Origin: Hydrogenobaculum sp. Y04AAS1
Lineage (GTDB): Bacteria; Aquificota; Aquificia; Aquificales; Aquificaceae
Direction of reading: 5' to 3'
NCBI RefSeq assembly: GCF_000020785.1
Contig: NC_011126.1
Span: forward strand, 496,001 to 560,000
Length of the DNA stretch: 64,000 nt
In this document: piece after piece, positions 1-64,000 of the stretch
Position numbering within the stretch: the stretch's first letter is position 1
Layout of the letters: the number at the start of each line of letters is the position of its first letter
The notes under the pieces: model-generated
Seen by the model: the letters and a program-made list of their open reading frames with translations, nothing else
What the model was told of the DNA's origin: nothing
Databases searched by the model: none
Translations under genes and position numbers: made by a program

Positions 1-2112
1 GGCGAGCTCAAAGCTTTAGAAAAAGTAAACAACATTTATGTTGCAGATGTTTTGCCGATCAAAGAAGAAATAATAAAAATAGATGATTTACCACCAAAAG
101 AAAAGGCTTATGTAAATTCTATAAAAGATTTAATAGAAAAGGCTGTCAATTTGGGTAAGCAAATAATACCTGATTTTGTAGGGATAGTTAGGGAAACCGA
201 AGAGTTAGATAAATTTTTAGATCTTGTCGCTTCTATACTTGATTTAAAAGCCCAAGATGCTCAAAGCATATTAGAGATTACAGATCTTAAGAAAAAGCTT
301 GTCAAAATCCATGATTTGCTCCTTTCGGAAGTGGGCATATTGGAGTTGCAAAATCGAATAAAAAATAGTGCCAGAGAAAAAATGGAAAAGGAGCAAAAAG
401 AATACTATTTAAGACAGCAGATGAAAGCAATACAAGAAGAGCTTGGGGAAAGCGACGATAGACAAGCAGAGGTAAAAGAATATTTAGAGAAATTAAAAAA
501 ATTAAAAGTGCCAAAATCTGTAAAAGAAGATATAGAAAAACAGATAAATAGATTATCAAAGATGTATCCAGAATCAGCAGAGAGCACAGTTATAAGGACA
601 TGGCTTGATTGGATTTTTGAACTTCCTTGGAACAAAAAAACAAAAGATATCTTTGATATAGAAAAAGCTCAAAAACTTTTGGATAAAGACCATTACGATT
701 TAGAAAAGATAAAAGAGCGTATAATAGAATACTTATCTGTCAGAAAACTTACAAAGGGTAAGGGCTCTAAGTCTACAATACTTTGTTTTATTGGACCACC
801 AGGGGTTGGAAAAACATCCTTGGGGCAATCTATAGCAAAAGCTACAGGAAGAAAATTTGTAAGGATTTCTTTAGGTGGCATAAGAGATGAAGCAGAAATA
901 AGAGGCCATAGGCGAACATACGTAGGGGCTATGCCAGGGCGCATAATTCAAGCCATAAAGCAAGCTGGCGTTAAAAATCCTCTTATCATGCTTGATGAGA
1001 TAGACAAGCTGTCTGTGTCTTTCCAGGGAGATCCAGCGGCAGCTCTTTTAGAGGTGTTGGATCCAGAACAAAATAAGTCTTTTACGGATCTTTACATAGG
1101 GCATCCTTTTGATCTTTCGGAAGTGCTTTTTGTAGCAACTGGCAATAGAGTAGATACTATACCACAACCTCTTTTAGATAGAATGGAAGTGCTTTATCTT
1201 TCCGGGTATTCTGAAGAAGAAAAGCTTCATATAGCGAAAAATCATTTGTTACCCGCCATCATAAAAGATCACGGCTTTAAAGAATCGGAAATAAACATAG
1301 AAGATGAAGCTATATTAGAAGTTATTAGGAGTTATACAAGAGAGGCAGGTGTTAGAAACCTCAAACAAAAGTTGGCATCTTTATTGAGAAAATTGGCTGT
1401 TAAAAAACTAAAAGGTCAAAAACCGCCTTTTGTAATAAATAAAACTGCCATTAAAGAACTCCTTGGCGTACCTCGTATTATCAGAGAAAAAGAAGAATTA
1501 GAACAAGCTATTGGTCTTGTTACTGGTCTTGCCTGGACCGAAGTAGGCGGTGAAATAATGTATATAGAGGTTACAAAATTAAAAGGCAAAGGAGCTCTTA
1601 TATTGACCGGTTCTTTAGGTGATGTTATGAAAGAATCTGCCCAAGCTGCTCTTTCTTATATAAAATCAAAGGCAGATCAGTATGGAATAGATAGCTCCTT
1701 GTTTACAAAATACGATGTACATATACACGTTCCAGAAGGTGCTGTACCAAAAGACGGCCCATCGGCTGGCATTGCTATAGCTACTGGTATATTGTCGATA
1801 TTTACAGAAAAGCCAGTAAGACTTGACGTAGCTATGACGGGCGAGGTTACTTTAAGAGGAAGGGTCTTACCCATAGGTGGTGTTAAAGAAAAGATTCTTG
1901 CTGCAAAAAGAGCCGGTATATATGAAGTGATACTACCATCAAAAAACAAAGTTGAAGTAATGGAAGATTTGCCAGATTATGTGAAAGAAAAAATGCAATT
2001 TCACTTTGTAGACCATCTAGATGAAGTGTTTAAAATTGTTTTTAAGGATAACATTGTAAAGCAGAAGCCTAAAAAAGGCTCCAAACCCAAAAAAGCTAAG
2101 GAGAAGCCTTGA
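1..2112 (+). CDS. lon: Lon ATP-dependent protease, 5'-truncated by window edge
   Basis: Lon is the cytoplasmic AAA+ serine protease that removes misfolded and some regulatory proteins. The frame is open from base 1, so part of the N-terminal substrate-binding domain lies outside the window. A TTG at 52 is only an internal codon. The AAA+ module shows Walker A GPPGVGKT (about 793-816) and Walker B LIMLDEID (about 982-1005). The protease domain shows PKDGPSAG with the catalytic Ser codon at 1762 and GGVKEK with the catalytic Lys codon at 1885. The C-terminal tail is lysine-rich. The TGA stop overlaps the TTG start of dcd (TTGA), which suggests translational coupling. Confidence 0.97.
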
Positions 2113-2642
2113 TATTAAGCGATAAAACCATATTGGACTACATAAAGAGCTCAAAAATTATAGTAGAGCCTTTTGATGAATCTTCTTTGCAATGCTCTTC
2201 TTTGGATCTAAGACTTAGTAATTCGATAGCTTTTTACGAAGAGCTAGATATAATAGATATTAAAAGCCCTATACAGGCAAAAACTGTAACTTTCGAAGAA
2301 TATTTTATTATAAACCCCGGCGAATTTTTATTGGCCTCCACCATGGAATATATAAAACTTCCAGAATTTATAACAGCTTTTGTAGAAGGAAGAAGCTCCT
2401 TGGGGCGTCTTGGGCTTTTCATAGAAAATGCTGGTTGGGTAGACGCTGGATTTGAAGGTCAAATTACGCTAGAGCTTTACAATGCTAACAAATATCCTAT
2501 TAAGCTTTACAAAGGCATGAGGATATGTCAACTTGTTTTTGCTAAACTTGACGAAATACCAAGCAAAGTTTACAGAGGCAAATACTTATGTCAAAAAGGA
2601 GCTACACCTTCAAAGATTTTTATGGATTTTGATAAGAAGTAG
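2109..2642 (+). CDS. dcd: dCTP deaminase
   Basis: A 177-aa protein of the dCTP deaminase/dUTPase fold, which converts dCTP to dUTP for thymidylate synthesis. [10 protein letters not shown] and [15 protein letters not shown] are the family's nucleotide-binding and catalytic segments, with the catalytic Glu in TLEL. Whether it also hydrolyses dUTP, as bifunctional homologues do, cannot be told by eye. The start is a TTG overlapping the lon stop. Its 3' end overlaps the convergent transglycosylase gene by 23 bp. Confidence 0.93.
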
Positions 2643-3162
2643 CGTATATGCTATTATGGTTTTGAAGCCATATGAGCGCATGGTATACTTTATAAGCGTA
2701 AGAAGGCCTTCCGTTGTAATGCCATATGGCTTGCCAGCTAAGCCCGTACCTATCCACAAGCTCTCTCAAAAGTTTAGCAGATACGTCAAGGTTATAACAA
2801 GGATCTAACAGAGCGTAAGGGTTCAAACCCCATCTTTTTATGTTTATTATATTTATTTGAGCTATTCCTACATCAAAGTTGTAGCCATGACTAAGCAAAT
2901 AATTTAACACTATTTTGGCTTGATATTTATTCTTTGGATAATATTCTTTTATACTTCTACCATCGGCATTCACATTTATTGCATATGAATTAAAATTGCT
3001 CTCAACCTTTGCTATGGCATAAAGGAGTTTTGCATTTACACCATACTTATTTGCGGCCTGTTCAAAGCAATATTTATATTGAAAAGCGTATACCTTTTTA
3101 GTGTAAAAGCTGAAAACAACGAAAAACATTGCCAAAAGTATACTTATATTAAAACTTTTCAT
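2620..3162 (-). CDS. Lytic transglycosylase, SLT-type, secreted
   Basis: A 180-aa protein with an N-terminal hydrophobic signal segment (about residues 5-26), then a goose-type lysozyme/SLT fold. YAIAKVESNFN holds the presumed catalytic Glu, and GIAQINIINIKRWG matches the family GxxQ motif. It would cleave peptidoglycan in the periplasm. It is short, as in transglycosylases that open wall gaps for secretion or flagellar systems; the FlgJ-like gene at 30687 lacks a muramidase domain, so a link is possible but unproven. TATAAT lies 7 nt before the ATG and there is no Shine-Dalgarno sequence. Confidence 0.85.
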   Translation of the reverse strand: MKSFNISILLAMFFVVFSFYTKKVYAFQYKYCFEQAANKYGVNAKLLYAIAKVESNFNSYAINVNADGRSIKEYYPKNKYQAKIVLNYLLSHGYNFDVGIAQINIINIKRWGLNPYALLDPCYNLDVSAKLLRELVDRYGLSWQAIWHYNGRPSYAYKVYHALIWLQNHNSIYATSYQNP

Positions 3163-3169
3163 ATCAAAT

Positions 3170-3175
3170 ATTATA
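3170..3175 (-). promoter_or_regulatory. -10 box 7 nt before transglycosylase ATG
   Basis: A perfect TATAAT on the minus strand ends 7 nt before the ATG at 3162. It overlaps the stop codon of the upstream gene. No Shine-Dalgarno sequence lies between, so the mRNA is probably leaderless. Confidence 0.55.
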
Positions 3176-5711
3176 ATAAATTCTTTGAAGGTTTGCCTAC
3201 ATAATACCCTTGAACAAAATCTATACCAGCAGAAATTAGAGCCTGTAACGTCTCTTCATTTTCGACGAATTCTGCAATAGTTTTCATATTTAAGGCTTTT
3301 GTTAATGTTACAGTGCTTTTTATGAATGCTTCATCTATTTTATTAGAAGTCATCGTTCTTACTATTTCACCATCTATTTTTACAAAGTCTATTGGAAAGT
3401 GTTTGATATATGCATAAGAAGCAAAACCTGCACCAAAATCATCTATAGCGAAAGAGAAGCCTTCTAACTTCAAAGCCTGTACAAATTTTTTTATTATTTC
3501 TATATTTTTTATTGTATCTCTCTCTGTAATTTCAAATACTATGCGGGTAGATGGAAAGCTATATTGTGTTAGAATGCTTTTAACTTTGTCTATGAAATCC
3601 CCTATTATTAGAGATTTAGGGGAAAGGTTAAAGAATATTTTAATATTATCCGGCAATTTATGTTTAACTATAGTATCTATAGCTTTTTCTATTAAAATAT
3701 AATCAAGTTTATACACTAATCCTAGTGTCTCGGCAATCTCTATAAATTTGTAAGCTGATAATATTTCTCCATTATCTTCTATCCTCATCAATACTTCATA
3801 TGCATATGGTTTCATAGTTTTTATATCTATTATAGGTTGAAAATATGGAATTACTTTTTTCTTATCTATCGTTTCCATTAGCAAGAAACTGATTTTCCCA
3901 AATTCTTGCGCAAACACTCCCAGATCTTCGTCTGACGGCAATTTTATACCGTTTTTGCCTTCTTCTTTCATTTTATATAACAGATTATCGGCTAAGACAA
4001 ATAACTCTTTTGCCGCTCTAGCATGGTCTGGATACACCGCAGCTCCTATAGAGATCGTTGCTTTTGCATATTTGCCACTGTTTACTTCCATAGAAAACTT
4101 ATCTATATCATCTAATAGTCTTTTAGAGGCGCTGAAAGCTTGTTCTGCATCAGTATATGGCATTATAACTACAAATTCGTCTCCGCCATATCTTGCTATT
4201 ATGTCTTCGTTTCTAAAATTGGCCTCTATTATTTTAGCTACTCTCCTTAAAAAATTATCACCGACCGTATGACCATATGCATCATTAATTAATTTGAAAT
4301 TATCAAAATCTATAACCAACAAAGAAAATTTATAATTATGCCTTTTGGCTCTCTCTACTTCGTATTCTAATAGCTCCCAGAAAACTCTCTGATTGTAAAG
4401 ATTGGTAAGCGGATCTCTAGTAGCATAATATTCGAGCTCTTTAGTATATTTGTTTATAGCTTTTATAGAACCTATAATATTTAAAATCGTTGCTAATAAA
4501 GCTTCTACAGCCATCTTTTTAACTTCGTTTTCACTAGCTTGAAAGCTTATACCTATACCTACTGAACCACCTATCAACGGCTTTTCTAGTATAAGATTCT
4601 TTGACAACTTAGCTATTTTCTCGTAATCTATTATTTCTATTGAATTTTCAAGCAAGATATGTTGAAAGTCCACCTTTGCACCAGGCACGTATATACCAGA
4701 AGTTTTAAGGGATTTCAAAATATCTTCTTCTACTTTTTTCTTGTAGCCTTCACATTTACATCTCCAAAAAATAAACGATTCAAACTTATCTTCTCCAGTT
4801 CTGAAAATAGTGTAGAAAAATACAAAGTCCATAAGCTTAGCTATATCTTTTAATAGACCTTCTAAAAATTCTTGCCAATTTGCTATAGCTTCTGATGTAA
4901 TTATAAATTGCTCTAATAGTTTTATCTCAAATTCTAGTATTTCCTTATCTACAGTAATCTTAGCTAATTTTTCTACAAGAGTAGATATACTATCTCTTAT
5001 CTCATTTATTTCATTGAAGAAAAAATCTATGTTACTAAAATTTATTTTGGTTAAGTCATCTACAGAAACTATGTTTTCTATTTCTTTTTTAAATTTATTT
5101 ACATTGGAATGAATTACTTTCATAATTACAAACGATACAAACGATGCTCCTGCAACGATAACAACCAAAGAAAAGAATAAACTTTTAAAAATATCAACTT
5201 CTATTTTGTGTATAGCATTATATATGTTTGATTTTACTTCTATAACGCCTAGCGTATCTCCAACTTTAGCGTTTATGTGGCATCTTAAGCATACATTTTG
5301 AGCCTTTAACGGATAAAAATATCTGATAGATGAGTCGGTCTTATAAGAATAGAATGTTCCAGTTCTGAATACCTTATCAACATAAGGGCTAGGTTTTTTC
5401 TGATTTATTTTGCCAAATAACTCATCTACCAACTTTCCTCTATATATATAAACTTTGGTATTAGAATTTTTATGGGCAGTTTCTAAACTTTTAAGGAAAT
5501 CTTCTAGTTGTTCTTTAGTCCAATCTGTTTTCATTATTTGAAACATATCACTAAACGTTTGTTGAGCTAAAGCTTTGGATTGTTGTATAGTTATGCTTTT
5601 AACATCATTTATGTATGTATTCATCGTAACAATTAGAGTTGCAGCTACTAAGACAGACACAAGTCCCGCTATTAGCAATATAAAAACGCTGAGTTTTTTC
5701 AATTTAAGCAT
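3171..5711 (-). CDS. Membrane GGDEF/EAL protein with periplasmic c-type heme sensor
   Basis: A predicted cyclic-di-GMP enzyme of 846 aa. TM1 (about residues 6-28) and TM2 (about 178-204) bracket a periplasmic domain with CLRCH (Cys141, Cys144, His145), a CxxCH heme site typical of DUF3365-like sensors. A coiled and GAF-like region follows. The GGDEF domain has RYGGDEF with an RNED I-site exactly five residues upstream. The EAL domain reads EVLMR in place of EAL but keeps FNLSP, FEITE, DDFGAG, FVKIDG and QGYY. Both activities look intact. The start is placed at ATG 5711: TATAAT lies 7 nt upstream, and an upstream TTG at 5729 would precede that -10 box. Confidence 0.9.
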   Translation of the reverse strand: MLKLKKLSVFILLIAGLVSVLVAATLIVTMNTYINDVKSITIQQSKALAQQTFSDMFQIMKTDWTKEQLEDFLKSLETAHKNSNTKVYIYRGKLVDELFGKINQKKPSPYVDKVFRTGTFYSYKTDSSIRYFYPLKAQNVCLRCHINAKVGDTLGVIEVKSNIYNAIHKIEVDIFKSLFFSLVVIVAGASFVSFVIMKVIHSNVNKFKKEIENIVSVDDLTKINFSNIDFFFNEINEIRDSISTLVEKLAKITVDKEILEFEIKLLEQFIITSEAIANWQEFLEGLLKDIAKLMDFVFFYTIFRTGEDKFESFIFWRCKCEGYKKKVEEDILKSLKTSGIYVPGAKVDFQHILLENSIEIIDYEKIAKLSKNLILEKPLIGGSVGIGISFQASENEVKKMAVEALLATILNIIGSIKAINKYTKELEYYATRDPLTNLYNQRVFWELLEYEVERAKRHNYKFSLLVIDFDNFKLINDAYGHTVGDNFLRRVAKIIEANFRNEDIIARYGGDEFVVIMPYTDAEQAFSASKRLLDDIDKFSMEVNSGKYAKATISIGAAVYPDHARAAKELFVLADNLLYKMKEEGKNGIKLPSDEDLGVFAQEFGKISFLLMETIDKKKVIPYFQPIIDIKTMKPYAYEVLMRIEDNGEILSAYKFIEIAETLGLVYKLDYILIEKAIDTIVKHKLPDNIKIFFNLSPKSLIIGDFIDKVKSILTQYSFPSTRIVFEITERDTIKNIEIIKKFVQALKLEGFSFAIDDFGAGFASYAYIKHFPIDFVKIDGEIVRTMTSNKIDEAFIKSTVTLTKALNMKTIAEFVENEETLQALISAGIDFVQGYYVGKPSKNLL

Positions 5712-5718
5712 CTCATTT

Positions 5719-5724
5719 ATTATA
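5719..5724 (-). promoter_or_regulatory. -10 box of GGDEF/EAL gene
   Basis: TATAAT on the minus strand lies 7 nt before ATG 5711 with no ribosome-binding site between. It fixes the start at 5711 and points to a leaderless transcript. Confidence 0.55.
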
Positions 5725-5807
5725 ACCAAATAAAGTAAAAATGCAAATATAAATGATATAAATCAATGAATGTTAAATAATATAGTAAGTTCTTATATAC
5801 TTGTGCA

Positions 5808-7028
5808 TTATGCATTAAACAAGGATTCTAAATCTCCTATCTTTTGCTGCTCTTTTGTACTCATATTTTTTAATATATAAATGCCTTTTTTCAACTCTTC
5901 TGGGCCAATGATTAAGGTGTATGAAGCATGTAATTTGTCGGCTATCTCAAGCTTTTTCTTTAAATTCGATCCTTTTGATATAAGCTCTACCCTTTTGCCT
6001 TTTTCCCTTAGAATATTTGCAACTTTTAAAGCCTCTAAAGCCTCTAATACCGTGTTTTCTATGTAAACTACAGCGTATAACTCTTCTTTGTATTGGGATT
6101 TTAAAAACAACATAATACGCTCTATACCAGCGGCAAAACCCACAGCAGGTGTTTTTGGACCACCCAAACTTTCTACTAGATTATCGTATCTTCCACCGGC
6201 TAAAAGGGTAAGATTATCTTTTACAAATTCAAACACAGTTTTTGTATAATAATCTAAACCCCTCACAAGGCGTGGATTTTCTTTGTAAGGTATTCCAAAA
6301 GAATCCAAATATATTTTTAGGCTTTTATAATGATTAGAACAATCTTCACAAAGATAATCAAGCATTATTGGAGCTTCTTTTGTAAGATCTTTGCAGGTTT
6401 CAACTTTACAATCCAAGATCCTTAAGGGATTTTTAAAGCGCCTTTCTTCACAATCCTTACATAGTCCTTCGATATCTTTAAGATAATTTGTTAGAGCTTC
6501 TCTATATTTTGGCCTACATACGGGGCATCCAATAGAGTTTATTTCAAGGGTTATATCTATGTTTAGTTTTTTAAAAGCATCAAAACAAAGGTTTATTATT
6601 TCAAAATCGGCAATTGGACTATCAAGACCTAAAACTTCACAACCTATTTGATGGAATTGGCGTTTTCTACCAGACTGAGGTCTTTCATATCTAAACATAG
6701 GCCCTTCGTAAAAAAGTTTTAGGAAAGGTTTTTTATACAAAAGTCCATGTTCTACCACTGACCTCACCACTCCAGCCGTGCCTTCTGGTCTTAATGTCAG
6801 TAGTCTTTTACTCTTGTCTTCAAACACAAACATCTCTTTTTGAACAATGTCTGTGACTTCACCTACGCTTCTATCAAAAAGTTCTTTGTATTCAACTATA
6901 GGAAGAATTATCTCTTCAAAATTGTAAACTTCAAAAAGCTTCCTAAAAGTATCTGTTATATACCTAAACTTCTTTGTCTCTTCAAAGAATATATCATCAA
7001 ATCCCCTTATGGCTTTTATATGTTCCAT
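5808..7028 (-). CDS. hisS: Histidyl-tRNA synthetase
   Basis: A 406-aa class II aminoacyl-tRNA synthetase that charges tRNA-His. Motif 2 (LTLRPEGTAG) and the histidine-specific LVRGLDYYTKTVFEF are present, as is the FRYERPQSGRKRQFHQ stretch. A zinc-like Cys cluster occurs near residues 168-230 (CPVC, CKDC, CEDC). The C-terminal anticodon-binding domain is complete. The gene follows the FAD oxidoreductase stop by one base with no clear ribosome-binding site, so it is probably co-translated. Confidence 0.96.
   Translation of the reverse strand: MEHIKAIRGFDDIFFEETKKFRYITDTFRKLFEVYNFEEIILPIVEYKELFDRSVGEVTDIVQKEMFVFEDKSKRLLTLRPEGTAGVVRSVVEHGLLYKKPFLKLFYEGPMFRYERPQSGRKRQFHQIGCEVLGLDSPIADFEIINLCFDAFKKLNIDITLEINSIGCPVCRPKYREALTNYLKDIEGLCKDCEERRFKNPLRILDCKVETCKDLTKEAPIMLDYLCEDCSNHYKSLKIYLDSFGIPYKENPRLVRGLDYYTKTVFEFVKDNLTLLAGGRYDNLVESLGGPKTPAVGFAAGIERIMLFLKSQYKEELYAVVYIENTVLEALEALKVANILREKGKRVELISKGSNLKKKLEIADKLHASYTLIIGPEELKKGIYILKNMSTKEQQKIGDLESLFNA
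6314..6327. repeat. 14-bp motif TTTTTAGGCTTTTA, first of several copies
   Basis: Exact copies lie at 6314, 8109, 9695, 25529 and 41314 on the plus strand and at 57849-57862 on the minus strand, plus a one-mismatch copy at 13995. Each is in a gene on the opposite strand and reads Lys-Ser-Leu-Lys there. Confidence 0.6.
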
Positions 7029-7029
7029 A

Positions 7030-8376
7030 CTATACCCAAAGAGGTATATCTTGGGCTGGATTTGAAAGGGCTCTTAGATTACCCATCTTCATAGACTCTA
7101 TATCAAACTTGGTCAGCGGTTTTTTTGTTCTCATAAAATGGTGCATTAAAACACCTGAAGATTCTAAGCCAATACCACCCATTTTTATTTCCTTTGAGGA
7201 TAAAATTCTATTTCTTGGATTTAGTTTTATGGGATTTTTGTATCCTACAAATTGATATCCGTACACTAAGTCATTTTTTATAAAAACCTTAAAAAAGATG
7301 CCATCTTTCTCAAAGACCAAAGACTTATCAGCATCTTCAAAAAGACCACCAGAACCAGCCGTTACTTTTTTTGTTTTAACGGCATTGTAATCAACGCTTC
7401 CAGTGTTTATAGTCTTTTTGCCTACCATGTTAAAACCAGCCACGTAACCTTCTTGAACAGCTGCCGGAAAAAGAGCTATCCATCTATGGTGACCCCATAT
7501 ATCTATACTTGAACATATATCCCCTGCAGCGTAAATATCTTTCACAGATGTTTCTTGATGCTCATTTGTAAGTATACCACCTACAATTCTTCCGTTTTCT
7601 TTGTGTATTTCTACATCTTTAACTACGTTTATAATGGGTCTTACCCCCACTGACATAATTACCATATCGGCATTTATTTCAAAGCTATTGTCATTTGACA
7701 GCTTTTTTACCAACACGGATTTTACTTTTCCATCTTTTCCTTGAATGGCTATTACCTGATGCCCAGTATAAAAATTTATACCTTCTTTTTCTAAAGCTTG
7801 TTGATAAATATAAGACATTTGATGGTCCAGCATCCTTGGAAGTATTCTGTCGAATATCTCTACAACGTGCACCTTGTATCCCATATGTAAAAGTGTCTGG
7901 GCGTCTTCTACGCCTATTGGACCTGCTCCTATGATAACGATATTTTTCACTTCGTTTCTTTTTAGATAATCTTTTATTTTGTAAACATCCGATAAGCTCT
8001 TGGCACTAAAAACCCCTTTTAAGTCCACACCTTCTATAGGAGGTATAAAAGAATAGGTGCCTATAGCCACAAGACACTTATCGTATTTATATGTCTCACC
8101 GCTTTTGGTTTTTAGGCTTTTAGCATCTGGATCTATTTCTACTATTGGAGTCTCCAAAAAGATATCAACGTTATTTTTTTTATAAAACTCAAAGCCACCT
8201 TTAAAAAAAAGAGCCTCTTCGCTTATGTCTTCTCTTAAGACGTTTTCCATGCAGTTTGGGGCGTATGCTGGAAAACTCTCGGCGGAAAAAAGCCTTATTG
8301 GTATATCTTTATCTACTTTTCTTATAGCCTCTACGGCACTAACTGCCGCAGGGCCATTTCCTACTATTACTATCAT
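7030..8376 (-). CDS. FAD/NAD(P)-dependent pyridine nucleotide-disulfide oxidoreductase
   Basis: A 448-aa flavoprotein with an N-terminal FAD Rossmann motif (VIVGNGPAAVSAVEAI), an NAD motif (IIGAGPIGVEDAQTL) and the second FAD motif ending DIYAAGDICSS. A Cys at residue 42 (APNCMENVL) sits where CoA-disulfide reductases and NADH peroxidases carry their redox-active Cys. Related folds include NADH oxidase and the NADH-binding part of nitrite reductase, so the substrate is undetermined. The start overlaps the pepA stop by 4 bp, placing both in one unit with hisS. Confidence 0.85.
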   Translation of the reverse strand: MIVIVGNGPAAVSAVEAIRKVDKDIPIRLFSAESFPAYAPNCMENVLREDISEEALFFKGGFEFYKKNNVDIFLETPIVEIDPDAKSLKTKSGETYKYDKCLVAIGTYSFIPPIEGVDLKGVFSAKSLSDVYKIKDYLKRNEVKNIVIIGAGPIGVEDAQTLLHMGYKVHVVEIFDRILPRMLDHQMSYIYQQALEKEGINFYTGHQVIAIQGKDGKVKSVLVKKLSNDNSFEINADMVIMSVGVRPIINVVKDVEIHKENGRIVGGILTNEHQETSVKDIYAAGDICSSIDIWGHHRWIALFPAAVQEGYVAGFNMVGKKTINTGSVDYNAVKTKKVTAGSGGLFEDADKSLVFEKDGIFFKVFIKNDLVYGYQFVGYKNPIKLNPRNRILSSKEIKMGGIGLESSGVLMHHFMRTKKPLTKFDIESMKMGNLRALSNPAQDIPLWV

Positions 8377-9809
8377 TTTGTATTTAATATGTAATCAATA
8401 AGTGTTCTCACACCAAAACCTGTACCGCCTTTTGAATAATATTTGTATTCTTTTTCTGTGAAAGCTGGTCCTGCTATATCAAGGTGAGCCCATTTTATGC
8501 CTTCTCCTACAAACTCTTGCAAGAACATAGCAGCCGTTATAGCACCGCCGTATCTTCCACCTGTATTTTTAATATCCGCCACGGGAGATTTTATCTTTTC
8601 CCTTAGATTTTCATCATCTAATGGAAGTTGCCAAAGCCTTTCGCCAGTTTTTTTTGAAATCTCTAAAAGCGCGTTTCCAAGCTCTTGATCATTTATGAAA
8701 AGTCCTGCAGTAAATTCACCAAGCGCTACTACGCAAGCACCAGTAAGGGTAGCCATATCTATTATAACATCCGGTTTTTGTTCGGAAGCATAAGATAATA
8801 CATCTGCCAAAGTTACTCTACCTTCTGCGTCTGTATTGTCTATCTCGGCGGTTTTACCGTTTCTAAACACTATTATATCATCTGGTCTATAAGCTTTGCC
8901 ATCTGGCATATTTTCAGCTGCTCCTATAAACCCGTGTACTTCAACATCTGGTTCAAGTTTTGCTATAGCTCTCATAATAGCTATTGTATTACAAGCCCCA
9001 GATTTGTCTAACTTCATAGTTCTCATGTAGTCACCAGTTTTTATATTTAACCCGCCGCTATCAAAGGTAAGTCCTTTACCCACGATAGCAAGTTTCTTTC
9101 TATTTTTCTTATTTTTCTTAGGTTTATATATTATGTGCATAAACCTTGGTGGAGTCTCAGAACCTTTGCCCACCATCCAAAGGCCGTTCATACCTTGTTC
9201 TTGAATCCATTTTTCATCGTACACATGAACCTTCAAGCCAACTTTTTCACACTCTTTTTTTGCTATATCTGCAAGTGTTATAGGATTTATAACACATCCG
9301 GGTTCGTTTACGAGGTTTCTTGAAAAAACTTGAGCATCAGCCACTATACTGCCGATATTTATACTCTTTTGATCTCCGTTTAATATGTTGATAGCTTCTA
9401 CGTCAAATTTTTCTTCCTTGTCTTTGGTCCTATACTTATCAAAATCATAGTTTCCTAATAATAGCCCTTCTGTAATAGCTCTTGAATATCTTGTATCAGC
9501 TATTAACACAGCCTTAGATACTTTATCTTTTTTTAGTTTTGCACTTGCTTTTGCTGCCACTTCTCTATACACATCCTCTGTAATCTTATCTGGCTCTCCC
9601 AAGGAAAAAATATAAACAATAGGATCTATAAGTTTAATAAACTCTCCCTTTTTACCTTTAAACCTTTCCACTTCCATTGTTTTTTCTATAGTTGTTTTTA
9701 GGCTTTTAAAATTTTTAATATGTTTTTCTAAAAGCTTCAAAGAAGTACCTTCTATTAGGAAAACTTTTACATCTTCTGGTTTTACGCTTTTAACAGAGTT
9801 TACAAACAT
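8373..9809 (-). CDS. pepA: Leucyl aminopeptidase, M17 family
   Basis: A 478-aa dizinc aminopeptidase that trims N-terminal residues from peptides in the cytoplasm. NTDAEGRVTLAD is the M17 signature. VGKGLTFDSGGLNIK holds a metal-binding Lys and Asp, and MDKSG-like LDKSGACN follows. The length is usual for the family. A 32-codon ORF precedes it by 10 bp, and an AAGG element stands before the ATG. Confidence 0.94.
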   Translation of the reverse strand: MFVNSVKSVKPEDVKVFLIEGTSLKLLEKHIKNFKSLKTTIEKTMEVERFKGKKGEFIKLIDPIVYIFSLGEPDKITEDVYREVAAKASAKLKKDKVSKAVLIADTRYSRAITEGLLLGNYDFDKYRTKDKEEKFDVEAINILNGDQKSINIGSIVADAQVFSRNLVNEPGCVINPITLADIAKKECEKVGLKVHVYDEKWIQEQGMNGLWMVGKGSETPPRFMHIIYKPKKNKKNRKKLAIVGKGLTFDSGGLNIKTGDYMRTMKLDKSGACNTIAIMRAIAKLEPDVEVHGFIGAAENMPDGKAYRPDDIIVFRNGKTAEIDNTDAEGRVTLADVLSYASEQKPDVIIDMATLTGACVVALGEFTAGLFINDQELGNALLEISKKTGERLWQLPLDDENLREKIKSPVADIKNTGGRYGGAITAAMFLQEFVGEGIKWAHLDIAGPAFTEKEYKYYSKGGTGFGVRTLIDYILNTK

Positions 9810-9819
9810 AACCTTGCCA

Positions 9820-9918
9820 TTAAAACCAAACCTGAGATGCCGGCTTGGGCTGAGGTATTTCTATCCCGCCATTATAGTGTGTCCATGCCTCAGCAGGCGG
9901 TATTTGGACTATATACAT
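9820..9918 (-). CDS. 32-aa ORF between aminotransferase and pepA, unknown
   Basis: The frame reads MYIVQIPPAEAWTHYNGGIE and ends PQPKPASQVWF. It starts 3 nt after the aminotransferase stop and ends 10 nt before pepA, so it fits an operon slot exactly. It is rich in Pro, aromatic residues and Gly, and visibly more GC-rich than its neighbours. There is no ribosome-binding site of its own. A six-base inverted repeat (CTGAGG at 9850, CCTCAG at 9888) leaves open that this is a structured RNA spacer instead. I recognise no family. Confidence 0.4.
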   Translation of the reverse strand: MYIVQIPPAEAWTHYNGGIEIPQPKPASQVWF

Positions 9919-9921
9919 ATA

Positions 9922-11133
9922 TTATGCACTAAGTTTAAGCTGATGGCTTAAGACTTTTTTCATGTTTTTTAAAGCTTGTCTTATACGCTTTTCATTTTCT
10001 ACCAAAGCAAACCTAACATATCCTTCTCCCATTTCGCCAAAACCCACCCCGGGAGATACAGCCACTTTAGCTTCTTTTAGTAAGTACATTGAAAAATCCA
10101 AAGAATTCATATTAAGAGAAGAAGGTATCTTGGCCCAGACAAACATACCAGCTTTTGGCGGTTTTACATGCCATCCCATATCGTTTAGACCTTTTATCAA
10201 CACATCCCTTCTTTTTTTATAAATATCCCTATTTTTTTCTACAAAAGAGTAATCTCCATCCAAAGCTTTTATAGAAGCCACTTGAATAGGTGTAAAAAGA
10301 CCATAGTCTAAGTAGCTTTTAAGATGAACAAGGTTCTTGACAAGTATTTCGTTGCCTACCATAAAAGCTACCCGCCAACCAGCCATTGAAAAGCCCTTAG
10401 ACATCGAGTAAAGCTCTACAGCTATATCTTTGGCCCCTTCCACTTGGAGGATAGAAGGAGGTGTATATCCATCATAACCAAGATCAGCATAAGCAAAGTC
10501 GTGTATAAGCCATATATCTCTTGATTTTGCAAAAGCTACAACCTCTTTGAAAAACTCAAGACTAACAGTAGCCGTTGTGGGATTATGGGGAAAGTTAAGC
10601 ACTATAGCTACCGGCTTTTTTAAACTATTTTTAACTAAATTAAAAAGATTTTCAAGGTATTTGTTTTCAAAATCTTCTGAATCTGGTTCTTCTATATTTA
10701 TGCTTATGACGTTACCTCCACTTATAATGGGTGCATAATAGTGTATAGGGTATGTGGGATTGCTTACTACTATACTGTCCCCTGGCGATAACATAGCAAG
10801 CATAAGATGAGAATAACCTTCTTTTGCCCCCATTGTCATTACAACTTCTCTATCTTTGTCTAAATCTACATCGTATCTTTTTTTATAAAAACTCGCTATT
10901 GCCCTTCTTAGACCTGGTATACCTTTTGATGCCGAATAACCATGCACATCTGGCTTTTTGGCAGTCTCACAGAGTTTTTCTATAACATCTTGATTTGGGG
11001 GTAAATCTGGGTTTCCCATACCCAAGTCTATAACGTCTTCATTGTTTTTTCTCATGTTTGTTTTTAACTCGTTTACCACAGCGAACACATATGGCGGTAA
11101 ACTTTTAATACGCGGAAACATCCAATTATCCAT
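9922..11133 (-). CDS. PLP-dependent aminotransferase, class I (AlaC-like)
   Basis: A 403-aa fold-type I aminotransferase. YSMSKGFSMAGWRVAF holds the Schiff-base Lys. VIDLGMGNPDLP and NFPHNPTT are typical of alanine transaminase AlaC and of the LL-diaminopimelate aminotransferase branch, so the amino donor is uncertain. Its ATG overlaps the DksA-like gene by 8 bp, and the small ORF and pepA follow closely. Confidence 0.88.
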   Translation of the reverse strand: MDNWMFPRIKSLPPYVFAVVNELKTNMRKNNEDVIDLGMGNPDLPPNQDVIEKLCETAKKPDVHGYSASKGIPGLRRAIASFYKKRYDVDLDKDREVVMTMGAKEGYSHLMLAMLSPGDSIVVSNPTYPIHYYAPIISGGNVISINIEEPDSEDFENKYLENLFNLVKNSLKKPVAIVLNFPHNPTTATVSLEFFKEVVAFAKSRDIWLIHDFAYADLGYDGYTPPSILQVEGAKDIAVELYSMSKGFSMAGWRVAFMVGNEILVKNLVHLKSYLDYGLFTPIQVASIKALDGDYSFVEKNRDIYKKRRDVLIKGLNDMGWHVKPPKAGMFVWAKIPSSLNMNSLDFSMYLLKEAKVAVSPGVGFGEMGEGYVRFALVENEKRIRQALKNMKKVLSHQLKLSA

Positions 11134-11482
11134 CCTCGTTCTCCTCTTCTAACTCTTTGCATCTTATGCACATACTTGTGACGGGTCTTGCTTTTAACCT
11201 TTCGTAAGGTATTTCTGCTCCGCATACTTCACAATACCCGTATGTACCATTCTCTATCCTAGCCAGCGTATATTCAATCTTTTTAAGTAATTTCGTTTCT
11301 CTATCAGTAGTCCTATATCTTAAAAGCCTAGAACCTTCAAGGCCTCCTCTATCTAGCTCGTCCCCGCCTGAAAAAGTAACGTCTTCTACATCGTCTATTT
11401 GTTTTTCAAGTCTTTCTATTATCATATTTTTTTGCTCTATTAGCATATTTTTAAGTTCATTCAACTGCTCTTCTGTCAGCAT
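11126..11482 (-). CDS. DksA/TraR-type zinc-finger protein
   Basis: A 118-aa protein with a long N-terminal coiled coil and a C-terminal four-cysteine finger (CEVCGAEIPYERL, then CIRCKELEE). DksA-like proteins bind the RNA polymerase secondary channel and tune transcription with ppGpp. It lacks the extended N-terminus of E. coli DksA, so it may be a shorter general-stress relative. It heads the unit leading to the aminotransferase, pepA and hisS. TATATT lies 7 nt before the ATG. Confidence 0.85.
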   Translation of the reverse strand: MLTEEQLNELKNMLIEQKNMIIERLEKQIDDVEDVTFSGGDELDRGGLEGSRLLRYRTTDRETKLLKKIEYTLARIENGTYGYCEVCGAEIPYERLKARPVTSMCIRCKELEEENEDG

Positions 11483-11518
11483 ATATAATAATATAATGTA
11501 TTTTTATCTAAAAAGCTA

Positions 11519-12970
11519 TTAAATTTGTTCACGAATAAGCATGTCTTTTTCTTCATTTTCTACAACTTTATCAGTATAATCAAACATTTCTCCACTTAGA
11601 TTCTCTAGCTTATTTAACATATCTAAAAGCTGTTCTTTATAATTAAATAGATCCTCACCTTTGTTTATTTTAGACACAATATCATAAACAAGATTATGAA
11701 ATTCCTTATGAAGCTCACCGATGATATTAAAGTCGTTATACTTTCTAAATCTATTTGCATTTTCTGAGTTATACCATAGACCGCATTCACAGCTGTTTTC
11801 ATCTTTATAATCAAAAGTTAGTTTGTTGATGTATACCGATGTAAAGGTTTGATGTTTGAAGATTATATGGCTTATCTTTTTAGAAAGCATACCGGCTACG
11901 TCTGATAAATATAAAACAAGGTTTGCGCTATATTCAGCGGATTTATCAAATTCTTCTATCACATCTTTTAATTTATCTATTGACTTTGTAGAAAGTGATG
12001 CACTTTTTATCATCTCATCAATGCGGCTGCTAGCTTCTTTATTATACACTTGAAGTTCTGTAATAACTTTTGCAATATCATCCGTAGCTTTCTGAGTTTT
12101 TGTGGAGAGTTTTCTTACTTCATCCGCTACCACCGCAAAGCCTCTTCCCTGTTCACCAGCACGGGCTGCTTCTATGGCAGCATTTAAAGACAGCATATTT
12201 GTTTGGTCGGCAATCTCTCTTATAACACTCAATATCTTGGTTATACTTTCTGTTTTAGATACAAGAGTCTGTATGGAGTCATTTGAATTTTTAATATCTT
12301 CTAAAATATTTTGTAAATCCTTTACCACATCCTCTACATCTTTAGTGGCGTCTTTTGACAGCTGAGAGGTCTGGGCACTTTGATCTTTTATTACGTTTAA
12401 CTTATTAAATATATTCTTTATATCTTTTTCTATTAACTTTAGGTTAGAAGATATTCCTCCACCTATTTTAGAAAGTTGTTGAGAAAAGTTTGCTCTTTCC
12501 ATAAATCTTTCGTTTTCTTCTATTAAATTTAAAAGCTCTTTAAACCCCTTGGCTACCTCAGAAAAACTACCTTTGAATATAGACTCATCTATTTTTACAT
12601 CGGTATTTTTACTAGATGCGGCTTTTATTATATTTGTTAAATCTACGATAAAGCTTTCTATTTGATTTAGTAAATTGTTAACGCTTTCTCTTAAGAGCTC
12701 TAATTCTCCAGCATCATGAGTGGTTATTCTATTTGTTAGCTCACCATTAGAAGCTTCTTTTAATACGTTGGCAGTGTCTTTTATAAACGATTGGACTTTC
12801 CTTATATTTACAAAAATAAACCATGCTGCTAAGAAGTTAAAAATATTTAAAACCCTTGCTACATCAAATAAACCATATTGGTAAATCTCTACTATCAAAG
12901 ATATAGCAAATATTACTATAGATAGTATGTTAGCATACTGAATCTTTTCAAGCGATGATAACCTTTTCAT
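11519..12970 (-). CDS. Methyl-accepting chemotaxis protein with C-terminal CZB zinc domain
   Basis: A 483-aa chemoreceptor. Two closely spaced TM helices (about residues 12-30 and 36-53) leave almost no periplasmic loop, so sensing should be cytoplasmic. A HAMP-like segment follows, then the signalling hairpin tip ([20 protein letters not shown]). The C-terminus is a chemoreceptor zinc-binding domain: an early His (FKHQ), CECGLWY and HKEFH. CZB domains elsewhere respond to zinc or hypochlorous acid. A TGA-TATAAT extended -10 lies 6 nt before the ATG. Confidence 0.93.
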
Positions 12971-12976
12971 AAAAAT

Positions 12977-12982
12977 ATTATA
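12977..12982 (-). promoter_or_regulatory. Extended -10 of chemoreceptor gene
   Basis: TGATATAAT on the minus strand ends 6 nt before ATG 12970 with no Shine-Dalgarno sequence. The arrangement is nearly identical to that at pilT. Confidence 0.6.
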
Positions 12983-12994
12983 TCATAAAAAATT

Positions 12995-13648
12995 TTACTT
13001 TCCTAAAGTAGGAAACGCTAACTGTATTCCTTTTATAATAAACTGCATAGCCAAAGACATCAGAAGTATCCCCATAAGCCTTGATAAGATGTTTATACCA
13101 ATTTTACCAAGTATTTTGACTATTTTATCTACGCTTTTAAAAACTAAAAACACTCCTATACAGGCCACTAAAATACTCAAAATCAACAAGACATGGTAAA
13201 ATACGCTACGGTAAGAGGACGCTATTGTTATAACAGTACTAATAGCACCAGGTCCTGCTAAGAGTGGTATCGCTATGGGTACTATAGCTATATTTTCTTT
13301 TTGTTCAGCCTCTTCAAGCTCTTGATTGGAAGCCCTTTCTCTATGGGGCTGGCCAAATATCATATTTATAGATACAAACGATAGTATGATACCACCGCCT
13401 ATTTGAAAAGCTCCAAGACCTATACCAAATATTTCGAACAAAAGATCGCCAAACAACACAAAAAATATCAAAGTAAGACCCGCGTATATGGAAGATGTTC
13501 TTATTACATAAGATCTATCCTCCTTTGTATAGCCTTTTGTGAGGCTTACAAGCACCGGCAAAGCACCAAAGGGATTTAGGATAGCAAAAATAGATATGCT
13601 AAATTTTATTATAAAATAAATTATGTCAATTGCCTGCTTTCTGTCCAT
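12995..13648 (-). CDS. MarC family integral membrane protein
   Basis: A 217-aa protein with six predicted TM helices. It has the MarC/YhgN look: NPFGALPVLVSLT near the N-terminus and PIAIPLLAGPGAISTVI in the middle. The family resembles small-solute transporters, and its role is unsettled despite the name. It is the last gene of the arsenic/RND run, overlapping the preceding membrane-protein gene by 28 bp. Confidence 0.85.
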   Translation of the reverse strand: MDRKQAIDIIYFIIKFSISIFAILNPFGALPVLVSLTKGYTKEDRSYVIRTSSIYAGLTLIFFVLFGDLLFEIFGIGLGAFQIGGGIILSFVSINMIFGQPHRERASNQELEEAEQKENIAIVPIAIPLLAGPGAISTVITIASSYRSVFYHVLLILSILVACIGVFLVFKSVDKIVKILGKIGINILSRLMGILLMSLAMQFIIKGIQLAFPTLGK

Positions 13649-14193
13649 TTTAGTTTATTGTAAGCTATTATATGTAAAAACATAAGTATAAGATAGGTAA
13701 ACGCCATTTTTGTATAAGTAGAAGAAACATTTATATGTAAATGGTGTATCGGCAAATATTTTATTAAAAGCAAAGTATAAACAACATCCAACAAGAGTAC
13801 TGCTAAAAACAGCTTTTTGTTCATTTTCCTCAAAAACATCGCTATCGCAAAAATGGGAAATATGTATATGTAAGGATGGTATTTTACTACAAAATCAAAA
13901 AAAACATCGGCTTTTCTAACACTTACTAAGATACTAAGTACAAGCCCCACCATACTGTATAGTATACCCATTGGATAAAACTTGTTGGTTTTTCCTTTTA
14001 GGCTTTTAACGTGAATAAAAATAAGTAAAACAGGTATCACATACAAAAGCAAAAACAGATATCCCGTATCGTAAGATGACACCTTGATGTAATTTATAAC
14101 ATCATGTCTTATACTCTTTGTAAAAGCCTCAAACAAGGCAAATATTGAAAACAACATGGATATAGCCGGGATGATATATACTTTAGGTTTCAT
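13621..14193 (-). CDS. Unknown multi-pass membrane protein
   Basis: A 190-aa protein with about five or six hydrophobic helices and short Lys/Arg-rich loops. I recognise no family. ATG 14193 is preferred because ATGAAACCTAA overlaps the RND stop at 14183, as elsewhere in this run; an upstream in-frame ATG at 14238 would add 15 residues inside the RND gene. It is tightly coupled with the pump genes, so an accessory role in export is possible but only inferred. Confidence 0.7.
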   Translation of the reverse strand: MKPKVYIIPAISMLFSIFALFEAFTKSIRHDVINYIKVSSYDTGYLFLLLYVIPVLLIFIHVKSLKGKTNKFYPMGILYSMVGLVLSILVSVRKADVFFDFVVKYHPYIYIFPIFAIAMFLRKMNKKLFLAVLLLDVVYTLLLIKYLPIHHLHINVSSTYTKMAFTYLILMFLHIIAYNKLKWTESRQLT

Positions 14194-17100
14194 TGTTTTG
14201 TCCTTTTTTAGAAAGTAAATAATAAAACGTTGGTACATAAACCAAGCTTAAAAACGTACCTAAAAGAAGTCCACCTATAGCCACTGCTGCCAAAGGAGCA
14301 AGTCTTTCAAGTCCTATAGCCCATTCTAAGGCTATTGGTATCATACCCACTGCTGTACCAAAGGCTGTCATCAAAACAGGCCTTGTCCTTAGTCTTATAC
14401 TTTCTGATATGGCTTGTTTTAAATCCATACCCTCTTTTTGACGCTCTTGGATAAAATCTATAAGAAGCATTGAGTTTTTAACTATTATGCTTCCTAAAAG
14501 CACAAAACCCATAATAGCTGGCAATGAGCCATGTTTATCCATAATAAGAAGTGCCCAAGCACCGCCTATTGCACCAAGAGGTATTGCAAGTATGATAGCA
14601 AGAGGGGATCTCCAAGAACCAAACACAGGCACAAGCACCAGATAAAGAAGCACTATGCCTATACCTATGGCTTTTGCCATTCTACCCATAGAATCGCTCA
14701 TCATGGATATATCTCCCGTTTGTTCCATTTTTACATCTGGTGGGAGTTTTATGTGTAGTTTCTTAAATTCTCTGTCAAAACTATCCATTATATGAGTGAT
14801 TGGATATGTAGATCTATAACCATAAAGATCAAGGGTATATTCCATAGCTTGTCTTGTGATAACGGTGGGTTGATGACTTACTACAAAATGTCCAAAAGCT
14901 TCCAATGGTATAAATCCATCTGGTGTTTTTATAGGATAAGTTTTAAACTTAAAAAGCTTGTCCCTATCTTGAGGATAGGATATAACCCTTATGAGATATC
15001 CAGTTTGATTTGGTATTGTGAAAACAGATGAAACCACACCGCTAAGCCCTTGAGCCACCTGCGATGCTACGGCAAAAGGAGTAGTATGATAAAATGCACA
15101 TTTTTGCTTATCTATCTTAAAATCATATTCCAAAGCGTTCATATCCCAAGATCTTGAGTAGGATTTTAGACCTTTGGTATGGGCAAGTACTTTCATAATC
15201 TCATTACCCGATTCGTTTAGAGCGCTCAAAGATGGGCTAAAAAGTGTTACATCGAGGTTAGCGGTTATAGAAGAAACTGCTGTAGCGCCATAATCATAAA
15301 CATCCGCATACTCAACATCCGGAAGCGTATGTATAAAATTTCTTATCTCATCTTCAAGTTGCCACAAAGTTTTTGTCCTTTTGAAGCGATTTATAAAATG
15401 AATAGTCATTGAAGCTTGGTAAGGCGTACCACCACCCACTGTAAAAACACCTGGTTCTGTACCTATGGCTATGGATGTGGTTTTTGTAACGTATCTGCCG
15501 TCTGATTTTAAGCTATATATGTATTTTTCTATCTTGGCGGTTTCTTCATCTACTTTGTATATAGATGTGTTTGGATAAAATGTTACTTTTGCTAGAGCAA
15601 TACCAGTATCCATAGGCGGCATAAGATCTCTTCCTTCTAAAGGTAAGATATCTCTTAAACTTACAACAAAAAGAAGCACTCCCAAAATCATAAAAACCCT
15701 CATAGCCATTTTGTTGTTTATCATAAGAGCGTTCCAGCTTATATAAAAGCTTTTAAGAGGGTTTAGTATTTTTTCTACAACGTTGTTTATAAATGTCTCA
15801 AAGGGTAGTTTTTTACCTTCAGATTTTAAAAACCTAATACTAACAATAGGTATAAACGTTATAGAAACAATATAAGAAACAAGCACCGCTATTATAAGCG
15901 TTCCAGCCAAAGGTCTAAATATACGTTCAGGATAGCTTCCTACAAACAAAAGTGGCAAAAGCACTATAGACGTAGCCAAAGTCCCGGCAAACACCACAAG
16001 CATAACCTCTTTGGTACCATCGATTGCCGCTTGTATTGGGCCTTTATTAAGCTCTACATAATGCCTTTCTATATTTTCAAGTATAACTATAGCATCATCT
16101 ACAAGCATGCCAAGTGCAAGGATTATAGCTGTAAGGGTAACTAAGTTAAACTCTATACCCAGTATCCACATAATACCTATGGTACCAGCGTAAACAAAAG
16201 GTATTGACATAGCTGAGATCAAAGTCATCCTAAGATCTGCTAAGAATATAAATATCACCAAAGATGTAAATATAATTGCATCTCTCAGAGCTTCAAACAT
16301 GTTGTCGTTTGATAACTCTATTAGTCTTTTTTGAGAATCAGCTACTTGTATGTTTAGTTCTGGAAACTCGTTTCTTAATTTTGGCAAAAGCTTATAAACC
16401 GCATCTATAGTGGTAAGAGCAGCTCCTCCGTAAGGCCTTTGTATAGCTAGGGCTATAGCCTGATGCCTGTTGGCTCTATACATGGATCTTGGATCTTGGA
16501 TAGCGTATTTGACGGTGGCGATATCTTTTAGGGCTATATTGGGTGTTATGTATATGTTCTCAATTTGATTTAAGCTCTTGGCTTCAGTTTTTAGCTTAAA
16601 TACATATTGGGAGTTTTTGTTTAATATAATACCCATGGGGACATCTTTATTGGCAAACTTAACAGCATCTATAACATCTGAAACGCTTAGATGATAAGAG
16701 GCAAGTTTTATGGGGTCTATTTCTACATCTATCTCTTTTTGATAACCCCCAAACACATCCACGTTTGATACGACACCTGTTCTAAGAAGAGAGGGTTTTA
16801 GATAGTTATCTGCTATATACCTTACGTCTGCAAGAGATAAGTTTGCACCCTTTTTAGGCCATACGCCTAATACTACCACCGGTGGGGTGTAAGAGGTGAT
16901 GGGATATATGGCTGGTTCTTGAATATCTGAAGGAAGTAAGCTTCTTATCTTTGTGATGGAGTTTGCCACGTCTGTTTCTGCTTGGCCTATGCTTTTACCG
17001 TAATGAAACTCTGCAGTGACCACAGAAAGCCCATCCTGAGAAGCAGAAAACACCCTTCTTACTCCGTCTATAGTATAAAGCTCTCTTTCTATCACAGAAC

Positions 17101-17284
17101 TAACATGATCGGCTACATATTTGGAAGAAGCACCGGGTTCTATAGTCACTACTGCCACCTGAGGCCTGTTGGAAGGTGGAAACAAATCCCTTGGGAGCTC
17201 AAAATATCCAACGATCCCAAGAAAAAGAGCCACTATAAGAGTAGCAAAAACTACGTGGGGCTTTTTTATATAGTAGTTTATCAT
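14183..17284 (-). CDS. RND-family efflux permease
   Basis: A 1033-aa inner-membrane pump of the AcrB superfamily with 12 TM helices and two large periplasmic loops. The N-terminus (KKPHVVFATLIV) and ELPRDLFPP are typical. The TM4 motif LGMLVDDAIVILENIERH carries the paired Asp of proton relay, as in HAE1-type drug exporters; heavy-metal CzcA-type pumps have a different TM4 motif. The adaptor and TolC genes precede it with 4-bp overlaps, forming a tripartite pump. The position behind arsR-arsC suggests expression with arsenic stress; the substrate is unknown. Confidence 0.93.
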   Translation of the reverse strand: MINYYIKKPHVVFATLIVALFLGIVGYFELPRDLFPPSNRPQVAVVTIEPGASSKYVADHVSSVIERELYTIDGVRRVFSASQDGLSVVTAEFHYGKSIGQAETDVANSITKIRSLLPSDIQEPAIYPITSYTPPVVVLGVWPKKGANLSLADVRYIADNYLKPSLLRTGVVSNVDVFGGYQKEIDVEIDPIKLASYHLSVSDVIDAVKFANKDVPMGIILNKNSQYVFKLKTEAKSLNQIENIYITPNIALKDIATVKYAIQDPRSMYRANRHQAIALAIQRPYGGAALTTIDAVYKLLPKLRNEFPELNIQVADSQKRLIELSNDNMFEALRDAIIFTSLVIFIFLADLRMTLISAMSIPFVYAGTIGIMWILGIEFNLVTLTAIILALGMLVDDAIVILENIERHYVELNKGPIQAAIDGTKEVMLVVFAGTLATSIVLLPLLFVGSYPERIFRPLAGTLIIAVLVSYIVSITFIPIVSIRFLKSEGKKLPFETFINNVVEKILNPLKSFYISWNALMINNKMAMRVFMILGVLLFVVSLRDILPLEGRDLMPPMDTGIALAKVTFYPNTSIYKVDEETAKIEKYIYSLKSDGRYVTKTTSIAIGTEPGVFTVGGGTPYQASMTIHFINRFKRTKTLWQLEDEIRNFIHTLPDVEYADVYDYGATAVSSITANLDVTLFSPSLSALNESGNEIMKVLAHTKGLKSYSRSWDMNALEYDFKIDKQKCAFYHTTPFAVASQVAQGLSGVVSSVFTIPNQTGYLIRVISYPQDRDKLFKFKTYPIKTPDGFIPLEAFGHFVVSHQPTVITRQAMEYTLDLYGYRSTYPITHIMDSFDREFKKLHIKLPPDVKMEQTGDISMMSDSMGRMAKAIGIGIVLLYLVLVPVFGSWRSPLAIILAIPLGAIGGAWALLIMDKHGSLPAIMGFVLLGSIIVKNSMLLIDFIQERQKEGMDLKQAISESIRLRTRPVLMTAFGTAVGMIPIALEWAIGLERLAPLAAVAIGGLLLGTFLSLVYVPTFYYLLSKKGQNNET

Positions 17285-18450
17285 TTTGAGCCCTCTGTTA
17301 GAACCTTTTGTCCTTCTTGGATAGATAGCATCTCAGATCTATTTGCTATACCAAGTCTTACATTTGGAGGTATATCTTTTGTACAAAAATACTCGTCGTT
17401 TCTTGCAATGGGTGTAAAAGCTGCCCAATGGACTTTGTTGTTTATTATCTCAAGAGCATAATAGCCTTTTGATGTATGATTTACTGCATTTTTTGGTATA
17501 AGAGCAGCGCTACACTGACCTTTTGTAAGCTCTGTTTTTATATACATATCTGGGATTGCACCTATGGTGTTTTTGTCTAAATATAGTTTTATGCTTATCA
17601 TATTGTTTTGGGCTTTTGGTATGATGGTTTCTACTGTGGCATTTTGAGTTTTTCCATTTAGTTTTATGGTTTCTACATCACCTACTTTTACATAATTTAC
17701 AAAGTCTTGTGGCACATCCACATAAACCTCATACTTACCATCGGTGCCTTCCAAATCAATGATTGGTTTTCCGGGGATCGCTAAATTTCCTTCTTTTAAA
17801 TAGCGCTTTGATACCACACCATCAAAAGGAGCTACAATGGTTGTATACTTTAGATCATCTTCTAAACCCTTTATTTGATTGCCAATGCCCATCATCGTCT
17901 GTGAGAGCCCTTCTATTTGATTTATAGTAGCCTCATATTGGGACTTTGCCTCTTGATACAAGTCTTGGGATTTTTCAAAAGCCTCTTCTGATATAGCATC
18001 GTGATGATAAAGCACCGTGTCTCTTTCATATATCTTTTTTTGGTTTTGGTATTTGGTTTTTAAAGCTCTTAGGTTTCTTTTTAAAGCCTCTTGTTGAAAA
18101 GCTATAGATGCTTGGTTATTTCTCAAAGCGTTTATATTAGAAACTATATTTGAGTTGTCTAATTTTACCAACAAATCTCCTTTTTTAACTTTTGTGCCTT
18201 CTTTAGCCACATAGAGGATATAAGCGCTCACCCTCGATGCTATACTTGCCTCGTTTTTGGGTTCAAATCTACCCAAAAATGTTTCTTTATCAGCTATTGT
18301 TCCCTCTTGTGTCGTTGCCGTTTTTAATACGATAGGATATGCCTTTGCCGCTTTTTCATTTTCTATATACTCTTTTCTTTTTATAAAAGCGTAAATAGCC
18401 AAAACTATTACAAGAATAGCTATAACAATACCAACTGCTTTAGCTTTCAT
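17281..18450 (-). CDS. RND periplasmic adaptor (membrane fusion protein)
   Basis: A 389-aa protein with an N-terminal membrane anchor (about residues 5-23), then a lipoyl/barrel-sandwich half (FLGRFEPKNEASIASRVSAY), a long coiled-coil hairpin (about 100-200) and the returning half (TTIVAPFDGVVSKRYLKEGN). It would bridge the RND permease to the TolC-like channel. It overlaps both neighbours by 4 bp. Confidence 0.92.
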   Translation of the reverse strand: MKAKAVGIVIAILVIVLAIYAFIKRKEYIENEKAAKAYPIVLKTATTQEGTIADKETFLGRFEPKNEASIASRVSAYILYVAKEGTKVKKGDLLVKLDNSNIVSNINALRNNQASIAFQQEALKRNLRALKTKYQNQKKIYERDTVLYHHDAISEEAFEKSQDLYQEAKSQYEATINQIEGLSQTMMGIGNQIKGLEDDLKYTTIVAPFDGVVSKRYLKEGNLAIPGKPIIDLEGTDGKYEVYVDVPQDFVNYVKVGDVETIKLNGKTQNATVETIIPKAQNNMISIKLYLDKNTIGAIPDMYIKTELTKGQCSAALIPKNAVNHTSKGYYALEIINNKVHWAAFTPIARNDEYFCTKDIPPNVRLGIANRSEMLSIQEGQKVLTEGSK

Positions 18451-19730
18451 AACTTCTCTCCTAACACGTAATCCATATATTTTTGCATGAGATAAAGGGT
18501 ATATTTATTTTTATACATATTTGCAAGTGTGTTGTAGAAGTTTGCTATCGCCAAAAGAGTATCATACATATCCCCAGCACCAGTTTTATACTTTAGTTCT
18601 TCTATCTTCATCACCTCTTCTGCGTAAGCAAGCGCTTTTTGAGAAGCTCTTAAGTTTTCTTTTGCGGAGTTTAATTTTGAATAAGCATCTACCACCTCTT
18701 TTCTTATATCAAGGGCGGTTTGATCGTAGTCTTTTTTTGTATTTAGGTATTCTTTGTGAGTTGATAGTATATCAAAATACCTTTTCCCAAAATCAAATAT
18801 TGGCATAGATGCCATAAGGTTATAACTCCATTGGGGCTCTTCGGCACCACCACCTATGATTTTTGAATATGTGTAGTTAAAATAAATATTTGGTAGATAT
18901 GAACTTTTGGACAGGAAAAGCTTTCTTTTGGCAATATATTCGTTTTCTTTTGCCACTTTTAGCTCATATCTGTTTTTTAGGGCTATATTTATAAGTTGTT
19001 CTAAATTTCCAAAATGCTCTTCTTTGTACTTGATAGGTTCAAAATGCCAATCTATAGATTTTAAACCTGTTAGCGTGTTTAAAGATGCTTTTACAGAGTC
19101 TATATCGTCTTTTATGGATTTTATACTGGCTTTAGTTAGAGCTAACTCGTATTGAACTTTCATCAAATCCACCGGTGCAAACTTTCCAAGCTTTACTCCC
19201 AAAGACACATCTTGATAAAACTTTTCTAAGGCTTTTAGCCTTTCCTGTTGAGCCATGAGATCTTTTTTTAGGATAATGCCGTTTATATATAAAGAGTATA
19301 CGTTGAAAACGATTTGTCTTTTGGTGAGTTTATAGTTGTACCTTGCTATATTGCGTGCTAAATCAGATATTTTTATATTTTCTAAAAGCTTAAAACCAGT
19401 AAACAAAGGGATTGTATAAGACAAAGACAATGTAGTCAAATTGTAAGCGCTTGGGGGTATTGAACTTGGTGAAATTGGAAGCGTTACTACAAAGGGTATG
19501 AGATACCTTGGGGTGTTAAATTTTGATGTATCGGCGTTTAGATCTACCTCACCAAGTTTTGACACTATGGCTTTTTTGCGCTCTTGCTCTTTTATATAGA
19601 TGTTGTTTTTGGCTTTTTGGATAAAGGTGTTGTGCTTTAGACTAAGATCTATAGCCTCTTTTAGGCTCAAAGAAAACCCGTTTACACTTAAGATAAGACC
19701 AGATATAAAAATTTTAAGTTTCAAGTTCAT
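18447..19730 (-). CDS. TolC-family outer membrane efflux protein
   Basis: A 427-aa protein with a signal peptide (about residues 1-20, ending VNGFSLSLKEAI). Two helical outer-membrane-efflux repeats each start with a LSLKEAIDLSL or LEQLINIALKN element. It forms the exit duct of the tripartite pump. It overlaps arsC by 17 bp and the adaptor by 4 bp. Confidence 0.9.
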   Translation of the reverse strand: MNLKLKIFISGLILSVNGFSLSLKEAIDLSLKHNTFIQKAKNNIYIKEQERKKAIVSKLGEVDLNADTSKFNTPRYLIPFVVTLPISPSSIPPSAYNLTTLSLSYTIPLFTGFKLLENIKISDLARNIARYNYKLTKRQIVFNVYSLYINGIILKKDLMAQQERLKALEKFYQDVSLGVKLGKFAPVDLMKVQYELALTKASIKSIKDDIDSVKASLNTLTGLKSIDWHFEPIKYKEEHFGNLEQLINIALKNRYELKVAKENEYIAKRKLFLSKSSYLPNIYFNYTYSKIIGGGAEEPQWSYNLMASMPIFDFGKRYFDILSTHKEYLNTKKDYDQTALDIRKEVVDAYSKLNSAKENLRASQKALAYAEEVMKIEELKYKTGAGDMYDTLLAIANFYNTLANMYKNKYTLYLMQKYMDYVLGEKL

Positions 19731-20115
19731 ACAAAAAATCTTTTACCTTTTGTTTTATGATGTCTCTAACGTTTCTAAAAACGTTTATATCGTTTGTTTT
19801 GGCTGGGTCTTCTAAACCCCAGTGAAGATGCTTAACTCCTGGTATGTTTGGGCAAGCCTCTTCACCGCAAAGCGTGATATATATATCAAGGTCTTTTAGA
19901 GGTATATCTTCCAAGGCTTTTGGGTATTGAGAACTTATATCTATCCCATCTTCTTTCATTACCTCTATGGCCAAAGGATGTATTTGATCTTTTGGGTTCA
20001 TCCCAGCGGAGTATATGTTGTGTTTGGATTTTAAATCCTTTAGAAAATGCTTTGCATAGCCCTCTGCCATTTGGCTTCTACAAGAGTTTCCCACGCATAT
20101 AAAAGCTATGTTCAT
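19714..20115 (-). CDS. arsC: Arsenate reductase, low-molecular-weight phosphatase type
   Basis: A 133-aa protein that reduces As(V) to As(III), normally with thioredoxin. The P-loop FICVGNSCRSQMAEG gives the nucleophilic Cys and Arg. ITLCGEEACPNIPG supplies the resolving Cys pair of thioredoxin-coupled ArsC, and the HWGLEDPAK segment carries the general-acid Asp. It overlaps arsR by 4 bp. A thioredoxin/reductase pair lies far away at 59160-60421. Confidence 0.92.
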   Translation of the reverse strand: MNIAFICVGNSCRSQMAEGYAKHFLKDLKSKHNIYSAGMNPKDQIHPLAIEVMKEDGIDISSQYPKALEDIPLKDLDIYITLCGEEACPNIPGVKHLHWGLEDPAKTNDINVFRNVRDIIKQKVKDFLYELET

Positions 20116-20438
20116 GATCTTGGCCCCTCCTCTATACTACAAGATAAATAATCTATGTCAACATTTACAGATTCTATTATGATATCTTTTAAAAGCTCCA
20201 AAACTTGGTTTTCTTTGTTTATTGAATAATAAACCCATTTGCCTTGTTTTCTAGCTTTTAACAAAGAAGCATCTTTTAAAATCCTAAGATGAAAAGAGAT
20301 ATTTGGCTGAGACATGTTAAAATGCTTCATGAAACTACATACGCATATCTCTTCTTCTTTTAGTAGCATACTTACTATCTCAAGCCTTATATCATCAGAA
20401 AGCGCATAAAATATGCGCCTTAGCTCTTCTTTTGTCAT
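20112..20438 (-). CDS. arsR: ArsR-family repressor (arsenic type)
   Basis: A 108-aa winged-helix regulator. EEICVCSFMKHFNMSQPN matches the As(III)-binding CVC element at the start of the DNA-recognition helix in classical ArsR. It would release DNA on arsenite binding and derepress its own operon. It is second in the run, overlapping the Cys-rich gene and arsC by 4 bp each. Confidence 0.9.
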   Translation of the reverse strand: MTKEELRRIFYALSDDIRLEIVSMLLKEEEICVCSFMKHFNMSQPNISFHLRILKDASLLKARKQGKWVYYSINKENQVLELLKDIIIESVNVDIDYLSCSIEEGPRS

Positions 20439-20713
20439 TTTACTATTACCTTGGATTTTTCCATAGAAGCTTTTATATCCTCTTCTGTCAAATCGCCTTT
20501 TATCTCTATGCTAAGCTTGCCGTTTTCTTTCTTAAAATCCATAAAACTAACCTTAGCTTTAACTTCATCGCTCATACACTCACATCTTCCTGCTTTGCAG
20601 TTTTCCACTATTTGCTCTACTTTGCTTGGATCCACATCTTCTACTATATCTATTTTAACACCTTCTTGGGTTTGTTTTACTTCGCTTACGTCTTTTAGCT
20701 TTTTACCTTCCAT
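20435..20713 (-). CDS. Cys-rich small protein heading the ars/RND run, unknown
   Basis: A 92-aa acidic soluble protein with a three-cysteine cluster (NCKAGRCECMSDEV, about residues 41-54), suited to As(III) or soft-metal binding. The rest alternates beta-like and helical stretches. ATG 20713 is chosen because the AGGAGGT ribosome-binding site stands 8 nt upstream; the ATG at 20719 is too close to it. It is the promoter-proximal gene of the run. I recognise no named family. A metal chaperone or sensor role is inference. Confidence 0.75.
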   Translation of the reverse strand: MEGKKLKDVSEVKQTQEGVKIDIVEDVDPSKVEQIVENCKAGRCECMSDEVKAKVSFMDFKKENGKLSIEIKGDLTEEDIKASMEKSKVIVK

Positions 20714-20744
20714 AAACATTACCTCCTTTTAGGTTAGTATTTAT

Positions 20745-20766
20745 TATATAAAAAATTTTTTATATA
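20745..20766. promoter_or_regulatory. 22-bp A/T palindrome in the divergent ars/fluoride promoter region
   Basis: A perfect 22-bp palindrome with an A6T6 core lies between the leftward ars run and the rightward fluoride riboswitch. The leftward -10 (TATAAT, 20748-20743) overlaps it. Its central 20 bp recur exactly at 27492-27511 by the other fluoride riboswitch. It could be an UP element, bent DNA or an operator. Confidence 0.5.
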
Positions 20767-20823
20767 TGCAATGAGTTTTCTCATAGTGATTTTATACCTT
20801 TTAATGTTAAGATATAACCACAA

Positions 20824-20877
20824 GGAGATGGCGTTCTCCTTTAAGCGCCTCCTTCAAAAGAGGCTGATAACGCCTAC
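20824..20877 (+). ncRNA. Fluoride riboswitch (crcB RNA motif), left copy
   Basis: It starts GGAGATGGCGTTCTCC and ends GGCTGATAACGCCTAC, matching the fluoride aptamer consensus (GG-GATGG, TTCnCC, CTGATnACnCCTAC). GGCGTT pairs with AACGCC, and CCTC pairs with GAGG across CAAAA. It precedes the crcB remnant by 27 nt. Its CCTCCT (about 20849) can pair with the AGGAGG ribosome-binding site at 20895-20900, which suggests translational control with fluoride turning expression on. Confidence 0.9.
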
Positions 20878-20904
20878 AAGCTCTAAGATATTTTAGGAGG
20901 TTTT

Positions 20905-21060
20905 ATGAACTATCCTGCATCGCTTGTAGGCGGCATTGAAGCTTTGATAAGACATATCTTCGTAGGTTTTGACCAAAAAGATGTGTCCAATTTTTTCTCT
21001 GGTACGTTTCCAATAAATATTTCTGAAGCTTTCGCAATTAATATATGGAGGGGTATATAA
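20905..21060 (+). pseudogene. Truncated crcB (fluC) copy, 51 codons
   Basis: It has an AGGAGG ribosome-binding site and ATG and encodes 51 residues starting MNYPASLVGGIEALIRHIF. It aligns with the intact CrcB at 26966-27334 along its whole length with one gap: MNY, LVGG, AL-R, QK-V-NF, GT--IN, AF-I are shared, by eye about half of 48 positions. It keeps the first two helices' register but gains acidic residues in them and stops where TM2 should end, so it cannot form a FluC channel. It carries the next gene's ribosome-binding site, so it may survive as a translated leader. Confidence 0.75.
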
Positions 21061-21062
21061 AG

Positions 21063-21794
21063 ATGGAAAAAGCTATTGAAAAATCTGTAGAATATGTGAT
21101 GTCTAAGCTGTGTAGCGATGGCGGGTATTCGTTTTATAGGCATATATATTTGGAAGAATCAAACATTTACGATACTTACTATGCCATAAGAACGCTCATA
21201 ATGTTTGGTAAAAGTATATCTGATAAAACTATCCGATATATCCTAAACTCATTTTTAGAGGCTGATACACTTGAAAAATATTATTATTCTATTAGATGTA
21301 TTGAGCTTTTAAAAGAAGATCCTAGAACATATAGAAAAGACGTTGAGCTACGCTTTGAGATATCCACTAAACAATTAGAAGATATAAACTTAGAACTTTT
21401 AAGGATACTGATGTTTAAAAGGATATCAGCATACTACGATATAGGATACTCTGAAGAAAAAACCAAGCATTTTATAAGCTCTATAGATAAATCAGATATA
21501 AAAACGGTTTCTTTAATATATGCAATAACAAGTAATTTGGAAAAAGATATAGACCCTTATTTTGACAAGGATTTAGGCATAGTGCCAATCCCTAACTTAA
21601 AATATACAAACATTTCAACTCTTTATGCAGGTTATTGGCTTTTAAAAGCTCTAAACAGAGAATTAAAGTACATTTCAAAAGCAAAAGAGTTTGTACTTAT
21701 GACCCAGGACAAATACGGTGCTTTTTCAGAAACCAAAGAAGCACTACCAGATTTAAGATCAAACTACTGCGGTATTTTCATATTGAACCTATGA
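21063..21794 (+). CDS. Alpha/alpha-toroid protein, prenyltransferase/terpene cyclase-like repeats
   Basis: A 243-aa protein with no signal peptide or membrane helix. SKLCSDGGYSFYRHIY with SNIYDTYYAIRTLIMFGK, and the C-terminal QDKYGAFSETKEA, resemble the DGGF/DTYYA repeat blocks of prenyltransferase beta and squalene cyclase toroids. No DCTA-type or DxDD catalytic motif is apparent, so an enzymatic role is not supported. ATG 21063 is chosen since GGAGGGG stands about 10 nt upstream; ATG 21045 precedes that site. It is downstream of a fluoride riboswitch. Confidence 0.65.
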   Translation: MEKAIEKSVEYVMSKLCSDGGYSFYRHIYLEESNIYDTYYAIRTLIMFGKSISDKTIRYILNSFLEADTLEKYYYSIRCIELLKEDPRTYRKDVELRFEISTKQLEDINLELLRILMFKRISAYYDIGYSEEKTKHFISSIDKSDIKTVSLIYAITSNLEKDIDPYFDKDLGIVPIPNLKYTNISTLYAGYWLLKALNRELKYISKAKEFVLMTQDKYGAFSETKEALPDLRSNYCGIFILNL

Positions 21795-21800
21795 ATAAAG
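21777..21800 (+). repeat. 24-bp direct repeat, left copy (flanks cfa)
   Basis: Starting TTCATATTGAACC, this 24-bp sequence is repeated exactly at 23123-23146. Here it contains the last codons and TGA stop of the toroid gene. Confidence 0.85.
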
Positions 21801-21920
21801 AAATATAGAAAGTAGAATGATGATAATAAATATTTTAGGCAAAAGACGAGTGCAAAAATTTTTGATAGGCTCAAGTGAGGCTTTATCTTGTGTAAGAAAA
21901 ATAAAATGAGGAGGTTATAA
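21795..21920 (+). other. Spacer before cfa with possible 30-aa ORF
   Basis: 126 bp between the toroid gene and cfa. It holds an open frame of 30 codons (21817-21909) lacking a good ribosome-binding site, which I do not regard as a gene. The GAGGAGG of cfa lies at its end. No terminator is visible. Confidence 0.4.
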
Positions 21921-23132
21921 ATGTTAGAATCTTTAATTCAGGAGGTTAGTAAAAAGTTAGAAGAAGGACTATGCGTCGAGCTTCCAGACGGTAGAGTTCT
22001 CGGTAGTGGTAATTGCAAAGTTAAAGTCAAAGATAAGAATGTTATATTAAACATACTAAAAGATCCTGAAATGGGCTTTGGAGAGGCATATATGAAAGGA
22101 GCCATAGAGATAGATGGAGATATTGAGAGATTTTTAGTGGCCTGCCTTAATTATCTTGAAGAAAATAAACAAGAGAAAAATTTTAGAAATAGTTTATTTA
22201 GAAATATTCTTAAATATACCGGACTTCTGAAGTTTACTGAGGAAAAGGAAGTAAGAAGTCATTATGATCTTGGCAACGACTTTTATAAGCTTTGGCTTGA
22301 TGATTCTATGACATATTCTTGTGCTTTTTTTACAGATGCACATCAGAGTTTAGAGATGGCGCAAAAGGAAAAAAGGAAGATTATATATGGGAAACTGCAA
22401 CTTACCGATGGGGATAAATTATTGGATATAGGCTGTGGTTGGGGTGCCATAATTCTTGAAGTATCAAAACTATACAACATAGAAGCTGTAGGTATAACGG
22501 TTTCAAAAAACCAATACGATTATGTAAAATCAAAGATAGAAAACAATGGACTAAGTAGTAGAACAAGAGTTTATCTAATGCACTATGAAGATCTACCAAG
22601 CCTTGGAGAGAAGTTTAACAAAATAGTTTCGGTAGGTATGTTTGAGCATGTAGGTAAAGGAAGACATAAAGACTTCTTTAAAATAGTACACAATACTATT
22701 GAAGAAAAAGGCCTTTTCCTCCTTCACACCATAGGAAAGGTTTTGCCAGAAAGCCAGAGCAAGTGGATAAGAAAGTACATATTTCCCGGAGGATATTTAC
22801 CTGCACTTACCGAAATAATCGAAGCAACCAAAGGGTCAGAATTCAACCTTATAGATATAGATGATTGGAGACTCCATTATTACAAGACGCTTCAAGAGTG
22901 GAGAAAAAGATTTTATAAGCATGCCGAAGAAGTTGTGAAAAAAAATGGCGAGGAGTTCTTCCGCATGTGGGACCTTTACTTAATAGGTTCTGCGGTATCG
23001 TTCCTGACCGGTTCCAATCATCTTTTTCAAATTCTTTTTTCTAAAGGTGTACTTAATGAATACCCTGTTATAAAAAGACAATTCCTTAGCCCTATAACTA
23101 TTAATAAATTAAGCTATGATTATTCATATTGA
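21921..23132 (+). CDS. cfa: Cyclopropane-fatty-acyl-phospholipid synthase
   Basis: A 403-aa SAM-dependent methyltransferase that adds a methylene bridge to unsaturated acyl chains of membrane lipids. HYDLGNDFYKLWLDDSMTYS, LLDIGCGWGAI (SAM site), GMFEHVG and FPGGYLP are family hallmarks, and the catalytic bicarbonate-site residues fall in these blocks. It has a strong GAGGAGG ribosome-binding site. It lies in a fluoride-riboswitch unit and is bracketed by 24-bp direct repeats. Confidence 0.95.
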   Translation: MLESLIQEVSKKLEEGLCVELPDGRVLGSGNCKVKVKDKNVILNILKDPEMGFGEAYMKGAIEIDGDIERFLVACLNYLEENKQEKNFRNSLFRNILKYTGLLKFTEEKEVRSHYDLGNDFYKLWLDDSMTYSCAFFTDAHQSLEMAQKEKRKIIYGKLQLTDGDKLLDIGCGWGAIILEVSKLYNIEAVGITVSKNQYDYVKSKIENNGLSSRTRVYLMHYEDLPSLGEKFNKIVSVGMFEHVGKGRHKDFFKIVHNTIEEKGLFLLHTIGKVLPESQSKWIRKYIFPGGYLPALTEIIEATKGSEFNLIDIDDWRLHYYKTLQEWRKRFYKHAEEVVKKNGEEFFRMWDLYLIGSAVSFLTGSNHLFQILFSKGVLNEYPVIKRQFLSPITINKLSYDYSY

Positions 23133-23146
23133 ACCTATGAATAAAG
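23123..23146 (+). repeat. 24-bp direct repeat, right copy (flanks cfa)
   Basis: An exact copy of 21777-21800, here read in another frame across the cfa stop. The following AAAGGAAT serves as the ribosome-binding site of the zinc-ribbon gene. Confidence 0.85.
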
Positions 23147-23156
23147 GAATAGAGCA

Positions 23157-23528
23157 ATGAAATGGTTTTGTCCTTATTGCTGGGCTGAACTAAAAGGGGA
23201 TGAAAGGATATGTCCCAATTGCGGGAAAGATATCTATCATTTTACATCTCTTGATTTTGATGAAAAACTCTTATACGGCCTTGATAACCCAATACCAGAG
23301 AATAGAATGCTTGTAATAGAAGTAATAGAAAAAAGAAAAAATCAAAAAGCTGTTCCTAAGCTTTGTAGTATGCTATCAGAAGAAAAAGACACCTACGAGC
23401 TAATGGCTATCGTCAAAGCCCTTTTGTCTATATCAACCAAAGAAGCTATAGATTGTCTTAAGCATCATAACTTTGATAAAAACGCCATACTAAGAAAGTT
23501 TTTAGAAGATCATCTTAATAAATACTAG
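23157..23528 (+). CDS. Zinc-ribbon plus HEAT-like helical protein
   Basis: A 123-aa protein. Residues 1-25 form a zinc ribbon (FCPYCWAEL and ICPNCGKDI). The rest reads as paired helices with a HEAT-like pattern (AVPKLCSMLSEEKDTYELMA). It probably acts as a small scaffold; no catalytic motif is seen. It is the last gene of the left fluoride unit and overlaps the convergent pyruvate kinase gene by 4 bp. Confidence 0.6.
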   Translation: MKWFCPYCWAELKGDERICPNCGKDIYHFTSLDFDEKLLYGLDNPIPENRMLVIEVIEKRKNQKAVPKLCSMLSEEKDTYELMAIVKALLSISTKEAIDCLKHHNFDKNAILRKFLEDHLNKY

Positions 23529-24958
23529 AGTTTTATAACCTCCAAAGAGTTACCAACGTCTTTATTTCTTTTAGAAGGTCCTCTGAGAAGCACTGCGTAA
23601 GTGTTTTGTAGGCTTTTATAAAGATTATCTCCAACGATGTTTTTTATATACTCTTTCCAAGCGTTTACACTGTATTTGTCGGTGGGAGGGTTTTGATCGT
23701 AAAAGCCAAAAACCCCGTAAGAAAACCCCAAATGTTTTTTCACCCTCTCATCACGTGTGATACCAAGCACCCAAACAGGGAGTTTAAACTTGCTCATACG
23801 CCTTGCTGTAGTACCGCTGGTGGTGGGTACAATCACAAGAGATGCGTTTATATGCTTTGCCATGTTAAAAGCGTTGTATGCCATTATATCTTCTAAGGTG
23901 TTTAAAGTTGATAGCTCTTGCAAAAAAGCTTTGTAGATAGGGTTTTTGTCAAACTCTTTTTCAACGCACGCTGCTATATTTGCCAACGTAGATACCACCA
24001 AATCTGGGTGTTTTCCTATCGCTGACTCTTCAGATACCATGATACAATCTGTACCATCCAATATGGCGTTGGCAACATCTGAGGCTTCTGCCCTTGTGGG
24101 TCTTGGGCTTTCTATCATGGATTCAAGCATTTGGGTAGCTGTTATCACAGGTTTTCCAGCTAAGTTGGCTTTTTTGATGATATGTTTTTGGGCCATAGCT
24201 ATACATTCTATAGGTGTTTCTATGCCAAGATCCCCTCTTGCCACCATGATACCATCCGAGGCTTCTAAAATCTCATCTATATTTTTTAAAGCCTGTGGTC
24301 TTTCTATTTTAGCTATTATAAAAGGATGATAATCTATGGTGTTGCAATATTCTTTTGCATCTATTACATCTCTTTGGTCTTTTACAAAGGATACGCTTAT
24401 AGCATCCATATCTATCTTTTTAGCAAAATCGATACATCTTTTTTCATAATCACCGATGGCTCTTACCGGAAGGTCTACATTTGGTAAATTTACGCCTTTG
24501 TGAGAAGAGATTTTACCGGCGCTTAGGCTAACGGCGTATACTTTATCATCTTCTACTTTCTCCACCATTAGCTCTACAAAACCATCGTTCATGTATATAC
24601 TATCACCTACTTTCACATACTTACTAAAATCCTTAAAATTTATTGGTATTACTCCTTCTTGGGGCTTTTCTGATAAGATGAGGATATCTCCTTTTTTAAT
24701 CTCCATCGGTTTGATATCCCCTATTCTTATCTTTGGTCCCGGTAAATCTCCCATTATCGTTACATCTTTGCCTACTATTTTTGAGGCTTTTCTTATATTT
24801 TCTACAACAGTTTCATGCTCTTCAAAACTCCCATGAGCAAAGTTTATCCTTGCAATGTTCATTCCATTTTCTATCATCTTTGTAAGAGTTTCAACCTCTT
24901 GTGAAGCTGGTCCTATGGTGCATACGATCTTTGTTTTACTTTTTGGAAAATCTATCAT
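23525..24958 (-). CDS. pyk: Pyruvate kinase
   Basis: A 477-aa glycolytic enzyme that makes ATP and pyruvate from PEP. The start TKIVCTIGPAS, the catalytic IIAKIERPQAL and GIMVARGDLGIE, the ATQMLESM segment and the C-terminal domain are all present. A GGAGGGGG-type ribosome-binding site lies in the 22-bp gap after the ClC gene, with no terminator, so it looks like the last gene of the crcB unit. Pyruvate kinase can phosphorylate fluoride in vitro, which makes the placement interesting; no functional link is shown here. Confidence 0.95.
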   Translation of the reverse strand: MIDFPKSKTKIVCTIGPASQEVETLTKMIENGMNIARINFAHGSFEEHETVVENIRKASKIVGKDVTIMGDLPGPKIRIGDIKPMEIKKGDILILSEKPQEGVIPINFKDFSKYVKVGDSIYMNDGFVELMVEKVEDDKVYAVSLSAGKISSHKGVNLPNVDLPVRAIGDYEKRCIDFAKKIDMDAISVSFVKDQRDVIDAKEYCNTIDYHPFIIAKIERPQALKNIDEILEASDGIMVARGDLGIETPIECIAMAQKHIIKKANLAGKPVITATQMLESMIESPRPTRAEASDVANAILDGTDCIMVSEESAIGKHPDLVVSTLANIAACVEKEFDKNPIYKAFLQELSTLNTLEDIMAYNAFNMAKHINASLVIVPTTSGTTARRMSKFKLPVWVLGITRDERVKKHLGFSYGVFGFYDQNPPTDKYSVNAWKEYIKNIVGDNLYKSLQNTYAVLLRGPSKRNKDVGNSLEVIKL

Positions 24959-24980
24959 CTTACCCCCTCCTATTATAATT

Positions 24981-26369
24981 TTAAGCCAAGCTTTTGTAAG
25001 CGGGTGAATCTTCTCTTGTTTTTACTTGGGATTTGTATATAGAATAATCTCCAGATATAAGGTAAGCTACCGCCACCGCCAACATACAAGCTGGTAAAAG
25101 CTGATAACTACCCGTCATCTCTACCACCATAAGAGTCACTGCCACAGGAGCCTTACCAGCGGCGCCAAACAAAGCCAGCATACCAACTATCACAAAACCA
25201 CCTATATGACTTGTATTCACCAAAGACGGAAAAAGCTGATGGTAAACAATACCAAGCCCCGCTCCTAAAAATCCACCTATAAAAAGCCCCGGTGCAAACA
25301 CACCCCCAGAAGCTCCAGAACCTACCGTCAAAGATGTGGCTATTATTTTTATAAAAGCCAACAAAACAAAGAATATAAAAAGAGGAATACCGTATGTATC
25401 AAACATACTAAACTTTGTATCTATAGCACCCTGAAGCCAACCGTAACCAGTTCCTAAAACCTCCGGGAAAGCCATACCTATAATACCTGTTAAAAACATA
25501 CCTATGACAGGTTTTAAATATATGTTTGTTTTTAGGCTTTTAAAAAGATTATCTTTAAAATAATAAAATGTTTTTGCATATATGCGTCCAACGATTCCGC
25601 ACACGATACCTAAGATTATATAAAGGGGCAATCTTAGAGGGTTAAAATTTTGCAAATAATACCCAAACACAGGAACAAAACCAACGATACTTCCAAATAT
25701 AGAATATCCTACAGCAGAAGCCACAAGCCCAGGAAATATGTTATCGGCTTGTAAATCAGATTTGTAAAGGATTTCAGCTCCTAAGATAGCACCACCTATG
25801 GGAGCTTTAAAGATAGTGCCTATACCTGCTCCTATACCTAAGGCCAACATCCTTTCTCTATCTTTTTCGCTGAGCCCCAAAAGTCTTGCAAGCCAAGAGC
25901 CTATCCCTGCAGATATGAGCGCCGTAGGACCTTCTCTTCCAGCAGAACCACCAGATCCTATAGTAATGGCAGAAGCTATTGATTTTATAAAAATCACCCT
26001 ATCTCTTATAAAACCTTTTTTGTTGTGATAGGCATCTATAGCAGCATCTGTGCCATGACCTTCAGCCTCCGGAGCCCACTTAAACACTATGAATCCGGCT
26101 ATAAAACCACCAAAAGCTATTACAATGGGTAGTAGATAAACCAATCCCGGCTTAAAAATAAGGTTGTTTGGTTCCTCACCAGTGGGAGATGGTATATGAT
26201 AATGAAGGATTTTGTTAAAAAATATAAACTCGCAAAGCTTTAAACTATAATAAAAGAAAAGAGCACCAAGCCCAGATACAACACCGTTTATTAGCCCAAG
26301 TATAAACCACTTTAAAAAATAATCTTGCCTTGATATAAAACTACCTATCTTGTGGAATATATTATCCAT
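24981..26369 (-). CDS. ClC-family chloride channel/antiporter
   Basis: A 462-aa protein with about ten or more TM helices. Selectivity regions are GHGTDAAIDAYH in place of GSGIPE, GREGPTALIS with the gating Glu, and SGGVFAPGLFIGG. Known fluoride-selective CLC-F proteins lack that gating Glu and carry other signatures, so this is not a plain CLC-F. Co-occurrence with crcB under a fluoride riboswitch nevertheless suggests halide or proton handling in fluoride stress. It overlaps the DUF190 gene by 8 bp. Confidence 0.92.
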   Translation of the reverse strand: MDNIFHKIGSFISRQDYFLKWFILGLINGVVSGLGALFFYYSLKLCEFIFFNKILHYHIPSPTGEEPNNLIFKPGLVYLLPIVIAFGGFIAGFIVFKWAPEAEGHGTDAAIDAYHNKKGFIRDRVIFIKSIASAITIGSGGSAGREGPTALISAGIGSWLARLLGLSEKDRERMLALGIGAGIGTIFKAPIGGAILGAEILYKSDLQADNIFPGLVASAVGYSIFGSIVGFVPVFGYYLQNFNPLRLPLYIILGIVCGIVGRIYAKTFYYFKDNLFKSLKTNIYLKPVIGMFLTGIIGMAFPEVLGTGYGWLQGAIDTKFSMFDTYGIPLFIFFVLLAFIKIIATSLTVGSGASGGVFAPGLFIGGFLGAGLGIVYHQLFPSLVNTSHIGGFVIVGMLALFGAAGKAPVAVTLMVVEMTGSYQLLPACMLAVAVAYLISGDYSIYKSQVKTREDSPAYKSLA

Positions 26370-26661
26370 GCACTACCTGGCAATCTGCTATAACAATATG
26401 AATATTTTTGTCTTTTAGTCTGTCTACAAGAGTGTTTATTTTTTCATCTTCATCTACTATCTCCATCTTCATGCCCGGATTATAAGATTCTACTTCTATA
26501 TATTCGTTTGAAACCCGGCCAGAGGGTCCATAAGAATAAATTGACTCGTATATAGTGGCGCCTTTTATACCAATTTCTTCTAAAAGCCCATAGATATAAT
26601 TTTTTACATTTTTATGCCCTATTTTATCTTGCTCTTTGTAGTATATTCTTAGCTTCTTCAT
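26362..26661 (-). CDS. DUF190 protein, second copy
   Basis: A 99-aa protein with the PII-like ferredoxin fold of DUF190: it starts KKLRIYYKEQDKIG, with GIKGATIYESIYSYGPSG in the core. DUF190 genes commonly sit beside crcB, and their biochemical role is not established. It diverges strongly from the adjacent copy, so the two may form a heteromer. It overlaps both neighbours. Confidence 0.85.
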   Translation of the reverse strand: MKKLRIYYKEQDKIGHKNVKNYIYGLLEEIGIKGATIYESIYSYGPSGRVSNEYIEVESYNPGMKMEIVDEDEKINTLVDRLKDKNIHIVIADCQVVHG

Positions 26662-26969
26662 CTTACTATCTCCACCTCTTCAAGGGTTATAAGACCTGTG
26701 TTTAACTCTTGAAGTATATTTTTTAATACAGGTAATATTTTTTCTATATTCTCTTTTGTGTCTATGATTTCAACGGCTATTGGTTCATTTTTTTCAAATA
26801 AACCATGATGATGTATTTTACGGGATTTACCATAACCCTCTATAGCTCTGAACACCGTTGCACCGTGAATATTGTTTTCCATGCAAACATGCTCTATGCT
26901 ACTGCACAAAGATTTACCTTTATACTTTATCCCATGCTCTATAAGTATTTGAAGAAGATACCCTTTCAT
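26658..26969 (-). CDS. DUF190 protein, first copy
   Basis: A 103-aa protein, with NNIHGATVFRAIEGYGKSRK matching the DUF190 core more closely than its partner. A HHH run follows (KIHHHGLFE), a possible metal site. It overlaps crcB by 4 bp and the second copy by 4 bp. Confidence 0.87.
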   Translation of the reverse strand: MKGYLLQILIEHGIKYKGKSLCSSIEHVCMENNIHGATVFRAIEGYGKSRKIHHHGLFEKNEPIAVEIIDTKENIEKILPVLKNILQELNTGLITLEEVEIVR

Positions 26970-27334
26970 AACAAACCTCCCAAAAATCTACCAAGAGCCA
27001 CAAATAAAAACCCAATTACGTTTGTGCCCACTATATAATAAAAAGCTTTTAAATAATCTCCATTGTTTATAAGACCTATGCCTTCTAATGTAAATGTAGA
27101 AAATGTCGTATATCCACCAAGAAAGCCTGTTATAAGAAGAAGTCTTATATTTGGAGGAGCATCTATCACCTCAGTTAGGTATATGCTTAAAAACCCTATT
27201 AAAAACGCTCCCGTTGTATTTATCACCATTGTACCAAGAGGAAAGTTTGGCACAAACTTCTGAATAAAAATAGATACTAGATACCTCACCAAAGCACCTA
27301 CACCACCACCTACAAGAACCGCTAAGTAGTTCAC
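26966..27334 (-). CDS. crcB: Fluoride channel CrcB/Fluc
   Basis: A 122-aa four-TM protein forming dual-topology dimeric fluoride channels. GALVRYLV, GTMVINTTGAFLIG (pore Asn) and GFLGGYTTFSTFTLE (the Phe/Thr track) are diagnostic. The start is GTG with GAGGAGG upstream, 28 nt after a fluoride riboswitch. A truncated relative lies at 20905. Confidence 0.96.
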   Translation of the reverse strand: MNYLAVLVGGGVGALVRYLVSIFIQKFVPNFPLGTMVINTTGAFLIGFLSIYLTEVIDAPPNIRLLLITGFLGGYTTFSTFTLEGIGLINNGDYLKAFYYIVGTNVIGFLFVALGRFLGGLL

Positions 27335-27362
27335 ATAGCCTCCTCAAAAATATATAGAGCAG

Positions 27363-27433
27363 GTAGGCGTTATTAGCCTTATATGTGAGGCGGTTTTGAT
27401 GCTTTTATGAGCATCAAGGAGAACGCCATCTCC
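27363..27433 (-). ncRNA. Fluoride riboswitch (crcB RNA motif), right copy
   Basis: Read on the minus strand it starts GGAGATGGCGTTCTCC, identical over these 16 nt to the left copy, and ends GGCTAATAACGCCTAC. It has an extra hairpin (GATGCTC to GCATC) between the conserved blocks. GCCTC inside it can pair with the GAGGC of the crcB ribosome-binding site, which suggests control of translation start. Confidence 0.93.
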
Positions 27434-27491
27434 TTAAACCTGAGGTTATTATAACAAAACATCTAAATGCTTTCTATGATAGGTATCATTA

Positions 27492-27511
27492 TATATAAAA
27501 AATTTTTTATA
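27492..27511. promoter_or_regulatory. 20-bp A/T palindrome shared with 20745-20764
   Basis: An A6T6-centred sequence identical over 20 bp to the one by the left riboswitch. It lies between the leftward crcB unit and the rightward murC promoter, with its edge about 58 nt from the aptamer, the same distance as at the left copy. Confidence 0.5.
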
Positions 27512-27537
27512 CAAAATTGTTTATTTTGTGTTGGTGC

Positions 27538-27543
27538 TATAAT
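27538..27543 (+). promoter_or_regulatory. Extended -10 of murC
   Basis: TGCTATAAT lies 7 nt before the murC ATG at 27551. No Shine-Dalgarno sequence is present, so transcription should start at or next to the ATG. Confidence 0.6.
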
Positions 27544-27550
27544 ATAACAA

Positions 27551-28900
27551 ATGTTTAGAGAAAAATTTAGAAAGTTTCATTTTATAGGTATTGGTGGTAT
27601 AGGTATGAGCGGTATCGCTAAGATACTGCTTGATATGGGTTATGAGGTATCTGGCTCTGATGTTAGACAAAACGATGTTATAAAGGAACTAAAAGAAAAA
27701 GGAGCCACCATCTATATAGGACATGATGCTAAAAATGTGATAGGCAAAGAAGTAGTAGTGTATTCGTCTGCTATATCAAATGTAAACGAAGAGCTTTTAA
27801 AAGCCAAAGAGCTTGGTCTTCAAGTGATATCAAGAGGGGATATGTTGGCAGATTTGTTTAGGATGAAAGAGGGTATAGCCATATCAGGCTCTCACGGCAA
27901 AACTACCACCACATCTATGATTTCTCATATATCACATATAGCTGGACTAGATCCTACTGTTTTAATAGGTGGTATCTTACAGACCTTTGGTTCAAACGCA
28001 GTGCTTGGAAAAAGCGAGCTTTTGATATCTGAAGCCGATGAGTCTGATGGATCTTTTTTAAAACTAAACTCTGTTATAAACGTAGTTACAAATATAGACA
28101 AAGAGCATATTGGATACTACAAAGATTATGAAGATATAAAAGAAGCCTTTGTAAAGTTTATAAACAACGTACCTTTTTACGGAGCATCGGTGGTAAATAT
28201 AGACGATACCGGTGTTAGGTCTATATTATCAAAAATACATAAAAAGATAATCACTTACGGGATAGAATCTGGGGATTTTCAAGCTAAAAATATAGTTTTT
28301 AACAGCGACAACACCCGTTTTGATGTATTTTACAAAGGTATAAAACTAAACACAATAGAGCTTCAAATCCCAGGTATCCACAACGTTTACAACGCACTTG
28401 CTTCAATAGCCGTTTCAACACTTATGGAAATAGAACAACCTGTTATAAGAGACGCTCTTAAAAGCTTTAAAAACGCCAAAAGAAGGATCGAATTTGTCGG
28501 TGAAAAAAACACAAACCTCATCTACGATGATTACGGACATCATCCAACGGAGATAAAAAGCGTTTACGAAGCCCTAAAATCAAAATATAAAGACAAAAAT
28601 ATAGTAGTGGTGTTCCAACCTCATAGATATTCAAGAACTTACTATCTTATAGATGATTTTGTAGATCTTTTTAAAAGCTTAGATAAGGTATTCTTACTTG
28701 ATATATATGGGGCTTCTGAGGAAAATACGTTTGGTATTTCTTCTTTAGATATGATAAACAAAGTATCAAAAGAAGAGTGTGTTTATATACCATCAAAAGA
28801 AGAGCTTTTTGATAGACTTGATGAGCTAAAAGATAGCGTTATTGTGTTTATGGGGGCTGGTTCTATAGGCCAATGGTCTCATGAATATGCAAAGACGTAA
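27551..28900 (+). CDS. murC: UDP-N-acetylmuramate--L-alanine ligase
   Basis: A 449-aa Mur ligase that adds L-Ala to UDP-MurNAc in peptidoglycan precursor synthesis. The N-terminal Rossmann motif GIGGIGMSGIAK, the ATP site GSHGKTTTTSM, and the C-terminal YDDYGHHPTEI and FQPHRYSRT all match MurC. It probably starts a leaderless transcript. The 3' end overlaps the glycosyltransferase gene by 20 bp. Confidence 0.96.
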   Translation: MFREKFRKFHFIGIGGIGMSGIAKILLDMGYEVSGSDVRQNDVIKELKEKGATIYIGHDAKNVIGKEVVVYSSAISNVNEELLKAKELGLQVISRGDMLADLFRMKEGIAISGSHGKTTTTSMISHISHIAGLDPTVLIGGILQTFGSNAVLGKSELLISEADESDGSFLKLNSVINVVTNIDKEHIGYYKDYEDIKEAFVKFINNVPFYGASVVNIDDTGVRSILSKIHKKIITYGIESGDFQAKNIVFNSDNTRFDVFYKGIKLNTIELQIPGIHNVYNALASIAVSTLMEIEQPVIRDALKSFKNAKRRIEFVGEKNTNLIYDDYGHHPTEIKSVYEALKSKYKDKNIVVVFQPHRYSRTYYLIDDFVDLFKSLDKVFLLDIYGASEENTFGISSLDMINKVSKEECVYIPSKEELFDRLDELKDSVIVFMGAGSIGQWSHEYAKT

Positions 28901-29654
28901 AATATCTTTTGTAATTCTTACAAAAAACGAAGAAAAAAACATAAAAAGAGCCATAGATAGCATAAAAGATGTAGCAGATGAGATACTTGTAATAGATTCA
29001 GGTTCTACAGACAAAACCATAGATATTGCAAAATCATGCGGAGCCAAAGTCATATTTAACGAATGGATAAGCTATGCGGCCCAGAAGAACTTTGGTATAT
29101 CAAAAGCCAAAAACGATATTGTTTTTATCTTAGATGCCGATGAAGAACTATCGGATGAGCTTAAAAACTCTTTAAAAGATTTTTTATCATCAGATTATGA
29201 GATAGGTATAATAACAAGACGTACATTTTACATGGGAGATTTTTTAAAACATATATGGAACGATGAAAAGCTTATAAGAGTTTTTAAAAAAGATGTTTGT
29301 AAATATAGCGGTGATCTTCACGAAAAGGTCATATGCAATCACCACAAATATTATGAGCTAAAAGGCTATTTAAACCACTATTCTTTTAAAAACCTAAAAG
29401 ATCAGTTTGAAAGAACATTAAAATACGCAAAAACAAGCGCCGATATCATGTGTAAAAACAATAAGCCCTTTCATGTTTACAATCTTATCCTAAACCCCTT
29501 TTGGATCTTTTTTAAATTTTTTATATTAAAAGCCGGATATAAAGAAGGCACAAAAGGACTTATCATAGCTTTTTCTGGTATGTTTTATGTGTTTATGAAA
29601 TACGCTTTTTTATACGAATGCCAAAAATCCAAAGAAAAAGAGCTTTGGAAATAA
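28881..29654 (+). CDS. Glycosyltransferase family 2 (LPS core WaaE/KdtX-like)
   Basis: A 257-aa GT-A enzyme: ISFVILTKNEEKNIKRAI, then VIDSGSTDKT and ILDADEELS (DxD-type metal site). The EWISYAAQKNFGISKA block is typical of the WaaE/KdtX group that decorates lipopolysaccharide core. A second ATG is at 28887. The 3' end is 2 nt from the convergent dnaJ stop. Confidence 0.87.
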   Translation: MNMQRRKISFVILTKNEEKNIKRAIDSIKDVADEILVIDSGSTDKTIDIAKSCGAKVIFNEWISYAAQKNFGISKAKNDIVFILDADEELSDELKNSLKDFLSSDYEIGIITRRTFYMGDFLKHIWNDEKLIRVFKKDVCKYSGDLHEKVICNHHKYYELKGYLNHYSFKNLKDQFERTLKYAKTSADIMCKNNKPFHVYNLILNPFWIFFKFFILKAGYKEGTKGLIIAFSGMFYVFMKYAFLYECQKSKEKELWK

Positions 29655-29656
29655 AT

Positions 29657-30700
29657 TCACTTACCAAATATGCTTTTTACAATGCCAAAGATAGATTTGT
29701 TGTTTTCTTCTTGGTCTAATTTTCTTAGTTCTTCTATTAGTTTTTGCTGTTTTTTAGATAGTTGTTTTGGTATTTGGATTTTAATATGAAAAATGAGGTT
29801 GCCGTTTTGAAAACCAAGCCCTGGAATTACTTTTTGAGAACCACACTCGGCGCCGGGTTGTATGAATACATCAAGATCTTTACCATCTATCCATCTAAAC
29901 TTTATGTTTGCTCCTAAGACTGCATCTGCGTAGCTAATAGGAAGTTCTACATGTATATCGTTTCCAATTTTTTTGTAAATCTCATGATCTTTTATAAAAA
30001 CTCTTAAGTATAAATCACCGGGTTCTCTGTTGCCAAAACCAGCATGTCCTTTACCAATCACTTTCAGTATATCCCCGTCGTTAGTTTGAGGAGGAATCTG
30101 TACTATGATTTTTGATTTTCTTGCTATTCTTTTTCTTCCAAGACATGTGCTACAGGCGTTTTTTATTATATAGCCTCTTCCTCTACACACTGAACAAGGT
30201 CTTGGAAAAGAAAAAATGCCGCTTACTCTCTTGCCAGTGCCTTCGCAAGCCTCACATTTTGCTTTTTCTGCTTCTCCTATATATCCTTTTGCACCACAAT
30301 CTGGACATGGAATCCATTTCTCGTACTCTACCTCTTTTGATGCACCAAGATAGGCTTCTTCTAACGTTAAAAAAATTTTAAGCTTTATATCTTCACCTTT
30401 TTTTGGCTTTTGCTCTTTTTCTCCGTTAAATATCGAGTTTATAAACTCCTGAATATATTCTGTAAAATTCCTAATTTTATTTTCGTCAGGGTTTATAAGA
30501 AGACTATCGTATTCAGCTCTTTTTTCTTTATCGCTTAAAACACTGTAGGCTTCGTTTATTTCTTTAAAAAGATCTTCATAATCTTTGTTAACATCTGGGT
30601 GATACTCTTTGGCTAATTGTCTGTAAGCTGCTTTTATCTCTTGTTCTGTGGCATCTTTCTTTACGCCCAACACAGCGTAGTAATCTTTAAGCCTTGCCAT
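29657..30700 (-). CDS. dnaJ: DnaJ co-chaperone lacking a Gly/Phe-rich region
   Basis: A 347-aa Hsp40 that stimulates DnaK. The J domain (residues about 4-66) has YHPD. Four zinc-finger repeats follow (CPDCGAKG, CEACEGTG, CSVCRGRG, CSTCLGRK), then the substrate-binding C-terminal domain. Between J domain and zinc fingers the usual Gly/Phe-rich linker is replaced by a short acidic, Asn/Phe-containing stretch. It overlaps the flgJ-like gene by 14 bp, so it is transcribed with flagellar genes. Confidence 0.93.
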   Translation of the reverse strand: MARLKDYYAVLGVKKDATEQEIKAAYRQLAKEYHPDVNKDYEDLFKEINEAYSVLSDKEKRAEYDSLLINPDENKIRNFTEYIQEFINSIFNGEKEQKPKKGEDIKLKIFLTLEEAYLGASKEVEYEKWIPCPDCGAKGYIGEAEKAKCEACEGTGKRVSGIFSFPRPCSVCRGRGYIIKNACSTCLGRKRIARKSKIIVQIPPQTNDGDILKVIGKGHAGFGNREPGDLYLRVFIKDHEIYKKIGNDIHVELPISYADAVLGANIKFRWIDGKDLDVFIQPGAECGSQKVIPGLGFQNGNLIFHIKIQIPKQLSKKQQKLIEELRKLDQEENNKSIFGIVKSIFGK

Positions 30701-31049
30701 TTATTTTGTTGCCAGTTTCTTGGTTTAATAAATTTGTTTGATGTTGATCTTTTATCTCCTGTTCTACGGCTTTTTCTATAAACTTACCAAACCCAACACC
30801 TCCAGCTTCACTTAATACTTTAGCTATATTTTGAAAAAACATATCCTGATATGTGTTTGCTTGAAAATCATTTTCGCTTGCAAAAGATTTGTAAGCTTCT
30901 TTTAATATCTCTTCCAAGAAAAAAGCCTCAAATTGCTCTGAAGACTTTTTGATTTTTTCTTTGTTGTTTAAATTGGAAAACTCGTTTGCAAAGTTTTCAG
31001 GAGGAAGCAAATAATTTGGGTTTACAAGATTTGGTTTAAAATCTGTCAT
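30687..31049 (-). CDS. flgJ: FlgJ-type rod-binding protein without muramidase domain
   Basis: A 120-aa protein matching the N-terminal rod-binding part of FlgJ: SSEQFEAFFLEEILKEAYKS and YQDMFFQNIAKVLSEAGGVG. The C-terminal glucosaminidase half of enterobacterial FlgJ is absent, as in many phyla. It follows flgI by 12 bp. It would help rod assembly through the periplasm. Confidence 0.88.
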   Translation of the reverse strand: MTDFKPNLVNPNYLLPPENFANEFSNLNNKEKIKKSSEQFEAFFLEEILKEAYKSFASENDFQANTYQDMFFQNIAKVLSEAGGVGFGKFIEKAVEQEIKDQHQTNLLNQETGNKINGKA

Positions 31050-31061
31050 GTTTCATCTCCT

Positions 31062-32084
31062 TTACTCTACTTCTACTTTTGCATGAATGGCCCCTTGGGC
31101 TGCCATAGCTTCTATTATATTTATTATATCTGACGGTTTTGCTCCAACACTGTTTAAAGAACTAACAAGTTGTCTTAACGTAGGAGCTTTTACAAAAAAT
31201 ATGCTGTATTTTTTACCGTTTTTAGTAGTTTTGTTTGCTTGCTGTGGATTAGCGGGAGCTTGTCTTACCTCTACAGATATATTACCAGAAGCCACAGCCA
31301 CAGGCGATATCCTTATATCTCCTCCCATTACTATAGTACCTGTCCTGCTATCTATTATGATTTTAGACGGATTGTGAACATGAACATTTAAATCCCCTAC
31401 CATCGATAGAAAATCAACGGCGTTGTATGGAGGTAATTTTACCCTTACCGTGTCGCTATCTATTGCCACAGCTGTCCCGTATCCAAACTTGTTGTTTATA
31501 GCATCTTGTATAGCGTTTGCAGTATTAAAGCTTGGGTAGTTTAGATATAAATCTATATACTTTTTTGGCATTGTAAAAGGTAAACTTCTTTCCAAAGTAG
31601 CACCATCTGGAATATACCCGCTGTTTAAATTTTGATTTATAGTATTTCCACCAGTAGCAGGAACTACTATTTGACCTTGAGCTAAGGCATAAACTCTACC
31701 ATCTGGCCCCTTTAGTGGAGTCATAAGAAGTACACCACCTTGTAAACTTTTGGCATCACCTATGGAAGAGACTGTAACATTTAAAGGTGTACCAGCTTTT
31801 GCATATGGTGGGACTTTTGCAGTAACCATTACCGCTGCCACATTTTTTGTAGTCATCTGATTTATCTGGGCTGGCGTGAAATTTATTCCCATCCTAGATA
31901 ATACATTTACTAAAGAATCAACTGTAAATATAGTAGCTTTGCTATCTCCTGTACCGTTTAAACCGCTTACTATACCATAACCTATTAGCACGTTGCTTCT
32001 ATTTCCTTCAAATGTCACTATGTCTCTTATTTTTACTGCAAAAGATAAATTTATTAACAACAAAAGCCATAAAACTCTTTTCAT
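31062..32084 (-). CDS. flgI: Flagellar P-ring protein
   Basis: About 340 aa, periplasmic, forming the P ring around the flagellar rod in peptidoglycan. A signal peptide (MKRVLWLLLLINLSFA) precedes VKIRDIVTFEGNRSNVLIGYG, with NGTGDS and VMGGDIRISPVAVASGNI as FlgI hallmarks. Two ATGs compete (32090 and 32084); the second gives the cleaner signal peptide. No Shine-Dalgarno sequence is visible. Confidence 0.95.
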   Translation of the reverse strand: MKRVLWLLLLINLSFAVKIRDIVTFEGNRSNVLIGYGIVSGLNGTGDSKATIFTVDSLVNVLSRMGINFTPAQINQMTTKNVAAVMVTAKVPPYAKAGTPLNVTVSSIGDAKSLQGGVLLMTPLKGPDGRVYALAQGQIVVPATGGNTINQNLNSGYIPDGATLERSLPFTMPKKYIDLYLNYPSFNTANAIQDAINNKFGYGTAVAIDSDTVRVKLPPYNAVDFLSMVGDLNVHVHNPSKIIIDSRTGTIVMGGDIRISPVAVASGNISVEVRQAPANPQQANKTTKNGKKYSIFFVKAPTLRQLVSSLNSVGAKPSDIINIIEAMAAQGAIHAKVEVE

Positions 32085-32119
32085 AAACATAAATTTATAT
32101 AAGAAATATTATAAGTCAA

Positions 32120-32139
32120 TAGGAGGCAAAAGCCTCCTA
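32120..32139 (-). terminator. 8-bp stem-loop between radical SAM gene and flgI
   Basis: TAGGAGGC and GCCTCCTA form a perfect 8-bp stem with a 4-nt loop directly after the radical SAM stop. On the minus strand no U-run follows, so it may be a weak terminator or an RNA-stabilising hairpin. Confidence 0.5.
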
Positions 32140-32147
32140 CATAAAAA

Positions 32148-33263
32148 TTAGAAATATCTACCAGTGCTTGGGTTTAAGAAATCAGGATAAGCTTTTTCCA
32201 TATCGTAATCAAACATCTGCTCTCTTATGTTGGATAAGTCTGATTTGTTTGGTTGAAAAGGAAAACTTCTTAAGTTTGTAGGTGAGCTGTCTCCAAAAGG
32301 TCTGTTACAAGCCACTTCTGTGGTTTTACCTCTGCAACCAGCTGTCATAAATGGTTTACCGCTAGCAAACAATTCTTCAAACAAATCCTTTTTAATGCCA
32401 AAATCTATAACTTGACCCTTTTCGTTAAACTTCATATCTTCATATCTACCGTATTCGTTGTCTATTATGTATCTTGCCATTTGTACTCTTCTATATTGAG
32501 GGGCTGGACATGGTTTTTCATTTTCCATCAAAGAACCCTCTTCCGGCCAGAAAGAGAACAAGTGCGTTCTAGCACCTAGATCTCTTACTTTTTGTATACG
32601 TTCTATCATTTCTTGCTCTGTTTCTCCTAAACCTACTACTAGGTGACATCCGGCAAACCCATCTCCCATAACTTCAGCTGACCACTCAAGCACTTTCCAG
32701 AAATAGTCAAACTTATGAGGGCTATTTAGAGATTTTCCCCTTATCTTTTCAAAAAGTTCTGGTGTAGCACAGTCTAGAGCTACCGTTACAGTATCCGCTC
32801 CTAATTTTTTATAGTCCTCTATATCTTGATATCTAGTACCAGTGGCGTTTATAAGAAGAGAAACAAATATTTGATCTCCAAGCTCATATAATACCTTTTC
32901 TAAAACAGTTTTTGTATCTCTTATGGAACGAGGATGTGTTATTTGAGCTATGCATAGCCTTTCTACGTGTCCTACTTGCTTGGCCTTTTCCAATATATCA
33001 TCTAGTTTGATAGTAGGCCATTCGACTCTTATGAAATTTCTTTTTGAAAATTCTTCTTCTCTCGCCTTCTGAAGACCACAGTAAGCGCAGTTGGCATGAC
33101 ATCCAGAAGGATAAGTAAGAAGTGTATTTATACAACTTAATTTTGCATTCCTATAAAATGTCCCCGGCACCAAACCAAGCGTCATGGCTGCTGCCATGCT
33201 TATCTGAAGATATTCTGGACTTTCTTTTTGAGTAGTCAACGTATCTAAAAGAACTTTGTTCAT
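32148..33263 (-). CDS. Radical SAM enzyme, BioB/LipS-like
   Basis: A 371-aa protein. SGCHANCAYCGLQKAR carries the CX3CX2C cluster that binds the SAM-linked 4Fe-4S centre. A second Cys set near the C-terminus (AGCRGKTTEVACNRPFGDS) could bind an auxiliary cluster, as sulfur-inserting enzymes do. The overall look recalls the biotin synthase family and the split lipoyl synthases LipS1/LipS2 of thermophiles; the exact product is uncertain. It has a GGAGGTT ribosome-binding site and a TATAAT about 33290. Confidence 0.75.
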   Translation of the reverse strand: MNKVLLDTLTTQKESPEYLQISMAAAMTLGLVPGTFYRNAKLSCINTLLTYPSGCHANCAYCGLQKAREEEFSKRNFIRVEWPTIKLDDILEKAKQVGHVERLCIAQITHPRSIRDTKTVLEKVLYELGDQIFVSLLINATGTRYQDIEDYKKLGADTVTVALDCATPELFEKIRGKSLNSPHKFDYFWKVLEWSAEVMGDGFAGCHLVVGLGETEQEMIERIQKVRDLGARTHLFSFWPEEGSLMENEKPCPAPQYRRVQMARYIIDNEYGRYEDMKFNEKGQVIDFGIKKDLFEELFASGKPFMTAGCRGKTTEVACNRPFGDSSPTNLRSFPFQPNKSDLSNIREQMFDYDMEKAYPDFLNPSTGRYF

Positions 33264-33353
33264 AAATAACCTCCTACTTAGTCTAACAATATAATTATAA
33301 TGTTATATAGCTTTTATATATATAAGATTTTCTTATGGCAAAAGCAAAATAAG

Positions 33354-34889
33354 TTAATCAAGTAAATTCTCCAACGAATCTTCTAAACATATTTTCGTAT
33401 TATACCTATATTCATCTTTTTCATAAGGAAAATCAGACCTAAAATGACAGCCTCTACTCTCTCTTCTTTTTAAGGCCCCTTGTAAAGTAGCGTAAGCTGA
33501 CAAACTCACATCAAATATGATTTTATTTTTCTTTGTGGGCTTTGCCTCTATACAAAACTTTATAATCTCTCTTATCTTTTTAATGGCATAAAGAAGTCCC
33601 TCCTCTGTTCTTTCAAGACCAGCGTATTGCCACATCGTATTTTTTATTGTTTCAAAATATTGTTGGCAATCTGTATCTTTTGCTGTTGATCTTTGGTTTT
33701 TTGCTTTTAAAAGCTTAAAAGATCTTTTTGATAAAGCTATAGAATAAGCTGCCCTGTGTCCAAAAACAACCCCTTCCAAAAGAGAGTTTGAGGCTAGTCT
33801 ATTGGCTCCATGTACTCTTGTACTAGCTACTTCTCCTATGGCGTAAACACCGTCTACGGTAGTTTCACCGTTCTCATCCGTTCTTATGCCACCTATATAA
33901 TAGTGGGCTGCCGGTGTAATAGGAACAAGATCTTTGTAAGGATCTAATCCATGCTCTATGAGAAAATTATATATAGTAGGAAATCTTGTTTTTATATCTA
34001 CTTTAAGATTTCTCATATCAAGATAAACTTTGTTTCCTTTTAGCATCTCTCTATATATAGCCCTTGCCACCACATCACGAGGTTCTAGCTCGTTTACAAA
34101 TCTTTCGTTGTTTTGATTTACCAGTATTGCACCTTCTCCCCTTACAGCTTCAGATATAAGGAGGTTTGTATTTTCAAATACAGTAGGGTGAAATTGAACA
34201 AACTCTGGATTTTCTATTAAAAATCCTCTTCTTAGGGCTATTCCTATTACATCTGCCCTTGTTTTAAGGGGGTTTGACGTGTGAGAGTACATAGAGGCTG
34301 CCCCGCCTGTGGCTAAAACTAAAAACCTTGATTTCCAAAAAACAAGCTCGTCGTTTTGTTCTACTATGCAACCTACCAAAGCGTTATCTTTTGTTATAAT
34401 TTCTAAAAGCTCTCCTTCTAATATCCTTATATTTAACTCTTTGGCTTTCTTAAAAAGTGCTTCGTATATAGCTTTGCCAGTATAATCTTTTACTTTTAAA
34501 ACTCTTTTGTAAGAATGGCCGCCTTCTATTGTAGTTTCAAAACTACTATCTTCTCTCTTATCAAAGTTAACACCGTAAAGCTCTAAATCTACTATGCGAT
34601 TTGGACCCTCTTGAGCTAAAATCTCTATATTTTTTACATCTCCTAAGTTTCTTCCAGCCCTTAGTGTATCTAAAACATGCCAAGCAGTAGAATCTTCTTT
34701 GGATACAACGGCTGCTATTCCACCTTGAGAATAGTAGGTGTTTCCAATGCCTCTTGTTATAACCACCGGGTCTAGTTTTAAGTTTTTAAGAGTGATAGCA
34801 CAAAAAAGACCAGCTATACCACTACCTATTACTATTATATCCGTTTCTTTGTTTGGCATAAAATCTGTATCAAACTCAATATAATACAT
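33354..34889 (-). CDS. nadB: L-aspartate oxidase
   Basis: A 511-aa flavoenzyme that oxidises aspartate to iminoaspartate for quinolinate and NAD synthesis. DIIVIGSGIAGLFCAI (FAD), SQGGIAAV, HPTVFENTNLLISEAVRGEGA, and GEVASTRVHGANRLASNSLLEG are typical of the family. It overlaps yvcK by 14 bp as the last gene of the thrB-mtnA-yvcK-nadB run. Confidence 0.94.
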   Translation of the reverse strand: MYYIEFDTDFMPNKETDIIVIGSGIAGLFCAITLKNLKLDPVVITRGIGNTYYSQGGIAAVVSKEDSTAWHVLDTLRAGRNLGDVKNIEILAQEGPNRIVDLELYGVNFDKREDSSFETTIEGGHSYKRVLKVKDYTGKAIYEALFKKAKELNIRILEGELLEIITKDNALVGCIVEQNDELVFWKSRFLVLATGGAASMYSHTSNPLKTRADVIGIALRRGFLIENPEFVQFHPTVFENTNLLISEAVRGEGAILVNQNNERFVNELEPRDVVARAIYREMLKGNKVYLDMRNLKVDIKTRFPTIYNFLIEHGLDPYKDLVPITPAAHYYIGGIRTDENGETTVDGVYAIGEVASTRVHGANRLASNSLLEGVVFGHRAAYSIALSKRSFKLLKAKNQRSTAKDTDCQQYFETIKNTMWQYAGLERTEEGLLYAIKKIREIIKFCIEAKPTKKNKIIFDVSLSAYATLQGALKRRESRGCHFRSDFPYEKDEYRYNTKICLEDSLENLLD

Positions 34890-35850
34890 ACTTTCCCATC
34901 ACCTGTTCTAATAAATTTGTTAATTTAATGGGATCGTGTCTTACAAAAGATATATTTTCACTTATCAGATCTTCTGCATATACATCTATATTTTCTTTGG
35001 ATATTTTTGCCACATCTGGTACCACCGGCTCTTGGCCAGTAGCTATATACTTTTTCAAAATGTCGTTTGGGGGCATCTTTGTATTTACTATTGCTACATC
35101 TATGCACTCTATTTGTGTAAACCTTCTAAACATATTTATATGATCATAAGCTGTATAATCGTCTGTTTCTCCTGGTTGTGTCATGACGTTGCATATAAAT
35201 ATTTTTTTAGCTGGGGAGTTTTTTACACTTTCTCTTATTTCTTTGATAAGGAGATTTGGTACTATGCTGGTATACAAACTACCAGGCCCAAATATTACAA
35301 AATCTGCGCTTTCTATAGCCGCTATAGCCTCTATGGGTACAAAAGGATTTTCTGGTTCTATCCAGATATCTACTATATGGGCTTTTTTCTGCTTTCCGTA
35401 GTTTGTTATGTCTTCTTCATTTTTTACTATAACTCCGTCGCTAAACTTTGCCACAAGATCAACGCTATCTGTAGTGGACGGTATAATACTTCCTTTCGTG
35501 TCCAATATCTTTGAAGTTAACTTTATGGCCTCCACGAAGCTACCAGTTATTTCTGTAAGAGCCGTAAGAAACAAATTTCCAAATGCGTGATTTTCTAACC
35601 CTTCTCCTTTTAGCCTATGCTGAAAAAGTTTCTTCATTATCTCTTCGTGCTCTGATAAAGCCACTATACAGTTTCTTATATCCCCAGGAGCTGGTATGTT
35701 GTATATTTTCCTTAGCTTACCGGTGCTTCCACCACTATCTGCTACAGTAACTATAGCGTATAAATTATCTACATTTTTTCCCACAAGCCTCTTAAGACCA
35801 GATAAAAGGCTTGATAATCCGGTACCTCCTCCTATGGCTACTATATTCAT
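34876..35850 (-). CDS. YvcK/CofD-like family protein
   Basis: A 324-aa protein of the YvcK (gluconeogenesis factor) group. AIGGGTGLSSLLSGLKRL, VADSGGSTGKLRK, PAPGDIRNCIVAL and FGNLFLTALTEITG are diagnostic. YvcK proteins bind UDP-sugars and affect cell shape and carbon use. The start follows the mtnA stop by 2 bp. Confidence 0.9.
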   Translation of the reverse strand: MNIVAIGGGTGLSSLLSGLKRLVGKNVDNLYAIVTVADSGGSTGKLRKIYNIPAPGDIRNCIVALSEHEEIMKKLFQHRLKGEGLENHAFGNLFLTALTEITGSFVEAIKLTSKILDTKGSIIPSTTDSVDLVAKFSDGVIVKNEEDITNYGKQKKAHIVDIWIEPENPFVPIEAIAAIESADFVIFGPGSLYTSIVPNLLIKEIRESVKNSPAKKIFICNVMTQPGETDDYTAYDHINMFRRFTQIECIDVAIVNTKMPPNDILKKYIATGQEPVVPDVAKISKENIDVYAEDLISENISFVRHDPIKLTNLLEQVMGKYVLY

Positions 35851-35852
35851 AT

Positions 35853-36839
35853 TTACTCCTTAAAGTTTTTTAAACTCTCAACATAAGGATAGTATGCTAT
35901 CCCGTTCTCTGTTATTATAGCACTGATGTTTTGAGCTGGCGTTATATCAAAAGAATAATTTATGGCTTCAGACCCAGCAGGAGCTACAAAAGCGTCTTTG
36001 CACTTCAAAACCTCATCTTTTGATCTTTCTTCTATAGGTATATCCTTAAAAGACCTTGCGTTGAAATCTATTGTAGAAGTTGGAGCTACTACGTAAAACG
36101 GAATGTTGTAAGCTTTGCAAGCCAAAGAGAGCATAAAAGTACCTATTTTGTTAGCTGTATCTCCATTGGAAGCTATTCTATCCGCACCTACAAAAACAGC
36201 CTTTACTATACCTCTTGATATAAGAAAAGGGGCTGAAGAATCCACTATTATTTTATGTGGTATATTTGATTTTAAAAGCTCGAAAGCCGTAAGCCTTGAA
36301 CCCTGTAAATAAGGTCTTGTTTCATCCACTAAAACATAATCTATTTTACCCTGTTTATAAAGCTCTTTTATAACACCAAGTGCTGTTCCTACACCAGCAG
36401 TAGCCAAAGCTCCAGTGTTGCAGTGTGTTAGTACAACAGATTTTTCTTTTATCAAAGAAGCCCCAAACTCTGACATTCTTTTATTTGCTTCTATATCTTC
36501 TTGCTCTATGTTTTTTGCCTCTTCTAAAAGATCTTTGTTTTCAAAATACGCTTCTTTCGTTCTATTTAAAGCCCAAAACAAATTTACAGCAGTAGGCCTT
36601 GTATTTGATAATATATCGTAAACCTTTTCCACATCTAAGCCGTCTTTTATACCAATAGCAAATCCATATGCTGCTACACAACCTATAGCAGGTGCCCCTC
36701 TTACAAGCATGGCCTTTATAGCATAAGCTACATCCTCTACATTTTTTGCTTCAAAATAAACTTCTTCGTGGGGAAGCTTCCTTTGGTCTAATATGTAGAG
36801 TATATCGTCTTTAAAATAAAAACTTTTTAACTCTAACAT
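35853..36839 (-). CDS. mtnA: S-methyl-5-thioribose-1-phosphate isomerase
   Basis: A 328-aa enzyme of methionine salvage, related to eIF2B alpha. RGAPAIGCVAAYG, HCNTGALATAG (catalytic Cys), VDETRPYLQGSRLTAFEL and FVGADRIASNGDTANKIGT match MtnA well. It overlaps thrB by 7 bp. Confidence 0.95.
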   Translation of the reverse strand: MLELKSFYFKDDILYILDQRKLPHEEVYFEAKNVEDVAYAIKAMLVRGAPAIGCVAAYGFAIGIKDGLDVEKVYDILSNTRPTAVNLFWALNRTKEAYFENKDLLEEAKNIEQEDIEANKRMSEFGASLIKEKSVVLTHCNTGALATAGVGTALGVIKELYKQGKIDYVLVDETRPYLQGSRLTAFELLKSNIPHKIIVDSSAPFLISRGIVKAVFVGADRIASNGDTANKIGTFMLSLACKAYNIPFYVVAPTSTIDFNARSFKDIPIEERSKDEVLKCKDAFVAPAGSEAINYSFDITPAQNISAIITENGIAYYPYVESLKNFKE

Positions 36840-37714
36840 ACTCTTGCTCCTTCTTTATCTACCGAAAGCATTTTATACGTACCATCAACACCCTTTGATT
36901 TTAAAAACTCTACACAGGTTTTGCCGATAATCTCTTCATTTTCTAATGCAAAAATACCTATCGTGCTACCAGAACCACTTATGAAAACTGCCTTTGCACC
37001 ACTATCATAAGCTATTTTTTCTATATCGTCGTAAAATGGTATCAAGCTTTTTCTATAAGGTTGATGAAGCTTATCTTTCACAGCTTCTTTTAAAAGCTCA
37101 AAACGTTTTAAAACAAGAGAACTAAGCAGTAGATTTGATCTTTGTATGTTATAAATTGCGTCCTTTATATCTATTTTAGTTGGAAGTATCTTTCTTGCTT
37201 CTTCCGTTGGTATCTTTATATCTGGTATAATAGCTATTATTTTTAGCTCTTCTGGAAAATCTATCGTATTAAAGAATGTCTGTTCTTCATCTTTTAAGCA
37301 CACGTTAAACCCACCTACCAAAGCTGGAACTAAATTATCAGGATGAGGTTCAAATTCGTAAGCTATTTTAAAAATATCTCTATAAGAAAGTTCTTTTTCA
37401 TACAACAAACTAAAGGTTTTTATCGCTCCTATTATAGCACTGCTGCTACTACCAAGCCCCCTTGAAAAAGGTATTTCAGTTTTTATCGTAATACTAACAG
37501 GCATTTCTTCTTCGTTAAAAATTTCTATACATCTTTTATACACTTTTAAAAAAAGATTTTCTTCTGGTTTTATATCTAAATCTATAAAAGATATAGAAAA
37601 TGTTCTTGAGCTTTTAACATGAAAAACATTGTAAAGATTGGCTGCCAGACCAAATGTATCAAAGCCAGCCCCTAAATTGCTCATAGAAGCCGGGACTTTT
37701 AGTATAAACTCCAT
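36833..37714 (-). CDS. thrB: Homoserine kinase
   Basis: A 293-aa GHMP kinase that phosphorylates homoserine in threonine synthesis. VPASMSNLGAGFDTFG, the ATP loop PFSRGLGSSSSAI, and FISGSGSTIGIF are the three GHMP motifs. It heads a run with mtnA, yvcK and nadB. TAATAT lies 6 nt before the ATG, so it may be leaderless. The next pathway enzyme, thrC, begins at 63485. Confidence 0.94.
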   Translation of the reverse strand: MEFILKVPASMSNLGAGFDTFGLAANLYNVFHVKSSRTFSISFIDLDIKPEENLFLKVYKRCIEIFNEEEMPVSITIKTEIPFSRGLGSSSSAIIGAIKTFSLLYEKELSYRDIFKIAYEFEPHPDNLVPALVGGFNVCLKDEEQTFFNTIDFPEELKIIAIIPDIKIPTEEARKILPTKIDIKDAIYNIQRSNLLLSSLVLKRFELLKEAVKDKLHQPYRKSLIPFYDDIEKIAYDSGAKAVFISGSGSTIGIFALENEEIIGKTCVEFLKSKGVDGTYKMLSVDKEGARVC

Positions 37715-37885
37715 CTTAAAATATTAACATATAAAACATTTTTATTCAATGAAATAAACAGTCATTTTTAATATTAGTATATATTTATATACTCTTATAA
37801 GCATATTTTACACAATAAATAAATAACATTTATGGAATAGTTAAAACTTAGTTGCTAAAATTAAATAAAAAGACAGGAGGAAGTT
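37715..37885. promoter_or_regulatory. Divergent promoter region thrB / sulfur module
   Basis: 171 bp of very AT-rich sequence between the leftward thrB and rightward dsrE-like genes. It ends with the AGGAGGAAG ribosome-binding site of the sulfur module. No riboswitch-like structure is seen. Confidence 0.4.
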
Positions 37886-38281
37886 ATGGGCAAATTAGCT
37901 TTCGTAATATCCACTCAAGTTCATGAGAAAATTCAATTGGCCGCTATGATGGCCTCAATACACGCTACTGTAGGTGGAGAAGTTTTATTTTTTGTCTCCA
38001 TGAACGGTGTTTTGGCTTTTCAAAAAGGTAAAGAGCTAAAAGACAGAATTATACCTGAGGGAGAATTTTCTAAACTTATGCTGAGTAAAAACGTTCCTAA
38101 TTTTATAAATATATTAAAACAAATAAAGATGCTTGGAGATGTAAAAATATACGCATGCTCTATGGCAATGGATGTTTTAGGATGGCACATGGAAGATTTG
38201 GAAGAGGGTTTGTTTGACGATATCATAGGCCTTACATCTTTTCTTGATATGGCTGAAGATGCAAAAATTCTATTTATATGA
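37886..38281 (+). CDS. DsrE-like sulfur-carrier protein
   Basis: A 131-aa protein of the DsrE/DsrF superfamily: AAMMASIHATVGGEVLFFVSMNG and VKIYACSMAMDVLGW, the latter with the conserved Cys that can hold persulfide sulfur. It is next to tusA and SQR, so it probably moves sulfane sulfur in the cytoplasm. It begins the operon with a strong ribosome-binding site. Confidence 0.85.
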   Translation: MGKLAFVISTQVHEKIQLAAMMASIHATVGGEVLFFVSMNGVLAFQKGKELKDRIIPEGEFSKLMLSKNVPNFINILKQIKMLGDVKIYACSMAMDVLGWHMEDLEEGLFDDIIGLTSFLDMAEDAKILFI

Positions 38282-38291
38282 GGAGGTTTGA

Positions 38292-38519
38292 ATGGCTGAT
38301 AAGGTAATTGACGCAAGAGGAAGCTTTTGCCCGGGGCCTTTGATGGAGCTTATAGCTGCTATAAAGTCAAATCCCGTAGGCACTACCATAGAAGTATTAT
38401 CTACCGACAAGGGATCGGCAAAAGATATACCAGATTGGGTAAAAAAAGTAGGTCATGAAATGGTAGGAGTAGAAGAAAAAGATGGATATTGGTCCATCGT
38501 TGTAAAAAGAACCAAGTAA
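38292..38519 (+). CDS. tusA: TusA-family sulfurtransferase
   Basis: A 75-aa protein with the signature DARGSFCPGPLMEL, whose Cys carries persulfide. VLSTDKGSAKDIPDW and the C-terminal strand complete the fold. It is 10 bp after the DsrE-like gene, and in sulfur oxidisers the two proteins exchange sulfur. Confidence 0.93.
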   Translation: MADKVIDARGSFCPGPLMELIAAIKSNPVGTTIEVLSTDKGSAKDIPDWVKKVGHEMVGVEEKDGYWSIVVKRTK

Positions 38520-38540
38520 GCTAAAAAGGAGGTAAAGCAT

Positions 38541-39686
38541 ATGGCAAAGCACGTTGTAATAGTAGGTGGTGGAGTAGCTGGCACAATAATAGCTAACCTT
38601 TTGGCAAGAGGCTTAAAAGAGGAGCTATCAAAGGCTGAAGTTGTGATAACGATGGTCAGCAAAGATGATAAGCATGTTTACCAACCGGGGTTTTTATATG
38701 TGCTCTTTGATAAAATGAGACCAGATGAGCTTATAAGAGACCAAAGAAGCTTGTTGGCTCCTTCTATCATCTTCCACCACGATACGGTGGTAGGTATAGA
38801 TCCAAAAGCGTGTGAAGTACATACGGAAAAAGGTAAAAAGCTAAAGTATGACTACCTTGTGATAGCCACAGGTTCAAGACCAATGCCAGAGTTAATACCA
38901 GGGCTCAAAGAACACGGAAACATGTTTTACACGTTAGAAAGTGCAACAGAGTTACGAGAAAAACTAAGAAAGTTTGAAAAGGGTAGGATAGCCATAGCTA
39001 TGGGGGTACCTCATAAGTGCCCTGTAGCTCCTTTCGAGGTAACATTTATGTTGGATGATTATTTTAACAAGAAAGGTATTAGGGATAAAGTAGAAATATA
39101 TTATACCTATCCCATAGGTAGAATACACGCGCTAGAGCCAGTAGCCCAGTGGGGTGTCCCAGAGTTTGAAAGAAGAGGCATAAAATACGAAACGCTGTTT
39201 AACATGGAAAAAGTGGAAGCTCATAATGGGTCCGTAGCTGTTCACAGCGCAGAAGGCTCTACCGTTGAATGTGATTTGCTTATTACAATACCTTCTCACA
39301 GGGGAGCCCAAGCTATTATAGATTCTGGTATTTCAAATGATGGTTGGGTACCAACAAATAGACATAGCCTAAAATATGAAGGTTATGAAAACGTTTACGT
39401 GGCTGGAGATACCACAAACTTACCTATTTCGAAAGCAGGTTCTACCGCTCACTTTGAATCTGATGTAGTAGCAGATAACCTTATAGCTGAAATAAAAGAA
39501 GGTCATCCAGCCAGAGACTACGACGGTAAAGTCATGTGCTTTATAGAAACAGGTTTTGATAAAGGTACCTATATACACTTTAACTATACCACTCCGCCAA
39601 GTCCTATGCCACCATCCAAAATGATACACTGGTTGAAGTTAGGATATAACCGTATGTATTGGTTAACTGCAAGAGGTGTCTTGTAA
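38541..39686 (+). CDS. Sulfide:quinone oxidoreductase-like flavoprotein
   Basis: A 381-aa FAD enzyme at the inner face of the membrane. VVIVGGGVAGTIIANLLAR binds FAD and ENVYVAGDTTNLP is the second FAD motif. VPHKCPVAPFEVTFMLDDYF and VMCFIETG carry Cys residues placed like the redox pair of SQR, and the C-terminus is amphipathic as in membrane-bound SQR. It would pass electrons from sulfide to quinone. It is followed by a DUF1641 gene. Confidence 0.87.
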   Translation: MAKHVVIVGGGVAGTIIANLLARGLKEELSKAEVVITMVSKDDKHVYQPGFLYVLFDKMRPDELIRDQRSLLAPSIIFHHDTVVGIDPKACEVHTEKGKKLKYDYLVIATGSRPMPELIPGLKEHGNMFYTLESATELREKLRKFEKGRIAIAMGVPHKCPVAPFEVTFMLDDYFNKKGIRDKVEIYYTYPIGRIHALEPVAQWGVPEFERRGIKYETLFNMEKVEAHNGSVAVHSAEGSTVECDLLITIPSHRGAQAIIDSGISNDGWVPTNRHSLKYEGYENVYVAGDTTNLPISKAGSTAHFESDVVADNLIAEIKEGHPARDYDGKVMCFIETGFDKGTYIHFNYTTPPSPMPPSKMIHWLKLGYNRMYWLTARGVL

Positions 39687-39697
39687 GGAGGGATTTT

Positions 39698-40558
39698 ATG
39701 GAAGAGGTTTTGGACGTAGCTACAAATGCTTTGACAGACTCAATGGTGGAAAGGCTTGCAAACAGTGTATCCACCATAGCAGAGTTATCTGATGCAATAG
39801 CCTCTTCTAAACTCCTTAATACAATAGATAAGCTATCCAAAAACGCTGAAACCTTAGAATCTTCTTTGGATGCCGTATTTGGGCTTTTGTCGGCTATAAA
39901 TGCAATGAACAACGCTTTTACCGATTCTATGTTAGAAAGGCTTACAGTTAGCTTGTCAAAAATCGTGGAGCTTACCGATTATATATCAAACTCTCAGCTT
40001 ATGGAGGTTATAGAAAAAATAGCTAAAAACGCAGATGCCCTAAATAAATCTATAGACGCCATAATAAGCTTTTCCAACACTTTGGCGGTGATTGATAACG
40101 CTTTTACCGATTCTATGTTAGAAAGGCTTGTTTCTTTTATGGCAGAACTGGGTGAGCTCACAGACGAGGTTAGAAGTGCCGAGCTAAAAACTATGATTCC
40201 TATGCTTACTACTTTGGCTAAAGATGGTGGTATGGAAGCTCTTGTAGATACTGCAAAAGCACTCGTTGCCGTAAGAAATGCCCTTTCTGACTCCATGCTA
40301 GAAAGGGTGGCATCTGTTGTAGTTGACACTATAGACTATTTTGCCTCTTTAAGAGCCCAAAGTATAGGAAGCTATCTACTGGAATCTGTAAACAAAACCA
40401 CTAAGGAGTTTTCCGAAAAAGAACAAAAACCAAGTTTATTTGGTTTATTGAAAGAGCTTAAAGATCCTCAGACACTTCAAAGCATTATGTTTGTGTTAGC
40501 TCTTATAAAAAATATGCCGCAAGGGCTTGCCAAAGCAACAGGTTGTCAGACATGCTAA
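39698..40558 (+). CDS. DUF1641-like protein with four tandem repeats
   Basis: A 286-aa protein built from four copies of N-A-(L/F)-(T/S)-DSM-(V/L)-ER at codons starting 39725, 39911, 40097 and 40277, spaced 62, 62 and 60 codons. The repeats read as long amphipathic helices. ATG 39698 follows GGAGGG. DUF1641 proteins often sit with SQR-type or formate-dehydrogenase-type flavoproteins and may aid membrane docking; that role is inferred. A Cys pair ends the protein (TGCQTC). Confidence 0.8.
   Translation: MEEVLDVATNALTDSMVERLANSVSTIAELSDAIASSKLLNTIDKLSKNAETLESSLDAVFGLLSAINAMNNAFTDSMLERLTVSLSKIVELTDYISNSQLMEVIEKIAKNADALNKSIDAIISFSNTLAVIDNAFTDSMLERLVSFMAELGELTDEVRSAELKTMIPMLTTLAKDGGMEALVDTAKALVAVRNALSDSMLERVASVVVDTIDYFASLRAQSIGSYLLESVNKTTKEFSEKEQKPSLFGLLKELKDPQTLQSIMFVLALIKNMPQGLAKATGCQTC
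39911..39943 (+). repeat. 33-bp intragenic repeat, first copy
   Basis: Identical to 40097-40129. It encodes NAFTDSMLERL. Exact identity at DNA level across 33 bp suggests recent duplication or gene conversion of a 62-codon unit. Confidence 0.85.
40097..40129 (+). repeat. 33-bp intragenic repeat, second copy
   Basis: An exact copy of 39911-39943, 186 bp downstream and in frame. Confidence 0.85.
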
Positions 40559-40566
40559 ATTGAAAG

Positions 40567-40586
40567 CCGTCCCATACATGGGACGG
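40567..40586. terminator. Stem-loop between convergent DUF1641 and peroxiredoxin genes
   Basis: CCGTCCC and GGGACGG flank ATACAT; the stem can extend by AT pairs to 9 bp. No strong T-run follows on the plus strand, while a broken T-run follows on the minus strand. It is probably a shared bidirectional terminator. Confidence 0.6.
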
Positions 40587-40609
40587 TGAAAATGATTTTA
40601 AGAGTTATT

Positions 40610-41212
40610 TCAAGAGTTTAAGGCTTCGTAGACTTTACCCACCAAAGCTTCCGATGGTTTTAAAGTTTTAGCACCTTCTTGCCATTTGGCAGGGCAGGCT
40701 TCATCTGGATGGCTCATAAGATATATGTTAGCTTTTATTTTTCTTAAAAGCTCATCGGCATTTCTACCAACGTTGTAGAAGTTTACCTCTGATGCTACCA
40801 ACTTACCTTCTGGGTTTATTATAAATGTACCTCTTAAAGCAAGTCCTGTGTTTTCATCATACACTGCAAAAAGCCTTGAAACCTTACTAGTAGGATCGGC
40901 TCCCATTTGGAATTTTATACCTTCCAAAAGTTTTTCATCTCTAGCCCAAGCTAAATGCACATACTTTGTGTCTGTGCTAACAGATATGAGCTCAACGCCG
41001 TTCTTTTCAAGCTCATCTTGAATGTTCTTAAGATCAGCCAGTTCTGTGGGACATACAAAAGTATAGTCAGCAGGATAGAAAAACAATACTGTCCATTTTT
41101 TGTTTGCTTTAGCTTCTGCTAAGCTAAATTTTCCAAAGGACCCAGTCTTTGGATTATAGGTTTCCATTTCAAAATCTGGTACCATCATGCCAACATGAAC
41201 ATGCTCTGACAT
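40610..41212 (-). CDS. 2-Cys peroxiredoxin (AhpC/TSA)
   Basis: A 200-aa thiol peroxidase. FFYPADYTFVCPTEL carries the peroxidatic Cys and DEACPAKWQEG the resolving Cys. Electrons would come from a thioredoxin system such as trxA/trxB in this window. A strong AGGAGG ribosome-binding site precedes it. Confidence 0.95.
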   Translation of the reverse strand: MSEHVHVGMMVPDFEMETYNPKTGSFGKFSLAEAKANKKWTVLFFYPADYTFVCPTELADLKNIQDELEKNGVELISVSTDTKYVHLAWARDEKLLEGIKFQMGADPTSKVSRLFAVYDENTGLALRGTFIINPEGKLVASEVNFYNVGRNADELLRKIKANIYLMSHPDEACPAKWQEGAKTLKPSEALVGKVYEALNS

Positions 41213-41278
41213 ATTTCTTACCTCCTAAATAAGATTTGCTATTAAATAATAATAATTTTAAATTAGTTTTCAATGATT

Positions 41279-41422
41279 TTAATCAAACTCATCTTTTTTT
41301 TCTGTTTTCTCTTTTTTTAGGCTTTTAATAAAAACAAAACCTATGATACCAAAAAAAAGCAAAAAAGCCCATACAACGTTTATTAGAAATAACTTGGAAT
41401 CTCCAGACAGATTTTGTATCAT
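41279..41422 (-). CDS. 47-aa single-TM protein coupled to pilT
   Basis: The frame reads MIQNLSGDSKLFLINVVWAF, continues with a hydrophobic helix to about residue 32 and ends in a Lys/Glu-rich tail. Its ATG overlaps the pilT TGA (ATGA), so it is translationally coupled. The charged tail and single helix predict a small inner-membrane protein. No family is recognised, and a link to type IV pili rests on position only. Confidence 0.6.
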   Translation of the reverse strand: MIQNLSGDSKLFLINVVWAFLLFFGIIGFVFIKSLKKEKTEKKDEFD

Positions 41423-42492
41423 GTTATACCTTGCATCTTTAATGCCATGTCCTGAGGTTTGGATGCTTGTAAAAGCGCTGTTTCTTTCGATACAATACCT
41501 CTGTTATATAGCTCTAACAAGTGTGTATCAAAGTCCTGGGTACCGTAGGCTGCTTTGTTGCGTCTTAAAAGCTCTGGTATTTCATCTAGCCTTGTAAGGT
41601 CCAACAATATATCTTTTACGGCACCTACATTTAGAAGAATTTCTATCGCTGGAATTACTCCAGACTTGTCAACTCTTGGTAACAACCTTTGGCTAAAAAT
41701 AGCAACAAGAGAACCTGCTAGCATGAGTTTTATTTGCTCTCGCATCTCCAGTGGAAACATGCCTATAAATCTATTTATGGTTTCTTTTGCATCTATTGTA
41801 TGAAGTGTAGAAAAAACAAGGTGTCCGGTTTCAGCGGCTTGAAGAGCTATTAGAGCAGTTTCTGTATCCCTTATTTCACCTACAAGTATTACATCCGGGT
41901 CCTCTCTTAAAGCTGCCCTTAGACCACTTTGAAAAGACATGGTATCAAGCCCAACCTCTCTTTGGACTACGTAAGATTTTTTATCTTTATAAACGTATTC
42001 TATAGGGTCTTCTATGGTTATAATTGTTCTATCGTAAACCTCGTTTATTCTATCTATTAACGAAGCAAGTGTTGTGGATTTACCACTGCCAGTGGGACCT
42101 GTTACCAATATAATACCTTTTGTATACTTTAGCACAACATCTTCCATTACCTTTGGCAGGTTTATCTCTTCTGGGCGAGGTATAAAGTTTGATAACACTC
42201 TTAGAGCTATAGCTGTATATCCTTTTTGCTTGTATATGTTTACCCTGTATCTTGAAAAATTTGTTTCATAAGATATATCTATTTCTCCTCTTTCTTGAAA
42301 TTCATTTAGCTTGGCTGGATACTTTTTTGTAAGCTCCTGCACAATATTTTGCATATCCTGTTCTGTGATTACTTGTAAAGACTCCTCTTGGTATAGTTTT
42401 TTATGTGCTCTAAAAAAAGGTTTTGCACCTACCTTTAGGTGAATATCCGAAACTGAAGCTTCTTTGGCTTTTGACAATATTTCTAAAAGCAT
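41419..42492 (-). CDS. pilT: PilT twitching-motility retraction ATPase
   Basis: A 357-aa hexameric secretion ATPase that retracts type IV pili. Walker A GPTGSGKSTTLASL, the Asp boxes around TIEDPIEYVYKD, Walker B VILVGEIRD and the His box FSTLHTIDA are clear. Unlike PilB it lacks the long N-terminal domain. No AIRNLIRE-like PilT motif is obvious, so a PilU-like or PilT2 role is possible. A TGA-TATAAT extended -10 lies 6 nt before the ATG. Confidence 0.92.
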   Translation of the reverse strand: MLLEILSKAKEASVSDIHLKVGAKPFFRAHKKLYQEESLQVITEQDMQNIVQELTKKYPAKLNEFQERGEIDISYETNFSRYRVNIYKQKGYTAIALRVLSNFIPRPEEINLPKVMEDVVLKYTKGIILVTGPTGSGKSTTLASLIDRINEVYDRTIITIEDPIEYVYKDKKSYVVQREVGLDTMSFQSGLRAALREDPDVILVGEIRDTETALIALQAAETGHLVFSTLHTIDAKETINRFIGMFPLEMREQIKLMLAGSLVAIFSQRLLPRVDKSGVIPAIEILLNVGAVKDILLDLTRLDEIPELLRRNKAAYGTQDFDTHLLELYNRGIVSKETALLQASKPQDMALKMQGIT

Positions 42493-42498
42493 ATAAAT

Positions 42499-42504
42499 AT
42501 TATA
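42499..42504 (-). promoter_or_regulatory. Extended -10 of pilT
   Basis: TGATATAAT on the minus strand ends 6 nt before ATG 42492, in the 20-bp gap after the recombinase stop. There is no Shine-Dalgarno sequence, so a leaderless mRNA is likely. Confidence 0.6.
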
Positions 42505-42512
42505 TCATAGCA

Positions 42513-43391
42513 TTAATTGTTGCCAAAAAGCTTATTTACAAGTTCTTGAGCCCTTTTTTGTGAAAATTTATAATATGTATCTATTGTGGTTTTAATATCA
42601 GAATGCCCAACAAACTCTTTTACAATTTCTGCTGAAAATCCATAGTTTACCAAGTTTGTAATATAAGTATGCCGAAAACTATGGATACTAAAATCTATAT
42701 TTAGTCTTTTGGATAATCTATCTGTATACACTTGCAAAACCCCTCTTTTAACCCTAAAATTATATTCAAAGTTTTCTATCCACTCGTATATTTGGAGCCC
42801 GATCTCTATCGTCTTATCCTTGCTAAAGCTTATAACGGGAGTTATGCGTGGTTTGTTCCTTTTCGTCATGTTAGCGTCCAGTCTTATCCAAAGAATATTT
42901 GATTTATCTAAAAAAAAGTTATCTGGTCTTAATTTTTCAAATTCTATAAGCCTTATACCGCTGTTGAGAAAAAGGTTGTAGATCTTATAGTATCTAGTGT
43001 CTTTTACAGCTTTAAATATTTTTTCTAGCTCGTCCTCGGATAGAGCTTTAGGTGGATATTTTTGTTTTTTCATATTTAAATCTTCTCTAACTTCTTCTAT
43101 GGCTTTTAATATATCGTTGTAATTTTCCTCAGATAAAATATTTCTTCTATAAGCAAATTTGATATAGTGCTTCAAAGCACTAAAAATAGCCAACATTGTT
43201 TGTGGAGACAAAGACGCATAGTCCACAAATTGATATACATTCTTTGATGCTATATTTGATAAATCTTCTTCAGTTTCTAAGTTTTTAGAAACAACATGCG
43301 AAAACGTTTTTATATGATTTATATAAGAATTTCTTGTAAAAGCACTCCTTGTCCTCTCTAAATGTTTTATCCAAGCATCTATTATACTCAT
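42513..43391 (-). CDS. Tyrosine recombinase, Xer type
   Basis: A 292-aa site-specific recombinase. An N-terminal SAM-like core-binding domain (HLERTRSAFTRNSYINHIKTF) is followed by catalytic residues Arg (NSGIRLIEFE), His-x-x-Arg (HSFRHTY), His (GHSDIKTT) and Tyr (IDTYYKFS). It probably resolves chromosome dimers as a single-subunit Xer. It overlaps mdh by 4 bp, with no integron or prophage context. No dif-like site was found close by. Confidence 0.85.
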   Translation of the reverse strand: MSIIDAWIKHLERTRSAFTRNSYINHIKTFSHVVSKNLETEEDLSNIASKNVYQFVDYASLSPQTMLAIFSALKHYIKFAYRRNILSEENYNDILKAIEEVREDLNMKKQKYPPKALSEDELEKIFKAVKDTRYYKIYNLFLNSGIRLIEFEKLRPDNFFLDKSNILWIRLDANMTKRNKPRITPVISFSKDKTIEIGLQIYEWIENFEYNFRVKRGVLQVYTDRLSKRLNIDFSIHSFRHTYITNLVNYGFSAEIVKEFVGHSDIKTTIDTYYKFSQKRAQELVNKLFGNN

Positions 43392-44386
43392 ATATATTTG
43401 CTTACAAATTCATCTGCTATGGCTATATTTTTCTTTACAGATGCCACAGACTTCATCCAAAGATCTCTTTCAAAATCCGTCATTGGGACTTTCACAATCT
43501 TCTCAACTCCATTTTCACCAAGCTTTACAGGTACACCCACGCACAAATTTTCAGCTTCATAATATTTAGAAGCTTCTTCATCTAAAAGCACAGAACAAGT
43601 CAAAACCCTTTTTGCATTTAACGCCACAGATTCTATCATCTCAACCACTGAAGCCGCTGGAGCATGATAAGCTGAAGTACCCATATAATCCACAATCTCA
43701 CCACCTCCAAACCTAGTTCTCTCTACTAACTCCTTTATCTTTTTTTCATCGATTAAAGTTGATATAGGTATACCACCTACATTTGAAACACCTGCTAAAG
43801 GTACCATCTCGTCTCCATGACCACCTATTACATAAGCATGCACATCTTTTGGAGATACGTTTAATTCTAAAGATATAAATGTCCTGAACCTTGAAGAATC
43901 TAGTACACCAGCCATTCCTATCACTCTTTTTCTATTGCATCCGAGCAATTTGTATACCGCATAAGTCATTATATCTACAGGATTCGTAACAACTATCACT
44001 ATAGAATTTTTAGCGTATTTTTTAATCTGTTCTGATATCGTATTCATTATAGATATGTTTATACCAAGAAGATCATCCCTAGACATTCCGGGTTTTCTGG
44101 GAAACCCGGCCGTTATTACCACTATGTCAGAACCTTCTAACGCTTCGTAACCGTTTCCGTTTTGGTCTACTACAAAACCACTTATATCAGTGTCTATTCC
44201 AAGAGCGCATGCCATTTGGAGCATGTCTAGGGCCTTACCTTTCACATGAGCGTACAGTTTCTCCCCGTCTTTCTTTGGTAAATCAAAAAGCCTTATGTTT
44301 ACGGCACCTTTGAGTACCAAAAGAGATGCTATGTGTTCTCCTACGTTCCCTGCACCTATAATGGAAACAGTTTTCTTATGCCCCAT
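43388..44386 (-). CDS. mdh: Malate dehydrogenase, LDH-like type
   Basis: A 332-aa NAD(P)-dependent enzyme interconverting malate and oxaloacetate. VSIIGAGNVGEHIASLL binds the cofactor, PRKPGMSRDDLL is the substrate loop with malate-type Arg, and VIGGHGDEMVP holds the catalytic His. It follows aconitase by 2 bp, so rTCA enzymes are co-expressed. Confidence 0.95.
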   Translation of the reverse strand: MGHKKTVSIIGAGNVGEHIASLLVLKGAVNIRLFDLPKKDGEKLYAHVKGKALDMLQMACALGIDTDISGFVVDQNGNGYEALEGSDIVVITAGFPRKPGMSRDDLLGINISIMNTISEQIKKYAKNSIVIVVTNPVDIMTYAVYKLLGCNRKRVIGMAGVLDSSRFRTFISLELNVSPKDVHAYVIGGHGDEMVPLAGVSNVGGIPISTLIDEKKIKELVERTRFGGGEIVDYMGTSAYHAPAASVVEMIESVALNAKRVLTCSVLLDEEASKYYEAENLCVGVPVKLGENGVEKIVKVPMTDFERDLWMKSVASVKKNIAIADEFVSKYI

Positions 44387-44388
44387 GT

Positions 44389-46356
44389 TTATCTCCTATT
44401 TTTGGATTTTATATATCTCAAAAGCCCACCACCAAGGAGTATCTCTTTTTGTTTTGGCGTTAGATTGTAAGCGACCTCAACTTCCTCACCGGTAGTTAGA
44501 TTTCTTACTTTTACGGGTTTGTTCTGTTCTATAGATTTTCTTACATCTGATATTTCTATCTCATTGTTTAAAGAGAATTTATCGTAATCGGCTTTGTTTG
44601 TAAATTCCAAAGGTGCTATACCAAAATTAACAAGATTAGCATGATGTATCCTTGCAAAGGATTTGGCTATAACAGCTCTAACACCTAAAAATCTTGGAGC
44701 TAAAGCGGCGTGCTCTCTGGATGATCCTTGCCCGTAATTCTCCCCACCTATTATAACGCTGTCGTATCCTTGTTCTTTGTTTTGTTTTGTGCGTTTAACA
44801 AATTCAGGATCCACAAGATGATAAACATACTCAGATATAGCGTATATGTTTGAACGAAGCGGCAATATTTGAGCCCCAGCTGGCATGATGTGGTCTGTGG
44901 TTATGTTGTCTGTAACTTTTATGGCTACTTTAGCTTTTACGTTGTCTCCAAACGGATCAAAGTCTGGAAGAGGTTTTATGTTTGGACCTCTATATATTTC
45001 TACTTTTTTTGCCTCTTCTTCTGGTAGGGGTGGTATTATAGCTTCATCTCCATATGGAAATCTCTCTGGCATTTCTACTTTTTTATATGGGATGTTTCTT
45101 TCTTTTGCCAACTTTCTTGGATCTTTTATAACACCAGCTATAGCTGAGGCGGTGCATACTTCCGGAGAAGCCAAATATACGCCAGCATCCTTTGTACCAG
45201 AACGCCCTTCAAAGTTTCTATTGAAGCTCCTAACAGATACTCCTTTTGAAGGTGGTGCATATCCCATACCAATACAAGGACCGCATCCACTTTCTAATAT
45301 CCTGGCTCCAGCCTTCAAGAAATCTAACAATATGCCTGTTTGAGTTGCATATTCAAGAGCCTGTTTTGAACCAGGAGAAACGGCGAATATAGTATCGTCG
45401 TTTACCTTTTGCCCTTTTAAAAGCAGCGACGCCCTTGTTAAATCAGCAAAGGAGGAGTTGGTACAAGAACCTATTGCCACTTGATCTACTGGAATGCCTT
45501 CTACTTCACTAACTCTTTTTACATTGTCTGGTGAATGAGGACATGCTATAAGAGGTTCTAATTCAGAAAGATTTATAGTTATCACCTCATCGTACTCTGC
45601 ATCTTTATCCGGTAGTATTTCAACAAAATCTGATTCTCTTCCTTGGGCTTTTAAGAATAACCTCGTTTGCTCATCAGACGGAAATATCGATGTAGTAGCT
45701 CCAAGTTCGGCTCCCATATTTGTAATAGTTGCTCTTTCTGGGACCGTTAGCGTTTTTACACCTTCACCAAAATATTCAAAGATTTTACCAACACCACCTT
45801 TTACCGTTAATCTTCTTAAAAGCTCCAAAATGATATCTTTTGCACTTACCCAATCTTGGAGCTGACCAACAAGTTCTACACCAACAATTTTTGGCATCTT
45901 AAGCGTAAAAGGTTCACCGGCTATAGCAGCTGCCACATCAAGACCACCGGCGCCTATAGCTATCATTCCCACTCCGCCGCTTGTTGGAGTATGAGAATCA
46001 GAGCCTATCAACGTTTTACCAGGCTTTGCAAACCTTTCAACATGCACTTGGTGGCATATACCATTGCCTGGTTTTGATAGATAAAGACCGTACCTTTTGG
46101 CAACACTTATAAGATATTTATGGTCATCTGGATTTTTAAAATCCGTTTGAAGCATATTGTGATCTATATAACTAACAGACAATTCTGTCTTTGCCCTATC
46201 TACGCCCATGGCTTCAAATTGCAAATAAGCCATAGTACCTGTGGCATCTTGAGTTAAAGTCTGATCTATCCTTATAGCTATCTCTTCACCTGGTATAAGC
46301 TTCCCGCTTACTAAATGATTTTCTAAAATCTTGTATGCTACTGTACCTTTTGCCAT
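44389..46356 (-). CDS. Aconitate hydratase
   Basis: A 655-aa 4Fe-4S enzyme interconverting citrate and isocitrate. Cluster ligands are in AIGSCTNSS and SGCGPCIGMG. DSHTPTSGGVGMIAIGAGGLD and the swivel-domain GGENYGQGSSREHAAL are aconitase motifs. The length is between classical AcnA and short homoaconitase-type proteins, as in Aquificales. It lies between FBPA/P and mdh. Confidence 0.93.
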   Translation of the reverse strand: MAKGTVAYKILENHLVSGKLIPGEEIAIRIDQTLTQDATGTMAYLQFEAMGVDRAKTELSVSYIDHNMLQTDFKNPDDHKYLISVAKRYGLYLSKPGNGICHQVHVERFAKPGKTLIGSDSHTPTSGGVGMIAIGAGGLDVAAAIAGEPFTLKMPKIVGVELVGQLQDWVSAKDIILELLRRLTVKGGVGKIFEYFGEGVKTLTVPERATITNMGAELGATTSIFPSDEQTRLFLKAQGRESDFVEILPDKDAEYDEVITINLSELEPLIACPHSPDNVKRVSEVEGIPVDQVAIGSCTNSSFADLTRASLLLKGQKVNDDTIFAVSPGSKQALEYATQTGILLDFLKAGARILESGCGPCIGMGYAPPSKGVSVRSFNRNFEGRSGTKDAGVYLASPEVCTASAIAGVIKDPRKLAKERNIPYKKVEMPERFPYGDEAIIPPLPEEEAKKVEIYRGPNIKPLPDFDPFGDNVKAKVAIKVTDNITTDHIMPAGAQILPLRSNIYAISEYVYHLVDPEFVKRTKQNKEQGYDSVIIGGENYGQGSSREHAALAPRFLGVRAVIAKSFARIHHANLVNFGIAPLEFTNKADYDKFSLNNEIEISDVRKSIEQNKPVKVRNLTTGEEVEVAYNLTPKQKEILLGGGLLRYIKSKNRR

Positions 46357-46374
46357 AGGCTATATCAGTCCTCC

Positions 46375-47520
46375 TTAATCCATGTCTTCTTTAACTAGCA
46401 TATTTGACTTATCGCTTGAGACGTTGTTATCCACATCAAAAAACCTTGAACTCAATTTTTCTATAACTTTTGGTAAGGTAGTATATTCCATCTCTTCGCT
46501 TGGCAATCTGTGTGGTTCAAAAATACCTTGTCTTCTTAATATGTTTGCTATATCAGAGGCTACTTTTCTAGCATAATCATAAGCTTTATCTTTAAACATG
46601 TCTCTTGGACCTACCAACATACCGTTGGCTATTTGAAAACCAGCAGCTATTACCCTTGGCGGACCGTCAAATCTTGATGGTGTTGCATCCTCAAAGCCAA
46701 CTGGCATAATTGGACCATTGTGAGATCCTCTCATCCAGCCCTCTACTATCCAAGGTCTAGCAAAAGGTTCTAAGGCTTCACCCACAGCTGGAAAACCGCT
46801 TTGAGTACGTACAATCATTACTGGATCATCTTTTCCTACATACTGGCCAGCTATTAAAGACAATTTTTGAATAGATGCAACTGCAGCTATTTCACCGTCT
46901 ATATTTCTATGCACCTCTTTAACCACATACTTTGATGCTGAGCTAATAAGAGCTAACAAATCGTAAAGCTCTGATGGAGTGTTTAGTTTAACGGCTTTTC
47001 CAGTATAAACGTCTAACACAGTAAAGGTAAAGCCTTCGTGCATTTTTGGATCTATAACAAGACCAGCTGTATTCATGGGACTAGCAAACATCTCGTAAAG
47101 AGCAAGGTTCCAAGCGCTAGGTGACGTTTTGTCTGCAAAATATACTATCACCGGCTCTGATGGCCTTTCTTCAAACTCCATTTCAGCAACACCAGGACCT
47201 AAACCTTTTATATTTCCACTAAAAGCATCAGTCAACAAATCCTGACCAGCGCCGTATAGTTTAAGCTTTTTAGCTACTTCTGTGCCAGCACTGAAAGCAT
47301 CCCATGCTAATTTGTGTATCTTTTCGCTATCCACACCATGCTGATGCGTCATAACAAGAGCTATATCATCTCCACAGGTAAGTACTTTTAAATCTATTAT
47401 AAGATTACCTACAAACTTTCTAACATATTCTTCTGTGGTTTTTACCACATCTGGATGGGTGCAAGAATGACCTACATATCCTCCAATATCTGCTTTGATA
47501 ACGCTTAAAGTTATTTTCAT
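46375..47520 (-). CDS. Bifunctional fructose-1,6-bisphosphate aldolase/phosphatase
   Basis: A 381-aa archaeal-type gluconeogenic enzyme (FBPA/P) that joins triose phosphates and removes the 1-phosphate. KITLSVIKADIGGYVGHS, CGDDIALVMTHQHG (metal Asp and His) and KLYGAGQDLLTDAFSGNIKG are diagnostic. It makes gluconeogenesis one-way, which fits an autotroph. It heads the run with acn and mdh. Confidence 0.95.
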   Translation of the reverse strand: MKITLSVIKADIGGYVGHSCTHPDVVKTTEEYVRKFVGNLIIDLKVLTCGDDIALVMTHQHGVDSEKIHKLAWDAFSAGTEVAKKLKLYGAGQDLLTDAFSGNIKGLGPGVAEMEFEERPSEPVIVYFADKTSPSAWNLALYEMFASPMNTAGLVIDPKMHEGFTFTVLDVYTGKAVKLNTPSELYDLLALISSASKYVVKEVHRNIDGEIAAVASIQKLSLIAGQYVGKDDPVMIVRTQSGFPAVGEALEPFARPWIVEGWMRGSHNGPIMPVGFEDATPSRFDGPPRVIAAGFQIANGMLVGPRDMFKDKAYDYARKVASDIANILRRQGIFEPHRLPSEEMEYTTLPKVIEKLSSRFFDVDNNVSSDKSNMLVKEDMD

Positions 47521-47590
47521 GGCTTTCCTCCTTAAAGGTTTATTACATATATTTTAATATATTTTCTAGCTTTTAAAATAAGAAATTTTA

Positions 47591-47596
47591 TATAAT
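47591..47596 (+). promoter_or_regulatory. -10 box of psiE
   Basis: TATAAT ends 6 nt before ATG 47603, with no ribosome-binding site. This points to a leaderless transcript in the 82-bp divergent gap with FBPA/P. Confidence 0.6.
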
Positions 47597-47602
47597 AGTT
47601 TT

Positions 47603-48130
47603 ATGAACAGCCTAAAAACTCTTCATAAAACATATAGAGCTTTACTAGAACCACACAAACTACACGATAGGCTTGGAGATTTGTTTGAATTTTTTGAAGA
47701 TGCTATCATCGTATCCTTAACGCTTTTACTATTTTATTTAAGCATTCTTGCTATCATAGATATCGGGAGATATATGATATATGAAAAATATACATTTTCT
47801 AAGATACTTCCAAAATTTACGTATCTTTTTATTCTAGCAGAGCTTTTTAGGCTTATGATAGTATATTTGAAAGAAAGACGCCTTGATACAGCGCTTATAA
47901 TAAAAACAACTATCATAGCTGTGTTAAGAGAGCTTTTGATAAGGGCTCCTTATATGCATTTAGATGATTACATTGGCATTAGCATACTCCTTTCAGTCTT
48001 AGCGCTTATGTATTACTTGCCTAAATATTTCTTTTTTAAAGATATGAGAAAAGGATATTATAAACGTTTTAAAGTATATAAAAAGGATAAAAAATATATA
48101 ATTAAACCAGAACCTTTAGAAGAAGGATAA
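47603..48130 (+). CDS. PsiE-family membrane protein
   Basis: A 175-aa protein with four TM helices, matching the phosphate-starvation-inducible PsiE family (ILAELFRLMIVYLKERR and the AVLRELLIRAP region). The function of the family is unknown. The cytoplasmic C-terminus is strongly basic. It ends 4 nt from the convergent lipoprotein gene. Confidence 0.8.
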   Translation: MNSLKTLHKTYRALLEPHKLHDRLGDLFEFFEDAIIVSLTLLLFYLSILAIIDIGRYMIYEKYTFSKILPKFTYLFILAELFRLMIVYLKERRLDTALIIKTTIIAVLRELLIRAPYMHLDDYIGISILLSVLALMYYLPKYFFFKDMRKGYYKRFKVYKKDKKYIIKPEPLEEG

Positions 48131-48134
48131 TAAA

Positions 48135-48557
48135 CTAAAATTTGCTATTTGAGAATTCTGCCTTATAAATTTTGTCATTCTTATCTACCCAAAAGTTTGC
48201 ATAAAATTTTCTCTCTTCAACTTCCGGTGGAAAACAATCTACAGCCCCAAAATAATAAGAGTAACCTGTACAAGTGGAGGGATATACGTATCTTCTTACA
48301 AATATATAACTAAATATGCGGGAACCATTTTTTAATTTGACAACACTTGAGGGTGGACCAAGCTCTTCGATAAGCTTGCTCAAATTAGCACCCACCAAAG
48401 AGTTTACTTTATATGAAATATAATGAGCATAAGCATTTGTACTATTTGCGCAAGAAGATAAAAATATTAAAAAGCCTATCAATAAAGCCCAGGCGGCTCT
48501 ATGAATTCCTCTTCTACCTCTCTTGAACTTCTTGGTATCTTTATTGAACTTAACCAT
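48135..48557 (-). CDS. BamE/OmlA-like lipoprotein
   Basis: The lipobox FLSSC precedes a small domain whose NLSKLIEELGPPSSVVKLKNG resembles the BamE-type repeat (SmpA/OmlA fold). The start is uncertain: ATG 48557 gives a 140-aa form with a basic 22-residue n-region and overlaps the MFS gene by 79 bp. TTG 48482 overlaps the MFS stop (TTGA) and gives 115 aa with a signal too short and uncharged to be convincing. Four later Cys residues could form disulfides. Confidence 0.7.
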   Translation of the reverse strand: MVKFNKDTKKFKRGRRGIHRAAWALLIGFLIFLSSCANSTNAYAHYISYKVNSLVGANLSKLIEELGPPSSVVKLKNGSRIFSYIFVRRYVYPSTCTGYSYYFGAVDCFPPEVEERKFYANFWVDKNDKIYKAEFSNSKF

Positions 48558-49702
48558 TTATAAGTTAATATAAGCCAAATTGCTCCTATTGCAACATCAA
48601 CTATAGACATAGTTTTTGGGCTTGTAAGAAAAATACCACCAAAAAGACCTCCTAGAAAAGCACCAACAAACTGATTCATATTGTAAAAGCCCATTGAAAG
48701 CCCCCTTAAATCCTTATGAGTTAACTTTGTCAAAAGAGAAGGCATAATAGGTTCTAGCAAGAAAAATCCAATAAAGAAAAACATTATCAACAAGGCACCT
48801 GCTAATACTCCTCTAAATATGAAAAACAATGTAAAACCAACAATCAACGAAAAAATTGCCGTTAGAAAAACCTCCTTCATCTTAGCTTTCCTCTCTGCAA
48901 CTATGGTGGCTGGCACCATTATAACTAAGGCTAAAAACACTGTGGGAAGATAAACTATCCAATGATGAGACTTCGGAAAATCATGTTTTATAAAATAAAT
49001 TGGAACCACTGTAAATACGGAAACCAAGAAATAATGAGCCACGGTCACCGAAGTATTTAACATTATTTGATTTTTATCTTTTAAAAGCGTTAAAATGTTT
49101 TTCAAAGACGGGTGTATCTCCCTATCTTTGGCATGTACTTTTGGTTCTTTTATAAAAAGCAATATATATATCATAGCTATAAAAGATAGTATACCTGTAA
49201 TATAAAACATCATTGGAACACCTAAATAATGAGCCATGATAGGAGCTACCACTATAGAAAAAGCAAAAACTATACCTATCGCTGCACCTATGTGGGCAAA
49301 AGCTTGTGTTCTTACTTCTTCTCGGGTAAGGTCTGCTGCTAAAGAAGATAAAGCTGAAGAAACAGCCCCAAATCCTTGGACAAACCTAGCTAACACCAGC
49401 TCTATGGCCGTATGAGCAAAACCCGCCCAAAAGCTTCCAAGCACATAAGTTAGCATACCTATTGTTATAATGGGTTTTCTACCGTATTTATCAGATAGAT
49501 AGCCAAACGGAATTTGTAAAAACGCTTGAGCAAAACCATAAGTACCAAACGCCAATCCCACAAGCAAAGGTGTAGAACCAGGCAAACCCTTTGCATAAGG
49601 AGATAAAACTGGCAAAAGCAAGAAAAGCCCCAACATTCTAACGGCTATGGCAAACGTTATCCCTAATACCGATTTCTGTTCTTCTTTAGTAAAACCTTTC
49701 AT
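48479..49702 (-). CDS. MFS transporter
   Basis: A 407-aa protein with 12 TM helices. PFGYLSDKYGRKPIITIG is the MFS loop 2-3 signature and FVQGFGAVSSALSSLAADLT marks the drug:H+ antiporter-like group. The substrate is unknown. TATAAT (49716-49711) lies 8 nt before the ATG with no Shine-Dalgarno sequence. Confidence 0.9.
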   Translation of the reverse strand: MKGFTKEEQKSVLGITFAIAVRMLGLFLLLPVLSPYAKGLPGSTPLLVGLAFGTYGFAQAFLQIPFGYLSDKYGRKPIITIGMLTYVLGSFWAGFAHTAIELVLARFVQGFGAVSSALSSLAADLTREEVRTQAFAHIGAAIGIVFAFSIVVAPIMAHYLGVPMMFYITGILSFIAMIYILLFIKEPKVHAKDREIHPSLKNILTLLKDKNQIMLNTSVTVAHYFLVSVFTVVPIYFIKHDFPKSHHWIVYLPTVFLALVIMVPATIVAERKAKMKEVFLTAIFSLIVGFTLFFIFRGVLAGALLIMFFFIGFFLLEPIMPSLLTKLTHKDLRGLSMGFYNMNQFVGAFLGGLFGGIFLTSPKTMSIVDVAIGAIWLILTYKWLSSIKIPRSSREVEEEFIEPPGLY

Positions 49703-49710
49703 ATGAGGAT

Positions 49711-49716
49711 ATTATA
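49711..49716 (-). promoter_or_regulatory. -10 box of MFS gene
   Basis: TATAAT on the minus strand ends 8 nt before ATG 49702. Probably another leaderless or near-leaderless transcript. Confidence 0.5.
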
Positions 49717-49813
49717 ATAACAAATTATAAAAATTTAATAATAAATGATACCAATCATCTACTTTTAAAAGTTGTGCAAACTTTTTTATTTTATGTTATT
49801 ATATTTTCAATTA

Positions 49814-49885
49814 AGGTGAGTAGCTCAGTGGGAGAGCGACGCCCTTACAAGGCGTAGGTCGCAGGTTCGACCCCTGTCTCACCTA
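49814..49885 (+). tRNA. tRNA-Val (UAC)
   Basis: It folds as a complete cloverleaf: acceptor AGGTGAG with CTCACCT, D stem GCTC/GAGC, anticodon stem ACGCC/GGCGT with loop CTTACAA (anticodon TAC), T stem GCAGG/CCTGT with TTCGACC loop. CCA is not encoded. It precedes galU by 27 bp on the same strand. Confidence 0.95.
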
Positions 49886-49912
49886 TTTTAAACAAAACTA
49901 GGGGACAAACAT

Positions 49913-50791
49913 ATGGATGTTAGAAAAGCCGTTATACCTTCTGCTGGGTGGGGCACAAGGTTTTTACCAGCTACTAAGGCAATGCCAAAAGAGATGTTTC
50001 CAATAATAGATAAGCCAGTTATCCAATTTATTGTAGAAGAGCTCTTGATGAGCAGCATAGAAAATATAATATTTGTCACTGGAAGGCATAAAAGACCTTT
50101 AGAGCACCATTTTGATGTAAATACAGATTTAGAGATTTTTCTCGAGAAAAACAACAAAAAGGACCTACTTGAAAACATAAAAACAGTTTCTCACCTTATA
50201 AATCCAATATATATAAGACAAAAAGAGCAGCTCGGTCTTGGACATGCTGTCTTAACAGCTGAGCCCGTAGTAGGTGCAGAGCCTTTCGTTGTCTCTCTCG
50301 GTGATATAGTAATTCAGACAGATGTAAACATCATCTCAGAGATGAAAAATCTTTACAAAAAATTTGGGAAAAGTATAGTAGCAGTTTATGAAGTTCCAAG
50401 AGAAGAAGTGTATAAATACGGTATAGTATCTGGAAAAGAAATAGAAGATGATATATTTCTAATAGAAAATATGGTAGAAAAACCAGACGTAGAAACAGCT
50501 CCTTCGAATCTGGCTATTTTGGGAAGGTATCTTTTTACACCTACTATTTTTGAAAAGCTTAAAAACACAAAACCAGGCAAAGGTGGAGAAATACAGCTCA
50601 CAGATGCTATGAAGATGCTTTTAGAAGATGAGGCAGTTTACGCTTACAAAGTTAAAGCAAGGGTATATGACACAGGGAACAAGCTTGATTATTTAAAAAC
50701 TATAGTTGAATTTGCTTTACAAAGAGAGGATTTAAAAGACGAGTTTTTTAGCTTTTTAAAAGATGTAGTAAAAAATAATGGCTTATTATAA
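49913..50791 (+). CDS. galU: UTP--glucose-1-phosphate uridylyltransferase
   Basis: A 292-aa enzyme making UDP-glucose. [26 protein letters not shown] is split here by the window's usual GalU motif: [11 protein letters not shown] binds the nucleotide, and [11 protein letters not shown] and [14 protein letters not shown] follow. An AGGGG ribosome-binding site is present. It overlaps glgB by 14 bp, linking sugar nucleotides to glycogen. Confidence 0.94.
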
Positions 50792-52673
50792 ATACAATTA
50801 CGATATAAGCCTTTTAACCGATGAAGATTTGTATCTTTTTAACGAAGGAACGCATTATCATCTTTATGAAAAGCTTGGAGCTCATGTACTTGAAGGTGGA
50901 GTATATTTTGCAGTTTGGGCTCCAAACGCAAAAGAAGTCTATGTAGAGGGTAGTTTTAACTTTTGGAATAAAAAAGAATACCCTTTAAGACCCAAAGGAA
51001 GCTCTGGCATATGGGAAATCTTCATAGAGGGTCTTAAAAGCTATGAACTTTATAAGTATTACATAGTCTCAAACTTTGGATACGAGGTAGAAAAAAGAGA
51101 TCCATTCGCGTTTTATACAGAAGTCCCACCAAAAAGTGCCGGTATAATTTACGATATATCTGGCTATCAATGGAAAGATGATTTATGGCTTTCAAAAAGA
51201 AGACAGTCAAACCACTACAAAGAACCCATAAGCATATACGAAGTGCATCTTGGTTCTTGGAGAAGAACGTTAGAAAACGAATTTCTATCTTATAAGGATA
51301 TAGCCCATCAGCTTGTAGAGTATGTAAAAGATATGGGATTTACCCATGTAGAGTTTTTACCTATTATGGAGCATCCTTTTTACGGGTCTTGGGGATATCA
51401 AACGCTTTCTTATTTTGCTCCCACATCCAGACATGGAGAGCCAAAAGATTTTATGTATCTTGTAGAACTTTTGCATCAAAACGATATAGGTGTGATACTC
51501 GATTGGGTGCCATCTCATTTTGCCACAGACGATTATGGGCTTTCTTTCTTTGACGGGACTCATCTTTACGAGCACATGGACAAAAGAAAAGGTTATCATC
51601 CGGATTGGGGGAGCTATATATTTAACTATGGAAGACATGAAGTTAGGGCGTTTTTAATAAGCAGTGCGAATTTTTGGTTTAATAAATATCATGTAGATGG
51701 TATAAGAGTGGATGCCGTTGCCTCCATGCTTTATCTTGATTATTCAAGAAAAGAAGGTGAATGGGAACCAAATATTTACGGTGGTAAAGAAAATTTAGAA
51801 GCTATTGATTGTCTAAGGAAACTAAATGAAGCAGTATATATCTTTAATCCGGGGATATTTACGGTAGCAGAAGAATCCACCGCTTGGCCTATGGTTACAA
51901 AACCCACCTACATCGGGGGTTTGGGGTTTGGCTTTAAGTGGGATATGGGCTGGATGCACGACACGCTAAACTATTTTTCCAAAGATCCTGTGCATAGAAA
52001 ATATCATCAACAAGATATAACGTTTAGGATGCTTTATGCTTTTAACGAAAACTTCATATTACCGCTCTCTCACGATGAGGTGGTGCATGGAAAAGGTTCT
52101 TTGATAGGAAAAATGCCCGGTGATTACTGGCAAAAATTTGCAAATTTAAGACTTTTACTATCTTATATGTATGGAAGTCCTGGTAAAAAGCTTCTTTTTA
52201 TGGGTAGTGAGTTTGGCCAATTTGACGAGTGGAACCACGATAAAAGCTTGGACTGGCATCTTTTAGAGTTTGATTCGCATAAAGGTATACAAAATTTGGT
52301 AAAAGATTTAAACAGACTTTATCACCAAGAGGCTGCTCTTTATGAATTAGACCACGATCCAGAAGGTTTTGAATGGATTGATTTTCAAGACGTAGAGCAA
52401 TCTATTTTTTCGTTTTTAAGAAAAGCCAAAAACGGTGATTTCGTAATCTGTATTTTTAACGCCACTCCTGTCCCAAGACATGATTATAAAATAGGTGTTC
52501 CAAAACCAGGTTTTTATAAAGAAATATTAAATTCAGACTCTATGTACTATTGGGGTTCTAACGTTGGAAACGCTGGACTCATAGAAGCGCATGCTGAACC
52601 TTGGCATAAGTTTAACTTTTCCATAAGTTTAACGCTTCCACCGTTAGGAGCGCTATTTTTAAAATTAGCTTAA
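50778..52673 (+). CDS. glgB: 1,4-alpha-glucan branching enzyme
   Basis: A 631-aa GH13 enzyme that forms alpha-1,6 branches in glycogen. An N-terminal CBM48 module ([20 protein letters not shown]) precedes the catalytic barrel: [26 protein letters not shown] (nucleophile Asp), FTVAEEST (acid Glu) and [12 protein letters not shown]. It lacks the extra N1 domain of E. coli GlgB. No GlgA/GlgC is in the window. Confidence 0.96.
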
Positions 52674-52715
52674 TATTTTATATAGATTTTATATTGATGT
52701 TATAAAATATTTCCA

Positions 52716-52847
52716 ATGGGAAATCTTGGTTTTCTTCATTTTGAGGGTTTAGGAGCCGTTATATTGGTTATTATAGTAATAGCTGTGGCTGGAGCTCTTT
52801 ATTTATCTTATAAGCTTGATAAGGGTGAAGAAGAGGAGATAGACTAA
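52716..52847 (+). CDS. 43-aa single-TM acidic-tailed protein, unknown
   Basis: The frame reads MGNLGFLHFEGLGAVILVII, continues the helix to about residue 31 and ends KLDKGEEEEID. TATAAA (52701-52706) lies 9 nt before the ATG and no Shine-Dalgarno sequence is present, like other unit heads here. It overlaps the convergent ftsY by 4 bp. The acidic tail indicates a small inner-membrane protein; no family is recognised. Confidence 0.5.
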   Translation: MGNLGFLHFEGLGAVILVIIVIAVAGALYLSYKLDKGEEEEID

Positions 52848-54235
52848 CTAAGTAGAGCGTCTACAAACGTTTCCGGATCAAAAGGGTCCAAATCTTCCAT
52901 TCTTTCACCATCTGCTGTCATATATATTGGTAGTGCTAAATCCTTACATATAGAGATAACGCTTCCACCTTTGGATGTACCGTCTAATTTCGTTATCACC
53001 AAACCGTTTATATCTACAGCCTCTTTAAATATCTTTGCTTGAGATATAGAGTTTTGGCCTATAGTAGAATCTATAACTAGCAAAGCTTTCTGAGGAGCTT
53101 TTTCATAAGCTTTTTGAATAGACTTTTTAATTTTTCTAAGCTCATTTATAAGTGGTTCTTTCGTATGTAGCCTTCCTGCCGTGTCTATAATTACCACATC
53201 GTAGTCTTCTTCCAAACCTTTTTTAGTGGCTTCAAAAGCCACCGATGCAGGATCAGCACCTTCTTGTTTTTTAACTATATCCACTTGAGCCCTCTGGGCC
53301 CATACTTCTAATTGCTCTATTGCAGCTGCTCTAAAGGTATCCGCTGCTCCAAGAAGCACTTTCTTATTTTGAGCCTTGTATATGCTAGCCAGTTTTCCTA
53401 TCGTAGTGGTTTTACCAGACCCATTAACCCCTAAGAACAATATAACAAACGGTTTTTCTTTTTCATTTAAAAGCTCGAAAAATAAATCTTTGTTACCGCA
53501 GTTTCTTATAATGCTTAAAAGCTCTTCTTTCAAAAGTGGTTTAAGCTGTTCTGCTGTCTGTAAATTGCGTTTTATAGCTTCTTTTTTGAGATTTTCTACA
53601 ATATTTAAAACAAGCTTAACGTTTATATCCGCTCTTATTAACTTCTCCTCTAATTCCTCAAAAAGCTCTTCATCTATTTTTCTATTTATAAAAATAGTAT
53701 TTAGCAAGATAGTATCTTTTGTTTTTTTGAGGGTCTTACTTATTTTTTCAAAGAGGCTTTCTTTTGGTATATCCACTATTCCTAATATCTTTTTGAGGTC
53801 AAACAAAAGCTCTTCTACTTCTTTTTTCTTATCGTAAGGAACTATCTGATAAGCTCTATTGATAAATTCTAAAGCCTTCTGGTAATCTCCTATGTGCTTA
53901 TATAAAAGCCCTATTTTATAAAGACTGTTAAAATCTCCTATCTTTAAATATTCCTCTATAGCTTTTGTGATATATCCAGATTCTTCGTATACCAAAGCCC
54001 TTTCTGGAGCTGTACCCACATCTTTATACTTTTCTATAAGCGTATATGCTTTGTAATATTCGTTATTTTTTAAGTATAAATCAAATAGTATTTTTCTTAG
54101 TTCTTCGTTGTCTTTAAAGTTTTCTAATATAGATTCTGCTTTAGAGGTTTTACCGCTTTTTATAAGCTCTAATATAGCTTCTTTAGACCCTTCCTCTGCC
54201 TTTTTCTCAGTATCCGACTTTTTCCAAAAAAACAT
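52844..54235 (-). CDS. ftsY: Signal recognition particle receptor FtsY with N-terminal TPR-like region
   Basis: A 463-aa SRP GTPase that docks ribosomes at the membrane translocon. The NG domain is complete: GVNGSGKTTTIGKLA (P-loop), DTFRAAAIEQL, DTAGRLHT, TKLDGTSKGG. The usual acidic N-terminal A region is replaced by about 150 residues of helical pairs, with GDYQKALEFINRAYQIVP a clear TPR unit and KAIEEYLKIGDFNSLY another. That region may mediate membrane or partner binding. It is oriented convergently to the 43-aa ORF. Confidence 0.92.
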   Translation of the reverse strand: MFFWKKSDTEKKAEEGSKEAILELIKSGKTSKAESILENFKDNEELRKILFDLYLKNNEYYKAYTLIEKYKDVGTAPERALVYEESGYITKAIEEYLKIGDFNSLYKIGLLYKHIGDYQKALEFINRAYQIVPYDKKKEVEELLFDLKKILGIVDIPKESLFEKISKTLKKTKDTILLNTIFINRKIDEELFEELEEKLIRADINVKLVLNIVENLKKEAIKRNLQTAEQLKPLLKEELLSIIRNCGNKDLFFELLNEKEKPFVILFLGVNGSGKTTTIGKLASIYKAQNKKVLLGAADTFRAAAIEQLEVWAQRAQVDIVKKQEGADPASVAFEATKKGLEEDYDVVIIDTAGRLHTKEPLINELRKIKKSIQKAYEKAPQKALLVIDSTIGQNSISQAKIFKEAVDINGLVITKLDGTSKGGSVISICKDLALPIYMTADGERMEDLDPFDPETFVDALLS

Positions 54236-54270
54236 ATCTATATTCTATATGAAAGTAAAAGCTTTATCAA

Positions 54271-54690
54271 CTAATTTGCTTTTACATTTATGCAGTTTTT
54301 ACATACTCCGTAGAGAAAAACCTCTACACTAGTAGTTCTGGCTATATTATCATTTTTAACACTGCTTAAATCTATAGATACAGGTTCCATATCGTAGATG
54401 CTACCACAATGTTCACATATAAAATGAGAGTGAGGTTCTAAGTTTGGATCAAAATACGTTTTATCTTCTAAGTAAATAGTTTTTGCTAATCCTATATCTA
54501 CTAATGTATTGAGGGTATTGTAAACTGTGGACAAAGATATATATGGAAATTTTTCTTTTATCATACCATAAAGAGTTTCAGCGCTTGGATGATCTTTGGA
54601 ATCTAAAAAAAGATCAAGCACATACTCTCTTTGAGGTGTCATTTTATAACCTAACTCTTTCAATTTTCCAATCGCAAACGCTTTCTTCAT
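54271..54690 (-). CDS. Fur-family metalloregulator (PerR-like)
   Basis: A 139-aa winged-helix regulator. YKMTPQREYVLDLF and LSTVYNTLNTLVDIGLAK are the DNA-binding part, SHFICEHCGSIYDMEP and VCKNCINV form the structural zinc site, and DPNLEPHSHF the metal-sensing region. It is probably iron- or peroxide-responsive, nearest to PerR in look. TATATT lies 7 nt before the ATG. Confidence 0.88.
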   Translation of the reverse strand: MKKAFAIGKLKELGYKMTPQREYVLDLFLDSKDHPSAETLYGMIKEKFPYISLSTVYNTLNTLVDIGLAKTIYLEDKTYFDPNLEPHSHFICEHCGSIYDMEPVSIDLSSVKNDNIARTTSVEVFLYGVCKNCINVKAN

Positions 54691-54855
54691 AAGAAAGAAT
54701 ATAAATTTAAATTTATTATTAAAAATGATTTAAAACATCCTATCAGCACAGTATAGTTTGATGTATTATAGTTTTAGCGGCATGTGTTTATAATATTAAA
54801 CTAATTTCTACACGATGCGGTATAATAAAAAACTAAACTTAAAAGGAGGTGTAAT
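54691..54855. promoter_or_regulatory. Divergent promoter region Fur / 120-aa gene
   Basis: 165 bp. A TATAAT at 54821-54826 would serve the rightward gene, which has AGGAGGTG before its ATG. A partial PerR-box-like stretch (TTTATAATATTAAAC, about 54787) is present but weak. Confidence 0.4.
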
Positions 54856-55218
54856 ATGCAACTATTTTTGAACCAGCCGTTCACACCACAAAACAATGTG
54901 GTAAGTCAAAAAGTAGTGGGTAATCAGTCCAACAAGTCTGCCACGGTTCACATCTACACAGTCCAAGGTAATACTTTCCAGTACAAGGTATATACCGATG
55001 CTAACAACAACATCACCAAAGTAATAGCTATCTCCTCAAGAGAGTTAGCCCCAGTATCTTACTTTATCCAAAACCCACAAAACTGCCAAAAACAGCTTAT
55101 CACAAGAATACCTCTAAGGATGGCATCCTATGAGTACACCTGTCCCACTGGCACATACAAGTATACTACCTTTGGAACCATAGGTTTTCTAACAACAACA
55201 GCGGAGGTGGTAAGATGA
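54856..55218 (+). CDS. Unknown 120-aa protein upstream of aspartic-protease-like locus
   Basis: It is predicted beta-rich (VHIYTVQGNTFQYKVYTD) with a late Cys pair (NPQNCQ and EYTCPT). It has no clear signal peptide from the ribosome-binding-site-supported ATG, although the Thr/Asn-rich content and Cys pair suggest an exported protein. Its TGA overlaps the next ATG (ATGA). The pairing recalls DUF2844-DUF3443 gene pairs of proteobacteria, but that match is tentative. Confidence 0.55.
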   Translation: MQLFLNQPFTPQNNVVSQKVVGNQSNKSATVHIYTVQGNTFQYKVYTDANNNITKVIAISSRELAPVSYFIQNPQNCQKQLITRIPLRMASYEYTCPTGTYKYTTFGTIGFLTTTAEVVR

Positions 55219-56366
55219 AGAAGGTGAACGCTAAACAACTTTTGGCAGTAGGCGTTATAGGCTTAACCCTTGCTTCCTGTGGCGGTGGAGGCGGAGGTGG
55301 TGGCAGTTCACAAACCCAAACATAAATATCAGCCAATCCAATAGCGATGAATATTTATGCCGGTAGCAGGATTTTATCATCTGCTACTGTACCATCCAAT
55401 ATTCCAGTTATCGTTGTTTATATCAACGGACAACCAGTAAATCTTTTATTTGATACTGGGGCATCAGGTGTTCTTGTCAATCAGGGAACGTTCCCTATAC
55501 CTCAGTCAGCTTACACATCACAAACCTTTTACGGACACTTTGGTGATGGCACAGTTTTCTCAGGCACGGTAGCCAACGTGCAAGTTTGTTTAACGTCGGC
55601 ATCAACAGATTGCATAAATATGCCTGTGGCAGTAAATTCAAACACAAGTGGCACTAATGCTCCATTTCCAACTGGAAATTATATAGTAGGTGACTTTGGA
55701 ATGGACTGCGGGCAAAATACATTTGCATCTTTTGATAGCACAAATATAATTGTCAATACTTTCTGCCCATTGTATTATCTATGGCAACAAAACCAATACT
55801 TTAACGCTTATTCATTAAGTTTCTATCCATTATCTAACACTTACTATGCAACACCAGGCTTTACAACACCAATAGGAAGTATAACGCTTGGAAGTTTTAG
55901 TGCAAACAACTTGATTAGCTATACTGGCAATGGAAATGCTCCATATGTGAATGCCAATTACCCTAACAGTCTTACTTACATAACAATATATGATACTGGA
56001 ACACCGATTATTAGGATGACGAACGACGTATTATCAGCAGAAATACCATACTTCAATATTTATACTGACGGAAACAATTGTAGCGGATCTAACTGGATAC
56101 AAGGCGGTTATCCTATATCTTATTCCATACCACTTGCCAATAGCTCGTCATCTCTTACAATATCATTTACAACAGAACCACCAGCTAATATGTGTGCAAG
56201 CATATTATCAAGTGTATTATCAAACAATCCTGTAATAGTAAAAGACGATACTTTTGATATTGGATCATCTATTTTGGAATGGATGGGACTACCAGAAGTG
56301 ATAAACCACAACTTCATTTGGCTACTTGGTTCTAACGGAATGGTTCAATATATAAGCATCCAATAA
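55215..56366 (+). pseudogene. DUF3443-like lipoprotein, bilobal aspartic-protease fold, interrupted by in-frame TAA
   Basis: A lipoprotein signal (MKKVNAKQLLAVGVIGLTLA then SCGGGG) and an eight-Gly linker run 36 codons to a TAA at 55323-55325. The same frame then reopens and carries 339 residues from an ATG at 55347 with two aspartic-protease signatures, LLFDTGASGVLV and IYDTGTPIIRM, as in DUF3443. One base change explains the stop. The distal ATG lacks a ribosome-binding site and signal peptide, so the gene is probably broken unless the stop is read through. Confidence 0.65.
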
Positions 56367-56374
56367 AATTTAAG

Positions 56375-56397
56375 AGCCTGCTTTATGCAGGCTTTTT
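56375..56397 (+). terminator. Rho-independent terminator
   Basis: AGCCTGC and GCAGGCT form a 7-bp stem around TTTAT, followed by TTTT. It lies 9 nt after the aspartic-protease-like stop. Confidence 0.85.
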
Positions 56398-56509
56398 AAA
56401 CATTAACTCACACATTTTATTGTTTTGGTGTTGATTATAAAAATTGCGCTCACAATACATTTACCCCATACAAAAATAGCCATTTTCATTTATAATATTA
56501 AGATTGCTA
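56398..56509 (+). promoter_or_regulatory. Promoter region of tRNA-Arg
   Basis: AT-rich spacer. TATAAT at 56491-56496 precedes the tRNA by 13 nt. No ORF is seen. Confidence 0.45.
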
Positions 56510-56583
56510 GTCTCCGTAGCTCAGTAGGATAGAGCGCGAGATTCCTAATCTCGAGGCCGGCGGTTCGACTCCGCCCGGAGACG
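56510..56583 (+). tRNA. tRNA-Arg (CCU)
   Basis: Cloverleaf: acceptor GTCTCCG with CGGAGAC, D stem GCTC/GAGC, anticodon stem CGAGA/TCTCG with loop TTCCTAA (anticodon CCT), T stem GGCGG/CCGCC with TTCGACT loop. It reads AGG. CCA is not encoded. Confidence 0.95.
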
Positions 56584-56745
56584 TATAAAAAACTACCGTT
56601 GACAGAATATCTATTTTTCTCATTACTTCAAATATTAAAAGCCAAAAATAACATCTATTTTAAATTTACCTCAAATATTTCACTTGATTTCACGAAAAAT
56701 ATATGTTAAAATAAAATATGATTTAAAGCTAAAGGAGGATAGGAA

Positions 56746-58767
56746 ATGGTAAAGAAAGTGCTTCTTAGTCTTTGTGTTTTCTCATCTATTGGTCTTGCAC
56801 AAGATTTTTCAAGTATCTTCTTGCTAAAACCTTTAGAAATAATTGGTAGTTCAAAAGGTTTTGAGGCTTTTAAAAGCAGTAAAACACTACAAAGAAAAAG
56901 CAGTGTGGATTTAGCTCAAGCTCTTGACAATCAAGTTGGTATATTTAACTATTCCAAAGGTCCTATTGCAAACGATATAGTTTTAGATGGTCTAAACAGA
57001 GACAATATAAACGTTTTGATAGATGGGGCGAGGCTTTACGGAGCATGTCCAAGTAGGATGGATGTACCAGCTTTTCACATACCTCTAAACTTTCTTCAGG
57101 GGATAAAAATCGTATATGGCCCCTACGACGTAACGCACCAAGGTTCTATGGGTGGCTTGGTAGACGTCAAAACCATATATCCAAAACTTGGATTTCACTC
57201 AAATTTATCGTTTAATGCAAACTCTTACGGATTTGTAAATCCAAACGTAGAGGCTTCTTACAACAACGGCAAGTTTTACTTTGTGGCAGGGTATTCTTTT
57301 AAAACCGCCGAACCTTACAAAGACGCTCATGGTGTCAAAATCACAGATTATATACCAAACGAGTATAAATCTAAACCAACCCATGATTTTAACATAAACT
57401 CTTACATGACTAAATTTGGCTTTACACCCACTACAAATACAGATATAGGTTTAGAATATATAAAGCAAAGCGCCAACAACGTGCTGTATCCATTTCTTAG
57501 TATGGATGCCATATACGATAGATCAAATATCGTTAATTTTCACATAGACAAAGAAAACATCTCAAAGGATATCAAAAGTATAAACTTCAAAACTTACTAT
57601 ACAGACGTATATCACCTTATGACAAACCAATATAGACCTCAACCGTACATGGCCACCTACGCTCGCACAAAAACCTACGGTTCTTCCATTTCCACAGATG
57701 TATTTGATACCACCTTTGGGCTTGATTTTTACAGAAGAGATTGGTATGTGTTAAATCAAACATCAATGGGCATGAGTCCTCCCTACATAATCCCAGATGT
57801 GTTTATTACAAACATAGGTGCTTTTACTAAAAAAGATTTTAATGCTTTTAAAAGCCTAAAAATAAACATAGGCCTTAGAATAGACCATACAAAATCATCA
57901 CCAGACGGTTCTTTGGTGAAAAAAGATCTATCTTACCAAAATATGGGATATTCATACGCTTCACTTTATGGAGCATCACCACAAGACAAAGAAGACACAT
58001 ATCTAAGTGGTTATATAAAGCTTAATAAAACCATTAACCAATACAACAATTTTTACGTTGGCTTTGGGCATACTGTAAGAGTACCAGATCCAGAAGAAAG
58101 GTACATATATTTTGTAAACATGGGTAAATATTGGATAGGAAATCCTAACCTAAAACCAGCCCAAAACAACGAGTTTGATGTAGGACTTTCCTCTAATTAC
58201 AACAGATTTTCTATGAACCTTGATCTTTATTATAGATATATATACGATTATATAACCATAACACAATTTTCTAACCCAAAAGGAAAGATAAACGAATATT
58301 GGAATACAAACGCCTATATGAATGGTGCCAATCTAAGCGCTAAATATTTTATAACAGATACTCTTAGCGTATCATCAGAAACCTCCTACGTTAGAGGTTA
58401 TCAAATAACAAACCAAGCTAAGCACATCACAAGCCCAAATCTACCAGACATACCACCTTTTAGGGAAGTCTTGGCGCTAAAATACGACAACAAAACATAC
58501 TTTGGTAAAATAGAGACCATCTTAGCAAGCACTCAGGATAAAGTAAACACAGATTTAAACGAGAAAAAAGTACCAGGTTATGGCTTGGTAAACGTATCTG
58601 GTGGGATAAATCTTAAAAACGGCATATCGGTAGTGCTTGGGGTTGATAATCTTCTAAATCAAGAATATTACATGTATAACGATTATTACTCAAATCCTTT
58701 CAATATAGGAGTAAATTTACCAGAACCAGGACGCACATTTTATATAAACGCTCAATATAGTTTTTAA
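56746..58767 (+). CDS. TonB-dependent receptor, copper-receptor (OprC/NosA)-like
   Basis: A 673-aa outer-membrane barrel with a signal peptide (about residues 1-18), plug domain (about 50-145) and C-terminal aromatic end (FYINAQYSF). YGACPSRMDVP gives Cys101 and Met105, and VYHLMTNQ gives His290 and Met292: the CxxxM and HxM pair known to bind copper in OprC. DGLNRDNINVLIDGARL and VYGPYDVTHQGSMGGLVDVKT are plug motifs. AAAGGAGG precedes the ATG. No TonB box is obvious by eye. Confidence 0.88.
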   Translation: MVKKVLLSLCVFSSIGLAQDFSSIFLLKPLEIIGSSKGFEAFKSSKTLQRKSSVDLAQALDNQVGIFNYSKGPIANDIVLDGLNRDNINVLIDGARLYGACPSRMDVPAFHIPLNFLQGIKIVYGPYDVTHQGSMGGLVDVKTIYPKLGFHSNLSFNANSYGFVNPNVEASYNNGKFYFVAGYSFKTAEPYKDAHGVKITDYIPNEYKSKPTHDFNINSYMTKFGFTPTTNTDIGLEYIKQSANNVLYPFLSMDAIYDRSNIVNFHIDKENISKDIKSINFKTYYTDVYHLMTNQYRPQPYMATYARTKTYGSSISTDVFDTTFGLDFYRRDWYVLNQTSMGMSPPYIIPDVFITNIGAFTKKDFNAFKSLKINIGLRIDHTKSSPDGSLVKKDLSYQNMGYSYASLYGASPQDKEDTYLSGYIKLNKTINQYNNFYVGFGHTVRVPDPEERYIYFVNMGKYWIGNPNLKPAQNNEFDVGLSSNYNRFSMNLDLYYRYIYDYITITQFSNPKGKINEYWNTNAYMNGANLSAKYFITDTLSVSSETSYVRGYQITNQAKHITSPNLPDIPPFREVLALKYDNKTYFGKIETILASTQDKVNTDLNEKKVPGYGLVNVSGGINLKNGISVVLGVDNLLNQEYYMYNDYYSNPFNIGVNLPEPGRTFYINAQYSF

Positions 58768-58790
58768 ACCGCGCTTTGTCCATTCTATTG

Positions 58791-58812
58791 GGGCCTTGTG
58801 CCCTTTATTTTT
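58791..58812 (+). terminator. Weak stem-loop after TonB receptor gene
   Basis: GGGC and GCCC pair around CTTGT and are followed by TTTATTTTT. The stem is only 4 bp, so the call is weak. Confidence 0.3.
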
Positions 58813-58852
58813 AAAAGCTTTTAAAAAACGCATAATATAAAAAAAATTAGTT

Positions 58853-58858
58853 TATAAT
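58853..58858 (+). promoter_or_regulatory. -10 box of arsR2-trx unit
   Basis: TATAAT lies 9 nt before ATG 58868. No Shine-Dalgarno sequence is present. Confidence 0.5.
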
Positions 58859-58867
58859 ATTTTCATT

Positions 58868-59179
58868 ATGAGTATGGAAATAGAAAACGAAGGGCCTCTT
58901 GTAGAAATAGCCGAGTTTTTAAAAGCTTTAGGGCATCCGGTAAGGTTGAGGATTGTGGAACTTCTGATAGAACACAAGCAATGTGTAAAAAATCTTGGGG
59001 ATGTGCTAGGAATCCCACAACCTAATATATCTCAGCACCTTGCCATACTTCGCTCAAAAGGTATTGTAGGATGGAAAAGAGAAGGACCTATAATATGTTA
59101 TTTTATCAAGGACAAAAGAGCTATAGAAGTTTATAATTTATTGTTTAAGGAGGTTCAAGATGGCACAAAATGTTGTTGA
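58868..59179 (+). CDS. ArsR/SmtB-family regulator upstream of trxA
   Basis: A 103-aa winged-helix protein. ALGHPVRLRIVELLIEHKQC and IPQPNISQHLAILRSKGIVG are the HTH core. Cys in EHKQCVKN and the terminal KCC could sense metals or thiols, but no CVC arsenic motif is present. It overlaps trxA by 20 bp, so it probably controls the thioredoxin system or senses redox. It is 100 bp downstream of the copper-type receptor. Confidence 0.87.
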   Translation: MSMEIENEGPLVEIAEFLKALGHPVRLRIVELLIEHKQCVKNLGDVLGIPQPNISQHLAILRSKGIVGWKREGPIICYFIKDKRAIEVYNLLFKEVQDGTKCC

Positions 59180-59486
59180 ACTTACAGACGCCAACTGGGA
59201 AAATGAGGTCATAAACTCCTCAGTTCCAGTTTTGGTTGATTTTTGGGCACCTTGGTGTGGGCCCTGCAGAATCATAGCCCCAGTCGTTGAGAAACTAGCC
59301 GGTGAATTTGCTGGCCAAATAAAGGTAGGTAAGCTAAACACAGACGATAACCCAGGTGTATCCATGAGATACGGTATAAGAGCTATACCTACTATAATGA
59401 TGTTTAAAAATGGCGAAGTGGTAGATACAAGAGTTGGTGTACAACCAGAAGATGGCTTAAGAAAGATGATCAAAAACAATTTATGA
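59160..59486 (+). CDS. trxA: Thioredoxin
   Basis: A 108-aa protein with the active site WAPWCGPCRIIAP, the cis-Pro in AIPTIMMF and a C-terminal amphipathic helix. It supplies electrons to peroxiredoxin and LMW-type ArsC. AAGGAGG stands before the ATG inside arsR2. It overlaps trxB by 4 bp. Confidence 0.97.
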   Translation: MAQNVVELTDANWENEVINSSVPVLVDFWAPWCGPCRIIAPVVEKLAGEFAGQIKVGKLNTDDNPGVSMRYGIRAIPTIMMFKNGEVVDTRVGVQPEDGLRKMIKNNL

Positions 59487-60421
59487 TAAACACTCATAAA
59501 ATTTACGATTGTATAATAGTTGGTGGAGGTCCGGCCGGTCTTACAGCCGGGCTTTATTGTGCTAGAGCCAAGATGGATGTAATACTTTTGGAAAAATCAA
59601 CACTTGGTGGCCAAATAGCTATAACGGATTTAGTAGAAAACTATCCTGGGTTTCCAGAAGGTATAAGCGGCAAAGAACTTACAAGCAAATTCAAAGCTCA
59701 AGCTGAAAGGTTTGGGCTTAAAATCCATAGGCAAGGTGTGATATCTGTGGAAAACGACAACGATAATATTAAAATCCTTAAACTTGACAATGGATCAGAG
59801 TTAAGAGCGAAAACCGTCATAATTACCACTGGTGCCCGTATGAGGACCCTTGACGTACCAGGCGAGAAAGAATTTTTAAATAGAGGTGTATCTTATTGCG
59901 CTACTTGTGATGGTGCTCTTTTTGAGGATGTGCCAATAGCTGTTGTCGGCGGTGGTGATTCTGCAACGCAAGAAGCGATCTTTTTAACACGCTTTGCCTC
60001 AAAAGTTTACCTAATACACAGAAGAGATAAACTAAGGGCAAAACCACTTCTTCAAGACAGAGTTTTCTCTAATCCAAAAATAGAGTTTGTACCAAACAAA
60101 GTGGTAAAAGCCATCCAAGGTAGCGATTTTGTTAATTCTTTATTGTTGGAAGATACTAAAACCGGTGAACATTCTATCTTATCCGTAGATGGTGTCTTTA
60201 TATTTATAGGTATGATACCGGCCACAGATATAGTAAAAGATTTGGTAGAGTTAGATGAGTATGGATATATAAAGGTTAACGATAATATGGAAACTTCAGT
60301 ATCAGGCATATTCGCTGCTGGGGATTGTAGAAGTGGTCAAACAGGTCAAGTTGTTGTTGCTGCTGGAGAGGGTTGCATAGCTGCCATGGCTGCTGAAAGA
60401 TATCTACAAAATTCCGAATAA
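59483..60421 (+). CDS. trxB: Thioredoxin reductase
   Basis: A 312-aa FAD enzyme that reduces TrxA with NAD(P)H. CIIVGGGPAGLTAGLY (FAD), SYCATCDGALF (redox CxxC), VVGGGDSATQEAIFL (NAD(P) site) and GIFAAGDCRSG are present. The HRRDKLRA stretch favours NADPH. Confidence 0.96.
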   Translation: MINTHKIYDCIIVGGGPAGLTAGLYCARAKMDVILLEKSTLGGQIAITDLVENYPGFPEGISGKELTSKFKAQAERFGLKIHRQGVISVENDNDNIKILKLDNGSELRAKTVIITTGARMRTLDVPGEKEFLNRGVSYCATCDGALFEDVPIAVVGGGDSATQEAIFLTRFASKVYLIHRRDKLRAKPLLQDRVFSNPKIEFVPNKVVKAIQGSDFVNSLLLEDTKTGEHSILSVDGVFIFIGMIPATDIVKDLVELDEYGYIKVNDNMETSVSGIFAAGDCRSGQTGQVVVAAGEGCIAAMAAERYLQNSE

Positions 60422-60427
60422 GATCTA

Positions 60428-61486
60428 ATGAATACTTTACAGCAAGCGGTAAATATATGGTATAGCAGTTCCAATACCACAAATATAATAATAGTTTTAT
60501 GGATGCTGTTAACCGTTATATTTTTATTTTTTTTAATACCATATTTGATAGTAGAAATTAAAAAAAGAAACAAAATAAAAGAAGATTTTTTCAAAAAAGC
60601 CAAAGAATATGGGCTAACAGAGTTGGAAGCTGAATTGTTGTGGAAATATTCTACAGATTATAGATGGAACGTATCTTTAGTCTTTAACAATAAAAAGGTT
60701 TTTGAAATAGTGGCATCAAAAATTCTGAATAAAGATACATCTTTTGCGGATATTATAAACCAATTAAGGCATAAACTTGGTTTTGACCATGTACCGTGGT
60801 TCTTACCTATATCTACCACAAAAGACATAGAACTGTATCAAAGTGGAAAGATTTTGTTTAATGAAAGACCGTACGATGCTGTTGTATGGGATAAAGACGA
60901 AAAATATATCTATCTAGCACTTTACAACATAAACAAGAGTCCTATCAAAATAGGAGATATTGTAACGTTTAGTTTTATCACTCAAGACTACGTTCAAACA
61001 TCTTTTACTTCAAAAGTTATTGGAATATATGAAGATTCTGGTAGGATTTTATACAAGGTAGAGCATTCAGACAAGGTTCTAAGGACACCTATCAGGGACG
61101 CAGTAAGGATAGAGTTAAGTTTAAAAGCATATATATATTTTCCTACATCCGAGGAACTGGAAGCTTATGAAAAAGAACAGATTTTACCGGAACCAGAAGA
61201 AGATAATCTTATAGAAGGAGTGATAAAGGATTTGAGCATAGGAGGAACAAGGTTTTGCACTAGTATATCTTTGTCTGATCTTCAGAAAGTATTTGTAAAG
61301 TTTCGCATATACGATAAAGATTTAATAATATTTGGTACCATAAGAAATAAATTTGATGCTGTAGACCATTTTTGTTATGGTATAAAATTTGAAGATGTAA
61401 CAAAAGAGCAAGAAGAGGACATAAGAAGCTACATAATAGAGCAACAAAGACTTTTAGTGAAATCTTACAAGTTAGGTGAGCTATGA
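60428..61486 (+). CDS. Membrane-anchored PilZ-domain protein
   Basis: A 352-aa protein. One TM helix (about residues 19-44) precedes a middle domain and a YcgR-like barrel (about 155-220). The C-terminal PilZ domain has LRTPIRDAVRIE as the Arg box and IKDLSIGGTRF as the D-x-S-x-x-G motif, so it should bind cyclic-di-GMP. The GGDEF/EAL protein at 3171 could supply the signal. It is 6 bp after trxB. Confidence 0.82.
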   Translation: MNTLQQAVNIWYSSSNTTNIIIVLWMLLTVIFLFFLIPYLIVEIKKRNKIKEDFFKKAKEYGLTELEAELLWKYSTDYRWNVSLVFNNKKVFEIVASKILNKDTSFADIINQLRHKLGFDHVPWFLPISTTKDIELYQSGKILFNERPYDAVVWDKDEKYIYLALYNINKSPIKIGDIVTFSFITQDYVQTSFTSKVIGIYEDSGRILYKVEHSDKVLRTPIRDAVRIELSLKAYIYFPTSEELEAYEKEQILPEPEEDNLIEGVIKDLSIGGTRFCTSISLSDLQKVFVKFRIYDKDLIIFGTIRNKFDAVDHFCYGIKFEDVTKEQEEDIRSYIIEQQRLLVKSYKLGEL

Positions 61487-62304
61487 GCGTACAAAACCAT
61501 ATTGTATTGATAGGCGTTGGTAATATGGGCAATAAATATCTAAACGTACTAAAGCAATTAACCAAGGATATAGTGCTTTGTGATAAAGACATTAATAAAA
61601 TATTAGATAAAGGTTTTCCCTATGTATGCGATATAGGTGATTTAAATTCATCTATTTCTAAGGCTATCATAGCAACAGACCCTACTCAACATGTAAATAT
61701 AGCAAAAATGTTGTTGTTAAACACTGGGGCTGATATACTTATAGAAAAACCACCAGCCACATCTTATGAAGAGTTTATAAGCTTGACAGAATTTAAGAAT
61801 AAAATATGGATATCAGAAATTGAAAGATTCTCGCTTTGCATAAAAGAATTTCCAAAACACATAAAGCCAAAATATATAGAGATAAAAAGACTAAACAAAG
61901 GAAGAGGTTATATAAATCCTATATGGGATTTAGCTTGGCATGATTTGTACAATTTATTGTATTTATTTGGAGATGTTAGAATAGAAAACGTTAGAGTTGG
62001 GCACGTCTGGGAGCTAACAGGAAAAGTAAACAACGAAATACCGTTTCAGTTGCAAGTAGCTTGGAATCACCATTTTATAGATAGGAGTTGGACTGTTCAT
62101 ACCAACAAAGGAAGCATTTTTATGAATTTTGCAGATGAAGAAATTATCTTAGAGAATGGGACTTCCTATACGAGAAAAGACGGCAACAAGCTTATGGATA
62201 TGTTAGGGCAGTTTTTAGATGGCTTAGAAGATGAATCTTTTGATAGAGCGGCTAAAATATTAAAAATGTTAGATAATATAAAAGATGAAATTGGTAGTAT
62301 ATAA
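61483..62304 (+). CDS. Gfo/Idh/MocA-like oxidoreductase
   Basis: A 273-aa protein with an N-terminal Rossmann fold (IVLIGVGNMGNKYLNVL) and ILIEKPPATSYEEF, the EKP motif of the family. It is shorter than usual family members (around 330-350 aa). WDLAWHDLYNLLYLFG resembles the family catalytic His block. The substrate is unknown. It overlaps both neighbours (4 bp and 20 bp). Confidence 0.75.
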   Translation: MSVQNHIVLIGVGNMGNKYLNVLKQLTKDIVLCDKDINKILDKGFPYVCDIGDLNSSISKAIIATDPTQHVNIAKMLLLNTGADILIEKPPATSYEEFISLTEFKNKIWISEIERFSLCIKEFPKHIKPKYIEIKRLNKGRGYINPIWDLAWHDLYNLLYLFGDVRIENVRVGHVWELTGKVNNEIPFQLQVAWNHHFIDRSWTVHTNKGSIFMNFADEEIILENGTSYTRKDGNKLMDMLGQFLDGLEDESFDRAAKILKMLDNIKDEIGSI

Positions 62305-63439
62305 AAAGAATGATGTAATATTTTCAATGCTTTTTAAAAGTAACGAACTTTTAGATATTAAAGTAGACAATTTAAACGATCCTGAATATAGCTCATCTAT
62401 TTTTTTAGGTAAGATAAAATCTATCGCAAACGGAGTAGAAGGATATTTTGTTGATATAGGTTTAAAAAAAGATGGGTATCTGCCTTTCAAAGAAGCTGAT
62501 AAAGAATATAAAATAGGAGATTATGTTGTTGTTCAAGTAAAAAAAGAACCATCCAAATTTAAAGGAGCTAAATTAACCACCAAACTCTCTTTTAAAGGAA
62601 AGTACATAATATATTATGAGGCTGATAAATCTGTAAAAACCTCACATCTTTTTGATGAGAATTTTAAAAGCGATTACATTGATAAAGTTTATAGGCTTTT
62701 AAGAGAAAAAGAATCTGTAATTATTAGGACTCAAGCTAAAAATGTAGACATATCGAGAATAGGACAAGAGTTGGAATTTTATAGGAAAAAAGCAAAACTC
62801 ATAAGAGACATATCTCACAAAGCTATTATGCAATTAGAACCTAAAGAGCCATGCTATGTATCAATGATAAAAGATTATGTTGGTGGTATAGAGAAAATTG
62901 TAGTATCTGATATAAAAGTTTACAACAATATAGTGGGTTTCATATTGTCAAACGATTTAAATATAAACGTTGAAATGATTATTGATAAAGAGAGTTTAGA
63001 AAACTTATACGAAGTAGAAAAGCACATCAACAGGCTTTTAAGCAAGTATGTATGGTTAGAAAGCGGTGGTTTTTTAGTAATAGAAGAGACAGAGGCTATG
63101 ACTACAATAGATGTAAATAGCGGTAAAAATACCTGTGATTGTATAGAATCAAGTTCTTACTCCACAAACCTGGAAGCAGCCAAAGAAATACCAAGACAAA
63201 TAAAGCTTAGAAATATAGGTGGTATCATAATGATAGATTTTATTTTCATGAAAGATCAAGTTCATAGAAAAGAGGTGCTTGATGTATTGAAAAATGGCTT
63301 TTCAAAAGACAACGTCCAAACCACAGTCTATGGATATACGGCTCTTGGGCTTATGGAGATAGCAAGAAAAAAAACTGGAAGAAGCTTATTCCAAACCATA
63401 AAAGCATCTAAACAAGAAAATATGCCAAGTGTTGTATGA
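62285..63439 (+). CDS. Ribonuclease E/G family protein lacking the Zn-link
   Basis: A 384-aa endoribonuclease for RNA processing. An S1-like domain (about residues 38-115), RNase H-like and 5'-sensor regions are followed by the catalytic Asp pair in TTIDVNSGKN and IIMIDFIFM. The protein ends soon after EIARKKTGRSLF, so the CPxCxGxG Zn-link that holds E. coli RNase E/G dimers is absent. It is 46 bp before thrC. Confidence 0.88.
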   Translation: MKLVVYKKNDVIFSMLFKSNELLDIKVDNLNDPEYSSSIFLGKIKSIANGVEGYFVDIGLKKDGYLPFKEADKEYKIGDYVVVQVKKEPSKFKGAKLTTKLSFKGKYIIYYEADKSVKTSHLFDENFKSDYIDKVYRLLREKESVIIRTQAKNVDISRIGQELEFYRKKAKLIRDISHKAIMQLEPKEPCYVSMIKDYVGGIEKIVVSDIKVYNNIVGFILSNDLNINVEMIIDKESLENLYEVEKHINRLLSKYVWLESGGFLVIEETEAMTTIDVNSGKNTCDCIESSSYSTNLEAAKEIPRQIKLRNIGGIIMIDFIFMKDQVHRKEVLDVLKNGFSKDNVQTTVYGYTALGLMEIARKKTGRSLFQTIKASKQENMPSVV

Positions 63440-63484
63440 AAGAGTTATAATAATTACTTATTACATTTTGGAGGTTTTTAGGAA

Positions 63485-64000
63485 ATGGCAAAACTCAAAG
63501 GACTAAAATGTAGAGAATGCAAGCGTGAATATCCTATAGAACCAATACACGTTTGTGAGTTTTGTTTTGGTCCTTTGGAAGTAAATTATGATTATGATTA
63601 TATTAAAAGCACAATAAACAAAGAAAACATATCAAAAGGTCCAAAAAGTTTATGGAGATACATAGATTTGTTACCTGTAGAAAATCCTACCGTTGGGCTA
63701 ACAGCAGGCTTTACCCCTCTTAAAAAAGCAGATAAACTTGGAAAAATACTTGGTCTTAACAATTTATATATAAAAGATGATTCGGTAAACCATCCAACAC
63801 TTTCTTTTAAAGATAGAGTTGTATCTGTAGCTTTATCCAAAGCAAAAGAATTTGGTTTTGATACCGGGGCTTGCGCATCCACCGGTAATTTGGCAAATTC
63901 TGTAGCAGCTCATTGCGCTCAATCAGATCTAAATTGCTACGTTTTTATACCTGCAAATCTTGAATCCCAAAAAATTATCGGTAGTCTTGTTTTCAATCCT
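63485..64000 (+). CDS. thrC: Threonine synthase, 3'-truncated by window edge
   Basis: A PLP enzyme converting phosphohomoserine to threonine; 172 codons are visible. An N-terminal zinc ribbon (LKCRECKREYP and CEFCFGPLE) precedes TAGFTPLKKADKLG, and HPTLSFKDRVVSVAL carries the Schiff-base Lys. ACASTGNLANSVAAH is the phosphate-binding loop. It starts at ATG 63485 after a GGAGG element. It is the partner of thrB at 36833. Confidence 0.94.
   Translation, partial: MAKLKGLKCRECKREYPIEPIHVCEFCFGPLEVNYDYDYIKSTINKENISKGPKSLWRYIDLLPVENPTVGLTAGFTPLKKADKLGKILGLNNLYIKDDSVNHPTLSFKDRVVSVALSKAKEFGFDTGACASTGNLANSVAAHCAQSDLNCYVFIPANLESQKIIGSLVFNP

Follow-up and report, generated by a model that had tools for sequence, protein, structure and literature searches.

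A second fluoride riboswitch of Hydrogenobaculum sp. Y04AAS1 is followed by a 51-codon open reading frame (ORF1) that descends from the first half of the CrcB/Fluc channel gene, crcB. It is moderately probable that this old paralogue with its truncated crcB heads a fluoride-response operon, and that it works as a translational switch through the two RNA ends of the gene remnant. In outline, an old local paralogue of a unit comprising an ars-type operator, a promoter, a fluoride riboswitch and crcB would have lost the rest of crcB, and would now head an operon encoding an alpha-alpha toroid protein, a probably inserted cyclopropane synthase and a zinc-ribbon/HEAT (Zn-HEAT) protein. The features of the analysed DNA, a stretch of 64,000 nucleotides at chromosome positions 496001-560000 called the window below, are as follows.

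20744-20767, no strand: AT-rich palindrome TTATATAAAAAATTTTTTATATAT with an exact 18-nt core, candidate ArsR operator and upstream edge of the left unit
20815-20883, + strand: left fluoride riboswitch aptamer (RF01734; covariance model 56.3 bits, E 6.4e-13)
20871-20881, + strand: putative switching strand 1, the aptamer 3' strand CGCCTACAAGC, perfect complement of 20922-20932
20895-20900, + strand: ORF1 ribosome-binding site AGGAGG, recognised by sequence and paired in the ligand-free fold
20905-21060, + strand: leader ORF1, 51-codon truncated crcB, 24/46 identity to CrcB
20922-20932, + strand: putative switching strand 2, ORF1 codons GCTTGTAGGCG encoding LVGG, 11-nt perfect complement of 20871-20881
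21047-21053, + strand: ribosome-binding site GGAGGGG of the next gene, recognised by sequence within ORF1 and identical in the sister species
21063-21794, + strand: prenyltransferase-like alpha-alpha toroid protein (PF00432 E 4.1e-6; dN/dS 0.07)
21921-23132, + strand: cyclopropane-fatty-acid synthase-like gene (PF02353 E 4.1e-97; dN/dS 0.30)
23157-23528, + strand: Zn-HEAT protein (HEAT_2 E 1.3e-7; dN/dS 0.18)
26966-27334, - strand: intact crcB (Fluc; PF02537 E 1.2e-29)
27357-27442, - strand: right fluoride riboswitch aptamer (RF01734; 52.4 bits), upstream of intact crcB
27491-27514, no strand: right copy of the palindrome, with no adjacent ars gene

The two aptamers, 6.5 kb from each other and in opposite orientations, both score above the RF01734 gathering score of 34; no further match to this family was found in the whole 1,559,514-base genome. 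The left match, at 56.3 bits, bears out the second riboswitch proposed in an earlier sequence-only reading, which had put the identity between the two aptamer starts at 16 nt; the identical stretch is actually 20 nt (AAGGAGATGGCGTTCTCCTT). Behind the right aptamer lie crcB, two DUF190 genes, a ClC gene and pyruvate kinase. The best structure matches of this ClC (24981-26369) are chloride-type ClcA proteins (E 9e-33), with no entry labelled as a fluoride CLC among the matches listed, and a related ClC gene, decayed by many stops, is present in another genome (G004, L082 6998-8308).

The core of the left aptamer is largely kept. It deviates by an A for G in GAUAAC, common elsewhere among the sampled riboswitch loci, and by a G at 20845 in place of the C found in both the consensus and the sister species. 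A scan of a viral collection for the base at 20845 gave one match confirmable as a riboswitch and was uninformative on that base. With this G the left aptamer could be impaired, which would favour a rather improbable account in which the riboswitch is dead in this strain and the toroid operon is expressed from a conventional promoter, which ArsR might control at the palindrome shared with ars genes. Against that account, the rest of the aptamer is intact, and the sister-species aptamer, with the consensus C, scores 58 bits; the downstream genes, treated below, also speak against it.

ORF1 aligns with the first 46 residues of the intact CrcB with 24 identities (pair E 2e-10), a single one-residue gap, and neither frameshifts nor stops. 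Its BLOSUM62 score of 89, compared with a mean of 25.4 (sd 4.6) and a maximum of 48 among 5000 shuffled sequences, upholds the earlier claim of homology to the CrcB start, and ORF1 ranks as the second-best CrcB match among all the window's frames of 40 aa or more. Against the other Aquificales CrcBs compared, the score is at most 53. A Pfam search with ORF1 returned no family at E<=1, while the intact protein is identified as CRCB; at 51 aa, ORF1 falls short of the profile match of about 100 residues and the four transmembrane (TM) segments that define PF02537. It retains two of the four membrane segments, lacking TM3 and TM4, and has gained acidic residues in TM1-TM2. These had been counted as two, and are at least three or four, through the changes of LVGGGVGALVRY to LVGG-IEALIRH, FIQKF to FDQKD and NTTGAF to NISEAF. 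ORF1 is therefore not a Fluc channel, in agreement with the earlier reading, and a functional second CrcB is ruled out since half of the protein is missing.

At the DNA level, the left-right alignment runs from the palindrome at about 20744 through the aptamer and the ribosome-binding site into about 130 nt of coding sequence; the aptamer is shared as previously described, but the homologous unit begins further upstream than had been placed. With a non-synonymous distance of 0.52 and saturation at synonymous sites between ORF1 and crcB, the two paralogues are old; the left crcB probably remained full-length for some of their divergence. A six-frame search of the whole genome for the remainder of the left crcB found only the two known places. 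A truncated-crcB leader is not a common arrangement, being found at none of 122 sampled riboswitch sites.

The left locus is also present in the sister species (G003, locus L012) at about 96% identity. Its ORF1 has 22 codons (L012 3725-3793; MNYPAALVGDIEAFTINIWRGI) and keeps the stop codon used in the window, having undergone an in-frame deletion of 87 nt between 9-nt repeats, TGAAGCTTT, that lie at 20937 and 21024 in the window. In this way 29 of the 51 codons are lost, and three of the five differences in the shared codons change amino acids. The ORF1 start, frame, stop and both ribosome-binding sites are kept in both species. In the window the leader has a ribosome-binding site of its own; it is open and, as had been noted, holds that of the next gene, and its stop (21058-21060) precedes the toroid start at 21063, a layout identical in the sister species. 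What the deletion spared there is the beginning of the frame, through codons 6-10, and its final codons, in which the next ribosome-binding site lies. Since ORF1 is shortened in frame to 22 codons, the CrcB-like peptide is dispensable; the idea that the remnant is conserved in relatives as such a peptide does not hold, and it is more likely kept for its RNA.

Codons 6-10 include the putative second switching strand. Pairing over 11 nucleotides or more was reached by 0.04% of downstream sequences simulated with a Markov model (P 4e-4) and by 0.065% of sequences recoding the same peptide synonymously (P 6.5e-4); these values of P ~5e-4 are post hoc, since the fold had drawn attention to the complement. 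In the sister species both strands have the same sequence as in the window, despite changed ORF nucleotides flanking the helix and the 87-nt deletion after it. Because the helix shares nucleotides with the conserved 3' strand of the aptamer, the two structures are mutually exclusive. The free fold forms the helix and pairs the ORF1 ribosome-binding site (MFE -44.7, versus -29.3 with the aptamer imposed). When the aptamer is imposed the helix disappears and the ribosome-binding site is still paired (unpaired 0.06 to 0.11 in the left copy), with no change in its pairing in the sister species; other pairings replace the helix, so that the site is not freed in the model. Its release with fluoride, which we infer, is thus a step that the model folds do not reproduce. 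Two further points weigh against the switching-strand reading: the leader is carried by two genomes, too few for covariation, and the right copy has only five paired nucleotides by Watson-Crick rules, or eight with G-U. Judging by its complementarity, the crcB remnant probably provides the switching strand of the left riboswitch.

Two wider propositions about such leaders were rejected. The leader fold is not stronger than random (z -0.99 and -0.34), and complementarity between the aptamer strand and early codons is not a general feature, with at least 8 nt at 7 of 73 loci, roughly the chance level by a hand estimate.

It is unlikely that ORF1 is the debris of a decaying pseudogene behind a working left riboswitch, its 11-nt complement arising by chance. 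The loss of 29 codons in the sister species, the amino-acid changes among the shared codons, the lack of a CRCB profile match and the after-the-fact discovery of the complement all fit decay. Yet neither species has lost the start, the frame, the stop or either ribosome-binding site despite synonymous saturation against CrcB, the deletion is an exact multiple of three, and the retained part coincides exactly with the complementary strand and the ribosome-binding site of the next gene.

The preferred mechanism comprises a predicted fluoride response, translational switching and coupling, with the left switch acting on translation. Without fluoride, the aptamer 3' strand would pair over 11 nt with remnant codons 6-10, closing a hairpin around the leader ribosome-binding site and start. 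With fluoride, the aptamer pseudoknot would hold the 3' strand and the leader would be translated. The leader stop and the toroid start are 2 nt apart, and the toroid ribosome-binding site is in the last leader codons, so leader translation would be coupled to the toroid gene; the remnant would be kept for these two RNA ends and not for its peptide. It is possible, more tentatively, that this is an expression platform built from a dead gene, in which the opening codons of truncated crcB act as anti-aptamer strand and the closing ones supply the next ribosome-binding site. With similar reserve, the remnant may have become a regulatory leader that is translated ahead of a second fluoride-response operon, with ArsR and fluoride perhaps exerting dual control.

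As in other systems built on RF01734, the locus combines an aptamer, an opposite-strand paralogue before crcB and predicted control of fluoride-response operons; it differs in having a truncated crcB as leader ORF, with codons complementary to the aptamer. An overlapping terminator has been described for many members of the family, whereas no terminator follows the left aptamer on the + strand, and the left copy is probably a translational platform instead. ORF1 also resembles leader-peptide and translational-coupling systems in ending beside the next start and carrying its ribosome-binding site. Unlike those leaders, it is a gene remnant whose sequence is apparently part of the switch, and no stalling motif was seen in it.

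The toroid, cyclopropane synthase and Zn-HEAT genes are under purifying selection. Direct repeats of 35 nt (91%) flank the cyclopropane synthase gene (21777-21811 and 23123-23157), so this gene was probably inserted between the toroid and Zn-HEAT genes; its frame ends seven codons later in the window than in the sister species. It is not a general riboswitch target, being found at 0 of 122 sampled sites. The structure model of the toroid protein is of moderate confidence (pLDDT 66); its best fold matches are prenyltransferase beta subunits, with none at E<=0.001.

Relatives of the operon genes were sought among 120 loci, carrying 122 fluoride-riboswitch pattern sites, from a pattern scan of a species-level genome collection. 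Downstream of the riboswitch on the same strand, toroid relatives occur at 3 of the 122 sites (L141, L164, L196) and Zn-HEAT relatives at 2 (L173, L196), counts that apply to riboswitch-bearing loci, by which the sample was selected, and not to a genome-wide background. All four loci are labelled Deltaproteobacteria or Thermodesulfobacteriota, and most of these relatives sit in same-strand runs with enolase. The gene orders are as follows.

L141 and L164: riboswitch, dynamin-like GTPase, enolase, toroid, HIT-like protein
L196: riboswitch, GTPase, enolase, Zn-HEAT, three further genes, small gene, toroid
L173: riboswitch, DUF6062 protein, Zn-HEAT

The genes of L196 also include a STAND-like ATPase and DUF6062. 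None of the 79 other Aquificales genomes searched has the toroid, whose known relatives come from the riboswitch side, as a peptide-pattern search of genome contigs confirmed none. The enolase/GTPase cluster (L141, L164, L196) has the toroid in common with the window, and in L196 also Zn-HEAT, but its switch looks terminator-type, its first gene is the GTPase, and it contains neither a crcB remnant nor a cyclopropane synthase. The operon thus probably reached the Hydrogenobaculum lineage as a fluoride-response module. Its left switch was probably supplied locally, because the switches of the relatives look terminator-type and the left copy resembles the right one. The suggestion that the riboswitch was re-used to place other genes under fluoride control, which implies unrelated genes, is not supported as worded, toroid and Zn-HEAT relatives already standing behind fluoride riboswitches in other phyla. 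This recurrence, together with promoter-like matches within the operon that do not exceed chance, argues against a vestigial switch. Among the papers searched, none covers fluoride riboswitches together with Hydrogenobaculum or dynamin, and the sole one that also mentions cyclopropane seemed off topic.

The palindrome is 24 nt long and lies 48 nt upstream of each fluoride aptamer. This rare palindrome (TATAAAAAATTTTTTATA), counted by its 18-nt core, has three sites in the genome, including genome position 400008; they accompany the ars operon beside the left aptamer, a second paralogue of the first gene of that operon, and the right aptamer. The palindrome also precedes ars genes in genome G002 and an ArsB-like permease in a relative, G001. 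It is a probable ArsR operator of the neighbouring divergent ars operon, and its presence at both fluoride switches raises possible ArsR control of crcB.

This bears on the history of the two units. That they are paralogous and inverted, as originally proposed, stands; copying from right to left is unsupported, and the direction may be reversed, because the palindrome is native to the ars promoter. The right unit may thus be the derived one. An origin at the left, with the right unit a copy or the product of inversion between inverted copies, has a little under an even chance. The ancestral order would then have been an ars operon divergent from operator, riboswitch, crcB, DUF190, DUF190, ClC and murC. 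The right palindrome without an ars gene fits this order, as does G001, where ClC and murC directly follow each other in the same direction, without a palindrome or riboswitch between them; their relative orientation is the opposite of that in the window. The junction expected from such an order falls at contig ends in G001, one within the small ars gene and one at the start of ClC; it is unassembled, and no crcB was found in that genome. A left origin concerns history and not function, and is compatible with the preferred mechanism.

The sister species has a third riboswitch, heading a group 4 hydrogenase-like operon between two direct repeats (L012 10088-16915). The flanking riboswitch copies do not differ over the 95 nt that span aptamer and ribosome-binding site; at this site the window genome carries one riboswitch and lacks the operon. 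As this third copy shows, the fluoride riboswitch is mobile in the Hydrogenobaculum lineage. Formate hydrogenlyase-type and Na+/H+ antiporter genes are known fluoride riboswitch targets (PMC2864571, PMC11139923), and hydrogenase-type and Na+/H+ antiporter genes follow riboswitches in G003 and G010. Another Aquificales fluoride riboswitch (L013 5264-6915) precedes a Na+/H+ antiporter-like and UspA-like gene pair, and its aptamer 3' strand runs into a CTCCTTTAAAGGAG hairpin over the ribosome-binding site.

The locus suggests a path by which riboswitch regulons may grow: a switch is copied with the head of a gene, the gene dies, and the piece that forms the switch is kept. The toroid and Zn-HEAT families would be uncharacterised candidate members of the fluoride response, common to Aquificales and Deltaproteobacteria. 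Hydrogenobaculum is an acidophile; fluoride would then enter as HF, and a membrane-lipid enzyme in the operon would be a testable addition to this response.

Follow-up and report, generated by a model that had tools for sequence, protein, structure and literature searches.

A gene predicted to encode a secreted aspartic-protease-like lipoprotein in Hydrogenobaculum sp. Y04AAS1 is divided by a single in-frame TAA codon. We propose, with a probability of roughly 0.7, that this stop arose recently by nonsense mutation and inactivated one copy, redundant and specific to this species, of a lipid-anchored, pepsin-like protease. The gene lies in a 64,000-nucleotide stretch of DNA, here called the window (G000:C1:496001-560000), of a genome that consists of a single contig of 1,559,514 bases. 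The features of the locus are collected in Table 1.

Table 1. The interrupted protease gene and its surroundings (positions within the window).
Feature	Position	Strand	Basis or remark
Insert of 1.73 kb (1734 bases), specific to this species, separating fur from tRNA-Arg(CCT)	54739-56472		Congener comparison
Intact partner gene, 120 aa	54856-55218	+	Strong Shine-Dalgarno; no signal peptide by eye; homologues
One unit (plus 3 bp) of the genus-specific 18-bp dispersed repeat, in frame within the partner gene	54931-54951	+	
First piece of the protease gene, 36 aa: lipoprotein signal peptide, lipobox LASC, Gly8 linker	55215-55322	+	Translation; relatives laid out alike
In-frame TAA stop	55323-55325	+	Translation
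Predicted RNA stem-loop, starting 14 nt past the stop and including ATG 55347	55340-55418	+	z -3.83
Second piece of the protease gene: predicted two-DTG aspartic-protease domain, 339 aa from ATG 55347	55347-56366	+	
Terminator-like hairpin and T run, 3' of the protease	56375-56397	+	Stem listed on opposite strand (56393-56375); T run by eye

Translation of positions 55215-56366 yields MKKVNAKQLLAVGVIGLTLASCGGGGGGGGSSQTQT, the TAA and then no further interruption until the final TAA at 56364. The open stretch past the stop comprises 346 codons, or 339 aa if counted from ATG 55347, and this 339-aa part carries the motifs DTGAS (residues 36-40) and DTGTP (residues 216-220). A preliminary description of this DNA had proposed an aspartic-protease-like lipoprotein with a signal peptide, a lipobox cysteine and a Gly linker, interrupted by the TAA at 55323 and continued in the same frame for 339 aa with two DTG motifs. 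The translation bears out both the layout and the interruption, and homologues with an equal layout support the former. The split frame is not a product of chance, because six other homologous copies share the arrangement of lipobox, Gly/Ser linker and two-DTG domain. ATG 55215 overlaps the stop codon of the partner gene as ATGA and has a strong Shine-Dalgarno sequence (duplex energy -10.8). The G+C content of the protease gene is 0.383, compared with 0.376-0.388 in the genes of its relatives.

The preliminary description had also noted that the Gly codons next to the stop may be slip-prone; as a cause of the lesion, slippage did not hold up. The run reads GGCGGTGGAGGCGGAGGTGGTGGC, a mixture of GGN codons without a homopolymer; slippage by whole codons would alter the number of glycines alone and cannot account for an in-frame stop. 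Elsewhere in the window, at 38292-39684, the ORF at 38541 is directly preceded by 75 open codons in the same frame, with one TAA in between.

Seven copies of the protease gene, including that in the window, are present in five Hydrogenobaculum genomes: the window copy and L002 in G000, L004 in G001, L006 in G003, L003 in G004, and both L005 and L007 in G002. The second copy in the genome carrying the window, L002 (G000:C1:1151446-1152432), has no internal stop and, like L003, L004, L006 and L007, is an uninterrupted lipoprotein gene, while L005 is broken by an assembly gap of two Ns (NN) in the linker. The window copy shares 40-44% identity with the others. In all seven copies, the Asp-Thr-Gly of both motifs and four cysteines are invariant. 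The lipobox, which like the signal peptides was read by eye from the translations, is LASC in the window copy and LASC, LTSC, LVSC, MVSC or LSSC in the relatives; together with the conserved cysteines, its presence in all six relatives suggests an exported, disulfide-bonded domain. The two G002 proteases (L005, and L007 at 832-2421) contain about 150 extra residues between Gly linker and protease domain, and this extra part of L007 weakly matches the SslE/AcfD model NF037974 (E 0.0016).

Searches with the 339-aa protein returned matches in 5 of 101 genomes, every one of them Hydrogenobaculum. An alignment of the seven sequences, searched against 136 genomes from 30 genera of the phylum, matched 5 genomes in a single genus, with no protease match in any other genus of this set. 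Collections of plasmids, phages and viral contigs yielded no relatives. The window protein alone likewise found none in a collection of genome contigs, where the seven-copy alignment retrieved four loci, apparently L003, L004, L005 and L007 again. Judged by these matches, the protease family is so far confined to the genus Hydrogenobaculum among the genomes searched.

The split gene and its partner reside in an insert that is specific to this species. The same flanks lie only 22, 22 and 63 bp apart in G003, G001 and G004, respectively, so that the site is empty in three of four congeners; in the fourth, G002, the contig ends there. The protease/partner pair was thus either acquired in this genome or deleted from the other three. 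A mobile element was considered and rejected, as the insert has neither terminal repeats nor a transposase ORF, and the genus holds no other near-identical copy of it.

Of the six other protease copies, five have a homologue of the partner alongside. The partner gene in the window starts with a Shine-Dalgarno duplex energy of -12.9 and precedes the protease gene, whereas the order is protease before partner in L002, L004, L005, L006 and L007. The remaining protease, L003 of G004, has no adjoining partner; a partner fragment is located at the end of another G004 contig. At its N-terminus, the partner has a signal-peptide-like extension in the G002 copies (L007 and L005), while in the window, L002, L004 and L006 it begins directly at the mature part, though the adjoining protease is a predicted lipoprotein. 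More distant partner homologues with signal-peptide-like N-termini occur at L020 (1288-1695) and L023 (1378-1797); in G004 and in the genome carrying the window, distant homologues follow a gene that by eye resembles a D,D-carboxypeptidase gene.

The partner gene also contains a unit of a dispersed 18-bp repeat, ACAAGT[AC]TGCCACGGTTC-like, which is scattered through each of the five Hydrogenobaculum genomes, either singly or in tandem arrays (L068-L113 in G000 and G003). Its 13-base core occurs 70 times in the genome carrying the window and 13, 17, 49 and 33 times in the other four. Among 36 other genomes it matched once, and a reversed control pattern matched none of all 41. At one site within a 367-codon open frame, there are seven units in the genome carrying the window and two in G003 (L081, L104), between flanks that are 96-99.6% identical. 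The copy number of the repeat therefore varies without breaking the frame.

If the stop is a genuine mutation, its consequence can be read from the layout of the intact relatives. Their product would be exported by its lipoprotein signal, then cleaved and lipidated at the lipobox cysteine, so that a Gly/Ser tether would hold the acid protease domain on the outside of the inner membrane. The TAA behind the tether would end translation of the window copy, leaving a 36-aa pre-lipoprotein, of which about 15 residues would remain after cleavage, and no exported protease. Such a loss would be tolerated because L002, the second copy, has no stop. A recent lesion had been among the possibilities initially raised, and a single in-frame TAA in an otherwise uninterrupted frame fits it well. 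The identity of the codon also supports a lesion, TAA being the commonest stop among window ORFs of 200 aa or more (25 of 43).

The claim that the sequence past the stop shows no decay stands only in part. Both DTG motifs and the conserved cysteines are kept, but of 89 columns without variation among the other copies, the window copy retains only 68 (0.76). The other copies scored 0.86-0.97 in this test, from which L006 was omitted as a near copy of L002. Decay was discounted as the cause of this low retention, because the unbroken partner has a similarly long branch in its tree (0.69, compared with 0.79 for the protease), which indicates that the divergence affects both genes of the pair instead of stemming from decay after the lesion. 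On these trees, the low retention reflects an old paralogue more than decay. If the sequence has evolved neutrally, the absence of a second stop over 1017 bases limits the change since the lesion to at most 0.065-0.09 substitutions per site (95% bound), or to about 0.02 if frameshifts are included at an assumed rate of 0.1 per substitution. Set beside the difference of about 4.5% from G003 on the fur-ftsY side of the insert, this bound means that the lesion is probably young relative to the split from G003.

Some observations count against a lesion. One is that the stop is the sole sign of decay: the partner gene upstream is intact, and so are the two start signals and the terminator-like hairpin. 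Another is the strong hairpin just past the stop, which is present in the window copy alone. None of 200 shuffles of 55340-55418 folds as well, and the strongest structure in a scan of 71 windows along both genes falls at 55336 (z -4.36). At the equivalent place, five relatives have no hairpin (z 0.2 to 1.3), and a fold that takes in the sequence before the stop (55215-55360) is not unusual (z -0.16). The hairpin coincides with extra residues of the window protein and may have arisen as a side effect of a short palindromic insertion.

The intactness of everything around the lone stop would also be expected if the deposited sequence were wrong at this codon and the gene encoded an ordinary lipid-anchored protease. 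Substitution-type errors are rare in finished genomes, however, and this genome is a finished single contig, which makes such an error unlikely. It is described as a complete JGI genome (PMC2613243). If the stop is real, translation could restart at ATG 55347, 21 nt past it and ahead of the whole conserved domain. The first piece would then be a short lipopeptide and the 339-aa protease domain would be cytoplasmic, as for shewasin D, which is reported to have no signal peptide and to accumulate in the cytoplasm (PMC4814920); the partner protein likewise has no signal peptide by eye. A Shine-Dalgarno sequence is absent ahead of ATG 55347 (+1.2, compared with -10.8 at ATG 55215). This does not exclude initiation, because many genes in the window begin without one, the five examples being ftsY, fur, arsR, glgB and trxB. 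Its burial in the strong predicted hairpin and the evidence of the lipobox and cysteines for an exported domain nevertheless speak against it, and we regard a restart as distinctly improbable.

The hairpin could also be taken as an aid to partial readthrough, which would give a little full-length lipoprotein. Its rank as the strongest structure in the scan, its absence from the relatives and the frame that is still open past the stop would agree with this. Yet the hairpin was examined after the fact and falls on residues that are extra in the window protein, and there is no orthologue in which its covariation could be followed. TAA is, moreover, the tightest stop codon. A tRNA with a TTA anticodon (an ochre suppressor) was not found in the genome: of four pattern hits, ARAGORN calls a single tRNA, tRNA-Lys(ttt), and recoding by a suppressor tRNA was accordingly rejected. 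Readthrough, which the preliminary description had entertained, thus has nothing positive in its favour beyond the hairpin 3' of the stop, and we consider it very improbable indeed. It is doubtful, too, that the stop acts as a switch instead of being damage. Such a switch would set a tethered lipopeptide apart from a pepsin-like protease, the latter being produced either by restart at ATG 55347, as a cytoplasmic enzyme, or by hairpin-assisted readthrough, as a rare surface enzyme, beside a cytoplasmic partner that is translated first.

As lesions go, the recent nonsense mutation that we favour is commonplace, a single stop in a gene of which the genome has a spare. Of more lasting interest is the family, a predicted lipid-anchored aspartic protease, apparently with two lobes and accompanied by a small partner gene, represented in all five Hydrogenobaculum genomes. 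Hydrogenobaculum sp. Y04AAS1 is described as an acidophile that grows at or below pH 3.0 (PMC2613243), and an acid protease outside the inner membrane would suit this hot-spring bacterium. A surface enzyme of this kind would be physiologically sensible and is directly testable.

Profile searches place the protein near several aspartic protease families. In the first DTG region, the window copy matches PF13650 (E 8.9e-5) and PF13975 (E 4.4e-5) under their gathering scores, with 23.6 bits for PF13650 against a cut-off of 24.3 bits. Three of five relatives scanned (L003, L004 and L007) exceed the PF13650 cut-off, while L002 and L006 do not. The N-terminal lobe of L002, L004 and L006 gives weak matches to PF20729 (best E 2e-5), and L002 weakly matches NF038019 (E 2.4e-5), all of them under the cut-offs (at best 24.5 against 33 bits). 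A profile search against PDB sequences found retroviral proteases (E 2e-4). PF00026 had no match in the five Hydrogenobaculum genomes, but 14 control genomes gave none either, and it was absent from the hmmscan output for the domains at E up to 1. AlphaFold2 models of the window copy and L004, built from the seven-sequence alignment, are poor (mean pLDDT 40.6 and 42.2). Foldseek searches with these low-confidence models returned pepsin-fold proteases almost exclusively among the top 50 (E 1.3e-5 and 1e-4), with the pepsin match spanning about half of the chain in most top rows; because of the quality of the models, these matches are only supportive. The protein has two D[TS]G motifs in a single chain of about 330 aa and, read from its sequence, is pepsin-like in layout, short of proven A1 membership.

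The combination of a Gly-rich lipoprotein and a small neighbour suggested the DUF3443/DUF2844 pair, a candidate that was rejected: PF11925 had no match in the five genomes at E up to 10, in a search where it matched just one of 14 control genomes, beneath the cut-off. A literature search for DUF3443 or DUF2844 found nothing, and one for Hydrogenobaculum with "aspartic protease" turned up tardigrade proteomics as its sole subject.

According to a report in which shewasin D is cytoplasmic, pepsin-like enzymes are rare among bacteria, family A1 genes having been shown in only seven bacterial species at that time (PMC4814920). The Hydrogenobaculum protease shares with the bacterial shewasins A and D of the pepsin-like MEROPS family A1 a single chain of about 330 aa and two DTG motifs. 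The shewasins are described as having no signal peptide (PMC4814920), whereas the intact Hydrogenobaculum copies are predicted lipoproteins. Its likeness to the retropepsin-like Asp_protease_2 and gag-asp_proteas families (PF13650 and PF13975) lies in the match to the first DTG region; these models span one lobe of about 90 residues, in contrast to the two putative DTG lobes per chain here. A weak, sub-cut-off likeness, for PF20729 over the N-terminal lobe, connects it to the PecA/PE-PGRS C-terminal aspartic protease of mycobacteria (PF20729 and NF038019). Compared with these, the Hydrogenobaculum protease has no visible PE domain and would carry a lipid anchor in its place.
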